Assembly (NCBI RefSeq): GCF_017573545.1
Contig: NZ_JAGEOK010000001.1
Span: 496,001-560,000 of the forward strand
Length of the DNA stretch: 64,000 bases
Source of the DNA: Actinomadura nitritigenes
GTDB lineage: Bacteria > Actinomycetota > Actinomycetes > Streptosporangiales > Streptosporangiaceae
Reading direction: 5' to 3'
Positions 1-64,000 of this stretch are shown here, one piece after another. The stretch's first letter is position 1, and each line of letters starts with the position of its first letter. The translations under genes were made by a program, and so were the position numbers. Below the pieces are notes generated by a model that searched no databases, was not told the origin of the DNA, and saw nothing but the letters and a program-made list of their open reading frames with translations.

Positions 1-309
1 CTCGATCATCATCCGGATCTCGTAGACGTCGGTGACGGAGGCGCGGCGGAGCCGGGTGGTGAAGTCCTCGTCGGGTTCGGTGGCGGTGACGAAGACGCCG
101 GCGCCCTGTCGGGCCTGGACGAGGCCGGCGCCGGCGAGGGCGCGCAGCGCCTCCCGGACGGTGGAGCGGCCGACGCCGAGCTCCCTGGCGAGCGTGGTCT
201 CGCCGGGAAGCCGGGTGCCGACCGGCCAGGAGCCGTCGGTGATCTGGTCGCGGAGCCGCTGGGCGGCCTGCTCGACGAGCGGGCTGCGGCGGAGCGGGCC
301 GAGCGGCAT
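1..309 (-). CDS. GntR-family transcriptional regulator, C-terminus cut off by window edge
   Basis: Reads leftward from ATG at 309; only the first 103 residues are inside the window. They form a complete GntR-type winged helix: VEQAAQRLRDQITDGSW at the front, then the recognition segment LARELGVGRSTVREALRAL and the wing GLVQARQGAGVFV. The visible start of the second domain (TDVYEIRMMIE) is typical of the FCD/FadR subfamily, so a small carboxylate ligand is likely but not identifiable. The start is well supported: AAGGAAGG lies 7 nt upstream on the minus strand. A 13-bp direct repeat (318-330 and 334-346) duplicates that purine-rich stretch. The gene is divergent from the leu leader and leuA; whether it controls them is unknown. 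Confidence 0.85.
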   Translation of the reverse strand, partial: MPLGPLRRSPLVEQAAQRLRDQITDGSWPVGTRLPGETTLARELGVGRSTVREALRALAGAGLVQARQGAGVFVTATEPDEDFTTRLRRASVTDVYEIRMMIE

Positions 310-385
310 GCGACGGCCTTCCTTTCCGGGGGTCTTCCTTTCCGGGCGGACGTCCTACGCTAGCGCCTCCCGCGCACCGCTCAGC

Positions 386-415
386 TTGTCTGAGGAGCTG
401 AGGTGTGGTTAGAGT
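386..415 (+). promoter_or_regulatory. Putative promoter of the leuA leader transcript
   Basis: TTGTCT (386-391) and TAGAGT (410-415) are separated by 18 nt and resemble vegetative actinobacterial -35 and -10 boxes. The ATG of the leader peptide lies at 423, 7 nt after the -10 box, where transcription would be expected to start. The leader peptide may therefore be translated from a leaderless transcript. Inferred from sequence only. Confidence 0.55.
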
Positions 416-422
416 AACCGGC

Positions 423-467
423 ATGGCGTGGCAGGCCCTCCTTCTCGGCCGCCGCGGCGGGGCCTGA
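423..467 (+). CDS. leuL: leuA leader peptide (14 aa, leucine-rich)
   Basis: A 14-codon [17 protein letters not shown], ends at TGA 465-467 and contains three consecutive leucine codons (CTC CTT CTC, 438-446). CTT is uncommon in genes of this GC content, which would sharpen sensitivity to charged leucyl-tRNA. Leader peptides with a run of Leu followed by Gly-Arg-Arg are a known feature upstream of actinobacterial leuA and act by ribosome stalling. No Shine-Dalgarno is visible; the -10-like TAGAGT 7 nt upstream suggests leaderless translation. A longer leuA frame opening at GTG 428 overlaps it but has no ribosome-binding site. Expression is inferred. Confidence 0.75.
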
Positions 468-514
468 TCCGACCGGCACCCCGCCGCGGGGTCCGGCGCT
501 GCCGGTCGTCCGGC
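452..514 (+). promoter_or_regulatory. Putative leucine attenuator: mutually exclusive hairpins before leuA
   Basis: CCGCGGCGGGG (452-462, inside the leader ORF) is perfectly complementary to CCCCGCCGCGG (479-489). The second arm can instead fold locally (479-483 with 487-491). A third hairpin GCCGG-TCGT-CCGGC lies at 501-514, just before the leuA ribosome-binding site GAGGAG (521-526). A ribosome stalled on the leucine codons would cover or free the first arm, changing the fold. No uridine run follows, so control may act on translation or through Rho rather than by an intrinsic terminator. Confidence 0.6.
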
Positions 515-532
515 AACGGCGAGGAGACCGCC

Positions 533-2317
533 ATGAACGAGCCCACCCGAACCCCCTTCCCCACGCTGCGCACCCCGTCCGGCCGCCCGGCCGACGGCGC
601 GCCCTTCTGGAACCCGCAGCGCGGCAGCGCCATGCCGTCGCACCGCTACCGGTCCGTCCACGACCGGGTGCCGTCGCCCGTGCCCGAGGTCGAGCGGACC
701 TGGCCGTCGCGGCGGATCGAGCAGGCGCCGCTGTGGGTGCCGGTCGACCTGCGCGACGGCAACCAGGCGCTGGCCGAGCCGATGGACCCGGCGCGCAAGC
801 GCCGCATGTTCGACCTCTTCACGACCATGGGGTTCAAGGAGATCGAGGTCGGCTACCCGTCGGCGAGCCGGACGGACTTCGACTTCGTCCGGCACCTGGC
901 GACGTCGGGCGCCGTCCCGGACGACGTGACGCCCGTGGTGTTCACGCCCGCGCGCCGCGACCTGATCGAGCGGACGTTCGCGTCCATCGAGGGCATGCCG
1001 CGCGCGGTCGTCCACCTGTACACCGCCACCGGGCCGGCGTGGCGGGACGTGGTGCTGCGGCAGGACCGCGACGGGGTCCGCGGGCTGATCCTGGACGGGG
1101 CGGCGGACGTCGCGCGGCTCGCCGGGGACCGGCCGGGCGTGCGGTTCGAGTTCTCGCCCGAGACGTTCAACTTCACCGAGCCGGAGTACGCGCTGGAGGT
1201 GTGCGACGCGGTCACGGAGCTGTGGGACGCCTCCCCCGACCGCCCGGTCGTCCTGAACCTGCCCGCGACCGTGGAGATCGCGACGCCGAACGTGTACGCC
1301 GACCAGATCGAGTTCATGCACCGGAACGTGGCCCGGCGGGACGCGGTGATCCTGTCGGTGCACCCGCACAACGACCGCGGGACGGGCGTGGCGTGCGCCG
1401 AGCTGGCGGTGCTGGCCGGCGCGCAGCGGGTCGAGGGCTGCCTGTTCGGCAACGGCGAGCGGACCGGGAACGTCGACCTGGTCACGCTCGCGCTGAACCT
1501 GCACGCGCAGGGCGTCGACCCCCGCGTCGACTTCGCCGACATCGACGAGATCCGGCGCACGGTGGAGCACTGCAACCGGCTGCCCGTCCACGAGCGGCAC
1601 CCGTACGGGGGCGACCTGGTGTACACCGCGTTCTCCGGCACCCACCAGGACGCGATCTCCAAGGGGATGGCGCACCACGCCGCGCGGGCCGCGGAGCTGG
1701 GCGTCCCGGCGGAGGAGGCGCCGTGGGAGGTGCCGTACCTGCCGATCGACCCGGCGGACGTGGGGCGCGGTTACGAGGCGGTCATCCGCGTCAACAGCCA
1801 GTCGGGCAAGGGCGGTATCGCGTACCTGCTGCGCACCGAGTACGGCCTGGACCTGCCGCGCAGGCTGCAGATCGAGTTCTCGCGGGTCGTCCAGCAGGCG
1901 ACGGACGGCAGCGGCGAGGAGATCACGGCCGCCGAGCTGTGGGAGCTGTTCCGCGCCGAGTACGTCGACCGGGCGGGCCCGGTCGCGCTCACCGGATGGC
2001 GGACGTCCCACACCGGCCCCGGCCGGCACGACTTCACCGGCGTGCTGCGCGTGGACGGCCGCGAGAGGGAGTACACCGGTTCCGGCAACGGTCCCCTGGC
2101 CGCGCTCGCCGACGCGCTCGCGGCCGCCGGCGTGAAGGTGGACGTGCTGCAGTACGTCGAGCACGCGACCGAGTCGGGCCACGACTCACCCGCGGTCGCC
2201 TACGCCGAGTGCCGCGTCGACGGCGCGACGAGCTGGGGCGCCGGGCGCGACACGTCCGTCCTCACCGCGTCCGTGCAGGCCGTGCTGTCGGCCGTGAACC
2301 GCGCCAAGGCCGGCTAG
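533..2317 (+). CDS. leuA: 2-isopropylmalate synthase
   Basis: 594-residue LeuA, first committed step of leucine synthesis: condenses acetyl-CoA with 2-oxoisovalerate in the cytoplasm. The DRE-TIM catalytic barrel starts with [18 protein letters not shown], where Arg-Asp bind substrate and metal, and carries the metal-binding HPHNDRGTG and the [14 protein letters not shown] loop. The C-terminal third (from about residue 430) is the LeuA allosteric domain that binds leucine. Length and the N-terminal 50-residue extension fit the long actinobacterial type. ATG 533 was chosen because GAGGAG lies 6 nt upstream; an in-frame opening at 428 lacks one. Regulated probably both by leader-peptide attenuation and by leucine feedback. 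Its stop overlaps that of the convergent DUF4236 gene in a CTAG. Confidence 0.96.
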
Positions 2318-2505
2318 TCGCGGCGCCGGAGCGGGCGCCGCCAGGACAGGCCCGTCCCGGGGATGCGGAACATCATCTCGCGGCGCCCGTCGGCCGACCG
2401 GCTGTACCGGGCGCCGCGAACGCCGACACTGTGCCCGACGCCCCTCTTCGAGAAGTTGAGGCGGAAAGGCCCCTTGCGTAGCGATTTGCGGTAACTCCAA
2501 CCCAT
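2314..2505 (-). CDS. DUF4236 family small protein
   Basis: 63-residue protein, [20 protein letters not shown] at its start and a [11 protein letters not shown] ending. This is the complete DUF4236 signature: an aromatic GWSYRKS start, a LNFSK-x-GVG-S turn and a terminal IPGTGL strand. The function of the family is unknown; it is often found alone or fused to other domains. The stop (2314-2316) and the leuA stop (2315-2317) share a CTAG palindrome, so the two genes converge with no spacer. A very long open frame continues leftward through the peptidase gene, but only this segment has family similarity and it ends at the TAG. Confidence 0.8.
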
Positions 2506-2645
2506 GATCGGCAGAATGCCCGGCCGGCGGGGCGGAAACGTCCGGGCGCCCTCCGGACGGCCCGGGATCCGTATTAGGGACGGTCCCTCTCGACCGGCTC
2601 CCGGGACGCAAGAGCAACTCGTGCCCAAATCCGGGCGGAGTTCGC

Positions 2646-2677
2646 CGGAGCGGCGCCCTTTACGCGGCGCCGCTCCG
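2646..2677. other. Perfect 12-bp inverted repeat upstream of the S15 peptidase gene
   Basis: CGGAGCGGCGCC (2646-2657) pairs with GGCGCCGCTCCG (2666-2677) around an 8-nt loop. It lies 50 bp before the TTG start of the peptidase gene, in the 222-bp region divergent from the DUF4236 gene. No T-run follows on either strand, so it is not an obvious intrinsic terminator. It could be an operator or an mRNA leader structure. Nothing else stands out in 2506-2727. Confidence 0.4.
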
Positions 2678-2727
2678 CGAGGAGCCTGTGCCCCCGTAGA
2701 GATCATCTGCTCATACGGAGGTGCGGG

Positions 2728-4701
2728 TTGGCCAGGCGATCCCTGAGACGGACCCGGCGGACGGCGGCGCTCGCCGTGCTCACCGGCGCGGCGGTCGCCG
2801 TCGCGGGCGGCGGCGCGACGGCCATGGCCCGGACCGTCCCCAAGATCGTGGTGAAGGACGGCGTCACGCAGCCGGTCTTCTCCTACAAGGACGCGATCCG
2901 CGAGCACGTGTACGTGCAGTCGAGCGTCGACAGCGACCGGGACGGCAGGCCGGACCGCATCAACGTCGACATCATCCGGCCCAAGGAGACCGAGCAGGGC
3001 CTCAAGGTGCCGGTCATCATGGACGAGAGCCCGTACTACGACAACCTCGGGCGCGGCAACGAGGGCGAGCGCAAGACCTACGACGCCGCCGGGAACCCGG
3101 TGAAGTTCCCGCTGTTCTACGACAACTACTTCGCCCCGCGCGGCTACGCGTTCCTCGCGGTCGACATGGACGGGACGACCCGGTCGGACGGCTGCCCGGT
3201 CAGCGGCGGCCCGTCCGACGTCCTCGGCGGCAAGGCCGTCGTCGACTGGCTCAACGGCCGCGCCAAGGCGTTCAAGGCGGACGGCACGCCGGTCAAGGCG
3301 ACCTGGACGACCGGCCGCACCGGCATGATCGGCAAGTCGTACGACGGGACGCTCGCCAACGGCGTCGCCGCGACGGGCGTGCAGGGGCTCGACACGATCG
3401 TCCCGATCTCCGCGATCAGCAGCTGGTACGACTACAGCCGCATGAACGGCGTGAAGTACTGGACGGACGAGCAGCCCGGCCTCGCCGACGTCGTCGACAC
3501 CGACCCGCCCGCCAAGTGCGCCGCGGTCAACGCCGGTCTCGACCAGGGCGAGGACGACGCGACCGGGAACTACAACGCCTACTGGAAGACGACGAACTAC
3601 CTGCGCGGGACCGTCACGCACGTCGGCGCGGTCCACGCGAGCGTCTTCGCCGTCCAGGGCGTCAACGACCTGAACGTCAAGGACAACCAGTTCGCGCAGT
3701 GGTGGCAGGCGCTCGCGCAGCGCGGCGTCACCCGGAAGGTGTGGCTGCACCAGCGCGGCCACGTCGACCCGTTCGACATCCGCCGCGACGACTGGGTGAA
3801 CACGCTGCACAAGTGGTTCGACCACGAGCTGATGAAGGTCCCCAACGACGTGCTGAAGCAGCCGCGCGCCGACATCGAGGTGGGCCCGGACCAGTGGATC
3901 ACCCAGTCGGACTGGCCGGCGAAGGGCGCGCGGACGACCGTCCTGCGGCCCGGCGCGGACGGCTCGCTCGGTGACCGGCGCGCCGCGGAGGGCACGACCG
4001 CGTCGTTCACCGACGCCGCAGGCCCGCAGAACGCCGGCTACACCGAGGGCGACATGGTGTCGGACCCGACCACCGCGAAGCCGTTCCGGCTCGCGTTCAC
4101 GTCGGGCCCGCTGCAGCGGACGGGGCGGCTGTCCGGCACCCCGGACGTGCGGCTGTCGGTCAAGCTGGACAAGCCGACCTCGAACGTGACCGCGCTGCTC
4201 GTCGACTACGGCACCGACACCCGCGTCGACTACCTCGGCGACGGCTCGGGCATCACGACCCTCGACACCGAGGACTGCCACGGCGAGAGCACCCCGGCCG
4301 ACGACGCCTGCTACAAGAAGACGCAGGTCTCCACGGTCACCTCGGACGTGAACGTGGTCGGGCGCGGCTGGCTGGACGTGCAGAACGCCCCGTCGCTGAG
4401 CGACCCGAAGCCGGTCACGCCCGGCAGGTACTACGGCATCCGCTGGCAGACGCTCAGCCAGGAGTACATGCTCAAGAAGGGCCACCGGCTCGCGCTGGTG
4501 CTGGCCGGGACCGACGCCGACAACAACACCGAGACGCCCACCGGCGCCACGGTCACGGTCGACCTGTCGGCCAGTTCGATCCGCTTCCCGGTCGTCGCCG
4601 GGCAGGACGGGGCGAGCGCGCTGGACGTCCCCGAGCCGAAGGCCGCCTGGCACGGGCCGTCCCACGTGACCCTTCCGCGCCAGGACCGCACGCTGTACTG
4701 A
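2728..4701 (+). CDS. Secreted Xaa-Pro dipeptidyl-peptidase-like (S15) hydrolase
   Basis: 657 residues with a Sec-type signal peptide (RRSLRRTRR, hydrophobic stretch, AMA cleavage near residue 34), so exported. The alpha/beta-hydrolase domain has the nucleophile elbow GKSYDG (Ser204), the acid region GVNDLNVKDNQ and the histidine in HQRGHVDPFD. The C-terminal part (from about residue 400) is the jelly-roll domain of X-Pro dipeptidyl-peptidases and CocE/NonD hydrolases. Family members cleave dipeptides after proline or act as cocaine or cephalosporin esterases; the actual substrate here is open. The TTG start follows GGAGG (2717-2721) with 6 nt spacing. The gene is monocistronic, flanked by a hairpin upstream and a terminator at 4722. 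Confidence 0.85.
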   Translation: MARRSLRRTRRTAALAVLTGAAVAVAGGGATAMARTVPKIVVKDGVTQPVFSYKDAIREHVYVQSSVDSDRDGRPDRINVDIIRPKETEQGLKVPVIMDESPYYDNLGRGNEGERKTYDAAGNPVKFPLFYDNYFAPRGYAFLAVDMDGTTRSDGCPVSGGPSDVLGGKAVVDWLNGRAKAFKADGTPVKATWTTGRTGMIGKSYDGTLANGVAATGVQGLDTIVPISAISSWYDYSRMNGVKYWTDEQPGLADVVDTDPPAKCAAVNAGLDQGEDDATGNYNAYWKTTNYLRGTVTHVGAVHASVFAVQGVNDLNVKDNQFAQWWQALAQRGVTRKVWLHQRGHVDPFDIRRDDWVNTLHKWFDHELMKVPNDVLKQPRADIEVGPDQWITQSDWPAKGARTTVLRPGADGSLGDRRAAEGTTASFTDAAGPQNAGYTEGDMVSDPTTAKPFRLAFTSGPLQRTGRLSGTPDVRLSVKLDKPTSNVTALLVDYGTDTRVDYLGDGSGITTLDTEDCHGESTPADDACYKKTQVSTVTSDVNVVGRGWLDVQNAPSLSDPKPVTPGRYYGIRWQTLSQEYMLKKGHRLALVLAGTDADNNTETPTGATVTVDLSASSIRFPVVAGQDGASALDVPEPKAAWHGPSHVTLPRQDRTLY

Positions 4702-4721
4702 TCCCCCCGTCTCCGAACCGG

Positions 4722-4759
4722 CGAGGCCGCCGCACCCGCACGAGGGCGCGGCGGCCTCG
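4722..4759. terminator. Bidirectional terminator hairpin
   Basis: CGAGGCCGCCGC (4722-4733) is perfectly complementary to GCGGCGGCCTCG (4748-4759), 12 bp with a 14-nt loop. It sits in the 80-bp gap between the convergent S15 peptidase gene and histidine kinase gene, so it can serve both. No uridine tract, as is common at this GC content. Confidence 0.6.
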
Positions 4760-4781
4760 TCGCGTCCCACCTGCGGCGGGT

Positions 4782-6701
4782 TCAGCGGGGCGCGGCCTGG
4801 GCCGGGCGTTCCACGGGCAGGGGCGCCTCCACGCTGAGGACGAAGCCGCCGCCGGTCCGCTCCGCCGTCAGCACGCCGCCCCGCGCCGCGACGCGCTCGC
4901 CGAGGCTGGGCAGGCCGATGCCGCCCGGCTCCGCCCGTTCCGCCGGGGGGACGGCGGGCGGTCCGTCCACCCCGTCGTTGGCGAGCCGCAGCCGCACGAC
5001 GCCGTCGACGACGGCCACCTCGATCGAGCAGCGGGTGGCGCGGCTGTGCCGCAGGATGTTGGTGACCCCCTCGCGCAGGACGGTCGCGAGGACGGTGTCC
5101 AGGTCGGCCGGCAGGTCCGCGACGTCCACCGCGTCCGCGACCTCGATGCCCACCGCGGCGAGCGTCGCCCGCGCCGCCCCCGCCTCGGCCGCGACCGACA
5201 TGTCCCGGTAGCCGCTGGTCACGCCGGTCATGTCGGCGAGCGCCTGGCGGGACATGCCGAGAGCCTCCGCGAGCTGGCGGCGGGCCTCGTCCGGTCTGGC
5301 GGACGCGAGGCGGGCGGCCACCTCGTTCTTCACCACGACCGCGGACAGGCTGTATCCGAGCAGGTCGTGCAGGTCCCGGGAGAACCGCAGCCGCTCCCGC
5401 GCGACCGCCGCGGCGGCCATCTCCTCGCGCGCGTCCTGCAGCGTCGCGGTGAACCCGGCCATCCGCGCCAGGCCGTACACCACGGCCGCGCGTTCGGCCG
5501 TCCAGACCACGAAGTAGGCGGTGCCCCAGTGCGCGGAGCCCCAGATGCCGAACGGGACGTCCTGGCAGACCAGCAGGGCGGCGACCGGCCACCGCAGCCG
5601 GCGCCCCAGCAGCACCGCCGCCGCGCCCGGCAGGAACGGCAGGACGGCCCAGGTCGTCGGCCCGTAGAACGGCATCGGCGCGAACGTCAGGACGACCAGC
5701 CCGCCCAGGACCCCGTACCGCCGCACGGCGCCCAGCGGGCGCCCGTACGCCCGCAGGCACCCGTACACGTACAGCACGGCGTACGCGGCGAGCAGCAGCA
5801 CGAACGGCGCCGCCGACCATGCGGGGTGCCCGCCGCGCGCCAGGAAGCGCAGCGGATACGGGACGATCATCAGCCCGAGCGTCGCGGCGCCCAGCCCCGC
5901 GACCGTCCGGGCGGTGAGGTCCCCGGCGACGGTCCGCGCCGGCTCGGCCGGGTCGTCCAGCCGGGCGAGGTACTCGTGGGCGACCCGGCGGGTCGTGGCA
6001 AGGGCCGTGCGCGCCCCGCGCACCCCGTCCTCCAGCAGGTCGCGCGCCTCGTCCGGACGCTCCCCGATCAGCGTGAGCGCGTGCTCGCCCCGCTCGACCG
6101 TCCCGGCCAGCGCGACGCCGATGTTCTCCTGCAGCCGCCGCGTGAACGCCAGCCGCTCCCGGGCGACCCGCGCCGCGGGCAGCACCCGGAGGGTCTCCTC
6201 CAGCGCGGCCACCAGGTCGGCCAGCCGCGCCATGCCGTAGACGGCGACGCCGACGAACGCGGCCTGCCCGACGAGGAAGTACAGCGCCTCGGCGACCGTG
6301 GGGCGCTCGGCCAGCGACAGCGGCAGGTCCGCGGCGAGCACCGCGCCGAACCCGGCCCACGCGAGCCGCCCGGGACGGACGAGCAGCAGGACCGCCCCGC
6401 ACAGGAACCCGACGTTGCCGTACCAGGTCGACGAGTACCAGATCATCGGGACGAACGTCAGGACGGCCTGCGCGGCCAGCGTCCACCGCCACCCGGCGGG
6501 ACGGCCGCCGTCCAGCCGCCGCACGCAGTTGCGCAGGTGCAGCGCGAGCAGCGCGGCGAGCAGCACCAGCGGCGCCACGCGCCGGGACGGCGGCAGGTCG
6601 GACGTCATGATCCCGACGAACCCGCCGAAGAAGAACCCGACCGTCACGATCGCGATGACGGCCTGCGCCACCCGCGGAACGACGGACGCCGCACGCTGCA
6701 T
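4782..6701 (-). CDS. Tandem-duplicated orphan sensor histidine kinase (HisKA_3 type)
   Basis: 639 residues built from two copies of the same unit: a membrane domain of several hydrophobic helices followed by a dimerisation helix. Copy 1 spans about 1-250, copy 2 about 260-510, and a single HATPase domain follows (N-box EGVTNILRHS at 544-553). Copy 2 has the intact phosphoacceptor motif RDLHDLLGYSLS (His445). Copy 1 has the matching stretch RRLQENIGVALA with glutamine (Gln191) instead of histidine, then the shared PDEAR segment, so it is a pseudo-phosphoacceptor. The kinase belongs to the NarL/LuxR-partner class (HisKA_3), but no response regulator is adjacent. Signal unknown. Start ATG at 6701. 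Confidence 0.87.
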   Translation of the reverse strand: MQRAASVVPRVAQAVIAIVTVGFFFGGFVGIMTSDLPPSRRVAPLVLLAALLALHLRNCVRRLDGGRPAGWRWTLAAQAVLTFVPMIWYSSTWYGNVGFLCGAVLLLVRPGRLAWAGFGAVLAADLPLSLAERPTVAEALYFLVGQAAFVGVAVYGMARLADLVAALEETLRVLPAARVARERLAFTRRLQENIGVALAGTVERGEHALTLIGERPDEARDLLEDGVRGARTALATTRRVAHEYLARLDDPAEPARTVAGDLTARTVAGLGAATLGLMIVPYPLRFLARGGHPAWSAAPFVLLLAAYAVLYVYGCLRAYGRPLGAVRRYGVLGGLVVLTFAPMPFYGPTTWAVLPFLPGAAAVLLGRRLRWPVAALLVCQDVPFGIWGSAHWGTAYFVVWTAERAAVVYGLARMAGFTATLQDAREEMAAAAVARERLRFSRDLHDLLGYSLSAVVVKNEVAARLASARPDEARRQLAEALGMSRQALADMTGVTSGYRDMSVAAEAGAARATLAAVGIEVADAVDVADLPADLDTVLATVLREGVTNILRHSRATRCSIEVAVVDGVVRLRLANDGVDGPPAVPPAERAEPGGIGLPSLGERVAARGGVLTAERTGGGFVLSVEAPLPVERPAQAAPR

Positions 6702-6744
6702 GGCGGAAATCTACCGTTACCTCGGGCGATGTCCGGGTTGATCG

Positions 6745-7509
6745 CTACACGGTGACCCGCTGCCCGGGGTCGAGCAGGTGGAACCCGCCGGAGAACCCGG
6801 CGAAGGCCCCCGCCAGGGTGTCGCGGCCCTGCGAGAAGTGCGCCCAGCCCTCGAAGTGCAGCGGGACGACCTGGCGGGCGCCGAGGATCGCGGCGGCCTC
6901 GGCCGCCCCGGCGCTGCCGAGCGTCAGCTCGCCGTCCACGAGCGGCGTGCGGGCGGCCCCGGCGAACAGCAGCGCCACGTCGAACGGCGCGAACCGCTCC
7001 GCGATCTCCCGCACCACGTCCAGGGACGCGTTGTCGCCGCTCACGTAGGTGGTGGGCAGCCCGTCGCCGGTCAGCACGAACCCGGTGACCGGGCCCGTCA
7101 GGTGCTCGGTGCCGTCCGGGCCGTGCCGCGCGGGCACCCCGGTGATCCGCAGGACTCCCCCGCCGGGACGCGCCAGCTCGGCGTGCTCCCACGCGGGCAG
7201 CGCGCGGACGGTGCCGCCGAGCCGGTCCGCGGCGGCCCGGGTGGACAGCGTCAGGGGCGCCCGCGCCACGTAGGCGCGGCCTCCGTCGTCCAGGTTGTCG
7301 GGGTGCTGGTCGTGCGACAGCAGCACCGCGTCGACCGGGCCGACCTCGTCCGGCCCGGCGACCGCGTCCATCGTCTTGGTCAGCACCCGGTCGCCGACGG
7401 GATGCCCGCCGGCCGCGTCGAACGTCGGGTCGACCAGCAGCCGCAGGCCGCCGGTCTCCAGGACCGCCGTCGGCCCGCCGAGATACCGGACCGTCAGGGA
7501 CTCGGTCAT
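6745..7509 (-). CDS. MBL-fold metal-dependent hydrolase (UlaG-like)
   Basis: 254-residue cytoplasmic metallo-beta-lactamase-fold protein. It opens with VRYLGGPTAVLETGGLRLLVDPTFD, typical of the UlaG-like L-ascorbate-6-phosphate lactonase group. Its metal loop reads LLSHDQHPDNLDD instead of the canonical HxHxDH; a form with H-D-H-H is frequent in this subgroup, so Gln replaces one possible ligand. A later histidine lies in VVPLHFEGWAHF. Substrate unknown. ATG 7509 was chosen over the in-frame GTG at 7518 because GAGGTGA lies 6 nt upstream of the ATG. It lies between the LigD-polymerase gene and the kinase gene, all leftward. Confidence 0.8.
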   Translation of the reverse strand: MTESLTVRYLGGPTAVLETGGLRLLVDPTFDAAGGHPVGDRVLTKTMDAVAGPDEVGPVDAVLLSHDQHPDNLDDGGRAYVARAPLTLSTRAAADRLGGTVRALPAWEHAELARPGGGVLRITGVPARHGPDGTEHLTGPVTGFVLTGDGLPTTYVSGDNASLDVVREIAERFAPFDVALLFAGAARTPLVDGELTLGSAGAAEAAAILGARQVVPLHFEGWAHFSQGRDTLAGAFAGFSGGFHLLDPGQRVTV

Positions 7510-7582
7510 CGCTCTCACCTCATGATCGTCATCAGCACGCGTCCGATCATGAAAGCCGGCGGGCGCGGCGGGAATTCCCGGG

Positions 7583-8668
7583 TCAGGACCGGTTCCCGGT
7601 GTCCTTGCTCGGCTGCACCCGCTTCGGCTCGCCCGGCATCTTGGGGTAGTTGGGCGGGTACGGCATGTCGCCGAGGCCGTGGTCGCGCTCGTCGCGGTCG
7701 GCCAGCTCCAGCAGCCCGTCCAGGGAGAACGCCTCGTCGTCGATCGGCGCGTGCAGGTCGCCGACCTTCGCGAACCGCTCCGGCATGGTGGCGATCGTGA
7801 AGTCGCGGGGGTCGACGTCGGCCAGCTCGTCCCAGGTCACCGGCGCCGAGACGGGCGCGTGCGGGGCCGGCCGGACGCTGTAGGCCGACGCGATCGTCCG
7901 GTCGCGGGCGTTCTGGTTGAAGTCGATGAAGACCTGCTCGCCCCGCTCCTCCTTCCACCACCGCGTGGTGACCTCGGCGGGGACGCGGCGCTCCACCTCG
8001 CGGCCGAACGCCAGCGCGGCCCTGCGCACCTCGGTGAACGTCCAGCGCGGCTCGATCCGCACGTAGATGTGCACGCCGCCCTTGCCGGAGGTCTTCACGA
8101 ACCCCGTCATGCCGAGCTCCGCCAGCAGGTCGCGGGCCGGGCCGAGCGCCACCCGCACCGCGTCGGAGAAGTCCGTGCCGGGCTGGGGGTCGAGATCGAT
8201 GCGCAGCTCGTCCGGATGGTCGACGTCGCCGTCGCGGACGGGCCACGGGTGGAACGTCAGCGTGCCGAGGTTCGCCGCCCAGGCGATCACCGCGACCTCC
8301 GTCGGGCGGACCTCGTCGGCGAACCGGCCGCTGGGGAAGGCGATCCGCGACGTCCGCACCCAGTCGGGCGCGCCCTTGGGGACGCGCTTCTGGTAGAACG
8401 CGTCGGACTTGCCCGCGCCGAAGCCCGCCTGCCCGCGCGCGTAGTCCTCCCGGGTGGCCATCTTCGCGCCCTCGAAGACGCCGGCCGGCCAGCGCTCCAG
8501 CGTGGTGGGCCGGTCGCGGGTGGCCCGCAGGATGCCCTCCCCCACGGCGATGTAGTACTCCACGAGCTGCCGCTTGGTGTAGCCGTGCTCGGGGAAGTAG
8601 ACCTTGTCGGGATTGGTCACCTTGACGAGCCGATCCCCTACCGGGATCTCGATGAAGGGCGAGGCCAT
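7583..8668 (-). CDS. Stand-alone LigD polymerase/primase domain protein (NHEJ-type)
   Basis: 361 residues corresponding to the polymerase domain of LigD, an archaeo-eukaryotic primase-fold enzyme that fills gaps at double-strand breaks with ribo- or deoxynucleotides. The catalytic acids are in RIDLDPQPG (Asp158, Asp160) and FIDFNQN (Asp249); the nucleotide-binding KTSGKGGVHIYV motif is at 192-203. The N-terminal VTNPDKVYFPEHGYTKRQLVEYY is family typical. There is no ligase or phosphoesterase domain and no ku gene nearby, so it must work with partners encoded elsewhere. Many actinomycetes split LigD this way. Start ATG 8668. Separated from the downstream MBL gene by 73 bp. Confidence 0.92.
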   Translation of the reverse strand: MASPFIEIPVGDRLVKVTNPDKVYFPEHGYTKRQLVEYYIAVGEGILRATRDRPTTLERWPAGVFEGAKMATREDYARGQAGFGAGKSDAFYQKRVPKGAPDWVRTSRIAFPSGRFADEVRPTEVAVIAWAANLGTLTFHPWPVRDGDVDHPDELRIDLDPQPGTDFSDAVRVALGPARDLLAELGMTGFVKTSGKGGVHIYVRIEPRWTFTEVRRAALAFGREVERRVPAEVTTRWWKEERGEQVFIDFNQNARDRTIASAYSVRPAPHAPVSAPVTWDELADVDPRDFTIATMPERFAKVGDLHAPIDDEAFSLDGLLELADRDERDHGLGDMPYPPNYPKMPGEPKRVQPSKDTGNRS

Positions 8669-8732
8669 GACTGCACGTTAACCCAGGGATACGACAGTCT
8701 CTGGGAGGGGCCTCGCCGGGTACCTTCGAAGC

Positions 8733-9134
8733 ATGGAGAAGATCCGCAAGAGCGAGGAAGAGTGGCGGGCCCGGCTCAGCCCCGAGGAGTTCCGCGTGCT
8801 CCGCGAGGCGGGCACCGAGAAGCCCTTCACCGGCGAGTACACCGACACCAAGACCGTCGGCGTCTACCGTTGCCGCGCCTGCGGGACGGAGCTGTTCCGG
8901 TCGGAGACCAAGTTCGAGAGCCACTGCGGCTGGCCGTCGTTCTACGCGCCGTCCGACTCCGACGCGGTCACGCTGATCGAGGACCGCTCGCTCGGCATGG
9001 TGCGGACCGAGGTGCGCTGCGCCGTCTGCGACTCCCACCTCGGCCACGTGTTCCACGGGGAGGGCTACGCCACCCCGACCGACGACCGGTACTGCATCAA
9101 CTCGGTGTCGCTCACCCTCGAACCCGCCGAATGA
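8733..9134 (+). CDS. msrB: Peptide-methionine (R)-S-oxide reductase
   Basis: 133-residue MsrB, which reduces the R epimer of methionine sulfoxide in proteins using thioredoxin. The structural zinc site is complete: Cys47/Cys50 in CRAC and Cys96/Cys99 in CAVC. The catalytic cysteine is Cys121 in [10 protein letters not shown], and Cys65 in ESHCGWPSF is a candidate resolving residue. Full family length. TACCTT at 8721-8726 ends 6 nt before the ATG and no Shine-Dalgarno is close, so the message may be leaderless. Divergent from the LigD-polymerase gene across 64 bp. Confidence 0.97.
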
Positions 9135-9195
9135 CCGCAACCGCGGGCACGCTCCGCGCGTCCTATGGACGACGACGCGCCCGCGGGAGGCCATC

Positions 9196-9738
9196 ATGGG
9201 CGAGCAGGGTCCCTACGAGATCGCGTTCCTGACCGGAGGCGCCGTCCGGGTCGCCCAGACGGCGCTGGTCGCCCTTCACGAAGGGCGTCACGTCCGCGTG
9301 TCCCGGGGGACGCACCGGGTGCAGGCCGTGGACCGGGAGGCGGACGACCCGGTGCAGGCCGCGCTGCTGGCCCGCGTCCCCGGCACGGGCATCCTGCTGG
9401 GAGACCTCCTCCGGGAGACCGCCGCGTCGGACGAGGTCCGCGCGGTCGCCGACGCGCTCAAGGAGGCGGGGCTGGTCCGTGGCGGCCTGCGCGGCGCGCT
9501 CCGTCCCACCCGCGCCGGCCGGGCGGCGCGGCGCCGGGCCGTCGAGGACGCCCCGCCGGGCGGCCCGGGGCGCTGCGCCGCGCTGGGACCGGACGGCGTC
9601 GAGGACGCCAGGCTCCGGGAGATCCTGCTGACCCGGGACCCGAAGCCGCTGAAACTCGACCACGGCCGGAGGCGCGGTCACCATGACCTGGAGTCCAGCA
9701 ACCTCTCGGACACCCAGTACGGGCCCGGACCGGGGTAG
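9196..9738 (+). CDS. TIGR04222-like small protein of unknown function
   Basis: 180 residues. The start, GPYEIAFLTGGAVRVAQTALVAL, closely matches the front of the actinobacterial TIGR04222 domain (YE-x-AYL-x-GG followed by a helical winged segment), including the later ADALKEAGLVRGG strand. Usual TIGR04222 proteins continue into membrane helices and a Gly/Cys-rich tail. This one lacks membrane segments and ends in a basic, polar tail, so it is a soluble short relative. Function unknown. GGGAGG lies 5 nt before the ATG. It converges on the next gene with only 6 bp between stops. Confidence 0.62.
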   Translation: MGEQGPYEIAFLTGGAVRVAQTALVALHEGRHVRVSRGTHRVQAVDREADDPVQAALLARVPGTGILLGDLLRETAASDEVRAVADALKEAGLVRGGLRGALRPTRAGRAARRRAVEDAPPGGPGRCAALGPDGVEDARLREILLTRDPKPLKLDHGRRRGHHDLESSNLSDTQYGPGPG

Positions 9739-9744
9739 CCCCGT

Positions 9745-10347
9745 TCAGGGCGTGTCGGGGACCTTGCAGTCGTCGGAGTCGCTCTGCTTGTTGGCGAGGA
9801 CGACGCTGCCGTTGTCGCTGCTCTTGCCGTGGACGAAGACGCGCGGCTCGTCGTCGCCGCCGTCCTTGAGGTAGCCGACCGTCCACTCGCAGAGGGACAC
9901 GGCGGACGCGGAGTTCTCGTCGTCCTCGCCGAGGTCGGTGTAGACCCGGACGAACGTCCCGCTGCGCCGGACGTCCTTGACGTGCTTGACGATCTCGCCG
10001 CCCGGGTCCTTCGACCGCAGGTACGGCAGGGCCTCGGAGGAGAGTTCGTCGGGGTCGCCGGAGTCGCCGGCCGCGGCGAGGGTCGCTCCGGCGGAGGACG
10101 GCGCGGACCGGGCGGTGTGCGCGGCGGCGGCCGCCCTCGGCGCGGTCCCGGAGCCGCCGCCGGCCAGCGCCGCCGCGGCGAGCGAGGCGACGGCCGCCAG
10201 CGACGCGGCGCCCGCGCCGGCCGCGACGAGCCGGCGCCGCCCGGACGCCGCCGCGAGCATCCGGTTCCAGCGGACGGACAGCTCGGACGGCGGCTTGGCG
10301 TGCCGCCCGCGTGGGGCACCGGCGGGAGTCTCGTTCACGGGCGGCAC
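9745..10347 (-). CDS. Hypothetical single-pass membrane protein
   Basis: 200 residues, not recognised. About 35 polar and basic residues are followed by one Ala-rich membrane helix (about 39-63). A Pro/Ser/Ala linker leads to an extracytoplasmic domain of about 110 residues with two cysteines (in SLCEW and DDCKV) that could form a disulfide. The topology suggests an N-terminal cytoplasmic tail with the folded domain outside. GTG at 10347 is used; a second in-frame GTG lies three codons later and neither has a clear ribosome-binding site. The 79 bp between it and hemQ show no clear signal. Confidence 0.6.
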   Translation of the reverse strand: MPPVNETPAGAPRGRHAKPPSELSVRWNRMLAAASGRRRLVAAGAGAASLAAVASLAAAALAGGGSGTAPRAAAAAHTARSAPSSAGATLAAAGDSGDPDELSSEALPYLRSKDPGGEIVKHVKDVRRSGTFVRVYTDLGEDDENSASAVSLCEWTVGYLKDGGDDEPRVFVHGKSSDNGSVVLANKQSDSDDCKVPDTP

Positions 10348-10426
10348 TTTACTGCCGTTGCGTCCAGGTTCTGGGCGGATCCTAGGGATCTATACGTTCT
10401 CGCCGGACAAGATCCCCAATGCTCCG

Positions 10427-11131
10427 TTAGGGGAGGTTGGCAATGAGTTCGGCGAGGGGCTTGCGGCGGCCGGTGTAGAACGGGATCTCCTCCCGGGTGT
10501 GCAGCCGGGCGCGGGCGCCGCGCAGGTGCCGCATCAGGTCGACGATGCGGTGCAGCTCGTCGGCCTCGAACGCGAGCATCCACTCGTAGTCGCCGAGCGC
10601 GAACGCGGAGACCGTGTTGGCGCGGACGTCGGGGTAGTCTCGCGCCATCTTGCCGTGCTCGGCGAGCATGGCGCGGCGCTCCTCGTCCGGCAGGAGGTAC
10701 CACTCGTAGGACCGGACGAACGGGTACACGCACACGTACGCGCGCGGCTCCTCGTCGGCCAGGAACGCCGGGATGTGGCTCTTGTTGAACTCCGCCGGGC
10801 GGTGCAGCGCCATCTGCGACCAGACCGGCTCGCTGGCGCGGCCGACGGCGGTGCGGCGGAACCGCGTGTAGACCTCCTGGAGGTCGTCGGAGCTGGGCGC
10901 GTGCCACCAGAACATGTAGTCGGCGTCCGCGCGCAGGCCCGCCACGTCGTAGGAGCCGCGGGTGGTGACGTCCTTCTCGGCCATCTGGTCGAGCAGGTCC
11001 CGCACCTCGGCGGCGTCCTGCTCGCCGAGCGTGCCGGTGTCGCGCACCCGGAACACCGACCACATGGTGTAGCGGATGACGTTATTGAGTTCGCGTGCCT
11101 TCGGCCTGGCCGCCGGCTCCGTCCCTGACAT
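10427..11131 (-). CDS. hemQ: Coproheme decarboxylase (hydrogen peroxide-dependent heme synthase)
   Basis: 234-residue HemQ/ChdC of the chlorite-dismutase superfamily. It decarboxylates coproheme III to heme b in the last step of the coproporphyrin-dependent pathway. Tyr136 in [11 protein letters not shown] matches the catalytic tyrosine of the actinobacterial enzymes, and His159 in LAEHGKMAR matches the proximal heme ligand. The [17 protein letters not shown] start is characteristic. ATG 11131 is well supported by AGGAGG 9 nt upstream, although this places the start 50 bp inside the end of the upstream oxidase gene, implying co-transcription and translational coupling. Confidence 0.95.
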
Positions 11132-12572
11132 CGTTCGTTCCTCCTCGACTGCGCAGATGGTCCAGCACCCGGTCGGCCGCCGCGTTCGCCGAGGCGATGC
11201 AGGCGGGGATCCCCAGGCCGTCGTAGGCGGCGCCCGCGACGGCGAGCCCCGGCTCGCGGGCGACCGCGGCGCGGACCCCGGCCACGCGGTCGGCGTGGCC
11301 CACGTTGTACTGCGGCAGGCCACCGCCCCAGCGGGTCACCCGGCTGTCGACGGGCAGCTCGGTGACGCCGGAGGTGGCGGCCAGTTCCGCCATCGCGGCG
11401 GCCTTCAGCTCCTCGTCGGCCCTCTGGAGCACGTGCTCCTCGCCGAACCGGCCGATGGAGCACCGGACGGCGATGACGCCGGGGTCGCGGTCGCGCAGAT
11501 GGGGCCATTTTACCGAGCTGAAAGTGACGGCCTTGACGCCCCGGCCGCCCGCCTCGGTGTCGCTCTCCACACCGGGGACGAGGTACCCGCTGCCGTCCGG
11601 GAGCCTGGGGAAGGCGGTGGCCTGGTAGGCGAGGGTGACGATCGCCATGCTCGCGTACTCGATGCCGGCGAGCGCGCGTCCGGCGTCCGGCACCTCGTCG
11701 GCCAGCAGCCGGGACGCGGGCACCGCGGGCACCGCGATCACGACGGCGTCGGCGTCGAGGTGCTCGGGGTCGCGGGCCGAACCGACCGTGAGCCGCCAGC
11801 CGCCGGGGCGGCGCCGCAGCTCGCGGACGGTGGCGTTCACGCGGACCGTCCCGCCGGCCGCCTCGACGTCGGCGGCGATCAGCGGCGGCAGCGAGCCGAG
11901 CCCGCCGGGCACGGTGGCGAACACCGGGCCGGCGTCCTTCGGCGCGGTCTCCCTGATGCCCTGGACGGCGTTGATCAGCGAGCGGTGGGCGCGCGCGGCG
12001 GCGGCCACCGCGGGCAGCGTGGAGTCGAACGACAGCAACTCGGCGCGCCCGGCGTAGACGCCGCCGAGCAGCGGCTCGACGAGCCGGTCGACGACCTCGC
12101 GGCCCATCCGGGCGCCGATGTAGTCGGCCACCGAGACGTCGTCGCCGCGCTGGGTCTCGGGCATCACCAGGTCGAGCGGGACGCGGGCCAGCCCGGCCGG
12201 GGACAGCACCTGCGAGGCGGCGAGCGCCTTCATGTCGGACGGGACGCCCATCACCTGCCCGGACGGGATGGGGCGGAGCGCGCCGCGGCTGAGGATCGCC
12301 GAGGAGGTCGTGCCGGGGTTCACCAGCTCGTCGCCGCGGCCGAGGGCGCGGACGAGCGCGAGGCCCTCGGGGCGGCGGGCCAGCATCGACTCGGCGCCCT
12401 CGTCCACCGGGATCCCGGCGATGTCGCTGACCCGGAGCTTTCCGCCGATCCGCGGGGAGCCCTCCAGCACGGTCACGCGGACGCCGGCGTGGGCGAGCGC
12501 GCGCGCGGCGGTGAGGCCCGCGATGCCGCCGCCGACCACGACGGCGTGGGAGGCGGGTCGAGACGGGGTCAT
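11082..12572 (-). CDS. hemG: Coproporphyrinogen III oxidase / protoporphyrinogen oxidase (HemY type)
   Basis: 496-residue FAD enzyme. The N-terminal Rossmann motif [16 protein letters not shown] (residues 11-26), then RIGGKLRV and [19 protein letters not shown], identify the HemY/CgoX oxidase. The C-terminal FAD-contact segment is [18 protein letters not shown]. In actinobacteria with HemQ this enzyme oxidises coproporphyrinogen III to coproporphyrin III (then named CgoX). ATG 12572 fits the conserved start; the frame stays open further upstream but that extension has no similarity. The stop lies inside hemQ. Ferrochelatase is not in the window. Confidence 0.93.
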
Positions 12573-12667
12573 GCGTCCAGCCTTCCAGACGCCTCGCGGA
12601 ACCGCGCACCGGGGCGCCCGCAGCGCGAGGCGGTTTCTATCCCGGAGTGACAAGATCTTCGAACCTT

Positions 12668-12683
12668 GCCAGTGAATACTGGC
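12668..12683 (+). promoter_or_regulatory. Inverted repeat immediately upstream of the secreted propeller-like gene
   Basis: GCCAGT-GAAT-ACTGGC is a perfect 6-bp-arm repeat ending 4 nt before the ATG at 12688, where a ribosome-binding site would lie. It could be an operator or a small hairpin affecting initiation. The only nearby purine-rich stretch (GGCGAG) is partly inside it. Confidence 0.35.
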
Positions 12684-12687
12684 GAGC

Positions 12688-13818
12688 ATGAAGATCTGGA
12701 GAGTCCCGCTCGCCGCCGCCGCGGCGGTGGTCCTGGCCGCCGGCCTGACCGCCCCCGCGTCCGCCGCGACCCGCGGCGACTTCAAGCCCGTGCCGCTGCC
12801 CTTCTTCTGGCCGGAGAACAGCATCATCGACGTCGACGCCGCCTCGCCCAACAGCGTCTGGATCGCCGGATACCAGGGGGCGATCACCCTTCCCGGGCCG
12901 ATCCCCGGGACGGGCACGCAGATCCCCGGCAACCCGGTCGTGCGCCGCTGGCAGAACGGCGACTGGGTGGAGTACGACCTGCTGAACCTGCCCAACCACG
13001 CCGCGATCCAGGACGTCGACGCGGTCTCCCCCGAGGACGTGTGGATCAAGGGCGTCAGGTACGGCGACGACAAGTCGACGTCCCCCTACCTGGCGCACTT
13101 CGCCGGCTCGGCGTTCAACGAGGTGCCGCCGCCTCCGGGGGCCGGCAGTGCCGGGACGCTGGAGGCCGGCCCGTCCGGCGTCTGGTACAGCACCCCCACC
13201 GACGTGTACCGCTGGACCGGCGACATATGGACGTCCAAGTGGACGCACGTCACCACCTTCCCGGAGATCACCCTCGACACGAGCTACACCCGGGCGGACG
13301 ATGACATCTGGCGTCTCGGCACGACCTCCGAGTGGAGCACGACGTTCGTGGCGCAGCACTGGGACGGGCAGTCCTGGAAGAGCTTCCCCATGGACACGGA
13401 CGGCCTCGGCGTCGGTTTCGGCTTCTCCGACATGGTCGCCCTCTCCCCCACCGACGCCTGGGCCGCCGGAACCGACAACCACACCTCGCCCGCCACGTCC
13501 GTCCTGATGCACTGGGACGGGACGGCCTGGTCGAGGGCCGCGGTCCCCGCCGGGCTCAACGGGCTGACCAGGATCACCAAGGGCGTGGACGGGGACCTGT
13601 GGGCCCTCGGGCACACGCTCGACGAGCCCGCCAAGCCCGGCCTGCTCCACTACAGCGGCGGGACGTGGTCGCGGGTGCCGACCAGCGCCGTCCCGAACCG
13701 GACCAACATCTACGCGACGCGGCTGGCGGTCGTCCCCGGCACCGGCGCCCTGTGGACGCTCGGCACCACCACCGTCGGCACCGTCAACACCGGCGTGATG
13801 GTCCTCTCCGACGGCTGA
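12688..13818 (+). CDS. Secreted beta-propeller-like protein of unknown function
   Basis: 376 residues with a Sec signal peptide (KIWR, hydrophobic core, cleavage near PASAA at 26-30). The mature part repeats a D/S-x-W-x-x-G strand about seven times at roughly 45-55 residue spacing: SVWIAG, DVWIKG, GVWYS, DIWRLG, DAWAAG, DLWALG and ALWTLG. That periodicity is typical of BNR/YCF48-like beta-propellers. No catalytic motif is evident. It is exported and probably binds something at the surface. Divergent from the porphyrinogen oxidase gene; a strong terminator follows at 13837. Confidence 0.75.
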   Translation: MKIWRVPLAAAAAVVLAAGLTAPASAATRGDFKPVPLPFFWPENSIIDVDAASPNSVWIAGYQGAITLPGPIPGTGTQIPGNPVVRRWQNGDWVEYDLLNLPNHAAIQDVDAVSPEDVWIKGVRYGDDKSTSPYLAHFAGSAFNEVPPPPGAGSAGTLEAGPSGVWYSTPTDVYRWTGDIWTSKWTHVTTFPEITLDTSYTRADDDIWRLGTTSEWSTTFVAQHWDGQSWKSFPMDTDGLGVGFGFSDMVALSPTDAWAAGTDNHTSPATSVLMHWDGTAWSRAAVPAGLNGLTRITKGVDGDLWALGHTLDEPAKPGLLHYSGGTWSRVPTSAVPNRTNIYATRLAVVPGTGALWTLGTTTVGTVNTGVMVLSDG

Positions 13819-13836
13819 CGCGCCCTCAGGACGGGG

Positions 13837-13878
13837 CGCCGGGGTCACGGCCGCACGGGGGCGGCCGTGACCCCGGCG
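13837..13878 (+). terminator. Strong terminator hairpin (17-bp perfect stem)
   Basis: CGCCGGGGTCACGGCCG (13837-13853) is perfectly complementary to CGGCCGTGACCCCGGCG (13862-13878) with an 8-nt loop. It lies 19 bp after the stop of the secreted propeller-like gene and before the DUF4349 gene, separating the two same-strand genes. No T-run. Confidence 0.65.
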
Positions 13879-13947
13879 TGCCCCGGCCGTGGCCGGATCG
13901 CGACGCGCCCGCCGGAACGGTGATCTGCACCACTCCGTCCAAGCCTC

Positions 13948-14997
13948 ATGCTGAACGTCAGAAGCGTCAGGCAGGTCCCGTACGCACTGATCGTCCTTCT
14001 GCTGGCCGGGGTGCTGGGCGGGACGCTCGCGGCGTGCGGCGGCGGCGGATCATCGTCCGATTCGACGGAGCGGGGCATGGCGCGGAGCGCCGCCGCCCCG
14101 GCGGCCACGCAGGGCGGTGCCGAGGCCCAGCGGAAGGGGGCGCCCGGCACGTCCGGCTCCGGCCGGAACGGGAGCGGGGGCGCGGCGGCGCAGCCGCTGC
14201 CGCCGGCCGGCCGCGCCGTCGTCTACACCGCGACGATGCGGATCCGGGCCAAGGACGTGGACGCGTCCGCGACCAGGGCCAAGCAGCTGGTGAGCGCGGC
14301 GGGCGGGTACGTCGAGCACGAGTCCGGGTCGAGCGACCCGCCCGGCTCGACGATCACGCTGAAGATCCCGTCCGACCGGTACCCCGGCGTGCTGGACCAG
14401 CTGTCCCGGCAGCTCGGCACCAAGCTGTCGGTGTCCCAGCAGGCCGACGACGTGACCGGTGAGGTCGCCGACGTCGACAGCCGCGTGCGGTCCGCGAAGG
14501 CCGCGCTCGCGTCGTTCCGCAAGCTGCTGGACAAGGCCACGACGGTCGGCGAGATCATCGACGTCGAGCAGGAGATCGCCTCGCGGGAGGCGGACCTCGA
14601 GTCGCTGCAGGCCCGCCAGAAGGCGCTGGGCCAGAGCACGCAGTACGCCACGGTGACCGTCACGCTGGAGGCGGCGGCCACGCCCGCGCGGCACCACGGC
14701 GACCGAGGCGGGTTCGTCGGGGCCCTGGGCGACGGCTGGCACGCGTTCACCGGGTTCCTCGGCGGCGTCGCCGTCGTGTTCGGCTGGCTGCTGCCGTTCC
14801 TGGTCACGGCCGCGATCATCGTCGCGCCGGTCGTCGCCTACCGGAACCGGCGCCGGGGCCGCGGGCCGGCGGAGCCGGACACCGGGGAAGGCCGCGAGGA
14901 GCAGCCCGTCGCGGTCGGGACGGGCGGCGCGAGCGGCGCCGGCACGGGCGATCCCGCCGCCGAGCCGGTCCGTCCGGAGACGCCGCCCGCCGAGTAG
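13948..14997 (+). CDS. DUF4349 domain lipoprotein
   Basis: 349 residues. A lipoprotein signal (LLAGVLGGTLAAC-GGGG, lipidated Cys near 31) is followed by a Ser/Ala/Gly linker. The DUF4349 domain (about 90-245) begins RAVVYTATMRIRAKDVDAS. It includes a coiled-coil hairpin (VGEIIDVEQEIASREADLESL) flanked by beta segments. One membrane helix (about 270-295) near the C-terminus precedes a basic cytoplasmic tail, so the domain is anchored at both ends. Function of DUF4349 is unknown; a cell-envelope role is likely. It converges with hemE. Confidence 0.85.
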   Translation: MLNVRSVRQVPYALIVLLLAGVLGGTLAACGGGGSSSDSTERGMARSAAAPAATQGGAEAQRKGAPGTSGSGRNGSGGAAAQPLPPAGRAVVYTATMRIRAKDVDASATRAKQLVSAAGGYVEHESGSSDPPGSTITLKIPSDRYPGVLDQLSRQLGTKLSVSQQADDVTGEVADVDSRVRSAKAALASFRKLLDKATTVGEIIDVEQEIASREADLESLQARQKALGQSTQYATVTVTLEAAATPARHHGDRGGFVGALGDGWHAFTGFLGGVAVVFGWLLPFLVTAAIIVAPVVAYRNRRRGRGPAEPDTGEGREEQPVAVGTGGASGAGTGDPAAEPVRPETPPAE

Positions 14998-15020
14998 CCG
15001 GAGCCGCCCGCCGGAGGCGC

Positions 15021-15050
15021 GGGCCCGCACGGGCCCGCACGGGCCCGCGC
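15021..15050. repeat. Tandem decamer, 3 units, between DUF4349 and hemE genes
   Basis: GGGCCCGCAC occurs at 15021-15030 and 15031-15040, with a third unit GGGCCCGCGC at 15041-15050. The units contain GGGCCC and can pair with each other, so this may simply be the terminator between the convergent genes. Confidence 0.5.
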
Positions 15051-15053
15051 GGC

Positions 15054-16142
15054 TCAGCGGGCGGTGCTCGCCTCGTGGACCAGGTCGACGAGGCGGGCCA
15101 GCACGTCCGGGTTCGTCGACGGCAGCACCCCGTGGCCGAGGTTGAAGACGTGGCCCTCGGCCGTGCGGCCCCGGGCCAGCACGTCCAGCGCCCGCCGCTC
15201 GACCGTCTCCCACGGCGCGAACAGCACCGCCGGGTCGAGGTTGCCCTGCAGCGCCTTGCCCGGCTCGACGCGGCGGACCGCCTCGTCCAGCGGGACGCGC
15301 CAGTCGACCCCGACCACGTCCGCGCCCGCCTCGCCCATCAGGCCGAGCAGCTCGCCGGTGCCGACGCCGAAGTGGATGCGCGGCACGCCGAATTGCTCGA
15401 TCTCGGCGAAGATCCGGCCGGTGTGCGGCAGCACCGAGGCGCGGTAGTCCTCCGGCGCGACCGAGCCGACCCAGGAGTCGAACACCTGGATCGCGCTCGC
15501 GCCCGCCGCGATCTGCACCTTCAGGAACGCGATCGTGATGTCGGCGAGCCGGCCCATGAGCCGGTCCCACAGCTCGGGCTCGCCGTACATCATGGCCTTG
15601 GTGCGCTCCTGGTTCTTCGACGGCCCGCCCTCGATCAGGTAGGACGCGAGCGTGAACGGGCCGCCCGCGAAGCCGATCAGCGGCGTGGCCCCGAGCTCCC
15701 CGACCAGCCCCTGAACGGCCTCGGTGACGTAGGGCACGTCGCCGGGCTCCAGCGGGCGCAGCGCCTCCAGGCCCGCGGCGTCCCGGATCGGGTCGGCGAT
15801 CACCGGGCCGACGCCGGGCTTGATGTCGAGGTCGATCCCGATCGCCTTCAGCGGCACCACGATGTCGCTGAAGAAGATCGCCGCGTCCACGCCGTACCGG
15901 CGCATCGGCTGCATCGTGATCTCCACGATCATGTCCGGGCGGGCGCACGACTCCAGCATCGGCACGCCCTCGCGGAGCCGCAGATACTCTGGCAGTGCGC
16001 GGCCCGCCTGGCGCATGAACCACACGGGGGTGTGCGGCACGGGCCGGCGGCGGCACGCGAGCAGGAACGGGCTCTCCGCGAGCGGACCCGGATCGTCGGA
16101 CGGGTTCGCGGCGTCGTTGGGGCGGGCGGCGTCAGCGGTCAC
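15054..16142 (-). CDS. hemE: Uroporphyrinogen decarboxylase
   Basis: 362-residue UroD, cytoplasmic, converting uroporphyrinogen III to coproporphyrinogen III, the substrate of the oxidase encoded 3 kb away. Signature segments are all present: [20 protein letters not shown] near the N-terminus with the substrate-binding arginines, [18 protein letters not shown] with the catalytic aspartate, and [17 protein letters not shown] near the end. GTG 16142 is the start that best fits the family length; the frame is open 111 bp further upstream and no strong ribosome-binding site decides the matter. Divergent from the Zn-ribbon-like gene. Confidence 0.95.
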
Positions 16143-16300
16143 GTTGCGATGGTCCCACGAGAGCGCGTACCGGACGCACCGGGGTGACAACGAAGCGACG
16201 GCCGTGACCCACGAAGTTCCGGACACGCCGAGCGAAGTCCCGCATTCTGTCACCGGCGCATGCGAACGTGATGCGTGTCATAGCCGAGGGAGGTTCCCCC

Positions 16301-16582
16301 TTGCACTGCTCCACCTGCGGTGATGAGCGTGAGTTCGAGCAGCCGCCGTGTCCCGACGGGCACGGCGCGGAGTGCCCCGAGCGGGTGTGCGTCGAGTGCG
16401 GAGCGGCCGTCCTGGTCGACCCGCCGCTGACGTCCCCCGACCCCGCGTACGCGCCTCCCGGCCGGCCCGCCGCCGCGTCCCCCGCGGACCCGGCGGTCCA
16501 GGCGGTCCAGGCGTCCCCCGGCGGGACGGGCCCCAGACGCGCCGGCTCCTCGCCGGCCGCATCCGCGCGGGCCGTGGCCTGA
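16301..16582 (+). CDS. Small Zn-ribbon-like protein
   Basis: 93 residues. The N-terminal third carries CSTC at 3-6 and CVEC at 30-33 with further cysteines at 17 and 25, so a zinc ribbon or a pair of metal sites is likely. The rest is a Pro/Ala-rich disordered tail. I recall short proteins with the same DEREFEQPPC-x-DGHG core beside hemE and DUF3000 in other actinobacteria; function unknown. The TTG start is chosen because GAGGGAGG ends 7 nt upstream, whereas the ATG codons at 16268 and 16271 lack a site. Confidence 0.7.
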   Translation: MHCSTCGDEREFEQPPCPDGHGAECPERVCVECGAAVLVDPPLTSPDPAYAPPGRPAAASPADPAVQAVQASPGGTGPRRAGSSPAASARAVA

Positions 16583-16715
16583 ACGCCGCGGCCCCCGAGA
16601 CGAAACCCACTGTGCTGTGCCTGCATCCCCTCCGTTCCCTCCGGTCGCGCGCGGCGGCGTCCCGTCCCGGCACCACCGACACGAGTCCCGCCCCCGCACC
16701 CAGGCCGGTCCGCCC

Positions 16716-17282
16716 ATGAACCCTCCCGCCTTCCAGCGGGCCCTCGACACCCTGCGCGAGATCCTCGACGGGCCGGGCCCGCGGCCCGAGCTCGACCTGG
16801 AGGACATGCCCGCCCCGCAGAGCCTGGCCCCGTACGCCGCGGCCCTGTCCGGGTCGGTCTACCGCGACGACGACACCGAGGTCGCGATGGGCCGGCTGAT
16901 CGTCCTGTACGACCCCGACGGCGCCAAGGGCTGGACGAACGGCTTCCGGATCGTCGCCTACATCCGCGCCGACCTCGAACCCGACATCGCCGCCGACGAG
17001 CTGATCGGCTCCGTCGCCTGGGACTGGCTGCTCGAGGCGCTGGAGCCGGCCGGCTACGCGGGCGTCTCCGGGACGATCACCCGCGCGGTGTCGGAGAGCT
17101 TCGGCGACAAGCGCGACGAGCCGTCCACGACCGAGCTGGAGCTGCGCGCCTCCTGGTCCCCGACCGGCGACGATCTGGCCGGGCACGTCGCGGCCTGGTG
17201 CGAGGTGATGTGCACCACCGCGGGCCTGCCCCCGGCGGGCGTCTCCGCGCTTCCGGACCGGCCGGGCGGCGCGGGCCCCTGA
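16716..17282 (+). CDS. DUF3000 family protein
   Basis: 188 residues spanning the whole DUF3000 family: an LDTLREI start, APYAAALSGSVY, GRLIVLYDPDGAKGWTNGFRIVAYIRADLE and the VAWDWLLEALE segment. No signal peptide or membrane segment. The family is restricted to actinobacteria and its function is unknown. Its place between hemE and ribonuclease D is one I recall from other actinomycetes. ATG 16716 is used; no Shine-Dalgarno is obvious. The gene lies 77 bp before the ribonuclease D gene on the same strand. Confidence 0.9.
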   Translation: MNPPAFQRALDTLREILDGPGPRPELDLEDMPAPQSLAPYAAALSGSVYRDDDTEVAMGRLIVLYDPDGAKGWTNGFRIVAYIRADLEPDIAADELIGSVAWDWLLEALEPAGYAGVSGTITRAVSESFGDKRDEPSTTELELRASWSPTGDDLAGHVAAWCEVMCTTAGLPPAGVSALPDRPGGAGP

Positions 17283-17359
17283 GCCACGCGGGGCCGGCCC
17301 GGCGGAAGCGGGGGTCGTCCCTCCTCGGGAGGTCCTGAGAGCGACGTACGGTAGGGGAC

Positions 17360-18919
17360 GTGAGCACAGCGTCCGGAACCGAGGCGGCGGGGGAGAACAC
17401 GGGAAAAGTGGGAGTGTCCGAAACGCGTGCCACCGGTCCCGACCGGGACTCCGGTGGCGAGGAGCCCGCCGCACGGCCGGCGGGCGCGAAGAAGGCGGGC
17501 AAGGCGGTGCCCGCGGAGTCCGGCACGGCTGAGGAGCAGGCCGGAGCCGGCGGCGGAGCGGCCGGCGCGGTGGTGCCGGGTCCCGCGCCCGGCGCGACGG
17601 CGCCCGGCGGCGGAGCGGCCGGCGCCCCGGCGGCCGGCGTGGTCACCGCGGCGGGCGACGGCTCCGGTGAGATGGCCGCGGGCGAGAACACGGCCGGCGA
17701 CGAGCGGCCCCCGGCCGTGCTGCTGCTGGAGCCGCGCGAGGGCGTCCCCCCGGTCGTGGTCGACGCCGCCGAACTGGAACGCGTCATCGCCGCGTTCGCC
17801 GCGGGCACCGGCCCGGTCGCCGTCGACGCCGAGCGGGCGTCCGGCTACCGGTACGGGCAGCGCGCCTACCTGATCCAGCTGCGCCGCGCGGGCGCCGGCA
17901 CCGCGCTGATCGACCCGATCGCCTGCCCCGACCTGACCGGCCTGGACGCGGCGCTCACCGACGCCGAGATGGTGCTGCACGCCGCCAACCAGGACCTGCC
18001 GTGCCTGGCGGAGGTCGGTCTCGTCCCGAAGCGGCTGTTCGACACCGAGCTGGCGGGCCGGCTGCTCGGCTACCCGCGCGTCGGCCTCGGCTCCATGGTC
18101 GAGAACGTGCTGGGCTTCCTGCTGGAGAAGGGCCACTCCGCCGCCGACTGGTCCACCCGCCCCCTCCCCGAGGACTGGCTGCGCTACGCGGCGCTCGACG
18201 TCGAGCTGCTGGTGGAGCTGCGCGACGCGCTGGAGGCCGAGCTGCGCGACGCCGGGAAGCTCGAGTGGGCGCTGGAGGAGTTCGAGGCGATCCTCGCCAC
18301 GCCGCCGAAGCCGCCGCGCCCCGACCCGTGGCGCCGCACGTCCGGGATCCACCGCGTGCGCAACCGGCGCGCGCTGGCGACCGTCCGCGAGGTGTGGGAG
18401 GCCCGCGACAAGATCGCCCGCGAGCGGGACCTGTCCCCCGGCCGGGTGCTGCAGGACGCGGCGATCGTCGAGCTGGCGCTGAACCCGCCGAAGACGCCCG
18501 CCGACCTGCAGTCGCTGCCCACCATGCGCGGGCGCGGCGCCCGCCGGCACCAGTCGGCGTGGCTGCGCGCGGTGTCGCGGGCCCGCGCGGTGCCCGACCG
18601 GCAGCTGCCCGAGGCGAACCTGCCCGGCGACGGGCCGCCGCCCGCGCACCGCTGGGCCGACCGCGATCCCGAGGCCGCCAAGCGGCTGACCGCCGCCCGC
18701 GCCGTCGTCGCCGCGCTCGCCGACGAGCACTCGATGCCGTCGGAGAACCTGATCCAGCCCGACTTCGTCCGGCGGCTGGCGTGGACGCCGCCGGAGGAGC
18801 CGTCGGCGTCGGCGATCGGCGCCGCGCTGCGCGCGCTCGGCGCGCGGCGCTGGCAGGTCGAGCTGACGGCGCAGCCGATCGCGCGCGCGTTCCTCCGGCT
18901 CGACTTCCCCGGGCCGTGA
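17360..18919 (+). CDS. rnd: Ribonuclease D (3'-5' exoribonuclease)
   Basis: 519 residues. The DEDDy exonuclease domain (about 135-300) shows VAVDAERASGYRYGQRAYLIQL (first acidic motif, with Glu in DAE), HAANQDLPCLAEVG and the YAALDVELLVEL motif with Tyr and Asp. An HRDC domain follows (KIARERDLSPGRVLQDAAIVELA) and a C-terminal helical domain ends the protein. Processes the 3' ends of tRNA and other stable RNA. The first 130 residues are a low-complexity Ala/Gly/Glu region that looks disordered; it may be shorter if translation starts later. GTG 17360 has AGGGG 4 nt upstream and TACGGT 7 nt upstream. Confidence 0.92.
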   Translation: MSTASGTEAAGENTGKVGVSETRATGPDRDSGGEEPAARPAGAKKAGKAVPAESGTAEEQAGAGGGAAGAVVPGPAPGATAPGGGAAGAPAAGVVTAAGDGSGEMAAGENTAGDERPPAVLLLEPREGVPPVVVDAAELERVIAAFAAGTGPVAVDAERASGYRYGQRAYLIQLRRAGAGTALIDPIACPDLTGLDAALTDAEMVLHAANQDLPCLAEVGLVPKRLFDTELAGRLLGYPRVGLGSMVENVLGFLLEKGHSAADWSTRPLPEDWLRYAALDVELLVELRDALEAELRDAGKLEWALEEFEAILATPPKPPRPDPWRRTSGIHRVRNRRALATVREVWEARDKIARERDLSPGRVLQDAAIVELALNPPKTPADLQSLPTMRGRGARRHQSAWLRAVSRARAVPDRQLPEANLPGDGPPPAHRWADRDPEAAKRLTAARAVVAALADEHSMPSENLIQPDFVRRLAWTPPEEPSASAIGAALRALGARRWQVELTAQPIARAFLRLDFPGP

Positions 18920-18942
18920 TCCCGCGCGGATCACGGCCCGGG
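18908..18942 (+). terminator. Terminator hairpin overlapping the rnd stop codon
   Basis: CCCGGGCCGTGATCC (18908-18922) pairs perfectly with GGATCACGGCCCGGG (18928-18942), 15 bp with a 5-nt loop. The TGA stop of rnd is inside the left arm, so termination would follow directly on the end of translation. Confidence 0.65.
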
Positions 18943-19044
18943 TCACCGGGCGGATGATCGCCGCACCCGCATGTGACGTGCGTCTCGTCGGGTGAGGTGA
19001 CGGGATCGGGTCTTGCGGGGGGCGCCGCGGAGGCACACACTGGC

Positions 19045-19063
19045 TTAGGTTAGGTTTGCCTAA
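19045..19063 (+). promoter_or_regulatory. DtxR/IdeR-type iron box upstream of efeU
   Basis: TTAGGTTAGGTTTGCCTAA matches 16 of 19 positions of the DtxR/IdeR operator consensus TTAGGTTAGGCTAACCTAA. It lies 29 bp before the ATG of the iron permease gene. Repression by Fe(II)-IdeR is therefore expected. GGAGGAGG follows as the ribosome-binding site. Confidence 0.8.
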
Positions 19064-19092
19064 ACCATCCGTGTCTCTGGAGGAGGTCAGCG

Positions 19093-19962
19093 ATGCTCCT
19101 GGGCAACTTCCTCATCGGAATGCGCGAGGGACTGGAGGCCGCCCTGGTCGTCAGCATCCTCATCGCCTATCTGGTGAAGACCGGCAACCGCCGGGCCCTC
19201 GTTCCCGTCTGGACGGGCATCGCGATCGCGGTCGCCCTCGCCGCCGGGTTCGGCATCGCGCTCACCGCGGCGTCCTCGGAGATGCAGTTCAAGACCCAGG
19301 AGCTGTTCGGCGGCGTGCTGTCGATCGTCGCGGTGTGCCTCGTCACCTGGATGGTCTTCTGGATGCGCAAGACCGCCCGGTTCATGAAGAAGGAGCTGGA
19401 GGGCAGGCTCGAAGGGGCGCTGAACGTCGGGCCGCTGGCGCTCGCCGCCGTCGCGCTGCTGTCGGTCGGCCGCGAGGGCATCGAGACCGTGCTGTTCCTG
19501 TGGACGAACATCCAGAGCTCGTCCGGCGGCTCCACCCAGCCGATCATCGGCGCGGCCCTCGGCCTGGTCGTCGCGATCGTGCTCGGCTACCTGCTCTACC
19601 GCGGCGGCCTCAAGATCAACCTGGGCCGGTTCTTCACGTGGACGGGCGGCGCGCTGATCGTCGTCGCGGCGGGAGTGTTCGGCTACGGCTTCCACGACCT
19701 GCAGGAGGCCGACGTGCTGCCCGGCCTGAACGCGGTCGCGCTCGAACCGCACGTGTTCTTCGACAAGCTCGGCACCCCCGGCGACTGGCTCCAGACCGTC
19801 CTGCAGGGCGTGCTGAACGTCACCCCCCAGATCACCTGGCTCCAGCTGGTCATGTGGGCGGTCTACCTGGTGCCGGTGATGGCGCTGTTCCTGCGCAAGC
19901 CCGGCCCGACCCGGCCGGCCCCCGCCCCGAAGAAGACCGTCGAGCCCGCCCCCAGCTCCTGA
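19093..19962 (+). CDS. efeU: FTR1-family high-affinity iron permease
   Basis: 289-residue integral membrane protein with seven predicted helices. Two REGxE iron-binding motifs are present: REGLEA (residues 11-16) in the first helix and REGIET in the fourth. Typical EfeU/FTR1 length. It transports iron across the cytoplasmic membrane, normally with the periplasmic partners EfeO and the peroxidase EfeB. Neither follows here; the next gene is unrelated and on the other strand, so this is an isolated copy. The iron box at 19045-19063 indicates iron-dependent repression. Confidence 0.93.
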   Translation: MLLGNFLIGMREGLEAALVVSILIAYLVKTGNRRALVPVWTGIAIAVALAAGFGIALTAASSEMQFKTQELFGGVLSIVAVCLVTWMVFWMRKTARFMKKELEGRLEGALNVGPLALAAVALLSVGREGIETVLFLWTNIQSSSGGSTQPIIGAALGLVVAIVLGYLLYRGGLKINLGRFFTWTGGALIVVAAGVFGYGFHDLQEADVLPGLNAVALEPHVFFDKLGTPGDWLQTVLQGVLNVTPQITWLQLVMWAVYLVPVMALFLRKPGPTRPAPAPKKTVEPAPSS

Positions 19963-19989
19963 CCGGCCCGAGGTCCCGACCGGCGCCGG

Positions 19990-20352
19990 CTAGAGGTCGG
20001 GCAGCGGGTCGCGGGGCAGGGTGTCGCGGGCGAAGACCTCGCTGTCGGCGGCGTTGACGACCGGGACGTACTCGTCGTCCACCTCGAACGCGGCGCCGCC
20101 GAACTCGAAGGACGCGCCCGCGCCGGTCTCCACCGGGCCGATCCGGGTGCCGCGCGGGTAGGCGCCCCAGATGCTCTTCGGCGTGCTGCGCCCCAGCGGA
20201 CCGGTCGAGATCACGGCGACCTGGTCGTCGGTGACGACGAAGATGAACCCCGCCCCGCCGCCGTAGGACCTCGCGGGGAAGATGTAGCGGATCTCGCCGT
20301 CGGTACCGAGGAACTCGCGGCAACGCTCGCGCAGCGGACGTGGCACGGGCAT
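19990..20352 (-). CDS. Hypothetical protein
   Basis: 120 residues, not recognised. No signal peptide or membrane helix. The middle ([32 protein letters not shown]) reads as consecutive beta strands followed by a RGTRIGPVE turn, which suggests a PH-like or small beta-barrel fold; that is inference only. ATG 20352 is used; an in-frame opening 51 bp upstream is possible. It converges on efeU with 27 bp between stops. The 97 bp between its start and the next gene's end show no clear signal. Confidence 0.6.
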
Positions 20353-20449
20353 GGCTGTGCGGGCACCTCCCGGGAGGACGTCGTCGGCGCCCCCATCATG
20401 CACCGGTTCGCCGAATCGAGGCCAGAGCCGATTCCGGATCGGAGCCCCG

Positions 20450-21640
20450 TCACACCGCGGCCAGCGCGACCGTCGGCGACAGCCGTGCCGCCCGCACCGC
20501 CGGGTACAGGCCCGCGACCGTGCCGATCAGCAGCGTCGCGCCGAGCGCGCCGGCGGGCGCCCACCCCGGCAGGACCGACGGCCAGCCCCTCGCCGCCGCG
20601 AACCCGGCGGTCACCGCGGCGCCGAGCAGCACGCCCGCCGCTCCGCCGGACGCCGACAGCAGCAGCGACTCGGCGAGGAACTGCGTCCGCACCTGGCCGC
20701 GGGTGGCGCCGAGCGAGCGGCGCAGCCCGATCTCGCGGCGCCGCTCCAGCACCGACACCACCATCGTGTTCGCCACCCCGACGCCGCCGACCAGCAGCGC
20801 CACCGCGCCGAGCCCGAGCAGCAGCCCGGTGAACGCGCCCGCCGCCTCCGCCTTCGCCCGCAGCGCGTCCGACGGCCGGGCGACCTCGACCTCCTCGGGG
20901 TGCTCCGGGTTCACGGTGCGGGCCAGGACGTCCCGCACACCGTTCACCGACGCGTCGGTGGACCGCTCGTAGATCGTCGTCGGATGCCCGTCGAAGCCGA
21001 GGTGGCGTTCCGCGGCGTCCCAGCCGACGAGCGCGGACCGGTCGATCTCCGGCGCCAGTTCCGCGGGCCGCAGCACGCCCAGCACGACGAACCAGCGGCC
21101 GCCGGCGAAGACCCGGCCGCCCGCCGCGTCGACGCCGAGCCGCCGCGCCGCCTCGGAGCCGAGCACCATGCCGGGATACCGCTCGGTCGCCGCGTTCAGC
21201 CACCGGCCGCTCGCGGTGCCGGCGCCGAGCGTCGCGAGGAGGTCCGGCGAGGCCGCCTGCACCGCGATGCCCTGCGTCACCTCCGCCGGGATCCGGTCGG
21301 TGCGGCGCACCGTCGCGTCCACCGACCCGGTCGCGCCGACCCCGGTGACCGGGCCGATCCGCCGCACCATCTCCGGCGCGGTCTCCGGCAGTTCCGCCCG
21401 GTCGCCGAACAGCGTGCTGCCCGGCTTCGCCGTCAGCAGGTTCGTGCCGAGCCGGTCCAGGCGCCGCAGCAGGTCCTCCCTGCTCGACGACGAGATCCCG
21501 ACGACCGCGACCATCGTCGCGATCCCGATCGCGATGCCGAGCGCCGACAGCACCGCCCGCGCCGGACGCGTCCGCAGCCCCGCGAGCCCGGTCCGCACGA
21601 CGTCCCGCGGCCCGAGCCGCGCCGGGGCGAGCCCGCTCAT
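20450..21640 (-). CDS. MacB/FtsX-type ABC transporter permease
   Basis: 396 residues with the classic MacB-like topology. One N-terminal membrane helix ([30 protein letters not shown]) is followed by a large extracytoplasmic domain (about 65-250). Three C-terminal helices form the FtsX domain, with [29 protein letters not shown] coupling to the ATPase. Such transporters extrude peptides, antibiotics or lipoproteins by mechanotransmission. Last gene of the four-gene operon; its ATG overlaps the stop of the ATPase gene by 4 bp. Confidence 0.9.
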
Positions 21641-22347
21641 CGGCTCCTCGCCCCCGCCCGCTCGTCCTCGACGACCAGCCCGTCCCGGACCCGCACCCGC
21701 CGCGGCGCGCGAGCCGCGACGTCCAGGTCGTGCGTGATGATCGCGACGGTGGTGCCGGCCCGGTTCAGCTCGTCCAGCAGCGCCAGCACCCCGGTCCCGG
21801 CCGCCGTGTCGAGGTTGCCGGTCGGCTCGTCGGCCAGCAGCAGGTCCGGCCCGCCGGCCACCGCGCGCGCCACCGCGACCCGCTGCTGCTCGCCGCCCGA
21901 CAGCTGGTGCGGCCGGTGCCCCGTCCGCTCGCCGAGCCCCACCCGTTCCAGCGCCTCCCGCGCGCGCTTGCGCCGCTCCTTCAGGCTCGCCCCGCTGTAG
22001 AGCAGCCCGTCGGCCACGTTGTCGAGGGCGCTGGCGCCCGGCGCGAGATGGAACTGCTGGAAGACGAACCCGATGTGCCGCGCCCGCAGCGCCGACAGCT
22101 CCCGGTCGCTCAGCCGCGCCACGTCATGGCCGGCCACCCTCACCAGGCCCGCCGTCGGCCGGTCCAGCGTCCCGATCATGTGCAGCAGCGTCGACTTCCC
22201 CGACCCGGACGGCCCGACGATCGCCACCAGCTCCCCCGTCCCGATCACCAGGTCCACGCCGCGCAGCGCCGCGACGCTCCCGTACTCCTTCGTCACCCCG
22301 GCCAGCTCCACGATCGCGTCGCCGGCCACACCGTCTCCGAGCCTCAT
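21637..22347 (-). CDS. MacB-like ABC transporter ATP-binding protein
   Basis: 236-residue ATPase of the LolD/MacB group: Walker [11 protein letters not shown]-loop [11 protein letters not shown], signature [14 protein letters not shown], Walker [13 protein letters not shown] and switch ITHD. It partners the permease encoded directly downstream. ATG 22347 overlaps the adaptor gene stop by 4 bp; the frame is open far upstream but that part has no similarity. Confidence 0.94.
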
Positions 22348-23390
22348 TCGGCCGGCACCCCCACCCGGACGCCCTCGCGGACGCCGTCGCCCGCCACCTC
22401 GACGCGCCCGCCGCCGAACGCCCCCGTCCGCACCGGGACGAGCCGCCGCCGCGCCCCGTCCACGACCTCCAGCCCGAAGCCGCCCTCCTTGAGCGCCAGC
22501 AGCGCCTCCACCGGCACCGACAGCACGTCCTTCCGCCGCTCGCTCTCCAGCTCGACGCCGACCGGCGCCTCGTCGAGCCGGCCCGTCCCCTCGCCGCCCA
22601 GCGACACGTCGACGCCCACGGTGGTCTTCTGGTCCTGCCCCGACCCGGTCGTCTCGGCGACGCTCCCGACCTTCGCGACCGTCCCGTCCACGGTCCTCCC
22701 GCCGGGCAGCTCGACCCGCACCTTCTCCCCCACGCGCGCCATGTCCTGCTTGTCGGCGTCCAGGTCGATGTGCACGACCCGCCGCGTCCCGGCGACCGTC
22801 AGCACCGGCTGCCCCTGCACGGCCCGCTTCCCCTCCGGCGCCTTCACCTCCTTCACCCGCACGGCGCCCGCGAGGAAGACCACCTGACCGGGCGAGACCG
22901 TGCCGGTCCGATCGAGGCCCCGGTCGTCCTGCCACTCCTCCACCGCGGCCTCGGTCGCGCCGGTGAAGTCGCCGTCCACGGTCATCCCGCCGTACCCGAG
23001 GGCCCGCAGGTTCTCCTCCAGCTCCCGGACGTCCTTGCCCGAGTCGCCCTCCATGAGGACCCGGTACATCGGCACGCCCCCGTACATCAGGGTGACCGGA
23101 TCACCCGCGACCCGCAGCAGCGTCCCGCCCCTCCGGACCGTCGCGCCCTGTTCCGGCGCCCACGTCACGATCCCGGACGTCCCCGCCCACACCTCGCGCT
23201 CGTCGCCGTAGGTGAGCTTCCCGTCCACCTTCTCGGTGTCCACGAGGTCGCCCCTGGTCACGGCCGCCGTGCCGAGCCGCGCCGCCGGCGGCTCCGCGCC
23301 CCTCCCGTCGCCGGACGTCCAGGCGAGCGCTCCCCCGCCGGCCGCCACCACGACGGCCGCGGCCCCGCCCGCCGCCACGGCGCGCCTCAC
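22344..23390 (-). CDS. Periplasmic adaptor (membrane-fusion-like) protein with peptidoglycan-binding domain
   Basis: 348 residues. An N-terminal membrane anchor (about 4-22) is followed by a barrel/lipoyl-like part, DKLTYGDEREVWAGTSG-like strands and a peptidoglycan-binding type 1 repeat (DSGKDVRELEENLRALGYG through FTGATEAAVEEWQDDRGL). HlyD-like strands resume, including KVRVELPGGRTVDGTVAKV. This arrangement is typical of actinobacterial adaptors paired with MacB-like transporters. It probably contacts the cell wall and the permease. GTG 23390 overlaps the lipoprotein gene stop by 4 bp. Confidence 0.82.
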   Translation of the reverse strand: MRRAVAAGGAAAVVVAAGGGALAWTSGDGRGAEPPAARLGTAAVTRGDLVDTEKVDGKLTYGDEREVWAGTSGIVTWAPEQGATVRRGGTLLRVAGDPVTLMYGGVPMYRVLMEGDSGKDVRELEENLRALGYGGMTVDGDFTGATEAAVEEWQDDRGLDRTGTVSPGQVVFLAGAVRVKEVKAPEGKRAVQGQPVLTVAGTRRVVHIDLDADKQDMARVGEKVRVELPGGRTVDGTVAKVGSVAETTGSGQDQKTTVGVDVSLGGEGTGRLDEAPVGVELESERRKDVLSVPVEALLALKEGGFGLEVVDGARRRLVPVRTGAFGGGRVEVAGDGVREGVRVGVPAE

Positions 23391-23893
23391 TTCCCCGACC
23401 CCGGGACGAGGGCCTTGCACGCTTCCCGCGCCTTCTTCACGGCCTCCGGGTCGACCTTCCCCGTCGGGATCTGGATCGTCCCGTCGGGGTCCGGGTCCTT
23501 CACGTCGATCCCGTGTTCCCGCATGCATTGCGCGAACTTCACGTACTGGTCGCGCACCTTCGGGTCCTTCAGATCGGGCATCTTCCCGCCCGCCTGCAGC
23601 CACGACTGGCATTCCTTCATCGCCGCCTGGAGCTTCTCCCGGCCGGCGCCCTTCCCGATCCGCATCGTCTCCGCGTGCCCGCTCCCGGGGTCCGGGACGT
23701 CCACCCCGTTCTGCCGCATGCACTGCGCGAACTTCAACTGCGCGTCCTCCGGGCTCAGCGACCGGCTGGGCGACGCGGACGCCTTCGCCGCAGCGCCCCC
23801 GGCACTCGCGACCCCGTCCCCGTCCCCGCCGCCCCCGCACGCCACCGCCCCGAACAGAACGGCCCCGGCCACCACGATCACCCGAATCCCCAT
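23387..23893 (-). CDS. Lipoprotein with two cysteine-containing repeats, first gene of exporter operon
   Basis: 168 residues. Lipobox AVLFGAVAC-GGG places the lipidated cysteine near 19. Two copies of a motif follow: LKFAQCMRQNGVDVPDPG and VKFAQCMREHGIDVKDPD, each with one downstream Cys (KECQSW, REACKA), so two disulfide-stabilised helical units are likely. Short lipoproteins of this type precede adaptor-ATPase-permease genes in many actinobacteria; their role is not established. GGAGAGG lies before ATG 23893. The 115-bp region 23894-24008 upstream should hold the operon promoter; no convincing boxes were found. Confidence 0.78.
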   Translation of the reverse strand: MGIRVIVVAGAVLFGAVACGGGGDGDGVASAGGAAAKASASPSRSLSPEDAQLKFAQCMRQNGVDVPDPGSGHAETMRIGKGAGREKLQAAMKECQSWLQAGGKMPDLKDPKVRDQYVKFAQCMREHGIDVKDPDPDGTIQIPTGKVDPEAVKKAREACKALVPGSGK

Positions 23894-24008
23894 GCCCGCC
23901 TCTCCGCCGGGCCACCCGGCCCAGCGGCACCCACCAAACCCACCCCCGCGTTAAACGTGCATTAGGCGGCATGGGAAGCGAGGTGGGTGCGCGGCTTGGG
24001 TGGGGCGG

Positions 24009-24401
24009 CTAATGGTGGCAGACGGTCTCCAAAGTGACGCCGTCGTGACCTTCCCAGAAGGTGGCGTAGTAGGTGGGGCCGTACTGCGGGAACTCCTGGG
24101 GCTCATAGAGCACGTTCGCGCCCCGCTTGACCGCCCACTCGTGCAGACGGTCGACCTCCTCTCGAGTCTTCACCATGAAAGCGAGGTGCTGGAGACCCGG
24201 ACGGTGGCGCGAGTAGTCGCCGTCCTCCAATGCCGGATAGAAGAACAGATACGTGCCTGGCTTGCCGCCCGCCGGACGGTAGGAGAACTCCTCCTCGGTG
24301 GCGAAGAAGGTTTCGAAGCCGACCAGGGGCATTAACTCGTCGTAGTACGCCTTGGCTTGGCCAAGGTCCCGGACATTTACGCCAAGGTGGCCTAGGGGCA
24401 T
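24009..24401 (-). CDS. VOC-fold (glyoxalase/bleomycin resistance-like) protein
   Basis: 130 residues forming two beta-alpha-beta-beta-beta units. The start MPLGHLGVNVRDLGQAKAYYDELMPLVGFE has the first metal-ligand histidine (His5); the second unit opens with LQHLAFMVKTREEVDRLHEW, and YATFWEGHDGVTLETV supplies the terminal acid. Likely a metal-dependent lyase, isomerase or dioxygenase-fold protein; the substrate cannot be told. ATG 24401 fits the family start; the frame is open to 24458. It lies 60 bp downstream of the serine hydrolase gene on the same strand. Confidence 0.8.
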   Translation of the reverse strand: MPLGHLGVNVRDLGQAKAYYDELMPLVGFETFFATEEEFSYRPAGGKPGTYLFFYPALEDGDYSRHRPGLQHLAFMVKTREEVDRLHEWAVKRGANVLYEPQEFPQYGPTYYATFWEGHDGVTLETVCHH

Positions 24402-24461
24402 CCGTCGATCGTAGTCGCCGCCCTTGCTCACCCACACGATCGCCCCATTTCGAAACACGCC

Positions 24462-25592
24462 CTAGCCGACGCGGCAGAGTTCCTGCTCGGCGATGGAGAG
24501 CGTTTGCCGGCGCAGCGCGGGCTGCAGGGAGTTGGTGTTCATGAGCAGCGCGACGCGGCGATGGCCGCGCTGCATCACGCTGGAGGTGTATCCGTCGATG
24601 TCTCCGAGAGAGCCGTAGGCGGTTCCGCACGGAGTCGAGATGATCGTCAGGCCGAGGCCGTAGCCAACGCCGGGCATTCCGACGGCGGCGAAGAACGCAT
24701 CGGCTCCCGGCGTGGGCCGCTTCATCTCTGCGAGCAGGTGCCGCGAGACGAGCCGCCCGCCGAGCAGCGCTCCAAGGAACCGGTCGACGTCGTCGCCCGT
24801 CGACACCATCGCGGCCGCCGCCCCGGCCGCGGCGGCGCTCGTCCGGGTGGTCGCGTCGAGTGCGGGACCGGAACGGGGCGGCAGCGGAGCGGCGAAGACG
24901 TAGCCGCGTGCCTGACGGGGTGCGACCGTCGTCGCGGTGGGGAAGGACGTGCTCGTCAGGTGGAGGGCGCGGATCAGGCGAGTCCGCACCTCGTCCTGGA
25001 TCGTGTGGCCGGTGACCTGGCGAACGATCTCGCCGAGGACGATGTAGTTGGTGCTGGAGTAGAAGAAGCCGGTCCCAGGCGTGAAGTAGGGCGGATGCCC
25101 CGCGCCCAGAGCGATGAGCTGCGCGGGCGTGTACGCGGCCCCGGGGTCGAAGCGAGGATCGGCCGAGTAGTCGAAGAGTCCGCTGGCGTGGTCGAGCAGG
25201 TCCCGCACGGTGATGAGGTCGGCGTGCGGGACCGGTTCGGGCAGGAGCCCCGCGATCGGCTGGTCGAGGGCGAGCCGGTGCTCCGCGACCAGCTGCACCA
25301 CCACCGCGGCCACGAAGGTCTTGGTGATCGAGGCGATCCGGAACCGGTCGTCGGGTCGCATCGCCCGGCCCGCGGGGATGTCCGCGAGGCCGGCGGCCAT
25401 CCGCCGCACCGGCCGCCCGTCGTGGCTCGTGACCGCGGCCACGCCGGGCACGCCGTCGACGTCGACGAGATTCCGGATCTCCGTCCGCAAGGGGGCATCG
25501 CGGGACGGGTCACTCGTCGCGTGCGCCGGCGACGAGGCGGCGACCCCGATCACCGCGGCGACGGCCAGGGCGGCACAGCGCTTCATCCACAT
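24462..25592 (-). CDS. Secreted serine hydrolase (class C beta-lactamase / DD-peptidase fold)
   Basis: 376 residues with a Sec signal peptide (cleavage near PAHA, 22-25). The nucleophile motif SITK (Ser88-Lys91) is intact. The second motif reads YSS (178-180) where YxN is usual; a YSS-TN form occurs in some actinobacterial members. The third box, usually H-x-G before PGY, reads YGSLGDIDGYTS, so serine replaces the histidine. It could be a D-alanyl-D-alanine carboxypeptidase, esterase or beta-lactamase-like enzyme; activity is uncertain. Same direction as the AraC gene 116 bp upstream. Confidence 0.82.
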   Translation of the reverse strand: MWMKRCAALAVAAVIGVAASSPAHATSDPSRDAPLRTEIRNLVDVDGVPGVAAVTSHDGRPVRRMAAGLADIPAGRAMRPDDRFRIASITKTFVAAVVVQLVAEHRLALDQPIAGLLPEPVPHADLITVRDLLDHASGLFDYSADPRFDPGAAYTPAQLIALGAGHPPYFTPGTGFFYSSTNYIVLGEIVRQVTGHTIQDEVRTRLIRALHLTSTSFPTATTVAPRQARGYVFAAPLPPRSGPALDATTRTSAAAAGAAAAMVSTGDDVDRFLGALLGGRLVSRHLLAEMKRPTPGADAFFAAVGMPGVGYGLGLTIISTPCGTAYGSLGDIDGYTSSVMQRGHRRVALLMNTNSLQPALRRQTLSIAEQELCRVG

Positions 25593-25708
25593 GAGCGTTC
25601 TCCTTCATGACCAGGCATGGCCGCCACCATCGCAACCGCACCGCCGGCCGTCTTGGAGAAATGTCCGCTCCCGCGGTCAACGCCGCCGCACCCGGGCTCG
25701 CGGGACGG

Positions 25709-26641
25709 TCACTGGGCGCACATGGCCCAGGCGGGGCCCGGCCTCGCCACCACCGCACGCCCGGCGTTCCCGCTCGCGGACCCGCCGCGTGCCGGGCGCC
25801 GCAGCGGGCCGGCCGGTTCCGCGAGCGCCGCCGTGGTCCGGCGGCTCTCCTCGGCCAGGGTCGCCGGGGTGACCCCGGCGAACGCCATGACGTCCCGATG
25901 CAGGTGGGACTGGTCGGTGTAGCCGCCGTCGGCCGCGACCCGCGCCGCGTCCTGCCCGGCGGACAGCCGGTGGGCGGCGCGGTCGAAGCGGACCAGCTTC
26001 GCAGCACGCTTGGGCGGCAGGCCGATCTGCGCGGCGAACCGGGCCCACAGGCGCTTGCGGCTCCATCCGAGTTCGGCCGCCAGCGTCTCGACCCGCAGCC
26101 GGCCGCGGGCGGCGACGATCCGGTCCCAGGCCCGGACCACCTCCGGGTCCGCCGCCGCCCTGTCCTCGTACCGGTCGGCGAGCAGCGTTTCGACCAGCGC
26201 GAAGCGGTCGTCCCAGGAGGAGGTCTCGCTCAATCGCTCGCTGATGAGCGACGCTCGCCGGCCCCACAGGTCGTCCAACCTGACCACGGCACCGCCCAGG
26301 TCGGCTGGGCCGACGTCCAGGACCGCACGGGCGACCACCGGGGACAGGCGCACCTGCACGCACGCGATGTTCTCGCCGCGCACCCGGACCGACCCGCTGT
26401 ATCCGAGCCCGCCGACGAGGCTTCCCTGGAACCGCCCGCCGGCGGCGTCCTCGACGATGGACGGCCCCGCACCGAAGTCGAGGGCGACGATCACGCTCGC
26501 ATGGGGGACGAGCCGGTGGTCCGCCGCGGTCTCGCCCCGGCAGAACCCGGCGAAGGCGACACCGGCCATCCGGCTGGGCCGATCGGGGTACGCGACGTCC
26601 CACACCGCCGCGTCGCCGGCTCCGTGCACGGTGGACCGCAT
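25709..26641 (-). CDS. AraC-family transcriptional regulator
   Basis: 310 residues. The ligand-sensing N-terminal part (1 to about 170) has no clear family. The C-terminal double helix-turn-helix runs LRVETLAAELGWSRKRLWARFAAQIGLPPKRAAKLVRFDRA, then AARVAADGGYTDQSHLHRDVMAFAGVTPATL, the latter the standard AraC second HTH. About 35 residues of Ala/Pro/Arg-rich tail follow. It is divergent from the alpha/beta hydrolase gene (114 bp apart) and upstream of the serine hydrolase gene, so either may be its target. Confidence 0.9.
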   Translation of the reverse strand: MRSTVHGAGDAAVWDVAYPDRPSRMAGVAFAGFCRGETAADHRLVPHASVIVALDFGAGPSIVEDAAGGRFQGSLVGGLGYSGSVRVRGENIACVQVRLSPVVARAVLDVGPADLGGAVVRLDDLWGRRASLISERLSETSSWDDRFALVETLLADRYEDRAAADPEVVRAWDRIVAARGRLRVETLAAELGWSRKRLWARFAAQIGLPPKRAAKLVRFDRAAHRLSAGQDAARVAADGGYTDQSHLHRDVMAFAGVTPATLAEESRRTTAALAEPAGPLRRPARGGSASGNAGRAVVARPGPAWAMCAQ

Positions 26642-26755
26642 CGCCCCATGCTAAGCGAGCCGAGAAACGGCGGACATTCGTACAAGCCACCGGCCTCCTT
26701 CTGCGGCGACAGTGACCTGTGACCGACGGGATCTCACCGAGCCGAGGGGAATGCG

Positions 26756-27523
26756 ATGCCGCAGACCGGTTCAGGCATGTACTGGGAAGAACACGGCCAG
26801 GGGCCGGCGACACTCGTCCTGTTGCCGGGCTTCGGCGCCTCGGCCGAGCTGATGGCCGGGATCGCGCGGCACCTGAGCGGATTCCGCGTCCTGGTCTTCG
26901 ACCTGCCCGGACACGGCCGGTCCGCCGGCGCGCCGGCGGACGGGAGGCTGCCCGCGCTGGCCGCGACCCTGCGCGAGGCGATCAAGGACGCCGGCGTCGG
27001 CGCCCACTGCCTGGCCGGCTGTTCTCTCGGCGGTGCGATCGCGCTGCGCATGGCGCTCGACCACCCGGACGAGGTGCGTGCGCTGATCGGCATCGTCCCG
27101 TGGAACGCCGCGGGGACGACCGCCGAGGACGAGGTGATCGCCGGCTTCGACGCCGTGTACGGCGACGCCGAGGCCCTCGCGCGGGGAGTCGCGGCGATCT
27201 CCGTGGACCCGTCGAAGACGTCGCCTCTGGCGGACAGCATGCTGACCGTCACCGAGCGGATGTGGCACGGCTGGCTCGCCGGAGGCGCGCTGACGAGCCA
27301 GGCCGACGAACTGCCGGGGCTGCGCGTGCCGTCCTGCTCCATCATCGGCGGCAAGGACGTCGTCGTCGACCAGGCCAAGCAGCTCGACGACGTGCGGCGC
27401 ATCCCGGGCGGGCGCGCGGTCCTGCTGAGCGACCTCGGCCACCTGTGCGGTCTCGAAATGCCCGACGTCGTCGCGAACGAGATCACCGCCTTCCTGCGGA
27501 CGGTGGACACGGGATCCGGGTGA
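26756..27523 (+). CDS. Alpha/beta hydrolase
   Basis: 255 residues with no signal peptide. The oxyanion motif LLPGFGAS, the strand VLVFDLPGHGRS and the nucleophile elbow GCSLGG (Ser90) are in order; IIGGKDVVVD supplies the acid and SDLGHLCGLEMPD the catalytic histidine. Closest in feel to esterases and 3-oxoadipate enol-lactonase-like hydrolases; substrate unknown. Divergent from the AraC gene, the natural candidate regulator. Confidence 0.88.
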   Translation: MPQTGSGMYWEEHGQGPATLVLLPGFGASAELMAGIARHLSGFRVLVFDLPGHGRSAGAPADGRLPALAATLREAIKDAGVGAHCLAGCSLGGAIALRMALDHPDEVRALIGIVPWNAAGTTAEDEVIAGFDAVYGDAEALARGVAAISVDPSKTSPLADSMLTVTERMWHGWLAGGALTSQADELPGLRVPSCSIIGGKDVVVDQAKQLDDVRRIPGGRAVLLSDLGHLCGLEMPDVVANEITAFLRTVDTGSG

Positions 27524-27618
27524 GGCGGGCGGGGTGTTGGGTTCGGTGACAAAGGGCGGGGTGACGGTGTGCGCTCCAGGCACATAACCGAGCGTGCCCG
27601 GTCGGCCATAATCCGTTC

Positions 27619-28470
27619 GTGCCCAGCAATGCCGCGCCCCCGCTGAACGAGGACTTCCGGCTGGTCGAGGGGCTCCGGAGGCAGCGGCCCGGGGCGGTCG
27701 GCCACGTCTACAACGTGTACGGGCCCGCGCTCGTCGAGTACGCGGAGGGGCTGCTCGGCGACCACGGGCGGGCGGTGCGGGCCGTGCGGGCGGCGCTGCT
27801 CGCGCTGCGGGCCGACGGGGCGGACGTCCCCGACGCGGGAACGTTCCGGGACTGGCTGTACGAGGTGGTCCGCGACGAGTGCCGCAGGCCGGAACGGGGG
27901 CGCAGGCGGATCGCGGTGATCGGGGCGGCGGCCGCGGCGGTGCTGGCGGCCGGGGTGGTGGCGGCGTCCGAGTCGGGCGGCGGGGACGGGGCGCCCCGGC
28001 CGGGGCCGACGGCGGCGGTGGCGACGCCGGAGCAGAGCCCGCCGCCGGTGACGGTCTCGCCCGCGCGGAAGGACGGGCAGGTGAGGAAGGACGAGAAGGA
28101 GAAAGGCGGGAAGGACGAGCCCGCCGGGAGGAGGCCGGCGAGGCACGGACCGCGCGGGGGCGGGTCCGGGCGGCTGGCGGTGAGCGACGGCGGGTGCCAC
28201 GGGCTCGGCGTCGCCGGGCTGCCGAGATCGTGCCCGGTGCGGCTGACGGCGATGGGCGGGACGGTCCGCTGGGCGGTCACGTCGGTGCGCACGTGGGGAG
28301 GGCGGGTCAGCGCGTCCGGCGCGGGGACGCTCAAGGCGGGGCGTTCGACGACGGTGACCGTGGTGGTCCGGCCGACGGTGCTCTGCTACGTCGGCGGGGG
28401 CGGCGGAGGGTCGGTCGCCTTCTCGCCGGGCGGCACCGCCACCGTCTCCTACACCTGCTGGCGCCGCTAG
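27619..28470 (+). CDS. Membrane-anchored sigma-70 region 2-like protein with external Cys-containing domain
   Basis: 283 residues. Residues 12-90 resemble region 2 of ECF sigma factors: LVEGLRRQRPGAVGHVYNVYGPALVEYAEGLLGDH followed by a TFRDWLYEVVRDECRR helix, but there is no region 4. A basic stop and one membrane helix (about 98-116) lead to a Pro/Lys-rich linker, then an external beta-rich domain with cysteines at CHGLG, SCPV, LCYV and TCWRR. It cannot act as an ordinary sigma factor. CATAAT (27607-27612) ends 6 nt before the GTG start, so a leaderless message is likely. Function unknown; a sensor or structural role is open. Confidence 0.65.
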   Translation: MPSNAAPPLNEDFRLVEGLRRQRPGAVGHVYNVYGPALVEYAEGLLGDHGRAVRAVRAALLALRADGADVPDAGTFRDWLYEVVRDECRRPERGRRRIAVIGAAAAAVLAAGVVAASESGGGDGAPRPGPTAAVATPEQSPPPVTVSPARKDGQVRKDEKEKGGKDEPAGRRPARHGPRGGGSGRLAVSDGGCHGLGVAGLPRSCPVRLTAMGGTVRWAVTSVRTWGGRVSASGAGTLKAGRSTTVTVVVRPTVLCYVGGGGGGSVAFSPGGTATVSYTCWRR

Positions 28471-28484
28471 TAGCATCACCCTCC

Positions 28485-29099
28485 ATGTCGCGAGCGATCT
28501 CCCGGGACCCTGATCGGCTGGTCCTCTTCACCGACGCCGTCGTGGCCATCGCCGTGACCCTGCTGGTCCTGCCGCTGGTCGACGTGGTGCCGGAGACGGT
28601 GCGCGGGCACGGGGCGTCCAGCGAGGTGATCACCGAGCACAAGGCGCAGATCTACAGCTTCCTGCTCAGCTTCGTGGTGATCATCCGCCTGTGGCTGGTG
28701 CACCACCGGACGTTCGAGCACATCCGCGGCTACACGCGCGCTCTGATGCTGTGGAACGCGGGGTGGGTGCTGGCCATCGTCGTGCTGCCGTTCACCACCG
28801 AGATGGTCGCCTCCTACTCCGCGCACGACCGCTTCACCATCGGGTTCTACATCGGCAACGTCCTCGCCGCGTCGGTGTGCCAGACCCTGATCACCGTGAT
28901 CTCCTACCGGGCCGCCGGGGTGGCGTCGGAGGACGACCCTCCGACGGCTGCGGCGATGCGCGGCGGCCTCTCCACCGTGGTGCTGCTGCTCCTCGCCCTG
29001 GCTCTGGGGGTCGCGTTCCCCCAGGTCTCCTACTACGGCCTGCTGCTGCTCTTCCTGGAGCCGCTGGTGAGCAGGGGCTGGCGGAAGGTGGGACTCTAG
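28485..29099 (+). CDS. TMEM175-family potassium channel-like protein
   Basis: 204-residue membrane protein with about six helices. The first helix carries RLVLFTDAVVAIAVTLLVLPL, the bacterial TMEM175 (DUF1211) signature normally written RxxxFSD; here Thr replaces Ser. Bacterial TMEM175 proteins are tetrameric K+ channels. A second copy lies at 61133. TAGCAT (28471-28476) lies 8 nt before the ATG, immediately after the upstream gene's stop, hinting at its own promoter. Confidence 0.82.
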   Translation: MSRAISRDPDRLVLFTDAVVAIAVTLLVLPLVDVVPETVRGHGASSEVITEHKAQIYSFLLSFVVIIRLWLVHHRTFEHIRGYTRALMLWNAGWVLAIVVLPFTTEMVASYSAHDRFTIGFYIGNVLAASVCQTLITVISYRAAGVASEDDPPTAAAMRGGLSTVVLLLLALALGVAFPQVSYYGLLLLFLEPLVSRGWRKVGL

Positions 29100-29198
29100 C
29101 CCCGGGACGGTCGTACCGGCGCGGCACGACGGGTATCCGGGCGAGTCCGGGGAAGGTTTCCGGTGGTCGGCACCGCCTCCGGAGACCGAGGAGCTGGC

Positions 29199-29984
29199 AT
29201 GGACCAACGGCCCGAGATCGACACGACCGTGCCGCATTCGGCGCGGATCTGGAACTTCCTCCTGGGGGGCACGGACAACTTCCCCGTCGACCGCCGGGCG
29301 GGCGAGCAGATCTTCCGGACCTTCCCCGGGATGGTCGACATGGCCCGCCGGTCCCGGCAGATGCTGACGCGGGTGGTGCGCTTCCTGACCGACGAGGCGG
29401 GGATCCGGCAGTTCCTCGACATCGGCACCGGCCTGCCGACCATGGACAACACGCACGAGGTCGCGCAGCGGATCGCGCCGGAGGCCCGCGTCGTGTACGT
29501 CGACAACGACCCGCTGGTGCTCGTGCACGCGAGGGCGTTGCTGACCAGCAGCCCCGAGGGCGCCACCGACTACATCGAGGCCGACGTGCGGGATCCGGAG
29601 CCGATCCTGGCCCAGGCCGCGCGGACGCTGGACCTCGATGAGCCCGTCGCGCTGATGCTGATGGGCATCCTCGGTCTCGTCGAGGACTACGGCCAGGCCC
29701 GCGACGTCGTCCGGCGGCTGATGGCTCCGCTGACGTCGGGCAGCTACCTGGCGGTCTACGACGGCACCGACGACGATCCGGCGTACATGGAGGCCATCGA
29801 GGCGTTCAACTCCGGGAGCGGCGCCGTCCCGTACACGCCGCGCAGTCCCGAGCAGATCGCCCGGTACCTCGACGGCCTGGACGTGCTGCCGCCCGGGGTC
29901 GTGCCCGTGACGCGGTGGCGCCCGGACCCGGACGGGGAGCTTCCCGCGGTGGCCTGCGCCGGCGGGGTCGCGCGCAAGCCCTGA
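29199..29984 (+). CDS. SAM-dependent methyltransferase (DUF574 type)
   Basis: 261 residues. The start PHSARIWNFLLGGTDNFPVDR is the hallmark of the actinobacterial DUF574/Methyltransf_19 family (SAR-x-x-D/N-x-x-LGG-x-xNF). The SAM site follows as FLDIGTGLPTMDNTHEVAQ and VVYVDNDPLVLVHARALL. These proteins are abundant in filamentous actinobacteria; substrates are unknown. ATG 29199 has GAGGAG 5 nt upstream and is preferred to GTG 29163. Confidence 0.9.
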   Translation: MDQRPEIDTTVPHSARIWNFLLGGTDNFPVDRRAGEQIFRTFPGMVDMARRSRQMLTRVVRFLTDEAGIRQFLDIGTGLPTMDNTHEVAQRIAPEARVVYVDNDPLVLVHARALLTSSPEGATDYIEADVRDPEPILAQAARTLDLDEPVALMLMGILGLVEDYGQARDVVRRLMAPLTSGSYLAVYDGTDDDPAYMEAIEAFNSGSGAVPYTPRSPEQIARYLDGLDVLPPGVVPVTRWRPDPDGELPAVACAGGVARKP

Positions 29985-30056
29985 CGAGAGCCCTGACGAG
30001 CGGGGGTCCACGCCGCCCTTACAGGCGTTTAACCCCCGTTGGGCCATGCTCGCCGC

Positions 30057-30719
30057 ATGCGTGTGCTGATCGTGGAGGACGAGCGGGTGCTCGCGGACAC
30101 GATCGCCGAGGGCCTGCGCGAGGAGGCCATGGCGGTCGACGTCGTGTACGACGGGGACGACGCGCTGGAGCGGGCGTCCTACACCGAGTACGACGTCGTC
30201 GTGCTCGACCGGGACCTGCCGACCGTGCACGGTGACGACGTGTGCCGGGAGCTCGCGGAGCGGCGCGGCCCCGCGCGGATCCTCATGCTGACGGCGGCCG
30301 GGGACGTCGAGGACCGGGTGGACGGGCTGTCGCTCGGGGCCGACGACTACCTGCCGAAGCCGTTCGTGTTCGGCGAGCTGGTGGCGCGGGTGCGCGCGCT
30401 GGCGCGGCGGTCGGGGGCGCCGGTGCCGCCGGTGCTGGAGCGCCGCGGGATCCGGCTGGACCCGCACCGCCGCCGGGTGGCGCGGGACGGCCGGGAGCTG
30501 CGGCTGACGAACAAGGAGTTCGCCGTGCTGGAGGAGCTGCTGCGCGCCGAGGGCGGGGTGGTGAGCGCGGAACGCCTGCTGGAGCGGGCGTGGGACGAGA
30601 ACATCGACCCGTTCAGCAACATCGTCCGGGTGACGATGGCGACGCTGCGCCGCAAGCTCGGCGAGCCCCCGGTGATCGAGACGGTCACCGGGTCCGGGTA
30701 CCGGCTGGAGGCGCGATGA
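30057..30719 (+). CDS. OmpR-family response regulator
   Basis: 220 residues. The receiver domain has the acid pocket VEDE (7-10), phosphoacceptor Asp51 in VVLDRDLP, Thr in MLTA and Lys in LPKPF. The C-terminal winged helix has RLTNKEFAVLEELLR and the TVTGSGYRLE hairpin. Forms a pair with the histidine kinase whose ATG overlaps its stop by 4 bp. ATG 30057 is preferred; a start at 30039 would add six residues with no support. Signal and regulon unknown. Confidence 0.93.
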   Translation: MRVLIVEDERVLADTIAEGLREEAMAVDVVYDGDDALERASYTEYDVVVLDRDLPTVHGDDVCRELAERRGPARILMLTAAGDVEDRVDGLSLGADDYLPKPFVFGELVARVRALARRSGAPVPPVLERRGIRLDPHRRRVARDGRELRLTNKEFAVLEELLRAEGGVVSAERLLERAWDENIDPFSNIVRVTMATLRRKLGEPPVIETVTGSGYRLEAR

Positions 30720-31930
30720 GCGTGCGCGGGAGGGTGCGCGGGCGGGTCCGGACGCCGCGGCTGAGCGTCCGGACGCGGCTGACGCTGGTGTACGGGTCGC
30801 TGTTCCTGGTGACGTCGGCGGTGCTGGTCGCGGTGATGTACGTCCTGACGGCGCGGACGCTGGACCAGCGGCTGCCGGAACGGACCGCCGCGGACCCACA
30901 GGTCAGCGCCCAGCTACGGATACTCGTGGCGAAGAAGGACCTCAGCCAGGTGCTGGCGCTGAAGGCGGAGGCGAACCGGCAGCTCGCGCAGCAGAAGCAC
31001 GACGTGCTGGAGCGGCTGCTGCAGACCTCGCTGCTGACGATGGTGGCGCTCGGCGTCCTCGCGGTGGTGATCGGTTACCTGGTGGCGGGGCGGATGCTGC
31101 GCCCGCTGCACAAGGTGACGGCGACGGCGCGGCGGCTGTCGGAGAGCACCCTGCACGAGCGGATCGCGCTGGACGGCCCGCAGGACGAGATCAAGGACCT
31201 GGCCGACACGTTCGACCGGATGCTCGACCGGCTGCACCGGGCGTTCGACGCGCAGCGCCGGTTCGTCGCGAACGCCTCGCACGAGCTGCGCACGCCGCTG
31301 ACGATCAACCGGACGGTGCTGGAGGTCGCCCTCGCCAGCCGGAAGAACCCGCCGGAGACCAAGGCGCTCGCGGACGTGCTGCTCGGCAACACCGAACGGC
31401 ACGAGCGGCTGATCGAGGGGCTGCTGCTCCTCGCCCGGTCGGAGCGGGAGCCGGCGTCGCGGACGCCGACGCCGCTGCCGGACGTGGTGCGCGGCGCGCT
31501 CGGCGACCTGGACGGGCGCACCGGCGAGGTGGACGTGGAGGCGCGGCTGGCGCCGGCGGAGGTGGCGGGCGACCCGGTGCTGCTGGAGCGGTGCGCGATG
31601 AACCTGCTGGAGAACGCGGTGAAGTACAACGTGCGCGACGGCCGGGTGTGGGTGCGCACGGGGGTCCGGGACGGGGAGGCGTTCCTGCAGGTGGTGAACA
31701 CGGGACGGCCCGTCCCGGCGCACGAGGCGACGCGGATCTTCGAGCCGTTCCGGCGGCTGCGGGCGGACCGGGTGGGGTCGGCGGACGGCGCGGGGCTGGG
31801 CCTGTCGATCGTGCGGGCGGTGGTGGGCGCGCACGGCGGGACGATCGAGACGGTCCCGCGGCGGGGCGGCGGGCTGTCGATCACGGTCCGGCTGCCCGCG
31901 GTCGGGCGGGAGGCCCTGGCCCCCGCGTGA
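30716..31930 (+). CDS. Sensor histidine kinase (HAMP, HisKA)
   Basis: 404 residues. Two membrane helices (about 23-45 and 104-124) enclose a short extracytoplasmic part of only about 55 residues. A HAMP domain follows (RPLHKVTATARRLSES), then the phosphoacceptor in ASHELRTPLT (His189) and an HATPase domain with NLLENAVKYN and DGAGLGLSIV. The small sensor region suggests it detects something in or near the membrane. Translationally coupled to the response regulator. Confidence 0.93.
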   Translation: MSVRGRVRGRVRTPRLSVRTRLTLVYGSLFLVTSAVLVAVMYVLTARTLDQRLPERTAADPQVSAQLRILVAKKDLSQVLALKAEANRQLAQQKHDVLERLLQTSLLTMVALGVLAVVIGYLVAGRMLRPLHKVTATARRLSESTLHERIALDGPQDEIKDLADTFDRMLDRLHRAFDAQRRFVANASHELRTPLTINRTVLEVALASRKNPPETKALADVLLGNTERHERLIEGLLLLARSEREPASRTPTPLPDVVRGALGDLDGRTGEVDVEARLAPAEVAGDPVLLERCAMNLLENAVKYNVRDGRVWVRTGVRDGEAFLQVVNTGRPVPAHEATRIFEPFRRLRADRVGSADGAGLGLSIVRAVVGAHGGTIETVPRRGGGLSITVRLPAVGREALAPA

Positions 31931-31977
31931 GGGCCGCGGCCCGCGCGAGACGTGCCCGGGGTGAGGGCCGGGGCGGG

Positions 31978-33825
31978 TCAGCCGGCGTGCTCCGCGGGCA
32001 GCGGCCAGGGCGGCGGCTGCGGCCAGTCGACGCGGCCCTCGGGACGGGGCCGGTCGGTGCCCGCGGTGAGCCAGCGGTGCACGACCTTGCCGGTGGCGTT
32101 GCGGGGCAGTTCGGGGATGAAGTGGACGTCGCGCGGCACCGCGTACCGGGCGACCTGCGCGTGCACGTACGCGCGGACGGACTCGGCGTCGAGCCGGGCG
32201 CCGGGGCGCAGCACGACGAAGGCGGCCAGGCGCTGGCCCCAGTCGTCGTCCGGGACGCCGATCACGGCGGCCTCGTGGACCTCGGGGAGCCGCAGGATCG
32301 CGTCCTCGACGTCGCGCGGCACGACGTTCTCGCCGCCGGAGACGACCATGCCGTCGGCGCGGCCGTCCACGAACAGCAGGCCGCGGTGGTCGATGTGGCC
32401 GAGGTCGCCGGTGGCGAGCAGCCCGTCGCGGACCTGCATCGGCTCGCCGCCGGTGTACCCCTCGAAGAGCAGCTCGTTCGCGGCGAAGATCTCGCCGATG
32501 GTGGAGCGGCCGACGCGGCGGCCGTCGGCGCCGACGATGACGAGCGAGGTGTTGCGCGGCGGGCGGCCTGCGGTGCGCGGGTCGATCCGCAGGTCGCGCG
32601 GGGTGGCGATGGACACCCAGGACGCCTCGGTGGAGCCGTAGACGTTGTAGAGCCGATCGCCGAACGCGTCCATGAACCGGGTGGCGAGGTCGCCGGGCAG
32701 GGCGGCGCCGCTGAGCGCGACGATCCGCAGGGACGAGGTGTCGTACAGCTCGCGCCGCTGCGGCGCCAGCTCCAGGATGCGCTGGAGCATGACGGGGACG
32801 GCGAACACGACGGTGTCGCGGTGGGAGGCGATCGAGCGCAGCGTCCGCTCGGGGTCGAACCTGCGGTGCAGGACGATCGGGGCGCGCAGCGCCCACGCCA
32901 TCTGGAGCGCGGCGTAGCCCCAGGTGTGGAACAGCGGCGCCTCGATGATCATGGTCTGCCGGGTGCGCAGCGGGATCCGGGAGGTCATCGAGGCCAGCGG
33001 CCACAGCCCCGGGCGGGGCGGGCGGCGGGCGCCCTTGGGACGGCCGGTGGTGCCGGAGCTGAGCATGATCGTCCGGCTCTGGATCTGCGGCGGGCCCGGC
33101 GCGGTCTCCGGCGCGGGCACCGAGTCGATGACCTCGTCGATGCTCGGCCCGGTCTCGGCGGTGCCGGGCGCACCGGCGACGGGCCCGGCGGGGTCGACGG
33201 CGGGCGGCGCGGCGACGGGCGCGGCCAGTGGGGTCCCCGGCCCGGACGGGCTCGCGGAGGAGCCGTCGGGCGAGCCGCCGCGCGGGCCGGGCCGGCGGTC
33301 GGCCCACAGCACGGTGCGGCGCAGCGCGATCGGAACCTCGGCCAGCAGCGGTGCGAACTCGGCGTCGGCGACGATCAGCGCGGGGCGCAGCTCGCCGAGC
33401 ACGGCGCGGATCTGGCCCGCTCCGAAGCCGGTGTTGAGCAGCACGACCTCGGCGCCGCGCTTGCTGCACGCGACGAGCGTCTCGACCATGCCGCGGTGGT
33501 TGCGGCACAGCACGCCGACGCGCGGGCGGGGGCCCTGCAGCGGCAGCCCGGCGGCGAGGCGGGTGGCGCGGTCGTCGAGCTCGCCGAAGGACAGCACGCC
33601 CGCGTCGTCGACCAGGGCCGGGCGGGACGGCGAGTGCGCGGCGGCGGCGGTGAGGACGCCGGCGAGGGAGGTGCCCCAGCGGCGCAGCGCGCCGAGCTGG
33701 CGGCCGACGCGGCGGGGCCCGCCGGACAGCAGCAGTCCCGTGCGCAGCAGCAGGGCGGCGAGGTCGCGGACGTGCCCGATCCGCCGGCGCAGCCCTGGCC
33801 GGTACACGGGCCTCGCGTGCGTCAC
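31978..33825 (-). CDS. Long-chain acyl-CoA synthetase (AMP-forming)
   Basis: 615 residues of the ANL superfamily: P-loop IMLSSGTTGRPKG, A5 region YNVYGSTEASW, A7 LLATGDLGHIDHRG and the C-terminal lysine in NATGKVVHRWL. Activates a carboxylic acid, most likely a fatty acid, to its CoA ester. An unusual Pro/Ala/Gly-rich insert (about residues 180-235) sits between the N-terminal subdomain and the P-loop and looks disordered. Divergent from fadA-fadB across a 227-bp region holding repeated operators, so the whole beta-oxidation set is probably co-regulated. Confidence 0.9.
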   Translation of the reverse strand: MTHARPVYRPGLRRRIGHVRDLAALLLRTGLLLSGGPRRVGRQLGALRRWGTSLAGVLTAAAAHSPSRPALVDDAGVLSFGELDDRATRLAAGLPLQGPRPRVGVLCRNHRGMVETLVACSKRGAEVVLLNTGFGAGQIRAVLGELRPALIVADAEFAPLLAEVPIALRRTVLWADRRPGPRGGSPDGSSASPSGPGTPLAAPVAAPPAVDPAGPVAGAPGTAETGPSIDEVIDSVPAPETAPGPPQIQSRTIMLSSGTTGRPKGARRPPRPGLWPLASMTSRIPLRTRQTMIIEAPLFHTWGYAALQMAWALRAPIVLHRRFDPERTLRSIASHRDTVVFAVPVMLQRILELAPQRRELYDTSSLRIVALSGAALPGDLATRFMDAFGDRLYNVYGSTEASWVSIATPRDLRIDPRTAGRPPRNTSLVIVGADGRRVGRSTIGEIFAANELLFEGYTGGEPMQVRDGLLATGDLGHIDHRGLLFVDGRADGMVVSGGENVVPRDVEDAILRLPEVHEAAVIGVPDDDWGQRLAAFVVLRPGARLDAESVRAYVHAQVARYAVPRDVHFIPELPRNATGKVVHRWLTAGTDRPRPEGRVDWPQPPPWPLPAEHAG

Positions 33826-33897
33826 CGCGCCTCCTCCGGTGATTTCGAGCCACGTTACCCACGAGCCCCCGGCCGAACAAGGGCGCCGCCCGGTCAG

Positions 33898-33938
33898 TGG
33901 TTACTGACGAGTAGCCTTTGTGGTTACCTGCGAGTAGC
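33898..33938. promoter_or_regulatory. Duplicated operator between acyl-CoA synthetase and fadAB genes
   Basis: TGGTTACTGACGAGTAGC (33898-33915) is repeated as TGGTTACCTGCGAGTAGC (33921-33938), 15 of 18 identical, 23 bp apart. Each unit is itself a partial palindrome with TAC near one end and AGTA near the other, and the first reads GGTTACTGACGAGTAGCC, symmetric as GGyTACT-nnnn-AGTArCC. A weaker third copy, GTTACCCACGAG, lies at 33854-33865, 46 bp upstream, twice the same spacing. A TetR-type fatty acid regulator is the likely binder (inference); none is encoded nearby. Confidence 0.6.
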
Positions 33939-34052
33939 ATCGCGGGTGCGGGCACTCGTGCCGCCCGATCGACGGCCATCCGTTCCAGACGCGCCGGGCG
34001 GCACGGGGCTCGACGCTTCCACCACACCGCCCATCCGCAGGGAGGACGACCC

Positions 34053-35255
34053 GTGCCTCGCACCGCACGCGACGTCGTGTTCGTCGACGGCGTACGCACG
34101 CCGTTCGGCAAGGCCGGCCCCAAGGGCCTGTACGCGCAGACCCGCGCCGACGACCTGGTCGTCCGCGCGATCCGCGAGCTGATGCGCCGCAACCCGTCCC
34201 TCCCGCCGGAGCGGGTGGACGAGGTCGCGATCGCCGCCACCACCCAGACCGGCGACCAGGGCCTCACCATCGGCCGGTCCGCCGCCGTGCTCGCCGGGCT
34301 GCCGAAGAGCGTCCCCGGCTACGCGATCGACCGGATGTGCGCGGGCGCCATGACCGCCGTCACCACGACCGGCGCCGGCATCTCGTTCGGCTCCTACGAC
34401 GTCGCCATCGCGGGCGGCGTCGAGCACATGGGCCGGCACCCGATGGGCGAGGGCGTCGACCCGAACCCGCGGTTCCTCGCCGACCGGCTCGTCGACCCGT
34501 CGGCGCTGGTCATGGGCTCGACCGCGGAGAACCTGCACGACCGGTTCCCGCAGATCACCAAGGAGCGCGCGGACGCCTACGCCGTGCGCAGCCAGCAGAA
34601 GGTCGCCGCCGCCTACGCCGCCGGGAAGATCCAGCCGGACCTGGTCCCGACCGCGATCCGCTCCGCCGAGCAGGGGTGGGGGCTCGCGACCGAGGACGAG
34701 CCGCCGCGCCCCGGCACGACGATGGACGACCTCGCGAAGCTGAAGACCCCGTTCCGCGTGCACGGCAACGTCACCGCGGGGAACGCCGCCGGCCTCAACG
34801 ACGGCGCGACGGCGTGCCTGCTGGCCGCCGAGGACGTCGCCCGCGACCTCGGCCTCGCGCCGAGGATGCGGCTGGTCGACTTCTCGTTCGCCGGCGTCGA
34901 GCCGGAGGTGATGGGCGTCGGGCCCGTCCCCGCGACCGAGAAGCTGCTCGCCCGCAACTCCCTGACCATGGACGACATCGGCCTCATCGAGATCAACGAG
35001 GCGTTCGCCGTGCAGGTGCTGGCGTTCCTGGAGCACTTCAAGATCGCCGACGACGACGCGCGGGTGAACCCGTGGGGCGGCGCGATCGCGATCGGCCACC
35101 CGCTCGCCTCGTCCGGCGTGCGGCTGATGAACCAGCTGGCCCGGCTGTTCGAGCAGCGCACCGACGTGCGCTACGGGCTCACGACGATGTGCGTCGGCAT
35201 GGGCATGGGCGGGACCGTCCTCTGGGAGAACGTGAAGTGGGAGGGCGCGAAGTGA
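34053..35255 (+). CDS. fadA: Acetyl-CoA acyltransferase (3-ketoacyl-CoA thiolase)
   Basis: 400-residue thiolase of the degradative type. The acyl-accepting cysteine is Cys96 in YAIDRMCAGAM; GGAIAIGHPLASSG has the catalytic histidine and TTMCVGMGMGG the second active cysteine. Cleaves 3-ketoacyl-CoA to acetyl-CoA and a shortened acyl-CoA. GTG 34053 follows GGGAGG with 8 nt spacing; the frame upstream is open through the operator region but not coding. Its stop overlaps the fadB start by 4 bp (GTGA), so the two subunits are coupled. Confidence 0.94.
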   Translation: MPRTARDVVFVDGVRTPFGKAGPKGLYAQTRADDLVVRAIRELMRRNPSLPPERVDEVAIAATTQTGDQGLTIGRSAAVLAGLPKSVPGYAIDRMCAGAMTAVTTTGAGISFGSYDVAIAGGVEHMGRHPMGEGVDPNPRFLADRLVDPSALVMGSTAENLHDRFPQITKERADAYAVRSQQKVAAAYAAGKIQPDLVPTAIRSAEQGWGLATEDEPPRPGTTMDDLAKLKTPFRVHGNVTAGNAAGLNDGATACLLAAEDVARDLGLAPRMRLVDFSFAGVEPEVMGVGPVPATEKLLARNSLTMDDIGLIEINEAFAVQVLAFLEHFKIADDDARVNPWGGAIAIGHPLASSGVRLMNQLARLFEQRTDVRYGLTTMCVGMGMGGTVLWENVKWEGAK

Positions 35256-37351
35256 GCGACGCGGTGAGCAACCTCGGAGAGGTGTTCGGGGACGAGGTCG
35301 TCACGCACGCGTACGTCCGGGACGTGGCGCTCCCCCACGGCGCGGGCACGCTCGCGCTGATCACGCTCGACAACGGCCACGACCACACCAAGCCGAACAC
35401 CTTCGGCCCGAACGGGCTCGCCGAGCTGGACGCGGCCCTCGACCGCGTCGCCGGACGGGACGACATCGTCGCCGTCGGCGTGACCGGCAAGCCGTTCATC
35501 TTCGCGGTCGGCGCCGACCTCAAGGGCGTGCCGCTGATCAGCGACCACGCGGACGCGCGGGCCATCGGCAGGCTCGGCCACGACGTGTTCCGGCGGCTCG
35601 GCGAGCTCGGCGTCCCGTCGTTCGCGTACTACAACGGCGCGGCGATGGGCGGCGGCGTCGAGATCGGCCTGCACTGCACCTACCGGACGATCTCGTCGGG
35701 CGTCCCGGCGTTCGCGCTGCCGGAGGCGTTCCTCGGCCTGGTGCCCGGCTGGGGCGGCACGTACCTGCTGCCGAACCTGATCGGCGCGGAGAAGGCGCTG
35801 AAGGTCGTCATCGACAACCCGCTCGCGCAGAACCGGATGCTGAAGGGCCGGCAGGCCTACGAGCTGGGCATCGCGGACGCGATCTTCGACTCGGCCGACT
35901 TCCTGGAGGAGTCGCTCGCCTGGACGGCCCGCGTCCTCAACGGCGAGATCACCGTGACGCGGCCCGAGGTCGACAAGGGCAAGGCGTGGGACGACGCGAT
36001 CGCGATGGCCCGCTGGAACCTCGAAGGCAGGCTGCACGGCGCGGCGCCCTCGTTCACCCGCGCCCTCGACCTGGTCGCCGCCGCGAAGGACCGGAGCCGC
36101 GACGAGGGCTTCGCCGCCGAGGACGAGGCGCTCGCCGACCTCATCATGAGCGACGAGCTGCGCGCCGGGCTGTACGCCTTCGACCTCACCCAGAAGCGCG
36201 CGAAGCGCCCCGCCGGCGCGCCGGACACGTCCCTCGCCCGCAAGGTCACCAAGGTCGGCGTCGTCGGCGCGGGCCTGATGGCCTCGCAGCTCGCGCTGCT
36301 GTTCGCGCGCCGCCTGGAGGTCCCGGTCGTGCTGACCGACCTCGACCAGGACCGGCTGGACAAGGGCGTCGGCTACGCGCACGGCGAGATCGACAAGCTG
36401 CTCGGCAAGGGCCGCCTGTCGCCCGACAAGGCCAACCGGCTGAAGGCGCTGATCACCGGCTCGCTGACCAAGGACGCGTTCGCCGACGCCGACTTCGTCA
36501 TCGAGGCCGTGTTCGAGGAGATGTCGGTCAAGCAGAAGGTGTTCGCCGAGGTCGAGGAGCACGTCTCCGCCGACTGCGTGCTCGCCACCAACACCTCCTC
36601 CCTGTCGGTCACGGAGATGGCCGCGGGGCTGCGGCACCCCGAGCGGGTCGTCGGGTTCCACTTCTTCAACCCGGTCGCGGTGCTGCCGCTGCTGGAGATC
36701 GTCCGGGGCGAGCGGACCGGCGACGCGGCCCTCGCCACCGCGTTCGCGACCGGCAAGGCGCTGAAGAAGTCGTGCGTGCTGGTCAAGGACGCCCCGGCGT
36801 TCGTGGTCAACCGCGTCCTGCTGCGGCTGCTCGCCGAGATCGTCAAGACGGTCGACGAGGGCACCCCGATCGAGGTCGCCGAGCGCGCCGCCGCGCCGCT
36901 CGGCCTGCCGATGCCGCCGTTCGTGCTGATGGGGCTGGTCGGCCCGGCGATCGCGCTGCACGTCAACGAGACCCTGCACGGCGCGTTCCCGGACCGGTTC
37001 CCGCTGTCGGACAACCTGGCGAAGATGGTCGCGGCCGGCAAGCGGGGCGTCTACCTGCCGGACTTCTCCCTCGCCCCCGAGGTCGTGGCGATCTTCGGCG
37101 GCGGCACGAGCCCGTCCACCGAGGAGCAGGTCCTCGACCGGGCGCTCGCCGCGCTCGCCGACGAGATCCGGATCATGCTGGACGAGGGCGTCGTCGCGGC
37201 GCCCGAGGACATCGACCTGTGCATGATCCTCGGCGCGGGCTGGCCGTTCCACCTCGGCGGCATCACCCCGTACCTGGACCGGTCGGGCATCGCCGAGAGG
37301 ACGACCGGCCGCCGCTTCCTCGCCCCCGGCACGGCCTCGCTTCCCGCCTGA
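35252..37351 (+). CDS. fadB: Fatty acid oxidation complex alpha subunit (enoyl-CoA hydratase / 3-hydroxyacyl-CoA dehydrogenase)
   Basis: 699 residues. The N-terminal crotonase domain (about 30-260) has the oxyanion segments FIFAVGADLKGV and YYNGAAMGGGVEIGLHC and the acid region PEAFLGLVPGWGGT. The NAD-binding dehydrogenase begins VTKVGVVGAGLMASQLA (about 328) and contains VVGFHFFNPV with the catalytic histidine. A C-terminal dehydrogenase domain ends the protein. Works with FadA in beta-oxidation. The first glycine-rich motif reads GAGLMAS where GxGxMG is common, a small difference. A terminator follows at 37360. Confidence 0.94.
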   Translation: MSDAVSNLGEVFGDEVVTHAYVRDVALPHGAGTLALITLDNGHDHTKPNTFGPNGLAELDAALDRVAGRDDIVAVGVTGKPFIFAVGADLKGVPLISDHADARAIGRLGHDVFRRLGELGVPSFAYYNGAAMGGGVEIGLHCTYRTISSGVPAFALPEAFLGLVPGWGGTYLLPNLIGAEKALKVVIDNPLAQNRMLKGRQAYELGIADAIFDSADFLEESLAWTARVLNGEITVTRPEVDKGKAWDDAIAMARWNLEGRLHGAAPSFTRALDLVAAAKDRSRDEGFAAEDEALADLIMSDELRAGLYAFDLTQKRAKRPAGAPDTSLARKVTKVGVVGAGLMASQLALLFARRLEVPVVLTDLDQDRLDKGVGYAHGEIDKLLGKGRLSPDKANRLKALITGSLTKDAFADADFVIEAVFEEMSVKQKVFAEVEEHVSADCVLATNTSSLSVTEMAAGLRHPERVVGFHFFNPVAVLPLLEIVRGERTGDAALATAFATGKALKKSCVLVKDAPAFVVNRVLLRLLAEIVKTVDEGTPIEVAERAAAPLGLPMPPFVLMGLVGPAIALHVNETLHGAFPDRFPLSDNLAKMVAAGKRGVYLPDFSLAPEVVAIFGGGTSPSTEEQVLDRALAALADEIRIMLDEGVVAAPEDIDLCMILGAGWPFHLGGITPYLDRSGIAERTTGRRFLAPGTASLPA

Positions 37352-37359
37352 GACGACCG

Positions 37360-37388
37360 CCCACCGCCCGCGATCCGCGGGCGGTGGG
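37360..37388 (+). terminator. Terminator hairpin after fadB
   Basis: CCCACCGCCCGCG (37360-37372) pairs perfectly with CGCGGGCGGTGGG (37376-37388), leaving a 3-nt loop. It lies 9 bp after the fadB stop and 66 bp before the amino acid permease gene. Confidence 0.65.
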
Positions 37389-37453
37389 TGATCATAAGCG
37401 GCGCGCATCCGGGCATAGGGGTGTCACAACGACGTGACGCCGAGGAGCCGACG

Positions 37454-38938
37454 ATGAACCTGCTGCGCACCAAGTCGGTCGAACAGTCCATCAAGGACAC
37501 CGAGGAACCCGGGCACCGGCTGCGCCGCGACCTGTCCGCCCTCGACCTCGTCGTGTTCGGCATCGGCGTCATCGTCGGCACGGGCATCTTCGTCCTCACC
37601 GGGCAGGTCGCGAAGGAGAAGGCGGGCCCGGCGGTCGCGATCTCGTTCATCCTCGCCGCCGTCGTGTGCGCGCTGGCCGCGCTGTGCTACGCCGAGTTCG
37701 CCTCCACCGTCCCGGTCGCGGGCTCGGCCTACACGTTCTCCTACGCCACCCTCGGCGAGTTCCCGGCCTGGATCATCGGCTGGGACCTCATCCTGGAGCT
37801 GGCGCTCGGCGCGGCGGTGGTGTCGGTCGGATGGTCGGGGTACTTCGCGTCGCTGCTGGACAGCGCGGGCGTGCACCTGCCCGCCGCGATCACCAACCCG
37901 CCGGGCAGCAGCGGCGGCGTCGTCAACGTCCCGGCGATCGCGCTGGTGCTGGTGGTGACGGGGCTGCTCGTCCTCGGGGTGAAGATCTCCTCGCGGGTGA
38001 ACGCGGTCGTCGTCGTGGTGAAGGTGTCCGTCGTCCTGCTGGTCATCGTCGCCGGGCTCTTCTTCGTCAAGGGCGAGAACTACCACCCGTTCATCCCGCC
38101 CTCGGAGCCGAACCCGTCGGTGAAGGGCGCGGCGGCGCCGCTGATGCAGGTGATCTTCGGGATCACCCCGGTCAGCTACGGCTGGCTCGGCATCTTCGCC
38201 GCGATCGCCATCGTCTTCTTCGCCTACATCGGCTTCGACATCGTCGCCACCGCCGCCGAGGAGGCCCGCCGCCCGCAGCGCGACCTGCCGATCGGCCTGA
38301 TCGGCTCCCTCGTCATCACCGCGCTCCTCTACGCGGCGGTGTCGACGGTCGTCGCCGGGATGCAGAACTACAAGAAGCTCTCCGACGCCGCGCCGCTCGC
38401 GGACGCGTTCAAGGCCGTCGGGCACTCCGCGTTCGCCACGGTCATCGACGTCGGCGCCGTCATCGGCCTCATCGCCGTCGTGCTCATCCTGCTGCTCGGG
38501 CAGAGCCGGGTGTTCTTCGCGATGAGCCGGGACGGGCTGCTGCCGCCGTGGCTGTCGGCCATCCACCCGCGGTTCGGCACCCCGTGGCTGTCGACGGTCA
38601 TCATGGGCGGCGTCGTCGCCGTGCTGGCCGGGTTCATCCCGCTGGCCAAGCTCGCCGAGCTGGTCAACATCGGCACGCTGTTCGCGTTCCTGCTGGTGTC
38701 GGTCGGCGTGCTGATCCTGCGCCGCACCCGGCCCGACCTGCCGCGCGCCTTCCGCACCCCGCTCGTGCCGGTGATCCCGATCCTGTCGGTGCTGGGCTGC
38801 CTCTTCGTCATGATCAACCTGCCGCTGGAGACCTGGTACCGGTTCCTGGCCTGGATGGTGGTCGGCTCGATCATCTACTTCGGCTACGGCCGCCACCACA
38901 GCCGCGTCGGGATCGCCGCCGCGTCCGGCCGTTCCTGA
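37454..38938 (+). CDS. APC-superfamily amino acid permease (CAT/YfnA type)
   Basis: 494-residue membrane protein with about 12-13 helices. The first helix carries VVFGIGVIVGTGIFVLTG, the APC substrate-binding GxGxIxGTGIF motif, and a helix-6-like FFAYIGFDIVATAAEE segment follows, typical of cationic amino acid transporters. The terminal part has an extra pair of helices after RTRPDLPRAFRTP. Substrate probably a cationic or neutral amino acid. GAGGAG lies 8 nt before the ATG. Ends with an intrinsic terminator at 38968. Confidence 0.9.
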   Translation: MNLLRTKSVEQSIKDTEEPGHRLRRDLSALDLVVFGIGVIVGTGIFVLTGQVAKEKAGPAVAISFILAAVVCALAALCYAEFASTVPVAGSAYTFSYATLGEFPAWIIGWDLILELALGAAVVSVGWSGYFASLLDSAGVHLPAAITNPPGSSGGVVNVPAIALVLVVTGLLVLGVKISSRVNAVVVVVKVSVVLLVIVAGLFFVKGENYHPFIPPSEPNPSVKGAAAPLMQVIFGITPVSYGWLGIFAAIAIVFFAYIGFDIVATAAEEARRPQRDLPIGLIGSLVITALLYAAVSTVVAGMQNYKKLSDAAPLADAFKAVGHSAFATVIDVGAVIGLIAVVLILLLGQSRVFFAMSRDGLLPPWLSAIHPRFGTPWLSTVIMGGVVAVLAGFIPLAKLAELVNIGTLFAFLLVSVGVLILRRTRPDLPRAFRTPLVPVIPILSVLGCLFVMINLPLETWYRFLAWMVVGSIIYFGYGRHHSRVGIAAASGRS

Positions 38939-38967
38939 CGGCCGCGCCGCAGGCGCGTTAAAGGATC

Positions 38968-38994
38968 CCGTGACCGGAGTCACGGTGTTCTTTT
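38968..38994 (+). terminator. Intrinsic terminator after the amino acid permease gene
   Basis: CCGTGAC-CGGA-GTCACGG (38968-38985) is followed by TGTTCTTTT (38986-38994), a hairpin plus T-rich tail, one of the few classical terminators in the window. It lies 30 bp after the stop. The same palindrome could double as an operator for the reductase gene starting at 39021. Confidence 0.7.
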
Positions 38995-39020
38995 GGCGTG
39001 CGGGTCGGCACAATACGCGC

Positions 39021-40370
39021 ATGGCTTCCCCTGTGCTCGTCGCGGTGATCGGCTCCGGGCCCGCCGGCATCTACGCCGCCGAGGCCCTCGTGAAGCAGAC
39101 CGACGGGAACGTCCGGGTGGACGTGTTCGACCGGCTGCCGACCCCGTACGGCCTGGTCCGCTACGGCGTCGCGCCCGACCACACGTCGATCAAGTCGATC
39201 GCCAAGTACCTGCAGCGGGTGCTGGAGAACCCGGCCGTGCGGTTCTTCGGCTGCGTCGAGCTCGGCCGCGACCTCACCCGCGCCGACCTGCTCGACTGCT
39301 ACGACGCCGTCATCTACTGCACCGGCGCGATGGTCGACCGGCAGATGCGGATCCCCGGCGAGGAGCTGCCGGGCAGCATCGCCGCCACCGACTTCGTCAA
39401 CTGGTACTGCGGGCACCCCGACGCCGCCGACCACGCCTTCGACCTGTCGGTCGAGGAGGCCGCCGTCATCGGCGTCGGCAACGTCGCCGTCGACGTCGTG
39501 CGGATCCTGGCCAAGACGGCGGAGGAGCTGCGCGCCACCGACGTCCCCGAGCAGGTCATCGAGGCGCTGAGCCGGAGCCGGGTGAAGCGCGTCCACATGA
39601 TCGGCCGGCGCGGGCCCGCGCAGGCGAAGTTCACCACCAAGGAGGCCCGCGAGCTCGGCGAGCTGGACAACGCCAGCATCCACGTCAGCCCCGAGGACAT
39701 GGAGCTCGACCCCGTCAGCGCCGAGCTCGCCGAGAACGACCGGCACGTGCGCGGCAACGTCAAGGTGCTGAACGGCTGGACGGGCGAGCCCGCCCCCGGC
39801 CGCGCCCGCCACATCGACGTCCGGTTCTGGCGCGCGCCCGCCGAGATCCTCGGCACCGACCGCGTCGAGGGCCTGCGGCTGGAGCGGACGGCGCCGGACG
39901 AGTCGGGCCGCGTCGTCGGCACCGGCGAGTTCGAGACGCTGCCGGTCGGGCTGGTGCTGCGCTCGGTCGGGTACCAGAGCGTCCCGCTGGAGGGCGTCCC
40001 GTTCGACGAGCAGTCCTTCACCGTGCCGAACGACGGCGGCCGGATCCTCGGCGCGGACGGCTCCCCCGTCCCCCGCGAGTACGTCGCCGGGTGGATCAAG
40101 CGCGGGCCGTCCGGCGTCGTCGGCACCAACAAGTCCGACGCGGCCGAGACCGTCCGTCACCTCCTGGCGGACCTGGAGGGCACCGACACGGCGCCCAAGC
40201 GCACCATCGAGGAGCTGCTGGAGGCGCGGGGGCTGCCGGTCGTCAGCTACGCCGACTGGCTCAACCTCGACGCCGCCGAGATCGCCCTCGCCCGCAGCCT
40301 CGACCGCGGGGAACGCGTCAAGCTCGCCAGGTGGGAGGCGATGACGTCCGCCTGCCGCGACGCGGAGTAG
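39021..40370 (+). CDS. fprA: Ferredoxin-NADP+ reductase, adrenodoxin reductase type
   Basis: 449-residue FAD/NADPH protein of the FprA class, related to mitochondrial adrenodoxin reductase. FAD site VAVIGSGPAGIYAAEAL (near 7-23), then DRLPTPYGLVRYGVAPDH; the NADPH site is VIGVGNVAVDVVRIL, and IKRGPSGVVGTNK is the conserved C-terminal FAD segment. Reduces ferredoxins for cytochromes P450 and other iron-sulfur partners. No ferredoxin or P450 gene is nearby. ATG 39021 matches the conserved start; no Shine-Dalgarno is evident, so it may be leaderless. Confidence 0.94.
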   Translation: MASPVLVAVIGSGPAGIYAAEALVKQTDGNVRVDVFDRLPTPYGLVRYGVAPDHTSIKSIAKYLQRVLENPAVRFFGCVELGRDLTRADLLDCYDAVIYCTGAMVDRQMRIPGEELPGSIAATDFVNWYCGHPDAADHAFDLSVEEAAVIGVGNVAVDVVRILAKTAEELRATDVPEQVIEALSRSRVKRVHMIGRRGPAQAKFTTKEARELGELDNASIHVSPEDMELDPVSAELAENDRHVRGNVKVLNGWTGEPAPGRARHIDVRFWRAPAEILGTDRVEGLRLERTAPDESGRVVGTGEFETLPVGLVLRSVGYQSVPLEGVPFDEQSFTVPNDGGRILGADGSPVPREYVAGWIKRGPSGVVGTNKSDAAETVRHLLADLEGTDTAPKRTIEELLEARGLPVVSYADWLNLDAAEIALARSLDRGERVKLARWEAMTSACRDAE

Positions 40371-40392
40371 CCGCCCGGCGGGGCCCGCCTCC

Positions 40393-40420
40393 GCCCTGCG
40401 CCGCCGAGGCGGCGCAGGGC
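40393..40420 (+). terminator. Terminator hairpin after fprA
   Basis: GCCCTGCGCCGCC (40393-40405) is complementary to GGCGGCGCAGGGC (40408-40420); with realistic loop closure this is about a 12-bp stem. It lies 23 bp after the fprA stop. Confidence 0.6.
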
Positions 40421-40487
40421 CGGTGAGACGGAAGAACCCGCCGGGAAACTAGTGACGAAAGCGTGCACGGAGCGCTACCGTGCGCCT

Positions 40488-40853
40488 GTGACCGTCGGTC
40501 CAGAACTGTACGGGTTCCCCCCGCCCGAGACGGTGCCAGACCTCAGGTGGCTCGGACCCGACTACGTCTCCGTACTGGTGTACGACCTGACACAGGGGCT
40601 GCTGCGCCAGGACCCGCGCACGTCCGTGATGGGCGTGCGGTGCGAGGGCGAGCCCCGGCTCGCCCCGTCCGTCGACCCGGCCGGCGTCATCCGCGCGCAC
40701 GACGCGTGCTTCCCGCTCCAGGTCTACGTGCAGGACGGCACCGGACGGCCGTGGCGGCTGCGGGGCCGGTGGACCTACTCGGGCCGCGAGCTCGGCACCC
40801 GCGCCGCGTCCATCACCCACTTCTGGCAGCTGCTGTCCGCCGAGGGCATCTGA
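40488..40853 (+). CDS. Hypothetical protein
   Basis: 121 residues, not recognised. No signal peptide or membrane segment. It contains PDLRWLGPDYVSVLVYDLTQGLL and a Trp/Arg-rich end (WRLRGRWTYSGRELG). A small soluble fold with several beta strands is likely. GTG 40488 is preferred: TACCGT (40476-40481) and GTGACG (40452-40457) form a promoter with 18-nt spacing and would start transcription at or next to this codon, giving a leaderless message. GTG 40452 is an alternative start. It converges on dxs with 28 bp between stops. Confidence 0.6.
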   Translation: MTVGPELYGFPPPETVPDLRWLGPDYVSVLVYDLTQGLLRQDPRTSVMGVRCEGEPRLAPSVDPAGVIRAHDACFPLQVYVQDGTGRPWRLRGRWTYSGRELGTRAASITHFWQLLSAEGI

Positions 40854-40881
40854 CGCACCCCCGGCGGCGCTCCCGGAGGCG

Positions 40882-42792
40882 TCAGTCGGAGGTGGCGGGC
40901 TCGGGCGCGTCCGCCGCCGTGACGCGGGCGACGGCCTCGGTGATGTCGCGGGCCAGGTCCTGGGGGGTGAGGCCGCAGTCGGCGAGGATCAGGTCGCGCT
41001 TGGCGTGGTCCAGGAACTCCTGGGGGATGCCGAAGGTGCGGACCGGGGTGTCGACGCCCTCGTCGCGCAGCAGGCGGGCCACGGCGTCGCCGACGGCGCC
41101 CACCCGGCCGTTGTCCTCGACGACGGCGACCATGCTGTGCGCGGCGGCCGCGTCCGGCAGGGCCGGGTCGAGGGGCTTGACGAAGCGCGGGTCCACGACG
41201 GTGGCGCCGATGCCCTGATCGGCCAGGCGCCCGCCGACCTCGACCGCGGCCGTCGCCATCGCGCCGACGGCGACGATGAGCACGTCGGCGCCGTTGGCGC
41301 CCTGGTGGCGGGCCAGCACGTCCATCGAGCCGATGCGGTCGACGGCGTCCAGGTCGGCGGCCACGGCGCCCTTGGGGAAGCGCAGCGCGGTCGGCCCGTC
41401 GGAGACCGCCAGGCACTCGCGCAGCAGCTCGGCGACGCGGGCGCCGTCGCGCGGGACGGCGATCCGCATGCCCGGCACGAGCTGGAGCAGGGACAGGTCC
41501 CACATGCCGTTGTGGGACGGCCCGTCGTCGCCGGTGACGCCGGCCCGGTCCAGGACGAACGTGACCGCCTGCCCGTGCAGCGCGACGTCCATCAGCACCT
41601 GGTCGAACGCCCGGTTCAGGAACGTGGCGTAGACCGCGACGACCGGGTGCAGGCCGCCGAGGGCGAGCCCGGCGGCGGACGTCACCGCGTGCTGCTCGGC
41701 GATGCCGACGTCGTAGATCCGGTCCGGGTAGGCGGCGGCGAACTCGGCCAGCCCGACCGGGTGCAGCATCGCGGCGGTGATCCCCACCACGTCGCGGCGC
41801 TCCCGGCCGATCCTGACCATCTCCTCGCTGAACACGTTGGTCCAGATGCGGCCCTTCGGCTTCTGCACGCCGGTCTCGCGGTCGTACGGGCCCGGCGAGT
41901 GGAACTGCTCCTCCTCGTCGTTCTCCGCGGGCGAGTAGCCGTGGCCCTTGCGGGTGATGCAGTGCACGATCACCGGCCCGCCGAACGCGTGCGCCTTGCG
42001 CAGCGCGTGCTCGACGGCCTGCTCGTCGTGCCCGTCGATGGGGCCGATGTACTTGAGGCCGAGGTCCTCGAACATGGCCTGCGGCTGCAGGATGTCCTTG
42101 AGGCCCTTCTTGATCCCGTGCAGCGCCTCGTAGGCGACGTTCCCGACGACGGGCGCCCTGGGAACGGTCCTTTTGACGAGATCGAGGGCCTGCTCGTAGG
42201 TCGGGGTGACGCGCAGGGCGGCCAGGTGGCTCGCCAGCCCGCCGATCGTGGGCGAGTAGGAGCGGCCGTTGTCGTTGACGACGATGATGACCCGGCGGTC
42301 CTTGCCCTCGGCGATGTTGTTGAGGGCCTCCCAGCACATGCCGCCGGTGAGCGCGCCGTCGCCGACGACGGGCACGACCACCCGGTCGCTCTCGCCGCGC
42401 AGCTCGAACGCCTTGGCCAGCCCGTCGGCGTAGGACAGCGCGGTGGAGGCGTGCGAGTTCTCGATCACGTCGTGCTCGGACTCGGCCCGGCTGGGGTAGC
42501 CGGAGATGCCGCCGCGCCGCTTCAGCAGGGTGAAGTCGTGCCGGCCGGTGAGCAGCTTGTGCACGTAGGACTGGTGCCCCGTGTCCCAGAGGATCTTGTC
42601 CTTGGGCGAGTCGAACACCCGGTGCAGCGCGATGGTGAGCTCGACCACACCGAGGTTGGGGCCCAGGTGGCCGCCGGTCTTGGCGACCGCGTCGATCAGG
42701 AAGTCGCGGATCTCGTCCGCGAGGCTTGACAGGTGCGCGGCGTCCAGTCGTTTGAGGTCGTCGGGACCTTTGATCGACTCCAGCAGGCTCAC
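40882..42792 (-). CDS. dxs: 1-deoxy-D-xylulose-5-phosphate synthase
   Basis: 636-residue thiamine-diphosphate enzyme, first step of the MEP isoprenoid pathway: pyruvate plus glyceraldehyde 3-phosphate to DXP. The ThDP motif is [18 protein letters not shown], with [13 protein letters not shown] near the N-terminus. The transketolase pyrimidine domain begins around [10 protein letters not shown] and includes [20 protein letters not shown] 42792 is chosen because GGAGGAG lies 9 nt upstream; the in-frame TTG 42801 is too close to it. Divergent from idi. Confidence 0.96.
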
Positions 42793-42940
42793 GCGTGTCA
42801 ACTCCTCCGTCGGGGACCGGTTCCCCTGGCTCGGGCCGTTCCGAGTTTAATCCCGGTTCGCCCGCGACGCGCCGGAGGGGACCTCCCCGCGGGGTGTGAA
42901 ACGACTGACCCCGGCGGGGCCGATGGGGTAGGAAAAGAGC

Positions 42941-43519
42941 ATGGCCGTCGAAGAGATCGTACTGCTCAACGCGGATGACGAGGCGGTCGGAACCGCCCCC
43001 AAGGCCGCGAGTCACCATAGAGACACGCCGTACCACCTGGCCTTTTCCTGCTATGTGGTGGACACGGAGGGTCGCGTGCTGATCACTCGCCGCGCCCTGT
43101 CGAAGCGGACGTTCCCGGGCGTTTGGACGGGCAGCTGCTGCGGCCACCCCGGTCCGGGCGAGGGGCTGCGCGACGCCGTGGTGCGGCGATTGCAGGACGA
43201 GCTGGGCATCTCCGGCGTGTCCCTGACATCCGTCCTCCCGGCGTTCCAGTACCGGGCGGTCGCCGAGGACGGCACCCTCGAGAACGAGCGCTGCCCGGTG
43301 GTGCGCGCCGACGTCCCGGCCGGCACGCCCGTCCGCCGCAACCCCGACGAGGTCGAGGACGCGGAGTGGTGGACGTGGCGGCAGTGCCTCGACCTCGCCG
43401 GCCGGCCGGAGTCCTCGCCGTGGTACCGGCTGCAGCTCGAAGAGCTGGCCCCGCTGGGCGAGCCGCGCGACTGGCCCGACGCCGGCACCGCGACGCTGCC
43501 GCCCGCCCTTCCCTGGTAG
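42941..43519 (+). CDS. idi: Isopentenyl-diphosphate delta-isomerase, type 1
   Basis: 192-residue Nudix-fold isomerase interconverting IPP and DMAPP. The catalytic cysteine is Cys67 in GSCCGHPGPGE; the glutamate pair is in TLENERCPV (Glu113, Glu115), and metal histidines are in SHHRDTPYHLAFS and CGHP. Cytoplasmic. Divergent from dxs across 148 bp, pairing the entry and isomerisation steps of isoprenoid supply. Followed by a very stable terminator hairpin. Confidence 0.95.
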   Translation: MAVEEIVLLNADDEAVGTAPKAASHHRDTPYHLAFSCYVVDTEGRVLITRRALSKRTFPGVWTGSCCGHPGPGEGLRDAVVRRLQDELGISGVSLTSVLPAFQYRAVAEDGTLENERCPVVRADVPAGTPVRRNPDEVEDAEWWTWRQCLDLAGRPESSPWYRLQLEELAPLGEPRDWPDAGTATLPPALPW

Positions 43520-43559
43520 CCGCCGGGAGGGGCGGGGCGACCCCGTCCGCAGGACCAAT

Positions 43560-43596
43560 CCGGGGGCCGGGCGCGCGCCGCGCGCCCGGCCCCCGG
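43560..43596 (+). terminator. Very stable terminator hairpin after idi
   Basis: CCGGGGGCCGGGCGCGCG (43560-43577) is complementary to CGCGCGCCCGGCCCCCGG (43579-43596). Allowing a normal loop, the stem is about 16 bp of pure G-C pairs. It lies 40 bp after the idi stop. Confidence 0.65.
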
Positions 43597-43606
43597 CCGG
43601 TAACCG

Positions 43607-43637
43607 AGTGATCACTTTTCCGTCCCCGGTGTTGACC
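43607..43637 (+). promoter_or_regulatory. Palindrome and possible -35 box upstream of the sugar ABC operon
   Basis: AGTGATCACT (43607-43616) is a perfect 10-bp palindrome and TTGACC (43632-43637) is a plausible -35 box, both within the 97 bp before the substrate-binding protein gene. No convincing -10 was found. Weak evidence of a regulated promoter. Confidence 0.3.
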
Positions 43638-43693
43638 CAGTCTCGTCCCGAACGGACGCTTGCTTACCCCGGGGGTTACCGAAGGGACGGACG

Positions 43694-45001
43694 ATGCTAG
43701 GACGTGCTCCCCGGCACCGCTGGACGGCGTTCGCGGCCGTCGCGATGACCGGCGCGCTCGCCTTCTCGGCGTGCGGCGGAAACGGCAGCAAGGGCAACAA
43801 CGACAAGTCCCAGGTCGAGGTCTTCTCGTGGTGGACCGGTCCGGGTGAGGCCGACGGCCTGGCCGCGATGAAGGCCGACTTCGAGAAGAAGAATCCCGGC
43901 ACGAAGTTCGTCAACGCCGCGATCGCCGGCGGGTCCGGCACGCAGGCGCAGGCGGTGCTGGCGAGCCGGCTGCAGAACCGCAAGCCGCCGGACTCCTTCC
44001 AGGGCCACGCGGGCGCCGAGCTGCTCGACTACATCAAGGCCGGGCAGATCGAGCCGCTGGACTCCTTCTACGACCAGAACAACCTGAAGTCGGTCTACCC
44101 GCAGCAGCTCCTCCAGCAGATCAGCTACAAGGGCCACATCTACTCGGTGCCGGTGAACATCCACCGCTCCAACATGCTCTGGTACAACCCGGGCATCCTG
44201 AAGGAAGCCGGCATCTCCGACGCGCCGAAGTCGATCCCGGAGTTCATCGCCGACCTGAAGGCGGTCAAGGAGAAGACGAAGAAGGTGCCGCTCTCGCTCG
44301 GCGCCCAGTGGACCGCCGACCACCTGCTGGAGAACGTGCTGCTCGGCGACCTCGGCACCGACGCCTACAACGCGCTGTGGAAGCCGGGCGCCGACTGGAG
44401 CAGCCCGGCGATGACGAAGGCGCTGAACGACTACGCCGAGATCCTGAAGTACACGACCACCGAAGCCGCGTCCACCGACTGGCAGGGCGCCGCGAAGGCC
44501 GTCGTGGACGGCAAGGCCGCGTTCAACATCATGGGCGACTGGGCGTACGGCTACTTCGTCGGCAGCGCGCCGAACGGCCTCGGCAAGAAGCTCGACACCG
44601 ACTTCAAGTACGCGCCGACGCCCGGCACCGACGGCACCTACCTGTGGCTGTCGGACAGCTTCACGCTGCCGAAGGGCGCGCCGCACCGCGCCGGGGCGCT
44701 GGCATGGCTGAAGGAGGTGTCCAGCCGCGAGGGCCAGGACCTCTTCAACCCGAAGAAGGGCTCCGTCCCCGCCCGCAAGGACGCCGACAGGAGCCTGTAC
44801 AGCACCGGCTACCTGAAGTACGCGTTCGAGCAGTGGAACAACCCGGCCACCAAGCTCGCGGGCTCCTTCTGGCACGGCGTCAACGCCAGCAAGAAGCAGC
44901 ACACCGACATCGACACGGCGGTGGGCCTGTTCCTGCAGAGCAAGGACGTCGGGAAGCTCCAGTCCCAGCTCGTCGCCGCCGCGAAGAACAGCGGTCAGTG
45001 A
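43694..45001 (+). CDS. Sugar ABC transporter substrate-binding lipoprotein
   Basis: 435-residue extracellular solute-binding protein, family 1. Lipobox LAFSAC-GGNG gives lipidation at Cys22. EVFSWWTGPGEADGLAAMKADFEKKNPG is typical of carbohydrate receptors, as are GHAGAELLDYIKAGQIEPLD and INIMGDW-like segments in the second lobe. Captures a sugar or oligosaccharide for the two permeases that follow. The GTG of the first permease overlaps its stop by 4 bp. Confidence 0.93.
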   Translation: MLGRAPRHRWTAFAAVAMTGALAFSACGGNGSKGNNDKSQVEVFSWWTGPGEADGLAAMKADFEKKNPGTKFVNAAIAGGSGTQAQAVLASRLQNRKPPDSFQGHAGAELLDYIKAGQIEPLDSFYDQNNLKSVYPQQLLQQISYKGHIYSVPVNIHRSNMLWYNPGILKEAGISDAPKSIPEFIADLKAVKEKTKKVPLSLGAQWTADHLLENVLLGDLGTDAYNALWKPGADWSSPAMTKALNDYAEILKYTTTEAASTDWQGAAKAVVDGKAAFNIMGDWAYGYFVGSAPNGLGKKLDTDFKYAPTPGTDGTYLWLSDSFTLPKGAPHRAGALAWLKEVSSREGQDLFNPKKGSVPARKDADRSLYSTGYLKYAFEQWNNPATKLAGSFWHGVNASKKQHTDIDTAVGLFLQSKDVGKLQSQLVAAAKNSGQ

Positions 45002-45918
45002 CGGGAGGGGGCACGGGACGCCGCTGGAACCTGCGCCGGAGCAGGAGGTGGCTGCCGGGTCTGCTGCTGGTCTCGCCGTCCATCGTGGCGATCGGCCTGT
45101 TCGTCTACGGGCTGATCTTCTGGAACACGCGGGTGGCGCTGAGCGGCAAGCACGACGAGGTGTCGCCGTACGGGTTCGACAAGGGCAGGAACTTCGTCGA
45201 CCTGTGGCACCAGCCGAGCTGGCCGGGCGCGGTGAAGCACGCGCTGCTGTTCACGGCCGTGTTCGTGCTCGGCGCCCTCCTGCTCGGCGCGTTCCTGGCG
45301 TTCCTGATGGACAAGGGGATCCGCGGCGAGGCGTCGTTCCGGGTCGTCTACCTGTTCCCCATGGCGGTGTCGTTCATCGCCAGCGGCGTGGTGTGGCGGT
45401 GGCTGATGAACCCGGCGCCGCCGCAGCGCGCCGTCGGGTTCAACCAGCTGTTCGACAAGCTGCACCTGAATGCGCTGGCGAACGACTGGTGGCAGGACCC
45501 GCACTGGGGCATGGCCGCGATGGCGCTCCCCGCGATCTGGCAGATGTCCGGCTACGTCATGGCCCTGTACCTCGCCGGGTTCCGCAGCGTCCCCGAGGAG
45601 CTGCGGGAGGCCGCGCGCGTCGACGGCGCGTCCGAGTGGAAGGTGTACCGGTACGTGGTCTTCCCGCAGCTGCGCCCGGTGACGCTGTCGGCGCTGATCA
45701 TCCTCGGGCACATCTCGCTGAAGGTGTTCGACCTGATCATGGCCATCGCCGGCAAGCAGATCATCACCTACGTCCCCGCCATCGCGACGTACGTGGAGAT
45801 CTTCGACCGGCACGACCCCGCCAACGGCGCCACCATCGCCACCTACCTGCTCCTCGCGGTGGCGCTCCTGGTGATCCCGTACCTGGTGTGGTCGGTGCGG
45901 GCGGAGCGGACCCGATGA
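44998..45918 (+). CDS. Sugar ABC transporter permease (MalF type)
   Basis: 306 residues with six membrane helices. The EAA coupling loop reads EELREAARVDGASEWKVYRYVVFPQL, contacting the ATPase. GTG 44998 starts 4 bp inside the receptor gene and its own stop overlaps the next permease start by 4 bp. First of two permease subunits forming the channel. Confidence 0.93.
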   Translation: MTGGGTGRRWNLRRSRRWLPGLLLVSPSIVAIGLFVYGLIFWNTRVALSGKHDEVSPYGFDKGRNFVDLWHQPSWPGAVKHALLFTAVFVLGALLLGAFLAFLMDKGIRGEASFRVVYLFPMAVSFIASGVVWRWLMNPAPPQRAVGFNQLFDKLHLNALANDWWQDPHWGMAAMALPAIWQMSGYVMALYLAGFRSVPEELREAARVDGASEWKVYRYVVFPQLRPVTLSALIILGHISLKVFDLIMAIAGKQIITYVPAIATYVEIFDRHDPANGATIATYLLLAVALLVIPYLVWSVRAERTR

Positions 45919-46781
45919 CCGCGGCGGGCGCGGCCCGGCCCCCGGCCGGGGCCGGCGCGGCGGCCCGCACCCTGCGGATCGCCCGGCCGGTGCTGCTGCT
46001 GGCGTTCGTGATCCTGTTCCTCATCCCGGTGTACGTCCTGGTCGTCACCAGCTTCAAGCCGCTGCAGGAGGCCGATCCGAGCAGCGCGTGGAACCTGCCG
46101 CACCACTGGAGCACCTCCGGGTGGAGCTCGGCGTGGGACGCCCTGAAGCCCGGCCTGGAGAACAGCGTCAAGATCGCGGTGACCGGTTCGCTGATCTCCG
46201 CGGTGCTCGGCTCGCTGAACGGGTACGTGCTGTCGAAGTGGCGCTTCCCCGGCGCCGACGCGGTCTTCACCCTGTTCCTGTTCGGGATGTTCATCCCGTA
46301 CCAGGCGGTGATGATCCCGCTGGCCGGGCTGCTGACGAACATGGGGCTGGTCGGGACGATCCGGGGCCTGGTCCTCGCGCACGTCGTCTACGGCATCCCG
46401 ATCTGCACGCTGATCTTCCGCAACTACTACGTGACGATCCCGGACGAGCTGATCGAGGCGGCCCGCGTCGACGGCGCCGGCCTGATCCGCACGTACTGGT
46501 CGATCATCGTGCCGGTGTCGGGGCCCGCGTTCGCGGTGACGGTGATCTGGCAGTTCACCTCGATGTGGAACGACTTCCTGTTCGCGGTGTTCCTCGGCGC
46601 GCCCGACAGCTGGCCGGTCACGGTGATGCTGAACAACACCGCGGGATCGGGCGCGGTCGCCGTCCAGTACAACCAGCAGATGGCCGAGGCGCTGCTCGCG
46701 TCGCTGCCCACCCTGCTGGTCTACCTGCTGCTCGGGCGGTTCTTCATGCGCGGGCTGATGGCGGGCGCCCTGAAGGGCTGA
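45915..46781 (+). CDS. Sugar ABC transporter permease (MalG type)
   Basis: 288 residues with six helices; the EAA loop is DELIEAARVDGAGLIRTYWSIIVPVSGP. Pairs with the MalF-type permease. No ATP-binding gene follows, so the cassette must borrow a shared ATPase, as many actinobacterial sugar importers do with MsiK. A terminator hairpin follows the stop. Confidence 0.93.
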   Translation: MTAAGAARPPAGAGAAARTLRIARPVLLLAFVILFLIPVYVLVVTSFKPLQEADPSSAWNLPHHWSTSGWSSAWDALKPGLENSVKIAVTGSLISAVLGSLNGYVLSKWRFPGADAVFTLFLFGMFIPYQAVMIPLAGLLTNMGLVGTIRGLVLAHVVYGIPICTLIFRNYYVTIPDELIEAARVDGAGLIRTYWSIIVPVSGPAFAVTVIWQFTSMWNDFLFAVFLGAPDSWPVTVMLNNTAGSGAVAVQYNQQMAEALLASLPTLLVYLLLGRFFMRGLMAGALKG

Positions 46782-46793
46782 GACGGGACGGAC

Positions 46794-46828
46794 GGGGCGC
46801 TCCGGCGATCGGCCGGGGCGCCCCTTCT
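46794..46828 (+). terminator. Terminator after the sugar ABC operon
   Basis: GGGGCGCTCCGG (46794-46805) pairs with CCGGGGCGCCCC (46813-46824) with one G-T wobble, followed by TTCT. It lies 12 bp after the permease stop. Confidence 0.6.
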
Positions 46829-47132
46829 CCGCTGCGGCCCGCTCTCCCACGGCCCGGTCTCCCGCGGCGCGCCGATCCGCCGCACCGCAGGCCCCGTCCG
46901 TCCCACCGGGATGTCCCTTCCGTCCCGCCGGCACGTCAACCGGGCACGGTCCTCGGGCGTCACATCAGTGATCGAAGGGGATCGGAATGGCCACGCACGA
47001 GCCGCTCGCCTCCCGCATTGGCAATCGGGCGAAGATGCGCCTAGCCTCTCGGGCATCATCGCGCGGCACCCCGGCGGCGACCGTCCGGCCGGACCCGCGC
47101 GATCACTCTTCGGGCCGACAGGAGGTGACCGC
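46829..47132. other. 304-bp gap without a convincing gene, with a promoter for the ASCH gene
   Basis: Between the operon terminator and the ASCH gene I see no supported gene. The ASCH frame stays open back to 46911, but that stretch is Arg/Pro-rich with no similarity. TTGGCA (47018-47023) and TAGCCT (47042-47047), 18 nt apart, make a plausible promoter for the ASCH gene. Nothing else stands out. Confidence 0.45.
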
Positions 47133-47576
47133 GTGCAGGCGTTGAGCGTTCAGCAGCCGTGGGCGTTCGCGATCGCGCGTGGCGGGAAGACCGTCTCGAA
47201 CGAGAACCTGCCGACCGCCTACCGCGGCCCGCTGCTCGTCCACGCGTCCATGCGCGTCGACCTGAAGGCGTGCGACTCGCCGCTCGTCCAGGCGGCCGGC
47301 TGGGACCCGCGCGACCCGCTCGCCACGATCGGCGCCATCATCGCCGTCGCCGAGCTCGAGGGGGTCTGCTCCGCCGCCGCGCGGGACGGCTCCTGCGACT
47401 GCGGCCCGTGGGCGGACCCGGGGGCCCACCACTGGCACCTCGGCGGCGTCCGCGCCCTCCCCCGGCCCATCGTGGCGCTCGGCCGCAGCCCGGGCCTGTG
47501 GGAGCCGAAGCCGGCGCTGGTCACCGAGATCAGCACGATGTTCGCGGCGACCGCCGCGCTCGACCACTCGTCCTGA
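47133..47576 (+). CDS. ASCH-domain protein
   Basis: 147 residues. The start VQALSVQQPWAFAIARGGKTVSNEN, then YRGPLLVHASMR, is the ASCH fold pattern (LSVxQPWAxxI, and RGPLLIHAS). The fold is beta-barrel-like and related to PUA. ASCH proteins are thought to bind RNA; some act as nucleoside amidohydrolases. GTG 47133 follows AGGAGGTG with 5 nt spacing, which decides the start. Its end overlaps the end of the convergent mug gene by 47 bp. Confidence 0.78.
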   Translation: MQALSVQQPWAFAIARGGKTVSNENLPTAYRGPLLVHASMRVDLKACDSPLVQAAGWDPRDPLATIGAIIAVAELEGVCSAAARDGSCDCGPWADPGAHHWHLGGVRALPRPIVALGRSPGLWEPKPALVTEISTMFAATAALDHSS

Positions 47577-48126
47577 CGGCGTCGGCGGCCTCGCGGAGGC
47601 GGGCGAACTCGGCGGCGAGGCGGTCGAGCTGCCAGCTCGCGTTCAGGCCGCTGGGGTTCGGCAGGATCCACAGTTTCGCGGGGCCGAACGTCTCGTCCTG
47701 CGGGCCGATCCCGGCCCGGGGACGGCCGAACGCGGTGCGGTAGGCGGTGACGCCGCAGACGGCGAGGCAGGCGGGGCGGTGCCGCTCGACGAGCGCGGTG
47801 AGGCGGCGCCCGCCCTCGCGGAGCTCCTCGTCGGTCAGCTCGTCGGCGCGGGCGGTGGCGCGGGGCGCGATGTTGGTGATGCCGAGGCCGTAGGCGGGCA
47901 GCAGGTGCTGCTCGGACGGGTGGAGCAGCCGGTCGGTGAAGCCGGAGCGGTGCAGCGCGGGCCAGAAGCGGTTGCCGGGGCGGGCGAAGTGGTGGCCGGT
48001 CGCGGCGGAGTACAGGCCCGGGTTGATGCCGCTGAACAGGACCCGCAGCGGCTCGCCGTCCGGGGGCAGGACGTCGGGGATCAGGCGGTCGCGGGCGGCT
48101 TCCAGGTCGGCCTTGGTGGGGCGCAT
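47530..48126 (-). CDS. mug: G/U mismatch-specific DNA glycosylase
   Basis: 198 residues of the TDG/MUG uracil-DNA glycosylase family, which removes uracil or thymine mispaired with guanine. Motif 1 is LFSGINPGLYSAATGHHFARPGNRFW, with the catalytic Asn in GINPG; the second motif is LPNPSGLNA. It lies directly after the TauE-like gene (TGATG, 1-bp overlap), so the two are probably co-transcribed. Its C-terminal 15 codons run into the ASCH gene; the basic tail there looks unstructured. Confidence 0.9.
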   Translation of the reverse strand: MRPTKADLEAARDRLIPDVLPPDGEPLRVLFSGINPGLYSAATGHHFARPGNRFWPALHRSGFTDRLLHPSEQHLLPAYGLGITNIAPRATARADELTDEELREGGRRLTALVERHRPACLAVCGVTAYRTAFGRPRAGIGPQDETFGPAKLWILPNPSGLNASWQLDRLAAEFARLREAADAVRTSGRARRSPRTSC

Positions 48127-48845
48127 CAGATCAGGTTACGGACGATCAGGACGGCCGCGGACGTCCCGACGACGACGAGCAGCACGAGGCGCAGGCGTCC
48201 GGCGTCCAGGTAGCGGCGCAGCGGGCCGGCGGCGAAGAACCCGGCGTAGACGAACGGGAGCAGTTCGAGGCCGGCGGTGATCTGCCGGGCCGGGAGGCGG
48301 CCGGCGGCGCCGAGGGTGCCGAGCGACAGCAGCGCGCCGGCGATGAAGAAGACCGCGAGGGTGGCGCGGACGCGGGGGCCGCTCTCGCGCTGGTAGAGCA
48401 GCGCCATCGGCGGGCCGCCGATGCCGGACGCGGTGGCGGTGGTGCCGGAGATGACGCCGGCGACGGCGAGCGTGCGGCGGTTGCGCGGCACCTCCCGCGT
48501 CCAGGTCGTCACGGCGAGCGCGGCGAGGACGACGGCGCCGATGACGACGCCGAGGACGCGGTCCGGGGCGGTCGCAACCAGCCACGCCCCGACGGGGGTC
48601 CCGGCGAGGCGCCCGCCGAACGCCCAGCCGAGGCCCCGCAGCTCGGCGTGCCGGACCTCCTGGGCGAGCGTCGCGACCGGCAGGGCGAGCGCGATGACGA
48701 GGATCGCGCCGGGCATCAGGGACGGGAACAGCATCGTCACGATGGGGGTGGCGACGAGTCCGACGCCGAGGCCGACACTGCTCTGCACGACGGCGCCGAG
48801 CAGCGCGGCCAGACCGCCGATCAGCAGGAATTCGGATGAGGGCAC
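48126..48845 (-). CDS. TauE/SafE family membrane exporter
   Basis: 239 residues with about eight hydrophobic helices and the family start LIGGLAALLGAVVQSSVGLGVGLVATPIV and repeated GTPVGAWL-like segment. Members export sulfite, sulfoacetate or related anions; the substrate here is unknown. Stop and mug start overlap by one base. The 45 bp upstream separate it from the aldo-keto reductase gene on the same strand. Confidence 0.85.
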   Translation of the reverse strand: MPSSEFLLIGGLAALLGAVVQSSVGLGVGLVATPIVTMLFPSLMPGAILVIALALPVATLAQEVRHAELRGLGWAFGGRLAGTPVGAWLVATAPDRVLGVVIGAVVLAALAVTTWTREVPRNRRTLAVAGVISGTTATASGIGGPPMALLYQRESGPRVRATLAVFFIAGALLSLGTLGAAGRLPARQITAGLELLPFVYAGFFAAGPLRRYLDAGRLRLVLLVVVGTSAAVLIVRNLI

Positions 48846-48890
48846 GCCATGGAACGGTACATCCCGACTTTTCCGACCTGCGATCTTTGA

Positions 48891-49829
48891 TCAGGCGGAC
48901 GCGTCGGTGAGCGCGGCGAGCTGGGCGTCGGTGAGGGTGGTGCGGGGCAGCCGGAGGAGCGGCTGGAGCTGCTCCAGCGTGCGGGCGCTCGCGATCGGCG
49001 CGGCGACCGTCGGCTGCGCGGCGAGCCACGCGAGCGCGACCGTCGCGACGGGCGCGCCCTGCTCCTCGGCGACCAGGTCGAGGGCGGCCAGCACCCGGCG
49101 CCCCCGCTCGGTCCTCAGGTACTCCCCCGCCCGGCCGGCGCGCGGGCTGTCCACCTCGGATCCCGGACGGTACTTGCCGGTCAGGAACCCCGACGCCAGG
49201 CCGTAGTACGGGACGCAGGCCAGCCCGTACCGCTCGGCGAGGTCGCGGCGCGGCCCCTCGTAGGTGTCGCGGGACACCAGGTTGTAGTGCGGCTGGATCG
49301 CCGCGTAGCGGGCCGTGCCCTCGCGCTCGCTGAACTCCAGCGACGCCTCGAGCCGGTCCGGCTCGATGTTGGACACCGCGATCTCGCGGACCTTGCCCGC
49401 GCGGACCAGCTCGTCCAGCGTCCCCATGATGTCCCCGACGGGGACGGACGGGTCGTCGAAGTGGGTGTAGTAGAGGTCGATGCGGTCGGTGCGCAGCCGC
49501 CGCAGCGAGTCGTCGGCGGCGGCCCGGATGTTCGCGGGCGCGAGGCCGCGCCGGTCGGGGTGCCGCCCGACCTTGGTGGCCACCACGATGCCGTCGCGGT
49601 TGCGGCGCTCCGCCATCCAGTCGCCGATGATCGTCTCGGACTCGCCACCCACGTTCCCGGGCGCGGACGCCATGTACGAGTCGGCGGTGTCGACGAAGTT
49701 GCCGCCGGCCGCCGCGTAGGCGTCGAGGATCTCGAACGAGTGGTCGCGGTCCGCCGTCCAGCCGAACACGTTGCCGCCGAGCGACAGCGGGTGGACGTCG
49801 AGGTCTCCGATCTTCCTGGTGTCAGCCAT
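48891..49829 (-). CDS. Aldo/keto reductase
   Basis: 312 residues, NADPH-dependent TIM-barrel oxidoreductase. The catalytic tetrad is recognisable: Asp47 and Tyr52 in FVDTADSYMASAPG, Lys86 in VVATKVG and His123 in LYYTHFDD. Resembles the YajO/IolS-type group acting on small carbonyls. ATG 49829 is preferred to an upstream TTG. Divergent from the LysE gene. Confidence 0.92.
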   Translation of the reverse strand: MADTRKIGDLDVHPLSLGGNVFGWTADRDHSFEILDAYAAAGGNFVDTADSYMASAPGNVGGESETIIGDWMAERRNRDGIVVATKVGRHPDRRGLAPANIRAAADDSLRRLRTDRIDLYYTHFDDPSVPVGDIMGTLDELVRAGKVREIAVSNIEPDRLEASLEFSEREGTARYAAIQPHYNLVSRDTYEGPRRDLAERYGLACVPYYGLASGFLTGKYRPGSEVDSPRAGRAGEYLRTERGRRVLAALDLVAEEQGAPVATVALAWLAAQPTVAAPIASARTLEQLQPLLRLPRTTLTDAQLAALTDASA

Positions 49830-49880
49830 GCTCCGATCCAATCAAAGGGTGCCCCGCCGCCGTTCCCCCGGCGGCCCCGA

Positions 49881-49898
49881 ACATTCCTGGCAGAATGT
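49881..49898. promoter_or_regulatory. 18-bp inverted repeat between the aldo/keto reductase and LysE genes
   Basis: ACATTC-CTGGCA-GAATGT, perfect 6-bp arms with a 6-bp centre. It lies in the 73-bp divergent region and ends 4 nt before the lysE-type ATG. Plausible operator or start-site hairpin; no regulator gene is adjacent. Confidence 0.4.
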
Positions 49899-49902
49899 CT
49901 GA

Positions 49903-50523
49903 ATGCTCACCGCTTGTCTTGCCTTCGCCGCGGTGGCCGCCGTCGTCACCGTCACGCCCGGACTGGACACGATGCTCGTCGTCCGGACCACGGTGTCCGC
50001 CGGCCGCCGCACCGGTTGCCTCGCCGCGGCCGGAGTCGCGTCCGGGTGCCTGACCTGGGCGGTGGCGAGCGCGGCGGGACTGACCGCGCTGCTCGCCGCG
50101 TCCCGCTTCGCCTTCGACGCGCTGCGCGTCGCGGGCGCCTGCTACCTGTTCTGGCTGGGCGCCCAGGCGCTCTGGCGGACCCGCCGCCGGTCCGGCGCGC
50201 CCGCCGCCGAGCCGGACGCGCCGGTCTCCGCGCTCGCCGCGTTCCGCACCGGGGTCACCACCAACCTGCTGAACCCGAAGGTCGGTGTGTTCTACATGAG
50301 CCTGATGCCGCAGTTCGTCCCGCACGGCGCGCCGGTGTTCGGGACGAGCATGGCGTTCGCGGCGATCCACACCGTCGAGGGCCTGCTGTGGCTCGGAGGC
50401 GTGGTGGGCGCCGCCGGGGCGGCGCGCCGGGCGCTGGCGCGCCCGGCCGTCAGGCGGCGCCTCCAGCAGGTCACCGGCCTCGCCTTCATCGGCTTCGGGC
50501 TGCGCCTCGTCACCGAGCGCTAG
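49903..50523 (+). CDS. LysE-family translocator
   Basis: 206 residues with six predicted helices and the LysE/RhtB signature: VTPGLDTMLVVRTTVSAGRRTG near the start and RTGVTTNLLNPKVGVFYMSLMPQF in the middle. Exports amino acids or other small metabolites. Its TAG stop (50521-50523) shares CTAG with the convergent Dpp ATPase gene. Confidence 0.92.
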   Translation: MLTACLAFAAVAAVVTVTPGLDTMLVVRTTVSAGRRTGCLAAAGVASGCLTWAVASAAGLTALLAASRFAFDALRVAGACYLFWLGAQALWRTRRRSGAPAAEPDAPVSALAAFRTGVTTNLLNPKVGVFYMSLMPQFVPHGAPVFGTSMAFAAIHTVEGLLWLGGVVGAAGAARRALARPAVRRRLQQVTGLAFIGFGLRLVTER

Positions 50524-51557
50524 ACCGCCGTCCCGGCGTCCGCGTCCGCGAAGTGGCAGGCGACCGCGTGCGCCGTCCCCTCCCGGACGGTCAGCTCCGG
50601 CACCTTCTCCGCGCACGTCCCGGCGGCCATGAAGCAGCGGGTGCGGAACCTGCACCCGCTCGGCGGCGCCGCCGGCGACGGCACCTCGCCCTCGAGGACG
50701 ATCTCCCGCGCGTCGTCGTCCGGCCGGTCGCGCACCGAGGGGACCGCCGACAGCAGCGCCCGCGTGTACGGATGCCGGGGATCGCCGAACACCTGGTCGG
50801 CGGGGCCCTGCTCGACGACGGTGCCGAGGTACATCACCGCCACCTCGTCCGCGATGTGCCGGACGACGTCGAGGTCGTGGGAGATGAACAGGTACGCCAC
50901 GCCCAGCTCGGACTGCAGGTCCGCCAGCAGGTTGAGGATCTGCGCGCGGACCGACACGTCCAGCGCCGACACCGCCTCGTCGCAGACGATCAGCCGGGGC
51001 CGCAGCGCGAGCGCGCGGGCGATGGCGACGCGCTGGCACTGCCCGCCGGACAGCTCGTGCAGGCGCCGGGCGGCGTGCTCGGGCCGCAGGCCGACCAGTT
51101 CCAGCAGGCGGGCGACCTCGGCGTCCTCGCGGTCGCGCGGCACGATGCCGGAGTGCACCCGCCATCCCTCCGAGACGACCGCGGAGACGGTCATGCGCGG
51201 GTTCAGCGAGGTGTAGGGGTCCTGGAACACCATCTGCACGTCGCGGCTCACGCGGCGGCGCCGCCGGGGCGGCATCGACGCGAGGTCCGCGCCGTCGAAC
51301 TCGATGGTCCCCGCGAACGCGGGGATCAGCCCCACGATCGCCCGCGCGAGCGTGGACTTGCCGCAGCCGGACTCGCCGACGACGCCGAGCGTCCGGCCCG
51401 CCCGGACCGCCAGGTCGAGCCCGGCGACGACGGGAACCCGCCGCCGGCCGAACCCGTGCCGGCCGGGCCGCTGGTAGCCGGCCTCCAGGCCGCCGACCCG
51501 CAGGACGACGCCGGCGTCCCCGGCCGGTGCCGCGGTGCCGTGCGCGGTCGCCGTCAT
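50520..51557 (-). CDS. Peptide/oligosaccharide ABC transporter ATP-binding protein (DppF type)
   Basis: 345 residues. Walker A GESGCGKST, signature LSGGQCQRVAIARA, Walker B LIVCDEAVSALD and the oligopeptide-transport C-terminal domain with GCRFRTRC (the Cys cluster seen in Dpp/Opp ATPases). Last gene of the nine-gene leftward operon; pairs with the DppD-type ATPase, whose stop overlaps its ATG by 4 bp. Confidence 0.93.
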   Translation of the reverse strand: MTATAHGTAAPAGDAGVVLRVGGLEAGYQRPGRHGFGRRRVPVVAGLDLAVRAGRTLGVVGESGCGKSTLARAIVGLIPAFAGTIEFDGADLASMPPRRRRRVSRDVQMVFQDPYTSLNPRMTVSAVVSEGWRVHSGIVPRDREDAEVARLLELVGLRPEHAARRLHELSGGQCQRVAIARALALRPRLIVCDEAVSALDVSVRAQILNLLADLQSELGVAYLFISHDLDVVRHIADEVAVMYLGTVVEQGPADQVFGDPRHPYTRALLSAVPSVRDRPDDDAREIVLEGEVPSPAAPPSGCRFRTRCFMAAGTCAEKVPELTVREGTAHAVACHFADADAGTAV

Positions 51558-52588
51558 CGGTCCTCCTCGGTGTCGTGGGCGGCGCCCACCTCGTCGGCGT
51601 GGTGGCAGGCGACGGACCGCCCGCCGCTCCCGGCGAGCGGCGGGTCCTCGGTCCGGCACACGTCCGTCGCGAACGGGCAGCGGGGATGGAAGGCGCAGCC
51701 GCCGGGCGGGCGCCGCGGATCCGGCGGCAGCCCCGGGACGGGGGTCAGGCGGCCGCCCTCCCTCCCGTCCGGCACGGCCCGGAGCAGGCCCAGCGTGTAC
51801 GGGTGCGCGGGGCGCGTGTAGACGGCGTCCAGCGGCCCCTGCTCCACGATCCGCCCGGCGTACATCACGGCGACCTCGTGGGCCATCCGCGCCACCACGC
51901 CGAGGTCGTGCGAGACCAGCAGCGTGGCGAGCCCCGCCTCCCGCTGCCGGCGGGCCAGCAGGCGCAGGATCTGCGCCTGGACGGTCACGTCGAGGGCGGT
52001 GGTGGGCTCGTCGGCGAGCAGCACGGACGGGCCGAGCGCCAGCGCCATCGCGATCACGGCGCGCTGCCGCATGCCGCCGGAGAACTGGTGCGGACGGTCG
52101 CCGTACCGCGACCCGGCGTCGGCGATGCCGACCTCGCGCATCAGCGCGACGGCCCGCTCGCGCGCCTCCCGGCGGCTCGCGCCGAGCCGGCGGCGGAACG
52201 GCTCGGCGATCTGGCGGCCGACGGCGAAACCCGGGTTGAGCGCGGCCATCGGGTCCTGGAAGACCATGGCGACCCGGCTGCCGCGCGCCTCCCGCCACTG
52301 CCGCGCGGTGAACGCGGCGGTGTCGTCGCCGCCGAGGACGACGCTCCCGGCGGTGATCTCGGCGCCGGGCGGCAGCAGCCCGATGAGGGCCAGGGACGTG
52401 AGGCTCTTGCCACTGCCGGACTCGCCGACGAGGGCGAGGACGCGCCCGGGGCGCAGCCGGAGCGAGACGCCGCGGACGACGGGGGTGACGTGCCGGCCGG
52501 AACGGAACCCGATGTGGACGCCGCGCAGCTGCGCGGCGGCGTCCTCGCCGGGCGGGGTGGGGACGGGGTGGACGGCTGACATGGTCAT
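51554..52588 (-). CDS. Peptide/oligosaccharide ABC transporter ATP-binding protein (DppD type)
   Basis: 344 residues. Walker A GESGSGKSLT, signature FSGGMRQRAVIAMALAL, Walker B VLLADEPTTALD and the C-terminal GCAFHPRCPFATDVC segment typical of Opp/Dpp ATPases, which may bind a metal cluster. ATG 52588 has AGAGG 7 nt upstream; ATG 52582 is an alternative. Second-last gene of the LacI-controlled operon. Confidence 0.93.
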   Translation of the reverse strand: MTMSAVHPVPTPPGEDAAAQLRGVHIGFRSGRHVTPVVRGVSLRLRPGRVLALVGESGSGKSLTSLALIGLLPPGAEITAGSVVLGGDDTAAFTARQWREARGSRVAMVFQDPMAALNPGFAVGRQIAEPFRRRLGASRREARERAVALMREVGIADAGSRYGDRPHQFSGGMRQRAVIAMALALGPSVLLADEPTTALDVTVQAQILRLLARRQREAGLATLLVSHDLGVVARMAHEVAVMYAGRIVEQGPLDAVYTRPAHPYTLGLLRAVPDGREGGRLTPVPGLPPDPRRPPGGCAFHPRCPFATDVCRTEDPPLAGSGGRSVACHHADEVGAAHDTEEDR

Positions 52589-52599
52589 GGGGGTGCCTC

Positions 52600-53487
52600 T
52601 CAGAGCTGGGCCCGGGGGTCGGCCAGGTCGCGGAAGGCGTCGCCGACGAGGCCGACTCCGGTGACCACGGCGGCCAGCGCGATCGCGGGCATCGTGGAGA
52701 TCCACCAGGCGGAGCCGAGGTAGTCGCGGCCCGCCGAGACGGTCGCGCCCCACGACGCCTGGTCGGGCGGGATGCCGAGGCCGAGGAAGCTCAGCGACGC
52801 CTCCGCGACCATCACCAGGCCGATCTGGACGGTCGCGGCGACCAGCAGCGGCTGCCAGCACGACGGCAGCACGTGCCGCAGGAGGATCCGCAGGTGGCCG
52901 GCGCCGAGGACGCGGGCGGAGTCGACGAACTCCAGGTCCCGCGTGGCGAGCGCGGACGCCCGCACGACCCGGGCGAACACCACCCAGCGGGTCACGGCCA
53001 GGGTGATGACGACGTTGGTGACGCTCGGGCCGAGGACCCCGGCGATGAGGATCGCCAGCAGGATCGACGGGAACGCCAGCTGGACGTCCCCGACGCGGGA
53101 CAGGACGGTGTCGGCCCAGCCGCCGAAGTAGCCGGAGACGAGCCCGGCGGCGAGCCCGACGGCGCCGCCGGCGAGGACGGTGGCGGCGGCGACCAGCAGG
53201 GACACGCGGCTGCCGGCGAGCAGGGTGGTGAGCATGTCCCGGCCGAGCTGGTCGGTGCCGAGCCAGGCGACCGACCCGTCCCCGAGCCGCGAGCCGGGCG
53301 GCAGGAGGCGGTGCGGCAGGTCGGTCGCGACCGGGTCGTAGGGCGTCAGGACCGGCCCGAGGAGCGCGGCCAGGACGAACAGCCCGACGACGGCGAGCCC
53401 GATCCACGCCCGCACCGGCAGCCGGCGCCCGCGGCGCCCTCGGGGCTCGGCGGCGGCCGGCGCGGGCGCGGCGGCGATGGCGCTCAT
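52600..53487 (-). CDS. Peptide/oligosaccharide ABC transporter permease (DppC type)
   Basis: 295 residues with an N-terminal helix after a basic RGRRGRRLPVR stretch, a periplasmic LGTDQLGRDMLTTLLAGSRVSLLVA segment and the coupling loop STDQLGRD-to-VVRASALATRDLEFVDSARVLGAG. The DppC/OppC pattern is clear. Partner of the DppB-type permease, 13 bp away. Confidence 0.92.
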   Translation of the reverse strand: MSAIAAAPAPAAAEPRGRRGRRLPVRAWIGLAVVGLFVLAALLGPVLTPYDPVATDLPHRLLPPGSRLGDGSVAWLGTDQLGRDMLTTLLAGSRVSLLVAAATVLAGGAVGLAAGLVSGYFGGWADTVLSRVGDVQLAFPSILLAILIAGVLGPSVTNVVITLAVTRWVVFARVVRASALATRDLEFVDSARVLGAGHLRILLRHVLPSCWQPLLVAATVQIGLVMVAEASLSFLGLGIPPDQASWGATVSAGRDYLGSAWWISTMPAIALAAVVTGVGLVGDAFRDLADPRAQL

Positions 53488-53500
53488 GGTGTGCTCCCGT

Positions 53501-54427
53501 TCATGCGTTCTGCGGGGTGAGGCGCGGGTCGAGGGCGACGCACAGGACGTCGACGACCAGGTTCAGCGCGATGTAGCAGACCGTGATCGTCACGATGGCG
53601 GCCTCGACCACGGCGTAGTCGCGGTTGGTGATGGCGTCGACCATCAGCGAGCCGAGGCCGGGCCAGGAGAACACCACCTCGACGATGACGGCGTTGGCGA
53701 TGAAGTTGCCCATCAGCAGGCCGAGGACGGTCACGACGGGCAGCGCGATGTTGCGGGCGACGTGCACGTACAGCACGGCGCCCTCGCCGGTGCCCTTGGC
53801 GCGCGCGGTGCGGACGTAGTCCTTGCCGATCTCCTCCAGGGCGCCGTTGCGGACGAGCCGGGCGAGCCAGCCGACGAACGGCAGCGCGAGCGTCACCGAC
53901 GGCAGGATCACCGCCTCGGGGCCGCCGCCCGCGGTGCTGGGCAGCCAGTGCAGCTGCCGGGCGAACAGCAGGATCAGCACGATGCCGAGCCAGAACGACG
54001 GCAGCGCCTGCCCGACGAGGGAGCCGGCGGACACGAGCGCGTCGAGGATCCGGCCGGGCCGCCGCGCGCACAGCATGCCGAGGGGGAACCCGGCGGCGAC
54101 GGTGATGAGGAGGGCGAGGGCGGCGAGCGCGAGGGTGGCGGGGAAGCGGTCCAGGGTGGCGCTCATCGCGCCGCCGCCGAGCCGCCAGGAGTCGCCGAAG
54201 TCGCCGTGCAGCACCTCGCCCATGTGCGTGAAATACTGCCGCCACAGGGGCTTGTCGAGGCCGAAGTCGGCGCGGACGGAGGCGAGCTGGTCGGCGCTCG
54301 CGTCCGGGCCGAGGATGAGGGTGGCGGGGTCGCCGGGGACGACCCGCACGACCACGAACACCAGCGTGACGGCGCCCCAGGCGACGAGGACGGCCTGGCC
54401 GGCGCGGCGGAGCAGGAAGCGGCCCAT
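53501..54427 (-). CDS. Peptide/oligosaccharide ABC transporter permease (DppB type)
   Basis: 308 residues. N-terminal helix followed by the VRVVPGDPATLILGP periplasmic motif of OppB/DppB, then the coupling loop RNGALEEIGKDYVRTARAKGTGEG. Six helices. Its ATG overlaps the lacI-type stop by one base (TGATG). Confidence 0.92.
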   Translation of the reverse strand: MGRFLLRRAGQAVLVAWGAVTLVFVVVRVVPGDPATLILGPDASADQLASVRADFGLDKPLWRQYFTHMGEVLHGDFGDSWRLGGGAMSATLDRFPATLALAALALLITVAAGFPLGMLCARRPGRILDALVSAGSLVGQALPSFWLGIVLILLFARQLHWLPSTAGGGPEAVILPSVTLALPFVGWLARLVRNGALEEIGKDYVRTARAKGTGEGAVLYVHVARNIALPVVTVLGLLMGNFIANAVIVEVVFSWPGLGSLMVDAITNRDYAVVEAAIVTITVCYIALNLVVDVLCVALDPRLTPQNA

Positions 54428-55509
54428 CAGGACGTCCTCCCGGTCCGGTCGCCCGAGGGCGCGGGCCCGCGGGTGGAGGAGCGGACGACGAGGTCGGCGG
54501 TCAGCAGCGTCCGGCCGGGGACGTCCGCGGGCGGCGCGCCCGCCATCCGCTCCAGCAGCCGGTCGACGGCGGTGGTGCCGACGCGCGCGGCGGGCAGCCG
54601 GACCGTGGTGAGCGGCGGGGCGAGGTAGGCGGCGAACGGGTGGTCGCCGTGCCCCGCGACGGCGACGTCTCCGGGGATGGACAGGCCGTGCTCGGTGAAC
54701 GCCCGGTACAGGCCGAGCGCGAAGTAGTCGTTGCCCGCCAGGACGGCGGAGCCGGGCTCGATCCGCGCGGCGAGCCGGCGGCCGACCGCGTAGGAGTCGA
54801 TCGGGTCCCAGGGCTGCGAGCTGGCCTCCCGGCGGCGGGTCGGCACCCGCAGGACGTGGTCGTCGCGGATCTCGATGCCGCGCTCGGCCAGCACGGCGCG
54901 GAAGCCGCGGATCCGCTCGGCGACCGGGGAGATGTCGAGGTCCTCCTCGACCAGGTACAGCTCGCGGGCGCCGCCGTCCACCAGGTGCTCGGTGGCGCGG
55001 CGGGCGCTGTCGTAGTAGTCGACGCCGACGAGGTCGGCGTCGAGGCCGGGCAGGTCGCGGTTCAGCAGCAGGACGGGCGTGCCCGACTTGCCGAGCCGCT
55101 CCCAGTGGTCGATGCCGTGCTGCACGGGGACGGCGAGGACCCCGTCGACGCCCCAGCGCATCAGCTCCTCGGCGACGCGCCGCTCGTTCTCGGCGCTGTC
55201 CTCGGTGACCATCAGCATCAGCGAGTAGCCGTGCACCCGGCCGCGCTCCTCGATCGCGCTGATGAGCCGGGCGTAGAACGGGTTGGAGGGGTTGGTGATG
55301 ACCAGGCCGATCGTCATGGCGTTCTGGAGCACCAGCGACCGCGCCATCGTGTTCGGCACGTACCCGAGCCGGTCGGCCTCGGCCCGCACCCGCTCCCGGG
55401 TCTCGGCGCTCACCGCGTCCTTGCCTGCGAGGGCGCGGGACACGGTGTTGACCGACAGGTCGAGCGCGGCGGCGATGTCGCGCAGGGTGGCCCGGCGGCG
55501 CGGCGTCAT
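54427..55509 (-). CDS. LacI-family transcriptional regulator, inside the Dpp operon
   Basis: 360 residues. HTH TLRDIAAALDLSVNTVSRALAGKDAVSAETRERV at the N-terminus, hinge helix, then a periplasmic-binding-like sensor (about 60-345) with TIGLVITNPSNPFYARLI. LacI regulators usually sense sugars, which is unusual next to a peptide-type importer. The gene sits between the solute receptor and the permeases, with 4-bp and 1-bp overlaps. It is the natural candidate for the palindrome at 59492-59509 and would then repress its own operon. Confidence 0.92.
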   Translation of the reverse strand: MTPRRRATLRDIAAALDLSVNTVSRALAGKDAVSAETRERVRAEADRLGYVPNTMARSLVLQNAMTIGLVITNPSNPFYARLISAIEERGRVHGYSLMLMVTEDSAENERRVAEELMRWGVDGVLAVPVQHGIDHWERLGKSGTPVLLLNRDLPGLDADLVGVDYYDSARRATEHLVDGGARELYLVEEDLDISPVAERIRGFRAVLAERGIEIRDDHVLRVPTRRREASSQPWDPIDSYAVGRRLAARIEPGSAVLAGNDYFALGLYRAFTEHGLSIPGDVAVAGHGDHPFAAYLAPPLTTVRLPAARVGTTAVDRLLERMAGAPPADVPGRTLLTADLVVRSSTRGPAPSGDRTGRTS

Positions 55510-57023
55510 GGCGTCCTCCTCGTGACCGTGGACAGGTCGGGCTGGTTGTTCGCGGCCGGGACGAACCCGGTGATGCCGGATCCGAGGCCGTAGGCGGTGG
55601 TGAGCGCGGCGGGGAAGACCCCGACCGCGTCGTCCCAGACGATCCTGCACGCCTCGGCGTACAGGCGGGCCCGGTCGCCGGACCCGGCCGCCTGCCCCGC
55701 CTCGGCGAGGATCGTGTCGAGCGCGGGGTTCTTGTAGCCCATCCGGTTCGCCTTGGAGGTGTAGAGGCGGCCGAGGGTGAAGGCCGCGTCCCCGGTCGTC
55801 ACCGTGTTGGTCTGGAGCTCCATGTCCCAGTCGAGGCCGTTGAGGCGCTGCAGCCACTCGGCCTTCTCGATGCTCTGCGGCCGGACGGTCACCCCGACGT
55901 CCTTCCATGCCGAGATCATCGACTGGGCGAGCTCGCGGGCGAGCGGGCCGGTGGCGTCGAACCACATCATCGTGGTCGTGAACCCGTCGCCGAGGCCCGC
56001 GTCCCGCAGCGCCTTCCGGGCGGCGCCCGGGTCGTGGGCGTAGGGCCGCTGCGCGGCGTGGCCGAACACCGTGGCGGGGATCGGGGCGTCCATCCGCCGC
56101 GCGCCCGCGCCGAACAGCTTCCCGACGATCTCGTCCATGTCGAGGGCCTGCACCATGGCCCGCCGGACCCGCGGGTCGGTGAACGGCCTGCGCCCGCAGT
56201 TGAACCAGGTCAGGTAGTACGTCCAGCTCGGCACCGACGCGACCCGCACGCCACGCTTGCCCGTCACCTCGCCGAGCTGGTCGGACGGGACGGGCCACAG
56301 CAGGTCCACGTCGCCGTTGCGCAGCGCCGTGATCGCGCTGGACGTCTCGGCGATGAACGGCATCGAGATGCCCGGCAGCCGGGCCGGCCCCGCCCAGTAC
56401 CCGTCGAAGCGGGCCAGCTCGACGGCGGTGGACGGGGTGAACCCGGTGACGCGGAACGGCCCGGAGCCGATGGGCCGGCGCTTCTGCGCCGGGTCGGCGA
56501 CGAGCCTCGCCGGGACGATGAACAGCAGCGTCAGGTTCACCGGCAGCGTCCCCATCGGCCCGTCCGTGACGAACGTGACCGTGGTGTCGTCGTCGGCCCG
56601 CGCGGACTTCACGGTCGCCCACAGCGCGCTCTGCGCCGACTTCACCGCCTTCGTCCGGTCGAGGCAGGCGACGACGTCGCGGGCCGTCAGCGGGCTCCCG
56701 TCGTGGAAGCGCACGCCGGGGCGCAGCCGGAACACCCAGGTGGTGTCGTTCTCGCGCCGCCACGACGCGGCCAGGCCGGGCACCAGCCGGCCCGCCTCGT
56801 CGCGGCGGACGAGGGTGTCGAAGACCAGCCGCTTGACGATCAGCGACGCCTCGTCCACCGCGGTGCCCGCGTTGTACGGGTCGAGGTCGGTGACCGGCTG
56901 CCCGAACGCGGCGCGCAGCGACCCGCGCGGCGCGGCCCCGCCCGCTCCGCCGCAGCCGCCGAGCGCCACGGCGGAGGCGCCCAGGCCGGCCAGCGCGAGG
57001 AACTCGCGCCTTCGCAGGTCCAT
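55506..57023 (-). CDS. Dpp-type ABC solute-binding lipoprotein (Tat-like signal)
   Basis: 505-residue solute-binding protein, family 5. The N-terminus combines RRREFLALAG, a twin-arginine-like motif, with a lipobox ALGGC-GG (Cys24), suggesting export folded and lipidation. Core motifs include VFRLRPGVRFHDGSPLTARDVVACLDR. Family 5 receptors bind peptides, nickel, heme or oligosaccharides; together with LacI control a glycan or sugar-phosphate ligand is possible. Stop overlaps the lacI-type start by 4 bp. Confidence 0.9.
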   Translation of the reverse strand: MDLRRREFLALAGLGASAVALGGCGGAGGAAPRGSLRAAFGQPVTDLDPYNAGTAVDEASLIVKRLVFDTLVRRDEAGRLVPGLAASWRRENDTTWVFRLRPGVRFHDGSPLTARDVVACLDRTKAVKSAQSALWATVKSARADDDTTVTFVTDGPMGTLPVNLTLLFIVPARLVADPAQKRRPIGSGPFRVTGFTPSTAVELARFDGYWAGPARLPGISMPFIAETSSAITALRNGDVDLLWPVPSDQLGEVTGKRGVRVASVPSWTYYLTWFNCGRRPFTDPRVRRAMVQALDMDEIVGKLFGAGARRMDAPIPATVFGHAAQRPYAHDPGAARKALRDAGLGDGFTTTMMWFDATGPLARELAQSMISAWKDVGVTVRPQSIEKAEWLQRLNGLDWDMELQTNTVTTGDAAFTLGRLYTSKANRMGYKNPALDTILAEAGQAAGSGDRARLYAEACRIVWDDAVGVFPAALTTAYGLGSGITGFVPAANNQPDLSTVTRRTP

Positions 57024-57035
57024 GACGGCGCTCCC

Positions 57036-57386
57036 TCAGCTCTTCAGCGCGAGATAGATCATCACGGTGGCGGTGGGGTCCGGCCCGGTCCCGGGCCCGT
57101 CCCCCGCCTCGACGGTGCCCTTCAGGCGCAGCCAGCCGCCGAAGCCGGCCGACTCCCAGCTGGCCAGGTCGCCGGTGATCTCGCGTCCCGCGTCGAGGTC
57201 GCACCAGTGCAGGCCGTCGGGCGAGATCTGGGTCGTCACCCGCAGCCGGGTGCCGGAGCCGGTCCGCTTCAGCGTCCGGACGAACCAGCGCGCCTCCGCG
57301 GCCCAGGCCGCCTCGTAGGGTTCCGTCGCGAACTCGCCCGCCAGGGTGCGGTTGCGTTCCAGGACGGCCGTGAACGACTCGCGCAT
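57036..57386 (-). CDS. Small uncharacterised protein in the Dpp operon
   Basis: 116 residues, not recognised. No signal peptide. The sequence alternates polar strands: RLRVTTQISPDGLHWCDLDAG, then GFGGWLRLKGTVEAG and TATVMIYLALKS, which reads as a beta-sandwich. Similar patterns occur in proteins that present carbohydrate-binding or capsid-like folds, but that is inference only. It lies between the phosphodiesterase side and the solute receptor, 12-14 bp from each neighbour, so clearly part of the operon. Confidence 0.65.
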   Translation of the reverse strand: MRESFTAVLERNRTLAGEFATEPYEAAWAAEARWFVRTLKRTGSGTRLRVTTQISPDGLHWCDLDAGREITGDLASWESAGFGGWLRLKGTVEAGDGPGTGPDPTATVMIYLALKS

Positions 57387-57400
57387 GCTGCCGGGGCTCC

Positions 57401-58351
57401 TCACCAGTCCACCGAGATCAGTACCGAGTCCAGGTACAGGAAGTTGCGCACGTCGGTGTGCGTCCTGACCGAGACGTAGAAGTTGAGCAGGTTCTGCAGG
57501 GACCCGTACTCCTCGTCGTACGGGGGGACGGGCACGTCGCGCATGTCGTAGACGGTGTCGTTGACCTGCAGCTCGACGTTGGAGCGCGTGCTCGTGTCGA
57601 TCAGCCACCGCACGTAGTGCCAGTTGACCTTGGTCGGCACCTCGTTGTAGCAGAGCTCCTGCGGCCCGCCGAACGCCTTCCAGTCGTCCGGGTCGGGAGC
57701 GGTGAAGTCGGCCGTGGGCGGCAGCTTCAGCTTGCCCTCGAAGTGCTCGCGCGGCGTCGGCTCCGGCACCTTCGGGTAGACCCACTCGCGCCGCAGGTTG
57801 TTGTCGAGGTCGGTGTTCAGGTAGCGGGCGACGCAGTGGTAGCGGACGCCGTCGCAGATGTCGGTCGCGATGGTGAACGCGCCGAACTGCTGCTCGGACG
57901 GGTGCAGGTTCGCGTCCCACTCGCCCGCGCCCGCCTTGGCCGCCGCCTGGTTCTCCTCCGACGCCGCCTCGGTCTTGAAGGTCAGGTACGCCTCGAACTG
58001 CACGCGGCCGCGGCCCGCCATCGTCAGCCGGCGGATCGCGACGCCGGTGTGCCCGGCGAGCGGCCGGGTGGCGACCTTCAGCGCGTACGTCCCGGACATC
58101 GCGCCGTGCGTGCCGACGTCGAAGAAGTTGCACGAGCTGAGCTGCGGCGGCCGGAAGTCGCGCATGTGGTCGTCGACGGTGTCGAGGTTCCCGTGCCCGT
58201 CGTAGTTGCCGAGCAGCTCGATCCAGCCGTGCGTGCCGGTGTTGAAGTCGTCGTGGACGAGGATCCGGTCCAGCGGGTCGAACCGGGACAGCGCGGGGTC
58301 GGCCTTGCGGAGCTCGGCGGCCAGGGAGCGTCCGCTCGCGGCGGTGGTCAT
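57401..58351 (-). CDS. Uncharacterised beta-sandwich-like protein in the Dpp operon
   Basis: 316 residues, not confidently assigned to a family. No signal peptide. It opens with RILVHDDFNTGTHGWIELLGNY, then SGTYALKVATR and RGRVQFEAYLTFKTEA, a succession of strands as in jelly-roll, laminin-G-like or glycan-binding domains. Later segments, YHCVARYLN, KVNWHYVRWLID and DSVLISVDW, keep that pattern. A ligand-binding or hydrolytic role on glycans or phosphorylated glycans is possible. Overlaps the phosphodiesterase gene by 4 bp, implying coordinated function. Confidence 0.65.
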   Translation of the reverse strand: MTTAASGRSLAAELRKADPALSRFDPLDRILVHDDFNTGTHGWIELLGNYDGHGNLDTVDDHMRDFRPPQLSSCNFFDVGTHGAMSGTYALKVATRPLAGHTGVAIRRLTMAGRGRVQFEAYLTFKTEAASEENQAAAKAGAGEWDANLHPSEQQFGAFTIATDICDGVRYHCVARYLNTDLDNNLRREWVYPKVPEPTPREHFEGKLKLPPTADFTAPDPDDWKAFGGPQELCYNEVPTKVNWHYVRWLIDTSTRSNVELQVNDTVYDMRDVPVPPYDEEYGSLQNLLNFYVSVRTHTDVRNFLYLDSVLISVDW

Positions 58352-59454
58352 CGGGCGGCCCCCTCGATCCTCACGGTGGCGTCCACCAGGTTGTGGTCGG
58401 AGCGCAGCAGGTCGCGCGGCTCGCCCGCCTGCGCGGTGGTCTGCGGCACGAGCGTCCACTGCCGGACGGGCGTGCCGGCCTTGACGAAGATGTGGTCGAT
58501 CTTGTCCTCCGACTTCGGCAGCGGGATCTTCCCGCCGTTGAACGACGCGTACTCGGCGCCGGTGCGCCGGTTCGCCGGGGCCGCCTCGAAGGAGTCGGTG
58601 TAGCCGAGGTCGGCGAACGCGTCGTAGGCGCTGGCGCCGTCCTCCTTCGAGGCGGAGTTCATGTCGCCCGCGAACACGACCGGCAGCCGCCGCGTGGCGG
58701 GGTTGTCGCGGGTGAGGTACTGGGCGGTGCGGGTGGCGTCGGCGTAGCGGACCTGGTCCCAGTTCTTGGTCCAGCCGTTGGGGTCGGTCGCGCCGTTCTT
58801 GCGGTACTCCAGGTGCATGTCGACGACGACGAAGCGGGTGCCGGTGCGGCGCTCGCGCAGCACGTTCCACGTCATCGTCTTGCCGTAGATCTCGGTGGAG
58901 TCGGGCAGCCACAGCAGGTCGTGCGGGAGGGCCCGGCCGCGCTCGTCCTCGGCGGAGAACCGGCGGGCGTCGTAGTAGGTGAACCGGCCCGCGCCCGACT
59001 TGAGCGGGTAGCCGTACCAGGGGTTGCGCGTTCCCGCGTAGTCCGCGGGCGCCTCGGCGTAGCCGCGCTCCCGCATCGCCGCGGTCAGCGGCGCGCGGAA
59101 CGACTCGACGTCCACGCCCGGCTGGGTCGGGGTGGGGTTGTTGCCGATCTCCTGCGTGACGACGACGCCGGCGCGGGCGCGGACGATGTCGTCGGCGACC
59201 TGCGCGGCGCGTCCGTCCGCCCACGGGGCGAGCTTGGTCGCGCAGTCGCGCCCGATCGTGTCGACGCACTCCTGCTCGGTCGGCAGGCAGCCGTGCCCGC
59301 ACGTGTTGTAGGTGGCGATCCGCAGATCGAAGCCGCGCGGGTGCCGGCCCGGCGCGGCGGCCTGCGCGGCCGCCGCGGGGACGAGCACCGCGGCGGCGCA
59401 GGCGGCCGCGGCGAGCGCGGCGGCCGGGCGGGCGGGGGGACGGGGGGTCCTCAT
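58348..59454 (-). CDS. Secreted endonuclease/exonuclease/phosphatase-fold hydrolase
   Basis: 368 residues with a Sec signal peptide (cleavage near AQAAA, 30-34). The EEP motifs are complete: Asn50 in ATYNTCG, Glu102 in TQEIG, Asp212/His214 in VVDMHLEY, Asp264/Asn266 in AGDMNSAS, Asp319 in DKIDHIF and Asp353-His354 in SDHNLVD. EEP enzymes cleave phosphodiesters in nucleic acids, sphingomyelin, inositol phosphates or GPI-like molecules. First gene of the LacI-Dpp operon. GGAAGG lies upstream of ATG 59454; the promoter region with a LacI-like palindrome is at 59487-59509. Confidence 0.85.
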   Translation of the reverse strand: MRTPRPPARPAAALAAAACAAAVLVPAAAAQAAAPGRHPRGFDLRIATYNTCGHGCLPTEQECVDTIGRDCATKLAPWADGRAAQVADDIVRARAGVVVTQEIGNNPTPTQPGVDVESFRAPLTAAMRERGYAEAPADYAGTRNPWYGYPLKSGAGRFTYYDARRFSAEDERGRALPHDLLWLPDSTEIYGKTMTWNVLRERRTGTRFVVVDMHLEYRKNGATDPNGWTKNWDQVRYADATRTAQYLTRDNPATRRLPVVFAGDMNSASKEDGASAYDAFADLGYTDSFEAAPANRRTGAEYASFNGGKIPLPKSEDKIDHIFVKAGTPVRQWTLVPQTTAQAGEPRDLLRSDHNLVDATVRIEGAAR

Positions 59455-59486
59455 GCTGGCGGGAGCCTTCCGGTGTCGGCTGCGTC

Positions 59487-59509
59487 ACATTAACGTTCAC
59501 GTGATCGTT
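59487..59509 (-). promoter_or_regulatory. LacI-type operator overlapping the putative operon promoter
   Basis: AACGTTCACGTGATCGTT (59492-59509) is a near-perfect 18-bp palindrome with a central CG, as in LacI-family operators. On the minus strand TAATGT (59487-59492) is a good -10 box, so the palindrome occupies the spacer between it and a weak -35. Repression by the LacI protein encoded at 54427-55509 is inferred. Confidence 0.6.
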
Positions 59510-59550
59510 CACACACCATCGATGTACCGCTGCCGTCCTGTCAAGAGCGG

Positions 59551-59614
59551 AAACGAAAACGGCCCGGCCCCCCGCACGAGCGAACAGCAGGCTCGTGCAC
59601 GGGGGACCGGGCCG
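59551..59614 (-). terminator. Intrinsic terminator of the tetR gene
   Basis: On the minus strand a long G-C stem (59607-59614 with 59560-59567, continuing through 59592-59598 with 59574-59580) is followed by GTTTTCGTTT (complement of 59551-59560). Hairpin plus T-rich tail, 20 bp after the tetR stop. Confidence 0.7.
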
Positions 59615-59633
59615 GACGCGGCGGTCCCGCGGG

Positions 59634-60242
59634 TCAGCGGGCGTCGCCGCCGAGGCGGGCGGCCGCCTGGTCGCACAGGGCGCGGGCCAGCTCGGCGGCC
59701 TGCGCGTCGCCGAGCGGCTCGTGCCCGACGAGGACGCGGTACCAGAGCACGCCGTAGACCTGGTCGACCATCAGGGCGAGGTCGGCGCCGGCCGCGATCT
59801 CGCCGCGGTCGCGCGCCCGCTCCAGCAGCCCGGTCAGCACGCGGCGCCGCGACTCGACGAACGCGCGCATGTGCTCGCGCGCGTGCGGGTCGCGCTGCGC
59901 CTCGGCCATCGAGTGGCGCAGGACGGTGGCGGTGAGCCGCTGGCCGGCGCCGCGGAACGTCGCGGCCAGGAAGCCTTCGAGGTCGCCGCGGAGCGTACCG
60001 GTGTCGGGCACGGGGATGTCGGTGCCCGCGCGTTCGGCCATCGCCTCCAGCAGCACCGCACCCTTGGACGGCCACCAGCGGTAGATCGTCTGCTTGCCGA
60101 CGCCGGCGGCCGCGGCGAGCGAGTCGATCGTGACGGGGGTCCCGTCGTCGCGGGCGAGCAGGTCGACGGCGACGTCGAGGATCGCGCGCCGTGCGGCCTC
60201 GTTGCGGCGCCGGCCGGTGTGCGGCCGTCGGCTGTCACTCAT
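59634..60242 (-). CDS. TetR-family transcriptional regulator
   Basis: 202 residues. HTH ILDVAVDLLARDDGTPVTIDSLAAAAGVGKQTIYRWWPSKGAVLLEAM at the N-terminus, then a C-terminal ligand-binding domain (TetR_C type with GVLWYRVLVGHEPL near the end). Divergent from the SDR gene; the 85-bp gap holds two 17-bp palindromes. Classic autoregulated pair: it should repress both itself and the SDR gene until a ligand binds. Confidence 0.93.
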   Translation of the reverse strand: MSDSRRPHTGRRRNEAARRAILDVAVDLLARDDGTPVTIDSLAAAAGVGKQTIYRWWPSKGAVLLEAMAERAGTDIPVPDTGTLRGDLEGFLAATFRGAGQRLTATVLRHSMAEAQRDPHAREHMRAFVESRRRVLTGLLERARDRGEIAAGADLALMVDQVYGVLWYRVLVGHEPLGDAQAAELARALCDQAAARLGGDAR

Positions 60243-60259
60243 GGCACCACCCTACCCAT

Positions 60260-60309
60260 TTGACGAGACCGTCGGTCTCGATGAATACTTGCCGAGACAG
60301 AACGTCTCG
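60260..60309 (+). promoter_or_regulatory. Promoter with twin 17-bp TetR operators
   Basis: CGAGACCGTCGGTCTCG (60264-60280) is a perfect palindrome; CGAGACAGAACGTCTCG (60293-60309) has identical 6-bp arms, 29 bp away. TTGACG (60260-60265) and AATACT (60284-60289), 18 nt apart, form a promoter for the SDR gene with the first operator in its spacer and the second just downstream. AAGGAG then precedes the ATG at 60328. Confidence 0.75.
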
Positions 60310-60327
60310 ACAATAAAGGAGCCGGCC

Positions 60328-61047
60328 ATGGTCCTCACCGGAAAGCGCACCCTCGTGTTCGGCGGCACCTCGGGCATCGGCGCGGCCACCGCCGAGCTGT
60401 TCGCCCGCCAGGGCGCCGACGTCGTGATCACCGGCCGGGACGAGGAGCGCCTCGCCAAGGCCGCCGCGGACGGCCTCACCGCCCGCCGCGTCGACGCCTC
60501 CTCGCCCGACGAGGTGACCGCGTTCTTCGCCGAGGACACCCGCTACGACCACCTCGTCCTCGCGCTGAGCGGCGGATCCGGCGCCGGCCCGTTCGCGACG
60601 CTGGACCTCGGCGACCTCCGCGGCGGCTTCGAGGCGAAGTTCTGGCTGCACCTGCGGATCGTCCAGGCGGCGCTGCCGCGGCTCACCGAGGACGCCTCGG
60701 TCACCTTCATCACCGCCTCGTCCGCCCGCGCGGCGCTGCCCGGCACCGCCGGCCTCGCCGCGATCAACGGCGCGCTGGAGGCGATGGTGCGGCCGCTCGC
60801 GACCGAGCTGGCGCCGCTGCGCGTCAACGCCGTCTCCCCCGGCGTCATCGAGACGCCGTGGTGGGACGGGATGCCCGCCGAGCAGCGGGACGCGATGTTC
60901 GCCCAGCACGCCGCCGTGCTGCCGGTCGGCCGGGTGGGGCGGCCCGAGGACGTCGCGCACGCCGTCCTGCTCGCCGCCGCCAACGGGTTCGTCACCGGCC
61001 AGGTCATCGAGTGCAACGGCGGCCTCAGCCTGCCGACCGGGCGCTGA
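60328..61047 (+). CDS. Short-chain dehydrogenase-like protein lacking the YxxxK motif
   Basis: 239 residues. The Rossmann motif GGTSGIG (12-18) and the LVLALSGG strand are intact, and NAVSPGVIETPWW is a typical SDR segment. Ser131 matches the catalytic serine, but the Tyr-x-x-x-Lys pair is replaced by L143-A-A-I-N147 in AGLAAINGALEAM. Such SDR relatives exist in actinomycetes; they may have lost ordinary dehydrogenase activity or use another mechanism. Repressed in all likelihood by the adjacent TetR through twin operators. Confidence 0.88.
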   Translation: MVLTGKRTLVFGGTSGIGAATAELFARQGADVVITGRDEERLAKAAADGLTARRVDASSPDEVTAFFAEDTRYDHLVLALSGGSGAGPFATLDLGDLRGGFEAKFWLHLRIVQAALPRLTEDASVTFITASSARAALPGTAGLAAINGALEAMVRPLATELAPLRVNAVSPGVIETPWWDGMPAEQRDAMFAQHAAVLPVGRVGRPEDVAHAVLLAAANGFVTGQVIECNGGLSLPTGR

Positions 61048-61132
61048 CCGGCTCCGGGCGCCCGCCCGGCTCGCCGGTTCGTCCAGGCTGCCCTACTCTG
61101 TCGCCTGCCGATCACATCGCGAGGAGACGACC

Positions 61133-61810
61133 GTGGCCGCCGACTTCCCCACCGAACCGCCCGCCGCCGCTCCGGGGGAGGACGACGAGCAGCACATCTC
61201 CCCCGAACGGCTGCGGGCGCTGAGCGACGGCGTCTTCGCCATTGCGGCGACCCTGCTGATCCTCGAGGTCAAGCCGCCGGGCGCGGGCGAGGGCGTCTGG
61301 TCCGGGCTGCGGCACGAATGGCCCGCGCTGGACGCCTACGCGGTCTCGTTCCTCATCATCGGGATCGCCTGGATCCACCACCACAACCTGTTCCACCAGG
61401 TGCTGAAGGTGGACCGGGGCCTGCTGTTCCTCAACCTCGGGATGCTCGCGACGATCGCGTTCCTGCCCCTGCCGGCGGCCACCCTCGGCAACCACCTCGG
61501 CCGGGGCGACGCGCCCGCCGCGGCGGTGTTCTACGGGGTGTCCATGGCGGCGGCGTCACTGTGGTTCACGCTGTTCTGGAACCACCTGTGCCGCCGCCCC
61601 GCACTGATGCATCCGCGGGCGCGCGACGAGGCGCGGCGCGCCCGCGCCCGGTCCCTGCTGGGCCCGGTCGGCTACGCGGTCGCCGCGGGGGTCGCCCTCG
61701 TCAGCCCGGTCGGCTCGCTGGCGCTCAGCGCCGCGATCGTCCTGTACTTCATCGTCGGGCGCCGCGCCCCCGCCACCCGCACCCGCATCCCCGCCGCCTC
61801 CGGCGAATGA
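61133..61810 (+). CDS. TMEM175-family potassium channel-like protein (second copy)
   Basis: 225 residues with about six helices. The first helix carries RLRALSDGVFAIAATLLILEV, the canonical RxxxFSD-type filter motif with Leu for Phe. GTG 61133 has GAGGAG a few bases upstream. Differs considerably from the copy at 28485, so not a recent duplication. Ends with a strong terminator shared with the convergent aconitase gene. Confidence 0.85.
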   Translation: MAADFPTEPPAAAPGEDDEQHISPERLRALSDGVFAIAATLLILEVKPPGAGEGVWSGLRHEWPALDAYAVSFLIIGIAWIHHHNLFHQVLKVDRGLLFLNLGMLATIAFLPLPAATLGNHLGRGDAPAAAVFYGVSMAAASLWFTLFWNHLCRRPALMHPRARDEARRARARSLLGPVGYAVAAGVALVSPVGSLALSAAIVLYFIVGRRAPATRTRIPAASGE

Positions 61811-61813
61811 CGA

Positions 61814-61845
61814 CGGGCCGCCTCCCCCTGCGGGGAGGCGGCCCG
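61814..61845. terminator. Terminator between TMEM175-like and aconitase genes
   Basis: CGGGCCGCCTCCCC (61814-61827) pairs perfectly with GGGGAGGCGGCCCG (61832-61845), 14 bp with a 4-nt loop, followed by TTCCT on the plus strand. It fills the 49-bp gap between convergent genes and can serve both. Confidence 0.7.
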
Positions 61846-61859
61846 TTCCTCAGCGGTCC

Positions 61860-64000
<2,141 letters not shown>

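Follow-up and report, generated by a model that had tools for sequence, protein, structure and literature searches.

What does a soil bacterium take up with an operon that joins a predicted secreted hydrolase to a complete Dpp-type importer, a LacI-family regulator and two β-sandwich proteins? The operon lies within the window, the stretch of 64,000 nucleotides of Actinomadura nitritigenes DNA analysed here, and consists of nine leftward genes in a row (50520–59454), all confirmed among the open reading frames of the window (Table 1). A first-pass annotation, made from the letters alone, had described most of these genes as overlapping: its gene set and order stand, but overlaps were found at four of the eight junctions (EEP/DUF6772, SBP/LacI and DppD/DppF, 4 bp each; LacI/DppB, 1 bp), the other four being gaps of 14, 12, 13 and 11 bp. 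Upstream, a hairpin absent from the list returned by a terminator scan probably terminates the TetR gene, which would set the operon apart as a unit of its own. AKR, LysE and TetR, the neighbouring genes, were weighed as possible operon parts and rejected, because they are not found beside the operon in loci beyond its three nearest relatives; of these, all have AKR, L002 alone has LysE, and TetR is present in L003, the sole contig reaching that far.

Table 1. Features of the operon and its upstream region, in window positions
Feature	Position	Strand	Basis
Secreted EEP-fold (Exo_endo_phos) hydrolase, 368 aa, first operon gene	58348-59454	-	PF03372, signal-like N-terminus, candidate catalytic motifs
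DUF6772 protein, 316 aa	57401-58351	-	PF20562; predicted legume-lectin/ConA-like β-sandwich
Small jelly-roll protein, 116 aa, weak DUF6385 relative	57036-57386	-	Predicted structure; PF19912 below cut-off
SBP_bac_5 (Dpp/Opp-type) lipoprotein receptor, twin-arginine-like signal	55506-57023	-	PF00496, 260.6 bits
LacI-family regulator	54427-55509	-	LacI HTH + Peripla_BP_3
DppB-type permease	53501-54427	-	BPD_transp_1
DppC-type permease	52600-53487	-	BPD_transp_1 + OppC_N
DppD-type ATPase	51554-52588 (scanned as 51554-52603; start ATG 52588)	-	ABC_tran + oligo_HPY
DppF-type ATPase	50520-51557	-	ABC_tran + oligo_HPY
Probable LacI operator palindrome AACGTTCACGTGATCGTT	59492-59509	n/a	Genome-unique; phylogenetic footprint with controls
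TTGACA (-35-like) box	59539-59544	-	Sequence reading
GC-rich hairpin, then TTTTCGTTT; probable terminator of upstream TetR gene	59560-59614	-	Sequence reading

The first gene encodes a protein that scores 24.5 bits against Exo_endo_phos, exactly the cut-off of that family; when the organism's own genome was searched with the same profile, nine matches were returned and this protein was not among them. Its N-terminus reads as an Ala-rich, signal-like stretch, and the candidate catalytic residues YN, QE, H, GDxN and SDH, whose roles we take from the Exo_endo_phos family, are invariant in all 14 aligned sequences. A protein search, in which scoring was confined to the 7995 candidates with most words in common, yielded 30 relatives. 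Against solved structures the single sequence gave no match at E ≤ 0.01, whilst a profile gave weak matches, led by 3g6s (E 8e-6) and then 4c1r, an entry named as a mannosyl-6-phosphatase (E 2e-4); 4c1r, 3mpr and 3g6s have the EEP fold in common with the window's protein, with sequence likeness over its last third, but the similarity is weak (E 8e-6 to 2e-4). All the components of a Dpp/Opp-type importer are present, namely an SBP_bac_5 receptor, two permeases and two oligo_HPY ATPases. The N-terminus of the receptor, MDLRRREFLALAGLGASAVALGGC, reads as a twin-arginine-like signal with a lipobox, and its relatives in the PDB include 5u4o, YliB, DppA and AccA, peptide and nickel receptors being among the best of them and agrocinopine receptors not at the top.

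The two genes that follow the hydrolase had been proposed to encode unassigned β-sandwich proteins, and structure prediction on both upholds the fold: the larger is predicted to adopt a ConA/L-type (legume-lectin) fold and the smaller a jelly roll. The description as unassigned does not hold for the larger, which belongs to DUF6772 (428.8 bits against a cut-off of 27, residues 13–316 aligning with profile positions 3–284); the window's copy of the smaller scores 13.1 bits against DUF6385, below the cut-off of 26.8, and so is at best a weak relative of that family. No signal peptide was seen in the DUF6772 protein, a sequence comparison of DUF6772 with solved structures gave nothing at E ≤ 1, and a search of a paper library found none naming DUF6772 or DUF6385. 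The family occurs in one of 396 genomes of the phylum, namely that of the organism itself, and in 14 of 65 genomes of the genus, its own included. The two proteins may act together.

The company kept by this pair was surveyed at 51 named DUF6772 loci. They were obtained in a single scan for six short peptide patterns taken from the query, which under-represents divergent relatives, the alphaproteobacterial ones among them. All 51 encode the small protein, 50 a LacI regulator, 44 DppBCDF and 43 an SBP_bac_5 receptor. A secreted EEP is encoded at 13 loci (type A), a secreted PLD-like protein at ten and a cytoplasmic EEP, in which no signal peptide was seen, at 20 (type C), 41 of the 51 having at least one of the three; genes were labelled by phmmer with seeds from these same loci, so other phosphodiesterases would escape detection. 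The ten remaining loci are five from Amycolatopsis, in which an MFS carrier stands in place of Dpp, together with L014, L020, L026 and the short contigs L034 and L047; the 'MFS' label at L020 refers to distant carriers (269 bits), whereas in the Amycolatopsis loci the carrier is adjacent. A histidine phosphatase is encoded at 22 of the loci and FGGY sugar kinases at six, two of these only distantly alike. Near some type C loci there is a large protein that had been labelled 'LTD_EEP'; the EEP part of that label was wrong, Pfam giving LTD alone. On the DUF6772 tree, where changes may be gains or losses, the secreted EEP corresponds to one change (14 rows including the window, 92/70 support) and the PLD-only label to two, which is also the minimum forced by the starred branches; PLD recurs in two Nonomuraea loci. 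Independent changes are few and the loci are kin. By sequence, the PLD-like protein matched no solved structure at E ≤ 0.01. The co-occurrence that the first-pass annotation had suggested looking for extends to LacI, SBP_bac_5 and both β-sandwich families, but not to the secreted EEP (13/51). It had also said that loci mostly lacking both the EEP and the β-sandwich genes would refute it, and half of this was found: the secreted EEP is missing from most loci, the β-sandwich genes from none (the loci having been found via one of them). The window's secreted EEP is lineage-bound, and elsewhere a PLD-like protein or a cytoplasmic EEP replaces it.

The regulator of the operon has both a LacI-type HTH (PF00356, 45.9 bits) and a sensor domain (PF13377, 101.1 bits), and the LacI-like palindrome that had been spotted at the putative promoter is real, lying 38–55 bp upstream of the EEP start. 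In the organism's own genome (10,585,337 bases, 96.7% complete) this is the sole match to AACGNTCACGTGANCGTT when up to two mismatches are allowed, and a control gave none. Promoter regions were usable at 47 of the 51 loci, four being lost to contig ends: the best match reached at least 13 of 16 positions in 29 and at least 12 in 37, compared with 0 and three, respectively, of 389 control regions upstream of unlabelled genes at the same loci, coding DNA included. With 200 shuffles each, 31 of the 47 gave p ≤ 0.01; ten scored below 12. Operator-like sites were also found between PLD and DUF6772 in seven of eight type B loci (scores 14–15) and, at 12 of the 20 type C loci, ahead of the IclR/Dpp set (13–15), whilst L018, of the PLD type, has no operator-like site at the locus. 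The site is single and at the locus in each of eight type A and ten type C genomes, which were chosen from the 13 and 20 for showing it and hence tell of its other positions rather than of its frequency among loci. Nine further genomes, likewise chosen for showing the site (seven of the PLD type, L014 and L020), have one or two sites each, all at the locus save one extra in L020, and their control gave one match, in the genome of L022. At that second site in L020 a phosphodiesterase had been predicted, and the gene ahead of it is in fact PEP carboxykinase. The palindrome is thus probably a conserved LacI operator. A TTGACA box stands just upstream, with no convincing -10 box on reading, and a promoter scan at the operon gave no full match. 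Ahead of the operator in L005, L007 and L008 stands a sodium:solute symporter gene that runs in the same direction (Pfam was run on L005 only), an arrangement that is not general.

The pair is also found in a second setting. Five annotated alphaproteobacterial plasmids (Chelatococcus twice, Terrarubrum, Roseomonas and Rhizobium) carry DUF6772 loci (L090–L093 and L095), in each of which the gene after DUF6772 encodes a relative of the small protein (77–83 bits); one alphaproteobacterial relative scores 25.3 bits against DUF6385, below the cut-off. Unlike the window, all five cassettes encode a mandelate-racemase-family enzyme, a FadR/GntR regulator, sugar ABC permeases and an SDR, and have no Dpp importer. 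No EEP or PLD is annotated in the five stretches (a metallophosphoesterase lies some 9 kb off in L090), and the pair therefore needs no such enzyme there. These sugar-acid-type cassettes, along with the FGGY kinases, support the earlier idea of a sugar rather than a peptide as the theme of the operon. Wider literature searches brought up relevant papers on agrocinopine alone, and amongst known systems the closest logic is that of agrocinopine uptake in Agrobacterium, where the acc genes encode the receptor AccA, an ABC importer, the phosphodiesterase AccF, the phosphatase AccG and the repressor AccR (PMC4526662). The acc system resembles the window in combining an SBP_bac_5-type receptor and ABC importer with a repressor and a phosphodiesterase, the latter putative in the window, and many type C loci also have a phosphatase; the acc cargo is a sugar phosphodiester, as that of the window may be. 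AccF differs in working after import, the window's EEP being predicted to be secreted (PMC4526662). The window's receptor counts AccA chains among its PDB relatives, but is not especially close to AccA.

Several other functions can be weighed against the same observations. The EEP and PLD families include nucleases and phosphatases; the window's EEP could be a phosphomonoesterase, and the operon might then serve sugar-phosphate monoesters, the EEP (elsewhere the histidine phosphatase) stripping the terminal phosphate off phosphorylated oligosaccharides before the dephosphorylated sugar is imported. Both EEP profiles do match 4c1r, and histidine phosphatases are common at the loci, but the 4c1r homology is weak (1e-3 with the second profile) and the PLD-like enzymes at ten loci belong to a group that typically comprises phosphodiesterases or phosphatidyl transferases; we consider this unlikely. 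A use of extracellular nucleic acid, with EEP and PLD as nucleases and an importer for nucleosides, nucleotides or oligonucleotides, is very unlikely: secreted nucleases do occur in both superfamilies, an LTD-domain protein near some type C loci weakly matches ExeM, and three of the 51 loci (L005, L007 and L008) have an adenosine deaminase gene 7–9 kb upstream, but the window's EEP, although it shares a secreted EEP fold with the ExeM/NucH extracellular DNases (NF033681), scores 30.7 bits against a cut-off of 300, no nucleoside gene was seen on reading the translations of clusters common to at least four loci, and the alphaproteobacterial cassettes are sugar-acid-like.

Phospholipids would be another source of phosphodiesters, since both folds have phospholipid-acting members: a secreted, sphingomyelinase-C-like EEP or a PLD could release head groups (e.g. 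glycosyl-inositol-phosphate) for import and catabolism, to which the FGGY polyol/sugar kinases at six loci could be fitted. The type C enzyme, lacking a signal peptide, would not reach membranes outside, and the clusters common to at least four loci showed no lipase or fatty-acid gene when their translations were read, making this distinctly improbable. We give least credence to an ordinary Dpp-type operon for peptide or metal-chelate uptake with the accessory genes as passengers; the receptor and permeases do have NikA-, GsiB- and Dpp-like neighbours in NCBIfam and the PDB, but the DUF6772 pair is constant, stands beside sugar enzymes and sugar transporters in a second phylum, and is retained at the five loci where an MFS carrier replaces Dpp.

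The preferred reading, to which we give an even chance, is that the operon scavenges a phosphodiester containing a sugar, as a dedicated system under LacI repression, with the pair involved in intracellular processing. The secreted EEP hydrolase would cleave phosphoester bonds of a phospho-sugar compound outside the cell, its small sugar-bearing product would be taken up by way of the Tat-type lipoprotein receptor and DppBCDF, DUF6772 and the small jelly-roll protein would process the sugar part in the cytoplasm, and substrate or product would free LacI from its single operator. As the type C enzyme is cytoplasmic, the phosphodiester would there be imported whole, in a step order unlike that of the window. 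Of the scavenging reading put forward in the first-pass annotation, one LacI-controlled unit, a conserved operator-like site, two conserved β-sandwich proteins and a recurring phosphodiesterase-superfamily enzyme remain, whilst conservation of the secreted EEP does not. That two proteins are kept while the cutting enzyme varies across related bacteria suggests a common sugar-phosphate food, and their presence together at all 51 loci and in another phylum makes mere decoration unlikely. More tentatively, and with the balance somewhat against it, DUF6772 and its partner may form an undescribed two-part carbohydrate-processing enzyme of Actinobacteria and Alphaproteobacteria, and the Actinobacteria may on repeated occasions have enlisted unrelated phosphodiesterases to supply it from a widespread, as yet unrecognised sugar-phosphodiester nutrient. 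Two uncharacterised protein families are thereby given a common, testable role, and because the operator is single and dedicated, one reporter screen could disclose the natural inducer and hence the nutrient.

The operon ahead of which the palindrome lies comprises nine genes. The first-pass annotation had described them as consecutive, leftward and mostly overlapping; order and direction stand, whilst overlaps (1–4 bp) are found at four of the eight junctions, the other four being gaps of 11–14 bp. The Pfam families represented are Exo_endo_phos (the EEP hydrolase), DUF6772, SBP_bac_5 (the receptor), LacI, two BPD permeases and two oligo_HPY ATPases. The remaining small protein (116 aa) has no Pfam match at E 0.001 and is a relative of DUF6385 with a score below threshold. 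With a score equal to the Pfam cut-off, the EEP went undetected when its own genome was searched with the family, and may therefore stay nameless in automatic annotation. As read from the sequence, its N-terminus is signal-like, and that of the receptor is twin-arginine-like and of lipoprotein type. A hairpin with a T-rich tail, likewise read from the sequence and absent from the terminator scan output, is probably the terminator of the upstream TetR gene. AKR and LysE-type genes adjoin the operon, an arrangement common only to the nearest Actinomadura relatives.

Coordinates of the operon, its surroundings and features of related loci
Feature	Sequence	Position
Nine-gene operon, all leftward	window	50520–59454
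EEP gene	window	58348–59454
Palindrome (probable operator)	window	59492–59509
Hairpin with T-rich tail	window	~59560–59614
AKR and LysE-type genes	window	48891–50523
Lamin Tail Domain protein	L029	15763–19068
Second operator-like site	L089 (genome of L020)	6651–6668
Sodium:solute symporter gene	L005	7116–8726
Sodium:solute symporter gene	L007	7028–8638
Sodium:solute symporter gene	L008	7041–8651

One scan over named genomes yielded 51 DUF6772 loci: the small protein is present in all 51, LacI in 50, all four Dpp genes in 44 and the receptor in 43. Four arrangements were distinguished. A secreted EEP leads in type A (13 loci; Actinomadura and some Streptomyces), and a secreted PLD-like protein (PLDc_2) adjoins DUF6772 in type B (eight loci; Pseudonocardiaceae and one Micromonospora). 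Type C (20 loci; Kribbella, Jiangella, Nonomuraea and others) has an EEP without signal peptide that lies within a Dpp-type gene set or close to it; 19 of the 20 hold a histidine phosphatase, and both Nonomuraea loci also have the PLD-like protein. In type D (five Amycolatopsis loci), an MFS carrier resembling metabolite:H+ symporters replaces Dpp, and both kinds of EEP and the PLD-like protein are absent. Five loci (L014, L020, L026, L034 and L047), of which two are on short contigs, lie outside these types; L047, an actinobacterial-like locus (82% identity) on a Chloroflexia-binned contig, reflects either misbinning or transfer. A large Lamin Tail Domain protein recurs near some type C loci (L028, L029, L035, L045 and L048), the L029 copy, which was tested, giving a weak ExeM match.

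The window's own genome (10.6 Mb) holds nine PF03372 matches besides the window EEP and no PLDc_2 match. As a rough yardstick, an EEP gene is expected in roughly 2% of ~20 kb stretches and was observed in 33 of the 51 loci, expectation being drawn from Pfam and observation from phmmer seeds. Because the loci are related, independent events are few: on the DUF6772 tree, the secreted EEP requires one change, gain or loss (14 rows including the window, support 92/70), the PLD-only label two, and the cytoplasmic EEP without PLD six. Secreted and cytoplasmic EEPs are weakly alike (hhalign probability 36%, E 4e-4), and the secreted form has 30 relatives among 7995 scored candidates.

Promoter regions of the DUF6772 loci were searched with the window palindrome, scored out of 16, and 389 regions upstream of unlabelled genes from those loci served as control. 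Matches of at least 13/16 occurred in 29 of 47 promoter regions versus none of the controls, and of at least 12/16 in 37 versus three; ten promoter regions had no clear match to the palindrome. The site lies ~50–110 bp upstream of the EEP in 10 of 13 type A loci, those with a long enough contig (L023 reaching only 12/16). In seven of eight type B loci, PLD and DUF6772 flank a 14–15/16 site, which is accompanied by a second, weaker one (12–14), no site being found in L018; this position suggests that the PLD gene is co-regulated with DUF6772. A 13–15/16 site ahead of the IclR/Dpp set or DUF6772 in 12 of 20 type C loci (seven from Kribbella) likewise points to co-regulation of the Dpp set with DUF6772 in most type C loci; L041 and L051 instead have a 12/16 match between IclR and the histidine phosphatase. 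Three of the five type D loci have a 12/16 match between carrier and DUF6772, a score near background level. At up to two mismatches the window site occurs once in its genome, and, among genomes picked from loci that carry the site, it is single in 8/8 further type A and 10/10 type C genomes and restricted to the locus in 8/9 others. We conclude that LacI is probably a local, dedicated regulator. The L020 genome has a second operator-like site, ~0.3 kb ahead of a gene for PEP carboxykinase, perhaps that of another LacI-type regulator, or chance. In L005, L007 and L008 a symporter gene (Pfam SSF in the L005 copy, which was tested) lies co-directional and directly upstream of the operator.

Capture of a sugar phosphodiester by the operon is the reading we favour, at about even odds. 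In the window, the EEP would cleave the substrate outside the cell; in type C, cleavage would follow import. The latter order is that of agrocinopine use, where AccF cuts the opine once imported (PMC4526662), whilst the window would differ in its external cleavage and its receptor has no special closeness to AccA. It is improbable that the EEP and PLD-like proteins are instead nucleases serving nucleic acid use, for which an adenosine deaminase gene 7–9 kb upstream in three of the 51 loci is a small point. As to the sugar of the proposed phosphodiester, two FGGY kinases and a histidine phosphatase adjoin the PLD-like gene in L016, L017 and L022 (with a 2-hydroxyacid dehydrogenase added in L016 and L022), and two FGGY kinases follow the operon in Arthrobacter L014; these sets offer a clue to its identity. 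Transport logic of this kind is already known. Within the reach of our searches, the pair formed by DUF6772 and the small protein is undescribed, as is the swapping of one phosphodiesterase for another; DUF6772 and DUF6385 have no mention in the literature searched, which covers a minority of subscription papers.

DUF6772 was also found in seven plasmid-collection records, one from Nonomuraea (11.8 Mb, hence chromosome-sized) and six alphaproteobacterial (34–36% identity), the latter from a second phylum. In the five annotated alphaproteobacterial records, the gene after DUF6772 encodes a relative of the small protein (77–83 bits), and the neighbours are a FadR/GntR regulator, a mandelate-racemase-family enzyme, sugar ABC permeases and an SDR; translated neighbours in the unannotated sixth are similar. 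The two mandelate-racemase-family enzymes tested have sugar-acid dehydratases as nearest models, all scores being below cut-offs, and the Rhizobium Q54 cassette includes an SMP-30-type lactonase. These five stretches carry no annotated EEP or PLD; at ~9 kb from DUF6772, the stretch L090 has a metallophosphoesterase. Since these cassettes are of sugar type with EEP and PLD unannotated, DUF6772 and the small protein seem to serve in the catabolism of carbohydrates or sugar acids, for which the phosphodiesterase and Dpp importer would be the actinobacterial supply route.
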